A DNA stretch of 20,581 nt from the IMG/VR virus record IMGVR_UViG_3300021960_000664, positions 1-20,581 of that record, one strand, 5' to 3'. A program made the position numbers and the translations under genes. The notes beneath the pieces are model-generated. The model saw only the letters and a list, made by a program, of their open reading frames with translations. It was not told the origin of the DNA and ran no database searches. Below, in pieces: positions 1 to 20,581 of the stretch (position 1 is the first letter of the stretch; every line of letters starts with the position of its first letter). The stretch is from a virus.

Positions 1-411
1 TAATTGTGAAGTATTACTTCCTAAAGAAAAATATTGCCAGTTGTCTGGTGTAACACTTGGAGTAACAGTAGCACTACCACCTAAAGAAACTGCCGAGCCA
101 TTTAATGTAATACTAGAGTTAACAAGCATATCGTTTGTCACTGTTCCCACCGCAGGAGTAACAGTTTGGAATGTTCTTCCTACATATAGAATCTCTACTC
201 TATCATTATTAAGAGTACCACCAAGAGTAAGTGTTGTGCCACTTACTGTATAGTTATCATAACTTTGAACAACAGCATTAACTGTTACCAATATATCTTG
301 AACGCTAGAAACAGAATAATCTAACGTAATAGTTGTTCCACTATTTGTTGTAGATACCTGTTTTCTAACTGTTTCAAAGTTAGTTGCTGGTTGTGATCCT
401 ATATAACTCAT
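1..411 (-). CDS. Fibre-like tail protein, N-terminal part (cut by window edge)
   Basis: An open minus-strand frame starts at ATG 411 and runs off the left edge, giving 137 residues. It begins MSYIGSQPATNFETVRKQVS. A beta-rich module follows at about residues 25-80, with segments DILVTVNAVVQSYDNYTVSG and RVEILYVGRT, then a Gly/Ser/Thr/Val-rich stretch (ITLNGSAVSLGGSATV). The module pattern (V-x-V-N-x-V-x-Q, then Y-T-V-S-G, then V-E-I-L-Y) resembles the N-terminal anchor of T7-type tail fibres and the start of the 461-residue fibre just upstream. Proteins starting MSYIG are common next to fibre genes in marine phages, from memory. The start lies one base after the preceding stop (TAATATG), so translation is probably coupled. 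No strong Shine-Dalgarno is present. Likely role: a tail-fibre or receptor-contact subunit. The missing C-terminus would hold any binding domain. Confidence 0.75.
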   Translation of the reverse strand, partial: MSYIGSQPATNFETVRKQVSTTNSGTTITLDYSVSSVQDILVTVNAVVQSYDNYTVSGTTLTLGGTLNNDRVEILYVGRTFQTVTPAVGTVTNDMLVNSSITLNGSAVSLGGSATVTPSVTPDNWQYFSLGSNTSQL

Positions 412-412
412 A

Positions 413-736
413 TTATGTACTTATTGCGTCTACACAAGATACCCAAGCATCAACGCTTGAAGCTGTATCTGAAACTATTTTTAATGCATCACCAGATTGT
501 ACTACTATTTTTCCTGTTCCTAAAACTTGTAAAGCTCCACCTACAGGTACAGGAGCTCCTTTAACTAAGTAAATATCGTTAGCACCATCATTAATATAAA
601 CATCAACATTAATTGCAGATGTATGAATATTGGTTACATGAATACCTACTATAGTATCATAAGAATCAGCAGTAAGAATAGTAGATGGCGAAGCACCGAT
701 ATCATTACCAGTGAATCTTCTAAAATTTTGTGCCAT
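413..736 (-). CDS. Small beta-rich virion protein beside the tail fibre
   Basis: This encodes 107 residues with no catalytic motif, signal peptide or membrane helix. The sequence alternates short hydrophobic strands with Thr/Ser/Asp turns (TIVGIHVTNIHTSAINVDVY, then YLVKGAPVPVGGALQVL, then GDALKIVSD), which suggests a compact beta-sandwich. Similar small proteins are common beside fibre genes in marine podoviruses and cyanophages, where they are annotated only as structural or hypothetical. The ribosome site is clear: the upstream stop is embedded in TAAGGAAATATAATG, so AAGGA lies just before the start. The gene sits between two fibre-like genes in one operon. A fibre-tip, fibre-adaptor or decoration role is possible, but this is inferred only from position and fold-like composition. 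Confidence 0.8.
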   Translation of the reverse strand: MAQNFRRFTGNDIGASPSTILTADSYDTIVGIHVTNIHTSAINVDVYINDGANDIYLVKGAPVPVGGALQVLGTGKIVVQSGDALKIVSDTASSVDAWVSCVDAIST

Positions 737-745
737 TATATTTCC

Positions 746-2131
746 TTATAAAGCTACTGCCATGGCGATTGCAAAACCAGCAGAAGCAAAACTACTTGCA
801 TCTACTGCGGCAGTTTGCCATGAACTGCCATTGTAAACTTTTAATTCGTTAGCTGAGGTGTTAAAATATAAATCACCTGTTGTCAATGCATCACCATCAT
901 TGTCCACACTAGGATCACTAGCTTTAGCACCTAAGTATGTATCGTCAAAATTATCGGCTGCTGCCTCTGCTGCTGCTTGAGCAGTTTGAGCTGCTGTTGC
1001 AGATGTTGCCGCATTTGTAGCAGACGTTGATGCATTTGTTTCACTTGTCGCTGCATTCGTAGCAGATGTAGAAGCATTAGAAGCCTGGGTAGTTGCTGTA
1101 GTAGCCGATGTAGCTGCATTCGTTTCAGAAGTAGAAGCCGCCGATGCAGAAGAAGCCGCATTCGTAGCGGAAGTCGCAGCATTCGTTTCGCTGGTTGCCG
1201 CATTGGTTGCACTGGTACTAGCTTCACTTGCTTTTGTTGTAGCTGTTGTAGCAGAACTAGCAGCGGATGTTGCTGAACTAGCAGCATTTGTTGCCTGGGT
1301 ACTTGCTGTTGTTGCCGAAGTTGCAGCGTTGGTTTCTGATGTTCCAGCATTAGTTTCTGATGTTGCTGCTGCCGATGCTGATGAAGCTGCCGCTGTAGCA
1401 CTAGATGCTGCTGCTGTAGCGCTAGCCGCAGCGTTAGTCGCTGACGTTGTTGCACTTGCTGCATCAACAATAAGATCCCATTTTGCACTATCTGTATTTG
1501 TTGTAAGTGGCTGTGAACCAGAAGAAGTATGAGCTGTATTAGCCATAAAGATATTATTGGTAGAAGTATCTTTTACTAAATCTCTTTCTGCATATGCTGT
1601 AGATGCTGACCAGTTACCCTGGAATGTACCTAATTCTTGTGTAACGGATAATTCACCAGAAGTATCAAATGCTAGTATTTTAGATGCACGATCTGTAGCT
1701 CCAACAGTAAATTCTGTAGAAGTCATTGTATTGGTACGTGATAGCTTTATAGATCTATCTACTTGTTCCTGGAGATCTTGACCAATAATTGTTAATTTAT
1801 CTAAAGCAGATTCATGTGTTTCTGCTGGGAAAGGATCATTAGCAACATAGTCAGTTGCTTGTGTTTTTGTTGTATTTCTTCGTAGTACAACAGTTTCTGT
1901 AGATAAAGGAGCTGTAACAAAAGTGACTGTTCCTCCAGACGCACTCCCAACGCCAGATATGCTGTAATCTGATGAACCAACACCTTCAGAACGTACTGAT
2001 TCTGTTCCTGTGCTAGATCTTACAATAACTTCTATATCGCTAGATGTAGGAATATAAAAACTATAGGTAAATGCTGTAGTAGATCCGTTTCCACTATAGG
2101 AGTTTTTGGTCGTTGTTGAAGATATTGTCAT
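746..2131 (-). CDS. T7-type tail fibre protein with alanine/serine/threonine heptad shaft
   Basis: This is a 461-residue fibre subunit. Residues 1-150 match the T7 gp17 N-terminal anchor pattern that binds the fibre to the tail: N-G-S-T-T-A-F-T-Y near residue 15, DYSISG near 55, GGTVTFVTAP near 67, then VVLRRNT and the helix LDKLTIIGQDLQEQVDRSIKLS at about 110-131. Residues 165-222 form a small module (GNWSASTAYAERDLVKDTST). Residues 224-392 are heptad repeats of the SATNAAT/SETNAAT type, like the shaft of lambda side-tail fibre. Residues 393-440 carry the common phage fibre module DPSVDNDGDALTTGDLYFNT plus ELKVYNGSSWQTA. The chain ends in a hydrophobic AGFAIAMAVAL with no large receptor-binding domain. 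T7 gp17 is 553 residues. It lies downstream of the ejection-protein genes, as in T7. The start has a poor Shine-Dalgarno. Confidence 0.93.
   Translation of the reverse strand: MTISSTTTKNSYSGNGSTTAFTYSFYIPTSSDIEVIVRSSTGTESVRSEGVGSSDYSISGVGSASGGTVTFVTAPLSTETVVLRRNTTKTQATDYVANDPFPAETHESALDKLTIIGQDLQEQVDRSIKLSRTNTMTSTEFTVGATDRASKILAFDTSGELSVTQELGTFQGNWSASTAYAERDLVKDTSTNNIFMANTAHTSSGSQPLTTNTDSAKWDLIVDAASATTSATNAAASATAAASSATAAASSASAAATSETNAGTSETNAATSATTASTQATNAASSATSAASSATTATTKASEASTSATNAATSETNAATSATNAASSASAASTSETNAATSATTATTQASNASTSATNAATSETNASTSATNAATSATAAQTAQAAAEAAADNFDDTYLGAKASDPSVDNDGDALTTGDLYFNTSANELKVYNGSSWQTAAVDASSFASAGFAIAMAVAL
956..1462 (-). repeat. Coding 21-base (heptad) repeat tract in tail fibre shaft
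   Basis: About 169 codons repeat a seven-residue unit of the form S-A/E-T-N-A-A-T with drift. Larger duplications are visible in the protein. The block STSATNAATSETNA occurs at about residues 305 and 354, a 49-residue offset equal to 7 heptads. The block TSETNAATSATT occurs at about 264 and 334, a 70-residue offset equal to 10 heptads. Such tracts form trimeric coiled-coil-like fibre shafts and can change length by recombination between units. The low complexity also creates long false open frames on both strands here. Confidence 0.9.
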
Positions 2132-2147
2132 ACAGTTATAGTTTCAT

Positions 2148-2153
2148 ATTATA
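2148..2153 (-). promoter_or_regulatory. Candidate -10 box (TATAAT) before the tail fibre gene
   Basis: A perfect TATAAT on the minus strand lies in the 45-base gap between the 1328-residue protein and the fibre. This is one of the few places in the tail operon with space for a promoter. No good -35 lies 16-18 bases upstream; a TTGAAG is present but only 12 bases away. In DNA this AT-rich the match could be chance. Confidence 0.2.
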
Positions 2154-2176
2154 AATATTGCATTTCTTCAATATAA

Positions 2177-5100
2177 TTATTTACTTAGATTTTCTACGCC
2201 ATGCTTAGCTATCATAATCATCATTCTTACAGTATCGTCTATAATTTGCCTTTTTTCTTGTGGTTCTATATCTTTATTTTGTGTAACAAGGTTAATCATT
2301 TGACGTTGTGCTGATAATGCATCAGCAATACCAATTAAAGATAAACTTTCCATTCCAATTTCTTTTTCTAATATTTTTAATTGACGTATTTTTTCTGACG
2401 AATTATTGATTTTATCAATACTGTCTATTCTTTTTTTAACAGGAACATATAAATTATAAAAATCTTCAATAAATTCAGAACCTAAAGATGGATTACGAAC
2501 AACAAATGCTTTTACAACAGGCATATCTGCTATTGTTTTAGCTGGTTTTACAGGATCAGGAACAACACCACTATCTATTAATGCTTTATCTGCTATGTTT
2601 AAAATATGATTTCCAAGTGTTCCAGTCCAGTTTGCAATAACATTATCTATAACAACTGGACTAGACATTAAAGATTGATCTCCTAAAATATAACGTAATC
2701 CTTTTCCTATAACTTTTGCTGTTTCACTTGTATATGTTGTCCATTGATATTCAGGTAAGATACCTTCCATATCTCTTGGAATAATAGGTCTGTTTGTAAA
2801 AAAACTTCTATTTGACCATGTTTCAATAGCTGGTTTAACAAAATCAGGTATTGGACCAAGTGTTTTTAAATTATCAACAGCAAACTCTTTAATAAATTTT
2901 TGTATTTTTTTTGGATTTTCAGAATTTAACATATCTAATATTTTTTCTGCTCCTGTTCCAAAAAGTATTCCTAATTCAAATGGTTTAGGTATTCTCCATG
3001 CAGTAGCATCAGGATCATCACTTGTATAAAATATCCAAAATAAATCTTTTTGCCAACGTGGTAATGCTTGATAACGTGGATCATCATGGTTTTTTATCCA
3101 TAATAAAATACTAGGAAGAGTAATATACATTCCTATTTTTGTTAATGTTGCACCAGGTCTGTTTTTAAAACCATCAAATATTTTTGCATATCCTTGTAAT
3201 CGTGCATTAAAAAATGCAGAAATCATATTAAATGCTTGAATTTGTGTACCCATTTTATAAAAATCTACAGTAATATCCCTTCCTTCAAAACCACCTCTTT
3301 CCAATGCTTCTTTTTCTGTTAATTTTGCTTTTTTTGCTTTTTTATATACTTTTGTAAATTCTCCTAAACGAGTAGATGTTTCTATAAATTCTGATGCAAT
3401 GCGCAACATTTCTAATGGGTTTTTAACTAAATTATAAGGTTTAGAACTTAGTAATTCTTGTTTAACATTTTTAGCAAAATAATTTCTATCCATACTAACA
3501 AGCATAGATTGTAAACCACCAGATTTAATCCATTTTTTATACATAGAATTTCCTAATTTTCTACCAAGTGTTAAATGAAAAATACCTGTCAATGTTCCTA
3601 AAATTGGAATTGTTCCTGAACGACTAAAAATACCAGCTGTTAAAGTATCTCTTCCTACGTTTTTTACCATAAATTCTGGTGCTAGTGTTGCACCAGCTCG
3701 TAATAAACGAGAAGGAGTACCAAAAATTTTTAATATCATTTTTGATTGTGCGTGGTTCATATCTTTAAGAGCAGTAGCAATATCTTTTCCAACATCCCAT
3801 ACTTCAAATTTTCCATCACGGACAAAACCTATTTCTTTATCACTAATAATATGTCCATCTCTTCTAAAAATAGTAAAACCTTCTGCTGCTGCATCAGTAA
3901 TTTTAGATGGATCTGTTATAACATTTTTTAATTCTTCTTTTGTTACTTTAATTGGTTTTCTTTTTGCTTCTACTTTTTTAATTTCAGGAAAATCTTTTGC
4001 ATTTTTTTCTATCATTTCTATAAACTGTCTATGCGCAGCATTACGCTCTGCCATAGTAATAAAATGATAAGTATTTTTATAAACAGTTTCTATAGGATCA
4101 ATAACATCTCTTTTACTTCCTTTCATTATCATAAAAGGATTAGAAGTATTTTTTCCTCCTAACACTCCTTCTTTTGTTTCTATAACTCTTGCAAAAGGAA
4201 CATAATCTTTATTTGCTTCAATCATTATTTCATATATTTTTTTATCAATCATTCCATATTCCAACATATAATCAGATAATGATCTTTGATATTCTAATAA
4301 TTCTTGAAAAGGTTTTTCATACTTAGATTGCAATTTATTAACTGTAGCAATAGCATCTTGTCTAGAAAAACCAGTTTCAATTCCTTGTGCTGATTTTTCT
4401 ATAACTCTTTTTGAAACAGCATATGCTCCAAAATCTTCATAATTTTTTTTATTTACTGTTACTGGTTCTAAAATTTTTTCTAATGGTTTCCCTTTATCTG
4501 ATAAATTTTTTGCATTTAAAGTTGCGTATTCAATAAAATATTTTGGTCTACCAACCATACCTGGCTGAATACGTAATTTTTCATATGGATTTAATGGATC
4601 GGTTACTTTTGTTTTTTTGTCTACAACTTTAACAGCATTAAAAACTGGATGTAATCTATCTAAAAACATTTCTGCCATTTTGTTTTTAAATTCAACAAAT
4701 GTTGTTTTTTCTTTTGGAGAATCAAAACTAATTTTTTGTTTTACTTTTTCTACTGGATCAACAATATCTTTTTCTTTAATTTGTTTTATTTCTTTAGGTT
4801 CTATTTCTTTGGGTGGTTTTTCTTTAACTGTATTTTGTTGTTTTATTGTTACTTCAATAGGATCTTTTGTTTTTATTTCTTGCATTTGTTTTTGTGCTGT
4901 TTCTATTTGTTTATCAATTTTTTTAACCTCAATTTCAGATTTCATTTTACCAACAGATTCAGCATCTTTTTGTATTTCTATTTTTTTCTGTTCCAATTTA
5001 CGTATTTCAATACTTAAATTCATTATAGATGGTTGTTTTACTTCTATGTTTTTACTAAGAATATTTTGTTTTAAAGATGGATCAATAATTGTTTCTTGAA

Positions 5101-6163
5101 TAATCTCTGTTGTTGTTTTTCCTGGATTATCTTTTAATAAATCAGTTGTTTTTTTAATACCGCCTGCACCAAATTGAAGCGCTCCTAATACTAATCCAGC
5201 ATTAATTAATTCATCTTTTGTTGGCATTTGTCCTTCTAAAGCAGCTCCAACTCCAACAAAAGCTGCATACTGAGAAGCAAAATTAGTTACTGCTGTTTTT
5301 GCACCTAATGCTTGTGGAGCTAACACTGTTGCTCCTAAAGTTATTCCTTCTTTTGTTCCAGCTTTCCATCCCTCTTGTAAAAAAATATCCCACCACTCTT
5401 GATAGGTATTAACATCTCCATCAAGTAAAGCCTGAATATACATTTCTCTAATTGTACCAGCTGTTGCTCCAGCAGTTACAGCTCCTCCAACTGGACCAGT
5501 TGTCATTACACCAGGAACAGCTCCAGCAGCATAGATAGGTAAATCAGGAACAATTTGCGATAAACTTTCAATAGCTCTTTCTAAATGTCCTGTATCAACA
5601 GGTTCTTCATTAAATGCTTCTGGTAATTTTCCTCCAGTGTAATATTCTTTTCCTAAATTAAAAATAGATTTACTTATTCCTCTTTCTAAATATTTTGTAA
5701 ATTCAAAATCTTCTCCAACAGCAGACTTTTTTACCTCACCAGGAAAAGCAGAAACATCTGATGCTGTAATACCTAATACTTCTGTTTCTGTTTGTTTTGA
5801 GAGTTGTTGTAATATTTCATTTTGCTCATTCATCAATGATTCAAATTTTACCTTATCTATTTTTTTTGCTTGATAATCTGATAAAATCTGATCCATTGTT
5901 TGTTTTGCATTAACAACTTCAGTATCATCAACAGAAAACTTTTGAACTTCTTTTACTGGATCTTTAAAAGTATCGGCAATATTATTCCAATATGTTGATA
6001 TTGTAGATCTATCTGGTTCTTTTACTCCCCAATAATCATTTATTTCACTATTACTAAAACCAGCATTTACTAATTCGTTTGTTTTATTTTTTCTCCATTC
6101 ATTTATTTCATTTTGTTTAAAACCAGCTGATTCTAAATTTTCTAATCTTTGTAATCCTGACAT
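2177..6163 (-). CDS. Giant internal virion (DNA ejection) protein, gp16-like
   Basis: At 1328 residues it nearly equals T7 gp16 (1318) and holds the gp16 position, last of the gp13-14-15-16 set. In T7 this protein leaves the head and spans the cell envelope to admit DNA. Two short repeats open it, ESAGFKQNEINEWRK at about 11 and NAGFSNSEINDYWG at about 33, a motif common in marine-phage ejection proteins. Residues 205-240 and 273-340 are Ala/Gly-rich and hydrophobic. Residues 383-480 are a Lys/Glu/Ile-rich probable coiled coil. The conserved-looking core spans about 800-1180 with LAPEFMVKNVGRDTLTAG (827-844), FIETSTRLGEF and FFNARLQGYAKIF. It resembles the large polyvalent-protein-associated type of phage protein (LPD38-like, from memory). 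No lytic transglycosylase signature (E-S-x-F, G-x-x-G-L-M-Q) is seen, unlike T7 gp16. GC is markedly low. The start is two bases after the previous stop. Confidence 0.85.
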   Translation of the reverse strand: MSGLQRLENLESAGFKQNEINEWRKNKTNELVNAGFSNSEINDYWGVKEPDRSTISTYWNNIADTFKDPVKEVQKFSVDDTEVVNAKQTMDQILSDYQAKKIDKVKFESLMNEQNEILQQLSKQTETEVLGITASDVSAFPGEVKKSAVGEDFEFTKYLERGISKSIFNLGKEYYTGGKLPEAFNEEPVDTGHLERAIESLSQIVPDLPIYAAGAVPGVMTTGPVGGAVTAGATAGTIREMYIQALLDGDVNTYQEWWDIFLQEGWKAGTKEGITLGATVLAPQALGAKTAVTNFASQYAAFVGVGAALEGQMPTKDELINAGLVLGALQFGAGGIKKTTDLLKDNPGKTTTEIIQETIIDPSLKQNILSKNIEVKQPSIMNLSIEIRKLEQKKIEIQKDAESVGKMKSEIEVKKIDKQIETAQKQMQEIKTKDPIEVTIKQQNTVKEKPPKEIEPKEIKQIKEKDIVDPVEKVKQKISFDSPKEKTTFVEFKNKMAEMFLDRLHPVFNAVKVVDKKTKVTDPLNPYEKLRIQPGMVGRPKYFIEYATLNAKNLSDKGKPLEKILEPVTVNKKNYEDFGAYAVSKRVIEKSAQGIETGFSRQDAIATVNKLQSKYEKPFQELLEYQRSLSDYMLEYGMIDKKIYEIMIEANKDYVPFARVIETKEGVLGGKNTSNPFMIMKGSKRDVIDPIETVYKNTYHFITMAERNAAHRQFIEMIEKNAKDFPEIKKVEAKRKPIKVTKEELKNVITDPSKITDAAAEGFTIFRRDGHIISDKEIGFVRDGKFEVWDVGKDIATALKDMNHAQSKMILKIFGTPSRLLRAGATLAPEFMVKNVGRDTLTAGIFSRSGTIPILGTLTGIFHLTLGRKLGNSMYKKWIKSGGLQSMLVSMDRNYFAKNVKQELLSSKPYNLVKNPLEMLRIASEFIETSTRLGEFTKVYKKAKKAKLTEKEALERGGFEGRDITVDFYKMGTQIQAFNMISAFFNARLQGYAKIFDGFKNRPGATLTKIGMYITLPSILLWIKNHDDPRYQALPRWQKDLFWIFYTSDDPDATAWRIPKPFELGILFGTGAEKILDMLNSENPKKIQKFIKEFAVDNLKTLGPIPDFVKPAIETWSNRSFFTNRPIIPRDMEGILPEYQWTTYTSETAKVIGKGLRYILGDQSLMSSPVVIDNVIANWTGTLGNHILNIADKALIDSGVVPDPVKPAKTIADMPVVKAFVVRNPSLGSEFIEDFYNLYVPVKKRIDSIDKINNSSEKIRQLKILEKEIGMESLSLIGIADALSAQRQMINLVTQNKDIEPQEKRQIIDDTVRMMIMIAKHGVENLSK

Positions 6164-6165
6164 AT

Positions 6166-8064
6166 TTATTCTTTAGATAACCAATCTAAATATTCTTTAC
6201 TATTTTCGTATTCTTCAATACTTTGATTTTCTTTTCTTTGAGGTGGAGGATTTTCATTTATTTCTGTTTCACTTTCTACTCCAATACTTTTTATTAATTC
6301 TTTTTGTAATTGTTCATTTGTTGGAAGAAAATCTTGTATATTTTTAAGAATAAAATCTTTTGAATTAGAATTTAATAAATTAAAAGATGATTTTCCATCA
6401 GTTATTCCAGACTCATAGGCTTGACGCATAATTAAAGCAAAATCAAAAAAACGTGATTCTGATTGTGTATTATATTTTTGAAACACTGGATTACCTAAAA
6501 TTTTTTCTTTATTTGCTGTTAAAAATTCTTGAAATCTTTTTTCATTTTCAACAAAACCTTTATTATTTTTACTAATAATTAAAGAATATAAATTTTGTGT
6601 TTGATCTGTTCCAATACCATTTAATCCTCCAGTTAAATCTAAAATACTAACTTGCTCAGAATACCCATCAATAATTATTTTATCTTCTAATGATTGAATT
6701 TCTCCAGTTACAACTTTATCAAATAATTTATTATATAATCCTAGGTTTCCATTAGACGGCAATAATCCATTTTCTTTTTTTTCTACTAATCCTTTTAATG
6801 ATTCTCTTAAAGAAATTCCATATTTACCTTCTAGTTGTAATTGATCAATGTCATTGATACCCATATCACCAGTAACTATTTTATTATACGAATCAACAAA
6901 CACTTCATCATTTTGTTGAACTTCTAAAAAATTATCATTAGATCTTTTCCATGTTATTTCTGATTGTATTTGATTACGTCTACGTTCTAAAGAATCAATA
7001 TAATTATTTTTTCCTTCTTGGTCTAAATTTTTATAAATATTTTGATATTCTTCATTTCCATAAAAATTACCTTTAGTGGCTTCAATATATAATTCATCAT
7101 GCTCTTCTAATGTTTTTTCTGTATCAATAGGATTAAATGTTAATAAAAAATCTACATCTTGACTTCTTGCATTATCTGTTGCTGTTTTTATTAATCCTGG
7201 AATATCATTAACATCTAATAAACCTTTAAAACTTCCTCTTTCTAAAGATGATAAAAATTGTTTAGGATTTTCTTCTACCATTTGATTAGCAAGAATTGTG
7301 TATAATTCTTTTCTTGCTGTATTAACTGCATCACTTGGTAATTCGCTTAAAATTCCATCTATAGATGCTTCTAAAAATATTCCAGGAGCATCACGATCTA
7401 AACTAAAAAGTTTCTTTTCTGTTTTTACTCTTGTCTGTGGATTAATTAAATATTCTTGAAAAAGATTTTGTTTTTCGGTTTGTAAAACAGTTTGTGCATT
7501 AGCTATAGAATTTTGTCGTATAAACCTGTCTACTTCTTGTGATTGAGTTGCATATATATCATCAATATCCATTTGGAACATTTGTTTAACAACATCATCA
7601 TCAATAGAATTTGCTGTTGATGTAATTATTTTTTTAAAAGCATCATCATATGTTTTTTTTGCTTTTATTGTATCAGGATTAGAACTTGCTTCTAATTTAA
7701 TTTGATTTAACTGTGGTAATATTGAATTAAGTTTTGTTTTTAATAAAGTTTTACGATCTAAATTTAATTGTCTAATTTCAAATTCAGTTTTTAAATTTTC
7801 ATTTAATTTAAAAAGATCTGTTTTATATTTTTCTGTAATACGTGTATCGGCAAGTTTTTTTTCTTTTTGTAATTTATCTAAGTTATTTTTTATACTTGCA
7901 TCTTCTTGTGCAAAACGTGTTGCAATATCTTGCATTCTTTTTGCTTCTTGGGATATAGAACGATAAGGTAATGTTGCTGCTGATGTTACATCAGAAACAG
8001 GTGTAGGAACACCACCTATTTGTCTTATACCTGACTTGCTTTGATATGTAGGAATCTGAACCAT
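6166..8064 (-). CDS. Internal virion protein, gp15-like
   Basis: This encodes 632 residues, mostly Lys/Asn/Ile/Gln-rich helix. It starts MVQIPTYQSKSGIRQIGGVP, a short proline/glycine N-terminus also seen in marine gp15-like proteins. A probable coiled coil runs through about residues 35-125 (charged heptads around AKRMQDIATRFAQEDASIKN). The rest is predicted largely alpha-helical, with an acidic tail (QSIEEYENSKEYLDWLSKE). There is no enzymatic motif, signal peptide or membrane segment. T7 gp15 is 747 residues and forms part of the periplasmic tunnel with gp16. The assignment rests on position between gp14-like and gp16-like genes, size and helical composition, not on recognised conserved residues. 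It is separated by one base from the gene before it (TAATATG) and two from the gene after it, so the three ejection proteins are probably co-translated. Confidence 0.75.
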   Translation of the reverse strand: MVQIPTYQSKSGIRQIGGVPTPVSDVTSAATLPYRSISQEAKRMQDIATRFAQEDASIKNNLDKLQKEKKLADTRITEKYKTDLFKLNENLKTEFEIRQLNLDRKTLLKTKLNSILPQLNQIKLEASSNPDTIKAKKTYDDAFKKIITSTANSIDDDVVKQMFQMDIDDIYATQSQEVDRFIRQNSIANAQTVLQTEKQNLFQEYLINPQTRVKTEKKLFSLDRDAPGIFLEASIDGILSELPSDAVNTARKELYTILANQMVEENPKQFLSSLERGSFKGLLDVNDIPGLIKTATDNARSQDVDFLLTFNPIDTEKTLEEHDELYIEATKGNFYGNEEYQNIYKNLDQEGKNNYIDSLERRRNQIQSEITWKRSNDNFLEVQQNDEVFVDSYNKIVTGDMGINDIDQLQLEGKYGISLRESLKGLVEKKENGLLPSNGNLGLYNKLFDKVVTGEIQSLEDKIIIDGYSEQVSILDLTGGLNGIGTDQTQNLYSLIISKNNKGFVENEKRFQEFLTANKEKILGNPVFQKYNTQSESRFFDFALIMRQAYESGITDGKSSFNLLNSNSKDFILKNIQDFLPTNEQLQKELIKSIGVESETEINENPPPQRKENQSIEEYENSKEYLDWLSKE

Positions 8065-8065
8065 A

Positions 8066-8692
8066 TTATCTTATTTGACCAAATTCCTTATTCAATAATA
8101 TACTGTTTTCATTTTGAATAGTAATTAATTGTTTTTGTAAATTGTTTTGTTTATAAATTAAATCTTCTTGATTTTTTATAATTGTATCATTTAATATTTG
8201 TTGATTTTGTGTTTGTGTTTTAATTAAATTTTGTGTTGCATATGCACCTACAAGAGTTCCAGCAGCACTAATAAAAGAAGCTGCTCTTTGTTGTCTTGCT
8301 TGATACATTGCTAATTCTCCTTGCATACGAGCATTAACAGCTTGTTGTTTAAAATCATAACTTTGTGTCCTTGCGTCATACATAATATTTAATCTTTCTA
8401 GTTCTGCTTCTGCAAGATTTTCTTCTAAAACAGCTAAAGGAGTTCCACTCATTTTAACACCAGATTTTATATATGCTGCTTCTGTTGATGATATTTGCTT
8501 ATCAAATTGTTTATTAAATGTATCAATATTTCTTTCGCCAATAAGAATAGCGTTTTCTGCTTTATTTTCATAAATACCAGCATTACGTTCTGCTATTGTT
8601 TGCTGGTAACGACCAGCAGCCATTGCTGCTTGACCAGCTAATAAACTTCCAGCAGCACTTACACCAGCTGCAACAACCATAGGAGGAGCCAT
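8066..8692 (-). CDS. Internal virion protein, gp14-like
   Basis: This encodes 208 residues, close to T7 gp14 (196), which is ejected first and inserts in the outer membrane. Residues 5-27 are a small-residue hydrophobic segment (VVAAGVSAAGSLLAGQAAMA). The body is a long helix with Gln/Ala/Arg heptads (RYQQTIAERNAGIYENKAEN, then YKARTQSYDF-like repeats up to about 137). A second hydrophobic stretch, AASFISAAGTLVGAYAT, lies near 138-155. The motif AAYIKSGVKMSGTPLAVLEE at about 73-92 is typical of this family in marine and other podoviruses, from memory. The start codon overlaps the upstream stop (TAATG), with AGGA just before it. The order gp13-14-15-16 supports the call. Confidence 0.85.
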   Translation of the reverse strand: MAPPMVVAAGVSAAGSLLAGQAAMAAGRYQQTIAERNAGIYENKAENAILIGERNIDTFNKQFDKQISSTEAAYIKSGVKMSGTPLAVLEENLAEAELERLNIMYDARTQSYDFKQQAVNARMQGELAMYQARQQRAASFISAAGTLVGAYATQNLIKTQTQNQQILNDTIIKNQEDLIYKQNNLQKQLITIQNENSILLNKEFGQIR

Positions 8693-9129
8693 TAGATTAT
8701 CCTCGCATATCTGTAATAGTTTTCATTGTTTTGATATTGTTCCATTAATCCTTCTTGTTTCATTCCTAACCATTCTGCAAAACGATGACCAAGAGTAAAG
8801 TTTTCTTTTACGGCTGTTTGCAAACGTATTACCTTATAATCTTTTATCAATTTATTCATTCCTTTTTTTATTATTTTAGCGGAAGAAAATTTGTTTTGCC
8901 ATATCAAATTTGATGCCATGACCCATCCTTCAAAAACACCTTCCCATATAGGAATAATACCACCAGAACAAATAATACTATCATTATCCATTGCTGTAAA
9001 AGACATATCAGGAACTTCTAATCCATCTAGGTGACTGTGCCAATTTTTGTCTAATTCTGTATGGGGATCATTCATAATATGATTAACCATGTGATGTGCG
9101 TGTTCAGCTTTAAATGGTATTAAGTACAT
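8692..9129 (-). CDS. Small GNAT-fold virion protein, gp13-like
   Basis: This encodes 145 residues, like T7 gp13 (138), and sits in the same place between the nozzle and gp14. The pattern is that of a GNAT acetyltransferase fold. Strands are DMSFTAMDNDSIICSGGII (about 55-73) and GVFEGWVMAS (about 79-88). The typical end helix-strand is RLQTAVKENFTLGHRFAEWL followed by GMKQEGLMEQY (about 98-130), where GNATs read N-x-x-A-x-x-x-x-x-x-x-G-F/M. The usual acetyl-CoA loop (Q/R-x-x-G-x-G/A) is not recognisable, so enzymatic activity is doubtful. T7 gp13 is needed for virion assembly but is not known as an active enzyme. Its start overlaps the nozzle stop (TAATG) and its stop overlaps the gp14-like start, with GAGGGA as ribosome site. 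Confidence 0.8.
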   Translation of the reverse strand: MYLIPFKAEHAHHMVNHIMNDPHTELDKNWHSHLDGLEVPDMSFTAMDNDSIICSGGIIPIWEGVFEGWVMASNLIWQNKFSSAKIIKKGMNKLIKDYKVIRLQTAVKENFTLGHRFAEWLGMKQEGLMEQYQNNENYYRYARII

Positions 9130-11387
9130 TATCCCTCATTTATTGTTATACGTGGATAGATAGAAATAACTGTTAATGGTAATGGTTGTGTTTGTCTAAC
9201 AAAAACAAAACCATCTGTATTAAAATCATCCCTAAATTCTACTTGTTTATCACCAGTGAATAATGGCACGGCTGCATCCATAGAAGCGGCGCTAGAACGA
9301 AATGGTATTCTTTCCATATCGTTTAAATTTGGACCAACTTCTACACCAACAGTTTCGTGTAAACGTAGTGTTACTTCATGAATACGTTTATCTTTAGATT
9401 GTGATGTGCCACCTTCGCCACCAGATTCTGCTCTCATTGTTTGCAACGTAGAAGTATAAGGTAAACCAATATGAACTTTTGTTGCAGAACGATCTAATGT
9501 TACTGCACCACTTGATACTGTTTTATCAGCGTGGGTTGCTCCATTAGCTAAGATTGTAACTGTTTCACCCTCTAAGTGATCTAATCCTGAAATAGTTGTT
9601 GCTGCACTACCAGAATAAGTTAGTCCACTATCAACATAAAATGCATCTTCCTGATCTGTGCCATAATCAAACAATGTTAAATATTCTACATAGCGTCTTG
9701 TTGAACCATTGATAGTACGTTTAACAATCATATAAAATTCATCTTCGTTATTTTCTGTAGGAATAGATGCTACACTTTCTACAACAGAATTTCCTGTAGA
9801 AAAACTACCACCAATAATGTGGCGATGCCACCCTGTTACTTGTTCTGCTCTTGCATACGTAAAACCAAGTAATGTACCATCATTACGTACACACCATAAA
9901 ACACTGTCAGGTTCTTGTTGATATGACATTTCTATAATACCACCTTCGGTAATATGCTCGGCAAGTAATGTTAGATCTGTTGCCTGGTATTGGTCTATGT
10001 TTAGGTTATATGTTAGCTCACGTATTTTTCTTTTTGCTCGTTGTAAAAACATGGTAACGTTTTCTATTTGCACTGCATCTACATTTGCTGAACCATAACT
10101 TGATTGACGTTGTATCTGTACATTTGTTGGCGTGATAGGTTGCGTTGTACCTGATGCACTAACAACAAATTCACCTCCTACTGTACCAACAATCAAAGAA
10201 CGTTGAGCAGATAAAAAACGTATTGCATTTACTTTATTAGATGCAATAGTATAAATCATAGAGTCTGTATCGGCTGTTGTTGTATGATACCCATCATCAA
10301 AATTTTCATATTCATTTGATTTTGAAAAAAATAATGTTTGTGGTTGTTCTGATGTTCCAGCAAAAACTAATCGTTGTTCAAAAAAGGTTACACAAGATGG
10401 ATGTCCAGTTGTGTCAGAAAAAGATCCTAATGCCCAGTCTGTTGTTGCTGATCCTGATGAAATAGCATCTTCTACTGTTCCGTTTACATGAGTTGTGTCT
10501 GTAAAGACAGTTACTTTAATATGACCATCTTTAATATGAATTAATCTTCCAACATCCGTAGACTTAAAACCATCACCACCATTAATACCTGTTGTTGATG
10601 ATGCTGTTATTGTTGCTGTTGATCCTAAAGCTGTATGAGAAGAAGTTAAAGTTGTTGCTGTTGTATTGTGATCTTGAAAAGGTCCATTTTGAAAATCAAC
10701 TTGTGTTAGTGTCCACGATGTGTGACCAGTTCTACTTAACTTTCTAACAGCATATTCAGGATGTGTAAGATACATAATATCAGCAGATTGTGCATATTTT
10801 ATTTCAAACAAATCAGCAGATAAATAAGGGGTAGATATTTCATAAATTTTATTGGCAATACCACCAGATGTATAGGCTGTATAACCAGAGGTATCAACAT
10901 TGTTTCCATCAACATCTTGTAGTTCAAAAGTGTTGGTTGTTTTATTAGCAACCTTAAATGTTTTACCATTAACTTCTGTCATTCCAACAACACCAGTAAT
11001 AATAACATGATCGCCATTAGAGTAACCATGGGAGGAAATGGTAACTACTCCTGGATTAGCTTGTGTTATCCCAGTAATTGTTTTGTCAGATTCTGTAATA
11101 ATTCCATTGTCTTTATAAAAACGAATATATTGATTACCAAATTCTAAAATATATGTTTGTGTCGTAGAAAATTCAAAAGGTACAAGACGTGTTGAATTGG
11201 CACTTGTTTTTACTTCATGCACAAACTTTGTACCTGGTCTACGTGTTACTGCACCATGAGGATGCACCACCATATTTTCTAATGTTTTACATCCATTAAA
11301 ATATTTACCAATATCTGTTCTACCATCAAGTCGTGGTGATAATTCTCCAGCTGTAAAGTTGGTAAACGAAATGGTCGTTTTTGCCAT
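9129..11387 (-). CDS. Tail tubular protein B (nozzle), gp12-like
   Basis: This is a 752-residue homologue of T7 gp12 (794), which forms the tail nozzle below the adaptor ring. The N-terminus is diagnostic: FTAGELSPRLDGRTDIGKYF followed by GCKTLENMVVHPHGAVTRRPGTKFV (residues 11-55). Residues 104-178 hold an inserted beta domain, with HGYSNGDHVIITGVVGMTEV then NGKTFKV and TTNTFEL. This matches the small beta-barrel repeat that domain searches often label FCCH-like (E1 enzyme) in phage tail proteins. Later conserved segments are HPSCVTFFEQRLVFAGT (about 325-345) and SYGSANVDAVQIENVTMFLQ (about 420-440), typical of nozzle platforms. The C-terminus (FRDDFNTDGFVFVRQTQPLP) is also family-like. It directly follows the adaptor gene with no gap (TAAATG). 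Confidence 0.95.
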   Translation of the reverse strand: MAKTTISFTNFTAGELSPRLDGRTDIGKYFNGCKTLENMVVHPHGAVTRRPGTKFVHEVKTSANSTRLVPFEFSTTQTYILEFGNQYIRFYKDNGIITESDKTITGITQANPGVVTISSHGYSNGDHVIITGVVGMTEVNGKTFKVANKTTNTFELQDVDGNNVDTSGYTAYTSGGIANKIYEISTPYLSADLFEIKYAQSADIMYLTHPEYAVRKLSRTGHTSWTLTQVDFQNGPFQDHNTTATTLTSSHTALGSTATITASSTTGINGGDGFKSTDVGRLIHIKDGHIKVTVFTDTTHVNGTVEDAISSGSATTDWALGSFSDTTGHPSCVTFFEQRLVFAGTSEQPQTLFFSKSNEYENFDDGYHTTTADTDSMIYTIASNKVNAIRFLSAQRSLIVGTVGGEFVVSASGTTQPITPTNVQIQRQSSYGSANVDAVQIENVTMFLQRAKRKIRELTYNLNIDQYQATDLTLLAEHITEGGIIEMSYQQEPDSVLWCVRNDGTLLGFTYARAEQVTGWHRHIIGGSFSTGNSVVESVASIPTENNEDEFYMIVKRTINGSTRRYVEYLTLFDYGTDQEDAFYVDSGLTYSGSAATTISGLDHLEGETVTILANGATHADKTVSSGAVTLDRSATKVHIGLPYTSTLQTMRAESGGEGGTSQSKDKRIHEVTLRLHETVGVEVGPNLNDMERIPFRSSAASMDAAVPLFTGDKQVEFRDDFNTDGFVFVRQTQPLPLTVISIYPRITINEG

Positions 11388-11975
11388 TTAGTACCTCGAA
11401 TTGATAAAAGAACTAGAATCTATATTATCGGCTGTACCTTCAGTTGCATCTACAAAACGTGCTTCTCGTAGTTTTTGATTATACAATTCATACATTTGAC
11501 CAGCTAATGATGTTGATGCGGTAATAGCATAACATAGTTCTGACGCTAATCTTGCTGCTATTGTTTCAATCAGTAATGTATCATATTCATTCGGATCAGT
11601 ATTTTTGAAAATGTATATTAAATAAATTGTTGTTTCATCCGTTAATAATTTTCTTCCTTCTATTTTAAATTTTTGTCCTGAATCTAAGTCAGAAGAAGAT
11701 CCATTATGATGACCTCCAACTTTTAAAACACGGATACAATCTGCTGGTAAAGTGTACTGATAATTATATTCATGTGTTGGCGTATCAGAATCGGCAGCTA
11801 ATTCTACTCGTTTAATTAAACAATTCCATGTATGTGAACGAAAAACAGAATCACGTACAGATTCATAACGCTGGTTAAGCAATCTAGCATTCTTACTATC
11901 TTCTGTAAGAGCTGTAATGTTATTTGCACCTAACATATTAAGAGATGAATTACATATTTCTACTACAGATGCCAT
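11388..11975 (-). CDS. Tail tubular protein A (adaptor), gp11-like
   Basis: At 195 residues it matches T7 gp11 (196), the dodecameric ring that joins portal to nozzle and gates DNA. The diagnostic pattern is an N-terminal helix ICNSSLNMLGANNITALTED (7-26), then NARLLNQRYESVRDSVFRSHTWNC (about 29-52), then YQYTLPADCIRVLKV (about 73-87). The C-terminal helices ETIAARLASELCYAITAS and MYELYNQKLREARFVDA complete it. The start codon overlaps the stop of the small basic gene upstream (TAATG), and the gene is followed immediately by the nozzle gene. Confidence 0.95.
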   Translation of the reverse strand: MASVVEICNSSLNMLGANNITALTEDSKNARLLNQRYESVRDSVFRSHTWNCLIKRVELAADSDTPTHEYNYQYTLPADCIRVLKVGGHHNGSSSDLDSGQKFKIEGRKLLTDETTIYLIYIFKNTDPNEYDTLLIETIAARLASELCYAITASTSLAGQMYELYNQKLREARFVDATEGTADNIDSSSFINSRY

Positions 11976-12247
11976 TATGTTTTCTTATTCCTATTTGCAA
12001 AATTTCTAGCTGATTCTACACTCCCAAAACCCCATGCTTTAAGTGCTAGTGCCTTTCTCGTTGGTCTACCTTTATCATCTTTCATTGGACCTTTCATTCC
12101 AGCAAAACGAGCAGCAAAAGAAACTCTCCTGGGATTAGTACCAGATTTTACTGGAGATTTTAAGTTAGATCCTTCTGTTCTTTTAAAATATCTTCTACCA
12201 GCAGCATTAAGTCCACCTTTTGGATTTTGATATTTTTTAGCAACCAT
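11975..12247 (-). CDS. Small basic phage protein (DUF6321-like)
   Basis: This encodes 90 residues, strongly basic and rich in Gly, Arg and Lys: NPKGGLNAAGRRYFKRTEGS near the start, then PRRVSFAARFAGMKGPMKDD and GRPTRKALALKAWGFGS. From memory this is the small family annotated DUF6321, frequent in marine and soil phages, whose members read GGL-N/S-x-x-G-R-x-x-x-K and R-x-S-F-x-x-R-x-x-G-x-x-G-P. Function is unknown. The charge and position between capsid and adaptor genes suggest a minor head or DNA-contact protein. It starts directly after the stop of the 42-residue gene and its stop overlaps the adaptor start. Confidence 0.85.
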   Translation of the reverse strand: MVAKKYQNPKGGLNAAGRRYFKRTEGSNLKSPVKSGTNPRRVSFAARFAGMKGPMKDDKGRPTRKALALKAWGFGSVESARNFANRNKKT

Positions 12248-12376
12248 TTATTTTTTCTTCTTTTTCATTGCTTTCTGAATAGCCATTGATCTTTTCTTTT
12301 CATATCCTGACATTTTTCCGTCTTTGTTTAAATCACCTTTTTTCATCATTTTCTTTTTTATCATTTTTCCTGGCAT
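12248..12376 (-). CDS. 42-residue lysine-rich protein with an EF-hand-like loop
   Basis: This is a very short gene: 42 codons, ATG at 12376, stop TAA ending at 12248, immediately before the ATG of the next gene (zero gap). The N-terminus is MPGKMIKKKMMKKG and the C-terminus is AIQKAMKKKKK. Between them, residues 15-26 read DLNKDGKMSGYE, a full match to the 12-position EF-hand calcium loop: D1, N3, D5, G6, hydrophobic at 8, S9, E12. The flanking helices are short and Lys/Met-rich, so it would be a single unpaired hand. Nineteen of 42 residues are lysine. Similar tiny Lys-rich proteins with a DxNxDG loop occur in other marine phages, from memory. Function is unknown; minor capsid or DNA contact are guesses. 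Confidence 0.8.
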   Translation of the reverse strand: MPGKMIKKKMMKKGDLNKDGKMSGYEKKRSMAIQKAMKKKKK

Positions 12377-12378
12377 AA

Positions 12379-12519
12379 TTAACCTTTCTTTTTCTTTTTT
12401 GGAAATCCAGCTTTCATATTTGCATAAGCCTTTGGTGTTATTGTTGATTTAGACTTAGGTCTTGACGTACCAGCTTTTTTTCTTGCGTTTATGTTTGCGT
12501 ATAATCCTTTTTTTGCCAT
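12379..12519 (-). CDS. 46-residue basic phage protein (MAKKGLYANI family)
   Basis: This encodes 46 codons from ATG 12519 to TAA ending at 12379. The protein starts MAKKGLYANINARKKAG and ends KAYANMKAGFPKKKKKG. The opening M-A-K-K-G-L-Y-A-N-I is a conserved hallmark of a small phage family found in many podoviruses and other tailed phages (recognised from memory), with a Lys/Arg/Ser/Thr-rich tail. The Shine-Dalgarno AAAGG lies 7 bases before the start, just after the hairpin at 12532-12557. Only two bases separate it from the 42-residue gene. Function is unknown. It forms a set of three basic small proteins with its two downstream neighbours. Confidence 0.85.
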   Translation of the reverse strand: MAKKGLYANINARKKAGTSRPKSKSTITPKAYANMKAGFPKKKKKG

Positions 12520-12531
12520 ATTAAACCTTTC

Positions 12532-12557
12532 ATAGAGGGGATAAAAATCCCCTCTAT
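12532..12557 (-). terminator. Strong hairpin after the capsid gene pair (partial terminator or processing site)
   Basis: A perfect 10-base-pair inverted repeat (ATAGAGGGGA / TCCCCTCTAT) with a 6-base loop lies in the gap after the 149-residue structural gene, read on the minus strand. T7 has its Tphi terminator at the matching place, after gene 10 and before gene 11. Here no U-run follows the stem in the transcribed direction; the next bases are GAAAGG, the ribosome site of the next gene. A weak terminator, an RNase III site or a 3'-end stabiliser for capsid mRNA are all possible. The structure is certain; its role is inferred. Confidence 0.65.
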
Positions 12558-12567
12558 TCTTTTACAA

Positions 12568-13017
12568 TTATTCAGTTGAATATACAACCCACATATAAAT
12601 TGTACCAGTAGCAGCAGCGCCACCAGTAGTAATTACAATGTCGGTTTCTGAAGTCACTCTATAACCTACGCCAGTTACCGCTGGTACTGGAGCGCCAGTT
12701 GAAGAACCAGCTAACATAGATTGAGATTGACCAGCTACGTTCCAAGTACCAACAACAGTTATATATCTGTCATCATCACCTGAATCGCCAACTTTTAATG
12801 TTACACCAGAACCCAATGCGTCACATTTTACAACAACGTCATGGATTGTAGCATAAGCTGGAATCTTTGCTAAAGTTATATCAGAACCTGAAGCTAGGGA
12901 AGATGCTTCGTATGTATCGTGAAATACTCTTAGCTTTCCTCCTACTTGCTCACTACTTGCTTTTACAACAGGAGTTGCAGTCAAGTTAGTGATATTTACA
13001 CCTTTTACACTTGCCAT
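12568..13017 (-). CDS. Small virion structural protein downstream of capsid (possible decoration protein)
   Basis: This encodes 149 residues, Gly/Ser/Thr/Val-rich and cysteine-poor, with no membrane or enzyme motif. Segments such as ITLAKIPAYATIHDVVVKCD, RYITVVGTWNVAGQS and GTIYMWVVYSTE at the C-terminus suggest a beta-sandwich. Proteins of this size and pattern directly after the capsid gene are common in marine podoviruses and are annotated as structural or hypothetical. A head decoration or head-fibre role fits but is inferred from position. It has the strongest ribosome site in the window, GGAGG eight bases before ATG, consistent with high-copy expression. Thirteen bases separate it from the capsid stop, and a hairpin follows. 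Confidence 0.8.
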   Translation of the reverse strand: MASVKGVNITNLTATPVVKASSEQVGGKLRVFHDTYEASSLASGSDITLAKIPAYATIHDVVVKCDALGSGVTLKVGDSGDDDRYITVVGTWNVAGQSQSMLAGSSTGAPVPAVTGVGYRVTSETDIVITTGGAAATGTIYMWVVYSTE

Positions 13018-13030
13018 TTTTTACCTCCTA

Positions 13031-13903
13031 TTATTCGTTACAAGGGATTTGAAATACTTTATCTTCTTCCATACGAGTCGCACCAACGCTCATGCAGTAG
13101 TAAACTTGTGTGCTGTATGATTTATCTGCTCTTTCGCTAATTTTAGCTTGAACATCTTTACCAACAGCAAGTTTAATTGCATCTTCAGTATAGGCAAAGC
13201 ACAGTCTATCGTCAGTATTTGTTGCATCAAAAGGTAATCTGTTTGATGTTACAAATTTAAAGCCTAAGAAAGTGTCAATTTCACCTTGTACTAAAGCTCG
13301 TACAGTATTAAAGTCAGCAGAAGTAATTGTTGAGTCACCTAACAAATCAGAAATTTGTTGAGCGCCACACACAATGTATCTTGCTAGACTTGGATCTACA
13401 TCATTCGCATCAAAGAATTTTTTAGCAGAACGTAGTTTTGCCAAAGTTAATCCATCTGTTTGGTTAGATGTAGCAAATTTAGAGCCTGATGGTAGAGCAA
13501 CCGAAGTTCCACCACTTACTCCTGTGTCAGCAGATGCATTAAATGCTGTAATAATTACATCATCCATGCTTCTACCCATAGCTGCCGCAGCAGCTTTAGC
13601 ATAAGAGCTTGTTGGATCAATAAGCATTCTGACTTTATCTGAATCGTCAATAAGGTCAGCCCACTCATAGTCATCCAAACTAACTCTTCTTCTGTCGTGA
13701 GGTGTGTCTATTTGCGGAGTATCACCATGTCTGCTTAGTTTTTTCTGAGCAGCAGTTACGCCAATTTGTTCAAAAAAAGCGTTTTTACCAGTAATAGTTT
13801 CCACATCAACAGTTCCTCTCAACTTTGAACCCATTTGTTGAGAAAGCATAGACACGTTACGGCTATACTGTTCTACAAATGCTGTAGTTATTTGATTAGA
13901 CAT
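13031..13903 (-). CDS. Major capsid protein
   Basis: This encodes 290 residues of HK97-fold type, forming the icosahedral shell. The N-terminal arm is FVEQYSRNVSMLSQQMGSKL (9-28). A charged loop follows, RHGDTPQIDTPHDRRRVSLD (58-77), then YEWADLIDDSDKVRMLIDP (79-97), AAAAAMGRSMDDVIITAF (104-121), VDPSLARYIVCG (169-180) and LGFKFVTSNRLPF (213-225). The order and the D-x-P-H-x-R-R-x-V/L-x-x-x-D-Y/W motif are those of the podoviral capsid family found with gp8-like portals. No T7-like slippery end (10A/10B) is visible; the gene closes with TAATAG. GGAG lies 7 bases before ATG. It is preceded by the second-longest gap in the window, which holds promoter-like and hairpin signals. Local GC is the highest seen here (25 of 60 bases at 13081-13140). 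Confidence 0.95.
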   Translation of the reverse strand: MSNQITTAFVEQYSRNVSMLSQQMGSKLRGTVDVETITGKNAFFEQIGVTAAQKKLSRHGDTPQIDTPHDRRRVSLDDYEWADLIDDSDKVRMLIDPTSSYAKAAAAAMGRSMDDVIITAFNASADTGVSGGTSVALPSGSKFATSNQTDGLTLAKLRSAKKFFDANDVDPSLARYIVCGAQQISDLLGDSTITSADFNTVRALVQGEIDTFLGFKFVTSNRLPFDATNTDDRLCFAYTEDAIKLAVGKDVQAKISERADKSYSTQVYYCMSVGATRMEEDKVFQIPCNE

Positions 13904-13945
13904 ACTAATCTCCTATAAGTTAAGTTGTTAATGCTTGATTGATTT

Positions 13946-13962
13946 ATCCTCACCAGAGGGAT
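13946..13962 (-). promoter_or_regulatory. Small hairpin in the capsid leader
   Basis: The minus strand reads ATCCCTCTGGTGAGGAT: a six-pair stem with one bulged C and a TGGT loop, about 43 bases upstream of the capsid ATG. No U-run follows, so it is not a typical terminator. It could stabilise the 5' end of a capsid transcript starting at the promoter candidate just upstream. Confidence 0.3.
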
Positions 13963-13979
13963 CATTCTTCATTTAAGGA

Positions 13980-14009
13980 CTGATAGTCCATCTTCTTTCA
14001 GATTGTCAA
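13980..14009 (-). promoter_or_regulatory. Candidate promoter for the capsid gene
   Basis: On the minus strand a perfect -35 box TTGACA (14009-14004) is followed after 18 bases by TATCAG (13985-13980), a 4 of 6 match to the -10 consensus. A short perfect palindrome, GGACT-ATC-AGTCC (13989-13977), covers the -10. The signal lies in the 120-base gap between scaffold and capsid, where T7 has its gene 10 promoter. The -10 is weak, so confidence is moderate at best. Confidence 0.4.
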
Positions 14010-14023
14010 CGGAGTCCATTGGA

Positions 14024-14872
14024 TTATTCCGTTTCTATCCCCAGCTTCATATTCTGAAGTTGGAAAACCTCTTCTACCGCAGCCTGGTGGTTTGGATGAT
14101 TCTTATTCCAATAAGGATGATCCTTGTCACCAAGAATTTTACTAATTTCTTTTTCTGCTTGAACTGGTGTTATACCACTATTTTCTTCTTGTCCAGTACC
14201 TAAATTATCTTCGGAAAATTTATCGGACAAACCAGATAATGCTTTAATAAAAGCTGGATGATTTCCAAGACTTGTGCCATCTTGTAATTTCATTTCAGCC
14301 ATATCATCTGCAAAAAAATTTTTAAAAACTTGATTTGCTTTTTGTACTTTTGAATCATATGCTAAACCAAATTCTTTTCTTAACTCTTGCTCAGAATTTA
14401 CCTTTGAAAGTTCTGCTTGTTTTTGTAATTCATCCCTTCCTTGGCTTTCAAGACTAGAATAATAATCAAGTATTCCTTGTGCTTGATGCGGTAATAACCC
14501 TAGCTTATGTGCTTGTGACACAAATTCTTTAACAGGTTGATCACTTGCTCCTTCTTGCACTTCATACTTAACTTCATATCCTTCAGGACTTTCTGGTACA
14601 CCCAACTTAGAATATACTTGTTTCCAATCATCCTCTGTTGCGTGTTTTCCTGGAATAGATATTTTATCTGCACCAACCATTTTTTGTGCATGGACTAAAC
14701 TTTTTGCCATATCTTCTACATTACGAAAATTTTGCAACGAAGGTTCTTGTCGTAAATCTTCTGGTAATGTTTCTAAGAAACTTACTTCTTGTGTTGGTTG
14801 TGTTACGGCTTGTTCTATTGGTTGTTGTTCTTCAGATTGCGGTTGATCTACCACAGTTGTCTGTTCTTCCAT
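14024..14872 (-). CDS. Capsid assembly (scaffolding) protein, gp9-like
   Basis: This encodes 282 residues, acidic and Gln/Glu-rich, between the portal region and the capsid, the position of T7 gp9 (307). The N-terminus is disordered (VVDQPQSEEQQPIEQAVTQP), followed by FLETLPEDLRQEPSLQNFRN (about 32-51) and the hallmark helix and loop DMAKSLVHAQKMVGADKISIPGK (about 54-76), seen in many podoviral scaffolds. The middle is coiled coil (SLESQGRDELQKQAELSKVN). The C-terminus, DHPYWNKNHPNHQAAVEEVF near 252-271, is also typical and contacts the shell in related systems. The ribosome site GAAGGA overlaps the end of the upstream gene and the start is one base after its stop. Confidence 0.9.
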   Translation of the reverse strand: MEEQTTVVDQPQSEEQQPIEQAVTQPTQEVSFLETLPEDLRQEPSLQNFRNVEDMAKSLVHAQKMVGADKISIPGKHATEDDWKQVYSKLGVPESPEGYEVKYEVQEGASDQPVKEFVSQAHKLGLLPHQAQGILDYYSSLESQGRDELQKQAELSKVNSEQELRKEFGLAYDSKVQKANQVFKNFFADDMAEMKLQDGTSLGNHPAFIKALSGLSDKFSEDNLGTGQEENSGITPVQAEKEISKILGDKDHPYWNKNHPNHQAAVEEVFQLQNMKLGIETE

Positions 14873-14873
14873 T

Positions 14874-15092
14874 TTATTTTTCCTTCTCTTTTTTTAACAT
14901 TGATTTAATAAATAAAGTAACGGCTCTCATTCCCTCTAAATTCGCTGCAACATATGGATCTTTGTCAAATGTTGATGTGTGTATTCCTGTTCGTTGTTCC
15001 AAGTCTGCTAAAACCATTTCTCCTTCTTTAGAAGAAAAGCATTGTTGATACGAAGAACGTAATTCTTTTAATTTATCTTCCTGTTGCGCCAC
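14874..15092 (-). CDS. Bbp19-like small head-region protein
   Basis: This encodes 72 residues with a GTG start at 15092. The pattern Y-x-x-x-F-x-S-x-x-G-x-x-V-L-A-D-L (YQQCFSSKEGEMVLADLEQR, 15-34), followed by DPYVAANLEGMRAVTLFIKS (45-64), is that of the small phage family named after Bordetella phage Bbp19, which usually lies beside the portal gene. Function is not established. The first 20 bases overlap the portal gene in another frame. GTG is preferred because AAGGAG sits 7 bases upstream; no ATG gives a comparable full-length product. It ends one base before the scaffold start. Confidence 0.85.
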   Translation of the reverse strand: MAQQEDKLKELRSSYQQCFSSKEGEMVLADLEQRTGIHTSTFDKDPYVAANLEGMRAVTLFIKSMLKKEKEK

Positions 15093-16671
15093 CAGCTAAC
15101 TCCTTCAATAATGGTGCAGCTTTTCCTCCAGCTTCTGCTAGTTGTGATGTTTCATCCAACTCTGCTTGACGCTGTGCTGCTTCTGCTTGTTGTTGACGTA
15201 TCTCTGCTACCTCTTGATCAGATCGTAATACTTTTCGTGGTACACCCAATACATCTGTTACGTGCTTAACTAATTTATCACTATCAATGTAATCCATGAC
15301 AGGCATTGACTGACCTAGAGGAGTAATGATTTCTAGTGAACGCAGTATTGCTTGTACCTCACCAGTACGTTGTGATCTTGCTAATGGTGATACATACTCA
15401 ATATCAACTGTTTGACCTTGCAATGACATTGGCGGTGTTGGTAATATTTCTTTTCTTAATAAAATATTAAAACAACGTGTAATTAATGGTTGCAACATTT
15501 CTGATTGTAGTCTGCCAAGGACAGGAGCAAGTAATCGCATTTTCTCCTCGTTTCGTTGCATAACTTCCGTTGCTGTCATCTGCACATTCTGTGATAATAA
15601 TAATTGATCTACATAATAGGCTTGTCTGATTGCATTACGTCTTTGTTCTTCTAAATTAATACCAACAGGCGTGTTTGCACCAATGTTTAATGGCTCAATT
15701 CTATCTCTACTACCAGATCTATAATAGTTTAAACCTCCAGGTTGTGTTCTTACAGGCAATACAAAGCTATCATCTGGTACTAATAATGGTGGATCTACCA
15801 TCTTTTGTGCTGCTTTTATTGTTGTTTCAGCCATTTTATTTAACATTTTTATGTCTGGTAAGGCTGTCATACTAGGTGATCTGCCATATACTTCTGCACT
15901 AGACTTCAACCAACGTGGTACAACAAAAGGAAATTCGTTAAATCCTGATACAGATATGATGTTTCCATCCTCATTATCGTAGTAAATAGAGGTAAATGCC
16001 ATAGATTTATTATCCATTTTGTATGGATTGAGCTTATCATTAGGCTTAACACACTGATGTATTGTTACTTCATCATATGGACTATTCTTTGCTGCATCCA
16101 ATAATCGTTTTGATAGTTTATTTCCAAATCTATTATACGCTGCTTTAGCGGTCATTTTAAATTCACGATGGACTGTATCTACATATCCCTTATCATTTTC
16201 TGCAATATAAATTTCTTTGATGTGTCTTGTAGAAAAACGTAATAACTTTTGATCATCCTCTTCAATCATCATACATGATGTACCAAACGTACATAGATCT
16301 ACATACAACTCATGGACTTCTTGTTGAAAGTTAGAACGTGCAAGAGTAATATACATTGCTTGGGTACATGATTCTAACCATTCTCTACTCTCTTCATCCA
16401 TCGCCAATGTTTCATCTTTGAAACGCATACTAAACCACGGCGTAGCTGCATTGGTTAACATTCCATGCAACGAGGAAGAAAGTAATTCTGCGGCGTGTAA
16501 TGCTGTTCCATCAAAAATAAATTCGGTTCGTTTATCTCCTGGTGTTCTATCTATATTAACATCTGCTCTTCTTGGTAGCACATAGTCTGCTATTTCTTGC
16601 CAATGACTTTCCCAGTTTCGTCTTTTATTTTTTAATTCTGAAAACTGATTACTTAATTCTGATACATCCAT
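15073..16671 (-). CDS. Portal (head-to-tail connector) protein, gp8-like
   Basis: At 532 residues it matches T7 gp8 (536), the dodecameric portal through which DNA enters and leaves the head. Typical features: KNKRRNWESHWQEIADYVLP (14-33), FDGTALHAAELLSSSLHGML (53-72), PWFSMRF (78-84), SCMMIEEDD (about 135-143), the stretch PRWLKSSAEVYGRSP (about 252-266), KMVDPPLLVP (about 290-299) and RNAIRQAYYVDQLLL (about 345-359). The last 60 residues are a Gln/Ala/Glu helix (AEIRQQQAEAAQRQAELDET), the usual portal crown or barrel tail. The start lies one base after the previous stop (TAACATG), and AGGA in the upstream gene's last codons is the ribosome site. Confidence 0.95.
   Translation of the reverse strand: MDVSELSNQFSELKNKRRNWESHWQEIADYVLPRRADVNIDRTPGDKRTEFIFDGTALHAAELLSSSLHGMLTNAATPWFSMRFKDETLAMDEESREWLESCTQAMYITLARSNFQQEVHELYVDLCTFGTSCMMIEEDDQKLLRFSTRHIKEIYIAENDKGYVDTVHREFKMTAKAAYNRFGNKLSKRLLDAAKNSPYDEVTIHQCVKPNDKLNPYKMDNKSMAFTSIYYDNEDGNIISVSGFNEFPFVVPRWLKSSAEVYGRSPSMTALPDIKMLNKMAETTIKAAQKMVDPPLLVPDDSFVLPVRTQPGGLNYYRSGSRDRIEPLNIGANTPVGINLEEQRRNAIRQAYYVDQLLLSQNVQMTATEVMQRNEEKMRLLAPVLGRLQSEMLQPLITRCFNILLRKEILPTPPMSLQGQTVDIEYVSPLARSQRTGEVQAILRSLEIITPLGQSMPVMDYIDSDKLVKHVTDVLGVPRKVLRSDQEVAEIRQQQAEAAQRQAELDETSQLAEAGGKAAPLLKELAGGATGR
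15100..15105 (-). promoter_or_regulatory. Ribosome binding site deciding a GTG start
   Basis: AAGGAG on the minus strand, 7 bases before the GTG at 15092-15090. It lies inside the last codons of the portal gene and fixes the start of the 72-residue gene. Confidence 0.75.
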
Positions 16672-16672
16672 G

Positions 16673-17320
16673 TTACTGTCCTAATGTTGTTTTTCTTCTA
16701 TTGTTACCCTTCATTCCTAATAATCCTAAAACTGTTCTATCACTTGTAAAGGGTTTACCTGATTGTTTTGCTTGAAACATTTTTGTATAATCTTCATATG
16801 CTGCTTCAGGTTGTGCAAAATCAGCAGCTGCTTTACCAGCCGCTATACGCATTGGAGCGCCTACGATTGTTGGAGCACCTATAGATGCAGCAGCAAATAT
16901 TAATGCTTTTGCTTTATTTTGTGATTTTAACATTTCACTAGAAATTTTTGTTGACGTTAATGCACCGCTTGGATCACCAGTACCCATTGCTGTACTTGTT
17001 CCACCAGCACCATATTTTAATCCAGCACCATATGATGTTAATATTGGTCTACCTGATGCTGTTTTAATAATATTACCAGATGAATCTTTCATTACTGCAC
17101 CTTCTACATTTTTTAACGACATATCAATAGCTTCTGCTACTTTACCACCATACATTTGATTACCAGCTGCTATTTGTTTTTGTTTTTCTTTTGCCGCTGC
17201 TGTTTTGACTTTAACCTTATTAACAACATTTTGTTGTTCTCTTCTATCTCTTTCACCGCCGCCGTAACTTCCACCGCCGCCGCCGCTACTTCTTCCACTT
17301 GTTGCTGTACTTGCACCCAT
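16673..17320 (-). CDS. Unrecognised 215-residue protein with Gly-rich start and LGQ tail
   Basis: The protein is in three parts. Residues 1-25 are Gly/Ser-rich and probably flexible (SSGGGGGSYGGGERDRR). Residues 26-135 are charged then Gly/Thr/Ser-rich. Residues 138-170 are Ala/Gly-rich and hydrophobic (ALIFAAASIGAPTIVGAPMR), possibly membrane-interacting. The C-terminus is LGLLGMKGNNRRKTTLGQ. Two motifs, ILTS at 93-96 and (K)TTLGQ at 211-215, recur in the 73-residue neighbour (ILTS at 52-55, KTLLGQ at the end), so the two may share ancestry or a binding partner. It lies between terminase and portal genes. The TTAGGACAG of its last codons is also the ribosome site of the portal gene. Function is unknown; a minor head or packaging-vestibule role is a guess. 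Confidence 0.8.
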   Translation of the reverse strand: MGASTATSGRSSGGGGGSYGGGERDRREQQNVVNKVKVKTAAAKEKQKQIAAGNQMYGGKVAEAIDMSLKNVEGAVMKDSSGNIIKTASGRPILTSYGAGLKYGAGGTSTAMGTGDPSGALTSTKISSEMLKSQNKAKALIFAAASIGAPTIVGAPMRIAAGKAAADFAQPEAAYEDYTKMFQAKQSGKPFTSDRTVLGLLGMKGNNRRKTTLGQ

Positions 17321-17321
17321 T

Positions 17322-17543
17322 TTATTGTCCTAACAATGTTTTCTTTGCTATTTCAGGTTCTGATTCATCCCCTGTTGTGCTTGTTAAAATTGTTTCTGTG
17401 TATCCTTTTTTCTTTAAACGTATTGCTTCTGCTATTTTTTTCTTCTTCTCTTCTGATAAATCTTCTCCTGTTGCTGGAGGAGGACTAGGAGGAGGGGGAG
17501 CTATTGGTGGTAATGGTGGAGCTTTTGGTCTTAAAAATCCCAT
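17322..17543 (-). CDS. 73-residue proline-rich small phage protein with ILTS / KTLLGQ tail
   Basis: Residues 5-24 are an extreme proline run (RPKAPPLPPIAPPPPSPPPA), followed by a basic helix SEEKKKKIAEAIRLKKKGYT (30-49), ILTS (52-55) and the end KKTLLGQ. Small phage proteins with a proline-rich start, an R/K helix, an ILTS-like motif and a K-T-L-L-G tail are widespread near portal genes in tailed phages (recognised from memory), always of unknown function. The gene starts one base after the terminase stop (TAGTATG), and its own last codons (TTAGGACAA) supply the ribosome site for the next gene. Confidence 0.82.
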   Translation of the reverse strand: MGFLRPKAPPLPPIAPPPPSPPPATGEDLSEEKKKKIAEAIRLKKKGYTETILTSTTGDESEPEIAKKTLLGQ

Positions 17544-17544
17544 A

Positions 17545-18837
17545 CTATATCCTGTTTCCTAAAGGGTTATAATTTGTGCCAGTAGCTATCTTTTCAAATC
17601 TTTTTTGTTCGTTCATATCCAACTCTTGCAAAGCGACAGCACAAGTTCTCCAGGCATCCGCATAATGCGAAGAGTGATCGTGTACTGGTTTAGAAAATAC
17701 ACGTTGCTTGTCAATCCATTTACGATGATACCATTTCATCGCATCAAGAAATTCTCTGCAATTACTTCTATCAATAAATGTCTTACTTAGCAAGATTTGT
17801 CCAGCATGAATACCATCTTCTAGTGATAATTTTGGACAAACTTTTATTGGTCGCATTCCCATAGAATACGCATACTCCTTTCTGGAGTGTCCAGTTGATA
17901 GTTCTCGTTGCTCAATATCATGCGGAAAAACATAATTACGAATATTATATTCTGTTTTATGAATATAATCAGCGTAAAAATCTAATGACTTGTTGCTATC
18001 CGCATAACAATTTATCACAAACAATGCTCTTCCAATATGTTGCACAAACAAAATAACTGTTTTATCACTAATTCCTAAGTCAAAATAGACATCTACTGGA
18101 TACCCTGGATCATAAGGAAAGTGTGATATACGCTTTTCATCTTCCATTTTTTGTATAATTTTACCATAAATAGATCCTGATATATTGGCTGTCCAGGAGC
18201 ATTCAAACTCTTGCATATACTGATCTTCTGACATTAGATCTTTTGCGGAATCTAATTCTTCTTGTGGTACTAATCCTGTTTCACTTGCTTTGAACGTACA
18301 CGTAAACCATTCAGGTAATGATTTTGCTTCTTCAAACAAGTCATAAAAATTATTTCCCATCCCAGCTGGAGTTCCGATAAAGCAAACTTTTCCACGTCTA
18401 TCAGCGATTGCTGGTCGGATAATCTCTGCAAACATTCTGCCATCCATTTGTGCATACTCATCACATACAACGAAGTCAAAGTATTGACCTCTGGCACTAT
18501 CAGGATTTTCTGCACCAAATAATGTTATTCTGCCACCAGTAGGATAGTCAGCACGTAGTTCTGTTTCGTTAAACTTGACTCCAGGGATCTTGCGTGAAAA
18601 TTCTTTTAAGTAATCCCATGCCACTAATTTTGACTGCACCCTAGTTGGAGAGAAGAATGCACCTCTAAAATTCTTTTGTTGGCTTGTTAATGCGAGCTTG
18701 ATAAGGTGATTGATAGCAAACACTGTTTTCCCAGCTCTACGATGCATAACAGCTACAGCGAACCTGTATTCGTCTAGTTTGCCGTGCAGCATCTTTTGTT
18801 GTGGTCTAGGAGAATATGGTATTTTAATTACTTGCAT
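17545..18837 (-). CDS. terL: Terminase large subunit (packaging ATPase and nuclease)
   Basis: This is a 430-residue DNA packaging motor that docks on the portal. The ATPase domain has a Walker A-like HRRAGKT (32-38), a Walker B VVCDE (123-127, D126 and E127) and the coupling motif GTP (155-157). The nuclease domain has its first acidic residue in YFDLGISDKT (D253), a second in FPHD (D307) and the third in HSSHYADAWR (D394). The length is near the short end of terminase large subunits but all motifs are present in order, so it looks intact. It shares one base with the stop of the small upstream gene (TAATG), implying translational coupling. Its last codons hold TTAGGA and ACAGGA, which serve the next gene. 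Confidence 0.97.
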   Translation of the reverse strand: MQVIKIPYSPRPQQKMLHGKLDEYRFAVAVMHRRAGKTVFAINHLIKLALTSQQKNFRGAFFSPTRVQSKLVAWDYLKEFSRKIPGVKFNETELRADYPTGGRITLFGAENPDSARGQYFDFVVCDEYAQMDGRMFAEIIRPAIADRRGKVCFIGTPAGMGNNFYDLFEEAKSLPEWFTCTFKASETGLVPQEELDSAKDLMSEDQYMQEFECSWTANISGSIYGKIIQKMEDEKRISHFPYDPGYPVDVYFDLGISDKTVILFVQHIGRALFVINCYADSNKSLDFYADYIHKTEYNIRNYVFPHDIEQRELSTGHSRKEYAYSMGMRPIKVCPKLSLEDGIHAGQILLSKTFIDRSNCREFLDAMKWYHRKWIDKQRVFSKPVHDHSSHYADAWRTCAVALQELDMNEQKRFEKIATGTNYNPLGNRI

Positions 18838-19001
18838 TAGTGTTGTGTTATTCCAATGTTGCCTTCAGGGATGTTAAGTAAAGATACAACGTATAGAGCC
18901 GCATTCATTGCTTCTTCTTTATCCTTGAAGTTTAAAAGTTCAATAATAACTTTTTCGTTTTTTTCGTCATGTAATACGAGAGCTTGTACGTCTTTATCCA
19001 C
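18837..19001 (-). CDS. 54-residue protein translationally coupled to terL
   Basis: This is a short open frame with a GTG start at 19001 and TAA overlapping the terL ATG by one base. The protein is acidic-basic mixed: VDKDVQALVLHDEKNEKVII at the start, then LLNFKDKEEAMNAALYVVSL and NIPEGNIGITQH at the end. It reads like a compact alpha/beta fold (strand, turn, strand, helix) and its codon choice matches its neighbours. GTG is the only usable start: the in-frame codons just upstream are CTC, ACA and a stop TAG. GGGAG lies 12 bases upstream, longer than usual. It sits between terminase subunits. I do not know its function. The coupled stop is the best evidence that it is translated. Confidence 0.65.
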   Translation of the reverse strand: MDKDVQALVLHDEKNEKVIIELLNFKDKEEAMNAALYVVSLLNIPEGNIGITQH

Positions 19002-19031
19002 GAGTGTCTAAATCTCCCATGTATATATATA

Positions 19032-19163
19032 TTAGGATGCACACCTGTTTTGGGGTATACGAGAAGCCATATTTTCAAAAAACAAACAAAAAACCTGTGT
19101 TTTTATAATATAAGTTACGATAATTTTTATTATTGTAACAGATAATTGGGAGAAAACAGCCAT
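19032..19163 (-). CDS. Possible 43-residue hydrophobic protein after terS
   Basis: An open frame begins one base after the terS stop (TAATATG, the same junction as at two other genes here) and encodes 43 residues. Residues 8-29 are hydrophobic (SVTIIKIIVTYIIKTQVFCL), which could be one membrane helix. Against it: there is no Shine-Dalgarno, the frame contains a 26-base inverted repeat (19114-19139) and homopolymer runs typical of non-coding DNA, and AT-rich sequence gives hydrophobic codons by chance. It may equally be a regulatory gap. Confidence 0.3.
   Translation of the reverse strand: MAVFSQLSVTIIKIIVTYIIKTQVFCLFFENMASRIPQNRCAS
19114..19139. promoter_or_regulatory. 26-base inverted repeat between terS and terL genes
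   Basis: Arms GTTACGATAAT and ATTATTGTAAC pair over 10 of 11 positions around a TTTT loop (plus-strand reading). On the minus strand it is followed by TTATATTATAAAA, a run of overlapping -10-like boxes, but no -35 at proper spacing was found. It could be a protein-binding operator or an RNA hairpin controlling the large packaging and structural operon. The region 19002-19164 holds nothing else convincing apart from the doubtful 43-codon frame and a TA run at 19022-19031. Confidence 0.5.
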
Positions 19164-19164
19164 A

Positions 19165-19626
19165 TTAATTAATTTTATAACTTTTGTTATTTGTTTCCGA
19201 ACTTCTTAATGTGTGCGAGTGGTTGTCCTCTTGTTGTTTATAAGACGGGTCTTTAAGTTCCTTATCATCATCCCAAACAATTTTAATAATCGGATCTCCT
19301 ACATTCTCGTTGATAACTTTATCATTAAATACACTAACCAACTTTGATGCCATCCATCTTGAATGGTGCAATCTTTCCCTACACCATTGAACCTCCTGAG
19401 GTTTAATATCTTGGTTCAATAGATCTGTCATTTTATCCAACCAAGTCATTGCTCCAATTCTACGAGCTTCTAACAGTTCCTTTTTAAAATCATCGTCTTT
19501 GTTCATCCACTTGTAAACAGTGGTTAATCCTGGTTGATCCTTCTCTCTACAAATTGAGGTTAACGTTTCGCCAAGCTGTATTCTTTCTATAATTATCTTC
19601 AATAATTCTTTTGATTTCTTCATCAC
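19165..19626 (-). CDS. terS: Terminase small subunit (Sf6/HTH type)
   Basis: This encodes 153 residues. The N-terminal half has the helix-turn-helix pattern of small terminases that recognise phage DNA: LKIIIERIQLGETLTSICRE (9-28), GLTTVYKWMNKDDDFKKELL (33-52), then EARRIGAMTWLDKMTDLL. This matches the Sf6-like family, with I-C-R/K, P/G-x-x-x-T-V-Y-x-W and D-x-x-F-x-x-x-L-x-x-A-R. The middle (WCRERLHHSRWMASKLV, about 81-97) is a second conserved helix that helps oligomerise. The tail from about 110 is acidic then Asn/Ser-rich and probably disordered. The frame allows GTG at 19626 or ATG at 19623; AAGGA upstream suits either. It overlaps the previous gene by 80 bases. The large subunit follows after a 54-codon gene. 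Confidence 0.88.
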   Translation of the reverse strand: MMKKSKELLKIIIERIQLGETLTSICREKDQPGLTTVYKWMNKDDDFKKELLEARRIGAMTWLDKMTDLLNQDIKPQEVQWCRERLHHSRWMASKLVSVFNDKVINENVGDPIIKIVWDDDKELKDPSYKQQEDNHSHTLRSSETNNKSYKIN

Positions 19627-19822
19627 TTTTATCCTTATACTGTTTTAATTGTTTAAGCGAGTTAATTTTCCCTTGGAGCGTTCTTGGTCCTGTACTATAA
19701 CCGCCATGAAATCTGCATAAATACCTTCCATTATTCATTAATATCCCTTTAGCTTGGCATTGGTTGCCGTCATACTTCCTTCTTGCCATACATTGGACTT
19801 TTTTACTGGGTCTGCCTACCAT
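19547..19822 (-). CDS. Small HGG-motif protein, possible zinc binder, overlapping terS
   Basis: This encodes 91 residues. The core GNQCQAKGILMNNGRYLCRF followed by HGGYSTGPRTLQGK (19-52) is a widespread phage motif found near terminase and regulatory genes, with unknown function. C11, C22, C36 and H39 could bind zinc (C-x10-C-x13-C-x2-H). The C-terminal helix (KQLKQYKDKSDEEIKRIIED) is charged. The last 80 bases also encode the start of terS in another frame. Only AT-rich DNA precedes the ATG and no Shine-Dalgarno is seen. TATAAA lies 8 bases before the ATG, so a leaderless message is conceivable. The gene opens the minus-strand operon and faces away from the plus-strand genes. Confidence 0.82.
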   Translation of the reverse strand: MVGRPSKKVQCMARRKYDGNQCQAKGILMNNGRYLCRFHGGYSTGPRTLQGKINSLKQLKQYKDKSDEEIKRIIEDNYRKNTAWRNVNLNL

Positions 19823-19854
19823 TTAATTATTTTATATAACTTGTATTTTAATGC

Positions 19855-19881
19855 TTGACTATTAGCATTTTATGCTATAAA
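19855..19881 (+). promoter_or_regulatory. Extended -10 promoter for the rightward genes
   Basis: A -35 TTGACT (5 of 6 to consensus) at 19855-19860, a 15-base spacer and TATAAA at 19876-19881 preceded by TGC give an extended -10 (TG-N-TATAAA). The extended element can compensate for the short spacer. The start would be near 19888, leaving a leader of about 27 bases with AAGGAG (19904-19909) five bases before ATG 19915. This is the best sigma-70-like promoter seen in the window. Confidence 0.65.
19863..19877. promoter_or_regulatory. Palindrome between -35 and -10 (candidate operator)
   Basis: TAGCAT-TTT-ATGCTA is a perfect six-base inverted repeat filling the promoter spacer and entering the -10. 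A third half-site ATGCT sits at 19851-19855, overlapping the -35. Binding there would block the rightward promoter and, given the 92-base divergent gap, could also affect the leftward operon. No repressor gene is visible in the window. Confidence 0.5.
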
Positions 19882-19914
19882 TAAAGATTATTAACAACTT
19901 AACAAGGAGAAAAT

Positions 19915-20193
19915 ATGATTAATACTAACATTGTTAATAAATGGAACTATGGCAAATATTCAAGCGACAACTATGGTTCTCACTCTCTAGCATTTACAGA
20001 TAAATACAATAATACTTATTATTTTAGTTATGACACTTTAGTTGCATTTACTGGAAACGATGGTCTTGTAATTCGTCAAAATGTTTGGGGTAATACTACA
20101 GGAAAACATTTAAATTGGATCAATTCTGATAAATCAATCCGAGTTGATGAAGATACTTTTAATAAAAAACTTGAAGAGCTTAAAAATGCTTAA
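19915..20193 (+). CDS. 92-residue phage family protein (WNYGKYSSDNYG type)
   Basis: The protein reads KWNYGKYSSDNYGSHSLAFT (9-28), YYFSYDTLVAF (35-45), VWGNTTGKHLNWIN (58-71), then FNKKLEELKNA. The W-x-Y-G-x-Y-S-S-D-N-Y-G signature and the N-x-W-G-x-T-T-G-K-H-L-N motif belong to a small protein family common in phages and plasmids (I believe annotated DUF8033). Function is unknown. Aromatic and polar composition points to a soluble beta-rich domain. It is the first gene of the rightward operon, behind a good promoter and a strong AAGGAG. Its last 8 bases overlap the next start (ATGCTTAA). Confidence 0.85.
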   Translation: MINTNIVNKWNYGKYSSDNYGSHSLAFTDKYNNTYYFSYDTLVAFTGNDGLVIRQNVWGNTTGKHLNWINSDKSIRVDEDTFNKKLEELKNA

Positions 20194-20317
20194 ATACATC
20201 ATAAACGACTTAAAAAAAGCCAAGAACATGGAAAAAAGCGACAAATATATATTAATAGCTGCCTTAGTGCAGCTTTTAATAATCATTCCATTAGTTCAAT
20301 ACATTAACCACTTTTAA
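20186..20317 (+). CDS. 43-residue single-span membrane protein
   Basis: ATG at 20186 overlaps the previous stop by 8 bases. The protein begins MLKYIINDLKKAKNMEKSDK, a charged amphipathic segment, followed by one transmembrane helix YILIAALVQLLIIIPLVQYI (21-40) and NHF. GAAGAG lies 7 bases before the start. An inner ATG at 20228 would give 29 residues, but the overlap and ribosome site favour the longer form. Positive charges precede the helix, predicting an N-inside orientation. Size and topology would fit a small early membrane protein or a pinholin-like protein; there is no motif to decide. Confidence 0.65.
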   Translation: MLKYIINDLKKAKNMEKSDKYILIAALVQLLIIIPLVQYINHF

Positions 20318-20333
20318 ACAAGGAGAATAAAAA

Positions 20334-20576
20334 ATGACTGACAAAGAATATTTTCAAAGTCAACTTAGAAAATTAAAAAATACTAAATATGGCTTTAAAA
20401 TCAAAATATTTGATAATGAAGGCAATTCAACAAATTATTTAAATATAACTTCAGACAATGCAAAAGAAATAATAAATATATTAACAAAAGATGAAGGAGA
20501 AGAAAAAATAGAACTAAGCAAAGATTTTATAAATAGTGCTAGAGAATTAAAAGAAATGATAATCAGAAAGGGGTAA
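20334..20576 (+). CDS. Unrecognised 80-residue soluble protein
   Basis: This is a Lys/Glu/Asn/Ile-rich protein, MTDKEYFQSQLRKLKNTKYG at the start, FKIKIFDNEGNSTNYLNITS in the middle and SARELKEMIIRKG at the end. The pattern suggests helix, beta-hairpin, helix. A strong AAGGAG (20320-20325) stands 8 bases before ATG. It lies 16 bases after the small membrane gene in the rightward operon. The final AAA GGG GTAA supplies a ribosome site for the next gene, beyond the edge. I do not recognise a family. Confidence 0.8.
   Translation: MTDKEYFQSQLRKLKNTKYGFKIKIFDNEGNSTNYLNITSDNAKEIINILTKDEGEEKIELSKDFINSARELKEMIIRKG
20567..20573 (+). promoter_or_regulatory. Ribosome binding site of a gene cut by the right edge
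   Basis: AAAGGGG overlaps the last codons of the 80-residue gene. The window ends in AT at 20580-20581, six bases later, so an ATG probably begins there and the rightward operon continues. Confidence 0.45.
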
Positions 20577-20581
20577 AAAAT

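Follow-up and report, generated by a model that had tools for sequence, protein, structure and literature searches.

The DNA analysed here, referred to below as the window, is a virus record of 20.6 kb (IMGVR_UViG_3300021960_000664; 20,581 nucleotides). Judging by its genes it is a fragment of an HTVC010P-like marine podovirus, a SAR11-type phage, as it encodes a PF19821 capsid protein and has the HTVC010P-like terminase/portal/capsid/tail gene order. The gene under study, hereafter the EF gene, is located on the minus strand at 12248..12376, between two further tiny basic genes within the capsid-tail interval. On one side of it are the genes encoding the major capsid protein (13031..13903, PF19821), a probable head decoration or other virion structural protein (12568..13017, phrog_486) and YAN, a basic partner protein of 46 aa (KKGLYANINARKKAGTSRPKSKSTI..; 12379..12519, phrog_25774). 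On the other side are those encoding a second basic partner, the 90-aa DUF6321 protein (11975..12247; PF19846, E=4.2e-25), and tail tubular protein A (11388..11975, phrog_394), all likewise on the minus strand. An initial annotation had reported a 42-residue open reading frame at this position without giving its strand; the frame is indeed present, and the plus-strand frame over the same bases is interrupted by stops. Its start is preceded by a Shine-Dalgarno-like AAAGG (AAAGGTTAATTATG), and the stop-to-start gaps of 2 bases from YAN to the EF gene and 0 bases from the EF gene to DUF6321 make up a tight operon. That the reading frame is spurious was considered and rejected.

The encoded protein (MPGKMIKKKMMKKGDLNKDGKMSGYEKKRSMAIQKAMKKKKK) contains 16 Lys and 7 Met, with a pI of 10.5 and a net charge of about +13.5. 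It carries an EF-hand-type loop (residues 15-26, DLNKDGKMSGYE, 12299..12334, minus strand) and, in the AlphaFold2 model, an exit (F) helix (residues 24-41, 12254..12307, minus strand) with the conserved R-S-x-A-I-Q-K-A-M; one EF-hand-like loop plus exit helix is here called the EF-A module. The loop meets the 12-position EF pattern exactly as claimed, with D1, N3, D5, G6, a hydrophobic M8, S9 and E12. Shuffling the 42-aa protein gave a comparable loop in 3 out of 400,000 cases, and such a loop was absent from every other open frame of the window and from 60 dinucleotide shuffles of the window. A chance origin of the loop is excluded. The statement that every key position is satisfied holds for the 12 loop positions but not for the full PROSITE pattern PS00018, which demands a hydrophobic residue 13; this residue is a Lys in the window protein, which for that reason fails the pattern. 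The same pattern is matched by one out of 47 EF-A proteins, the other 46 failing because their residue 13 is not hydrophobic, and by all 26 proteins of the EF-B type described below. The window protein scored 15.5 bits (E=0.013) against Pfam EF-hand_1 (PF00036), short of the gathering cut-off of 25.4, and was unmatched by the dockerin model PF00404, against which an EF-A relative reached 16.8, below the gathering cut-off of 22.9. By itself the loop sequence is only suggestive, and conservation is therefore what decides.

The AlphaFold2 model, built with 19 sequences (mean pLDDT 74.7), predicts the loop followed by a confident exit helix, while the entry side has a pLDDT of 54-69 and no helix of at least four residues. 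A Foldseek search with this model matched nothing, EF-hands included, and a profile search of the PDB placed calpain EF-hands best and dockerins next, all weakly (E 0.08 or worse). A classical EF-hand has helices flanking both sides of the loop; a loop with one helix is termed 'EF-hand-like', and the form with only the exit helix 'loop-F', as in dockerin 1DAQ (PMC4022735). Because the entry helix is not confident, PS00018 failed and the PDB matches are weak, we class the modelled site as 'EF-hand-like, loop-F' and not as a classical EF-hand. With the latter (PF00036, PS00018) it shares the 12-residue loop D1-x-N3-x-D5-G6-x-M8-S9-x-x-E12 and the exit helix, but it differs in its single copy, its entry side, its residue 13 and its sub-cut-off Pfam score. 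Classical hands come in pairs, within one chain or across a dimer, and the 42-aa chain supplies one hand. Type I dockerins (PF00404) have the same arrangement of a loop and then an exit helix alone, but they possess two repeats and bind cohesins, whereas the window protein has one. The phage lysin LysGH15 likewise has a 12-residue EF-hand-like loop that is encoded by a phage and flanked by a single helix; its site is found inside the CHAP enzyme of a staphylococcal phage, where calcium has been shown to switch activity (PMC4022735), whereas the window protein is a 42-mer without an enzyme domain.

Relatives were gathered with the major capsid protein and tail tubular protein A of the window. 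For conservation, viral contigs were scanned with a DNA pattern that covers nothing but the exit helix (R-S-x-A-I-Q-K-A-M) and places no constraint on the loop; scans based on the loop, whose patterns include loop residues, would be circular and were not counted towards invariance. The helix-anchored scan revealed 57 matching stretches, 25 of which are unrelated readings of the degenerate helix pattern. The remaining 32 read R-S in frame and all of them keep D1, N/D3, D/N5, G6 and E12, though they do not amount to 32 independent trials since many are closely related and only four distinct loops occur. The expectation that the loop residues are kept in relatives is thereby borne out. In diverged homologues recovered by BLAST or the helix scan, the loops read DINDDGKLSEYE (CRP-3 gp36), DLNDDGSLSSYE (CRP-235 gp41), DLNEDGEVDAYE (CRP-738 gp39), DLDNNGILTDYE (CRP-212 gp38) and DLDDNGELSSYE (contig L423); their ligand positions swap among oxygen donors only, while positions 4, 7 and 10 vary. 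At the DNA level the loop has a pS of 0.77 and a pN of 0.085, giving a ratio of 0.11 against 0.40 in the helix, a contrast that is supportive only, as its sequences were partly chosen by loop patterns. The non-ligand residues L2, Y11, R15, A18 and I19 are as invariant as the ligands, so part of the conservation may serve the fold or a partner. Taken as a pattern of sequence, this supports the loop as truly of EF-hand type and as maintained by strong purifying selection, and it predicts that the loop likely works like an EF-hand in binding metal.

There are 47 distinct small proteins (40-116 aa) with the EF-A module, which also forms segments of larger proteins. Alignments and column counts of the 47 proteins give the consensus GDL[ND]KDGKMSxYExxRxxAIxxAM, which the window protein fits. 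Many marine phages that are unrelated to one another carry the module, either by itself or fused to larger proteins. The Pelagibacter phage HTVC041P (Stopavirus) encodes it as gp27 (..KRGDLNKDGKMSSYEAKRDKAIKNAI..), directly after the YAN gene gp26; in contrast to the window, the phage is T7-like and gp27, annotated only as a hypothetical protein, falls between its scaffold and capsid genes. In the Roseobacter phages, CRP-3 gp36, CRP-212 gp38, CRP-235 gp41 and CRP-738 gp39 retain the helix and every ligand position of the loop, but here the module is embedded, in acidic surroundings, in proteins of 377-1292 aa that are encoded near portal/coat genes. A cell-wall hydrolase domain (PF07486) is present as well in CRP-3 gp36, and a 410-aa protein of L423 starts with similar sequence. 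These two proteins (L423:6062-7294 and L319:1794-5672, the Pfam match being to CRP-3 gp36 only), encoded near portal or coat genes, combine a cell-wall-hydrolase N-terminus with EF-A, and share a conserved C-terminal motif, VRDDI..ML.(E/Q)GEYVLPADVVKWHGLKHI.

A tblastn search of phage records with the 42-mer returned no match, probably because of low-complexity masking, and less Lys-rich homologues succeeded as queries. Bacterial and archaeal genomes gave pattern matches, with no confirmed relative among them. The EF-hand literature on pelagiphages and cyanophages yielded nothing on the EF-A family, and no paper on DUF6321 was found.

A second mini-protein of EF/dockerin type, EF-B (LKGNQKKLDANKDGKISxxDFAMLR), occupies the same capsid-tail slot in relatives such as L125-L132. 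It scored 25.2 against PF00404, above the cut-off of 22.9, and a PDB search matched it at about 1e-4 to proteins that bind Ca. Ligands have been lost from some EF-B members (L137, DSNKDNKITKED; also DANNNNKIDAQD), some lacking D5 or G6. P-SCSP2 gp20 and HTVC023P gp53 are of the EF-B type; like the window protein they have a single EF/dockerin-type loop and belong to clusters of small basic genes, but theirs is a separate module, LKGNQKKxDxNKDGKIS..DF, in which position 12 is D and not E. The hhalign comparison of EF-A with EF-B aligned the loop region only (probability 34%), and since the similarity is confined to the loop, common ancestry is not claimed and convergence is possible. The initial annotation had called the hand lone and unusual: the 42-aa chain does hold one hand with a single loop, but dozens of such modules occur in marine phages, EF-B fills the same slot, and the idea of a lone EF-hand is rejected. 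Elsewhere among the relatives the slot is either empty or taken by small proteins that lack the ligands (LAALAGDKKKITAADLKKA), and ligand-less small helix-loop-helix proteins adjoin YAN in some other phages. The latter aligned to EF-B in hhalign with a probability of 36%; no profile alignment to EF-A was obtained. In L325 and L341 a third EF-type mini-protein (KKSFPDMSGDGKVTKKDILMARGVIKKGKKK, loop DMSGDGKVTKKD) is located directly upstream of YAN.

These findings bear on the view that the loop is a structural mimic, in which DxNxDG-S-x-x-E forms a rigid, metal-free asparagine/aspartate turn and helix N-cap, with S9 as the cap and E12 in the first turn; the peptide would then be a helical polycation and its EF resemblance a by-product. 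Non-ligand residues as invariant as the ligands, ligand-less proteins in the neighbouring slot elsewhere, the incomplete EF-B loops and the failed PS00018 and Pfam cut-offs are all consistent with this. A turn or cap, however, needs no joint D1, N/D3, D/N5 and E12, and neither the restriction of ligand exchange to oxygen donors, with 4, 7 and 10 free to vary, nor a separate EF/dockerin module in the same slot fits it well. We consider the mimic unlikely, and prefer a loop that binds metal.

Comparison with contig L002 bears on the need for the gene. Between L002 and the window the capsid and tail proteins are 99% identical and YAN, over its aligned part, 100%, but L002 lacks exactly the EF gene through an indel of 137 bases (12261..12397, minus strand, against L002:6384-6518). 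Both ends of the indel fall in A-rich runs of Lys codons, the tails of YAN and EF, and their positions are for that reason ambiguous by a few bases; YAN of L002 retains its Lys tail and stop. The EF gene is facultative and dispensable. Given where the indel ends, the Lys-codon tails may provide homology for the swapping of mini-genes. In L004 an extra mini-gene of 52 aa is inserted between EF and DUF6321 (L004:6654-6812), which makes this spot look like a place where small basic genes insert.

EF-A is tied to YAN, DUF6321 or other small basic genes in the window and in L175, L212 and HTVC041P: YAN and DUF6321 are both nearby in L175 and L212, as in the window, and EF-A adjoins YAN in HTVC041P (gp26-gp27). 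In L215 and L406 it is fused to YAN-type KKGLW domains. PHROG 11180 has one part that aligns to DUF6321 and another that aligns, weakly, to YAN, and is possibly a natural YAN-DUF6321 fusion. Members of this cassette are located either among head/tail genes or beside endolysin genes, so 'virion-cluster protein', as the product had been called, is a local description only: it is apt for the capsid-tail interval of the window but not for the lysis genes and other late regions where the cassette also occurs. YAN and DUF6321 are further encoded by the isolated HTVC010P-type phage HTVC204P (gp24 and gp26, L463), near a peptidase M15 (lysis) gene and not in the capsid-tail interval. A YAN homologue, gp59, is located just before the terminase gene of Syn5 (L402); the Syn5 capsid modelling paper does not mention gp59.

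This distribution could also point to a peptide that acts in the dying host instead of in virions, by nucleic-acid binding, host shut-off or a lysis-related role. A polycationic, facultative and often exchanged product would suit such an intracellular late factor, as would the endolysin genes that cassette members adjoin in L209, L197, L323, L349, L386 and HTVC204P. Set against this, the EF gene of the window, L212, HTVC041P, L175 and L225 has portal, scaffold, capsid and tail genes around it, and the CRP phages fuse the module into large proteins encoded beside the portal gene. We regard this explanation, too, as doubtful.

The reading that we favour, by a modest measure, is that the EF gene encodes a facultative, probably late, Lys-rich mini-protein, a metal-stapled loop-F peptide whose polycationic flanks act on a polyanion or acidic partner. 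Isolated EF loops bind metal weakly, in the millimolar range. The loop would accordingly be a weak site for one Ca2+ (or Mg2+). The bound ion would staple the loop and nucleate the amphipathic basic exit helix, and the strongly positive flanks would anchor the peptide, once folded, to phage DNA, to a virion protein or to another cassette member, presumably during late infection. We expect the metal to serve the fold, as a structural staple, and not to act as a signalling switch. Charge and neighbourhood are what suggest the polyanion or acidic-target half of this mechanism. The metal-stapled peptide is favoured by the outcome of the helix-anchored scan, the oxygen-donor exchanges, the loop and helix ratios, the AlphaFold2 model, the weak PDB matches, the EF-B protein in the same slot, the fusions to YAN-type domains, the cassette neighbourhoods and the charge. 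Speaking against it are the PS00018 and Pfam failures, the conservation of non-ligand residues, the positive flanks, which should weaken Ca2+ affinity, the EF-B ligand losses, the ligand-less neighbours of YAN and the absence of the gene from L002.

Seawater contains about 10 mM Ca2+ and about 50 mM Mg2+, and a calcium sensor had been suggested, its loop being empty in the cell and filled in seawater so as to switch a virion-located peptide. The loop is of the right type, isolated loops bind in the relevant range, and the EF gene is among head genes in the window and HTVC041P, but the virion location is putative, the cassette is also found beside lysis genes, a near-identical phage does without the gene and seawater Mg2+ would compete; we hold the sensor to be very improbable, and calcium sensing stated as fact is rejected. 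Least probable of all, and highly speculative, is that a kit of tiny polycationic virion peptides is exchanged among marine phages and that one of these is a folding switch triggered by millimolar Ca2+ (unfolded during assembly in the cell, folded in seawater, locking DNA or capsid until ejection), the genes being swapped as cassettes via their own lysine-codon tails.

The EF-hand-like site of EF-A falls outside the existing families of PHROGs and NCBIfam, and of Pfam above cut-off, yet it is spread over unrelated marine phages including SAR11 phages. With the conservation test, what began as a sighted motif becomes a well-defined problem for biochemistry: whether the 42-mer binds divalent metal at the millimolar levels of seawater and whether it is part of the virion. 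EF-A also draws attention to small basic genes that marine phages exchange and that have been neglected.

Single genomes were also observed to encode two or three small basic proteins that belong to different families and share the C-terminal end K(K/R/N)T(M/L)(V/I)G-stop, for example ...KKKKKTMIG, ...KKKTMIG and ...NRKTMIG in L134/L135. At least two open reading frames with this end are present in 27 loci, and those in the capsid-tail tubular interval include L026, L027, L038, L039, L041, L074, L125, L126, L128, L133-L138, L140, L141 and L147. The shared end looks like a docking, packaging or processing tag. Two proteins encoded in the terminase-portal interval of the window, at 17322-17543 (minus strand, matching phrog_831) and 16673-17320 (minus strand), end in ...IAKKTLLGQ and ...RRKTTLGQ, respectively, and may be further members of this tag family; proteins of similar appearance in L078 have KKTLLG as their end.
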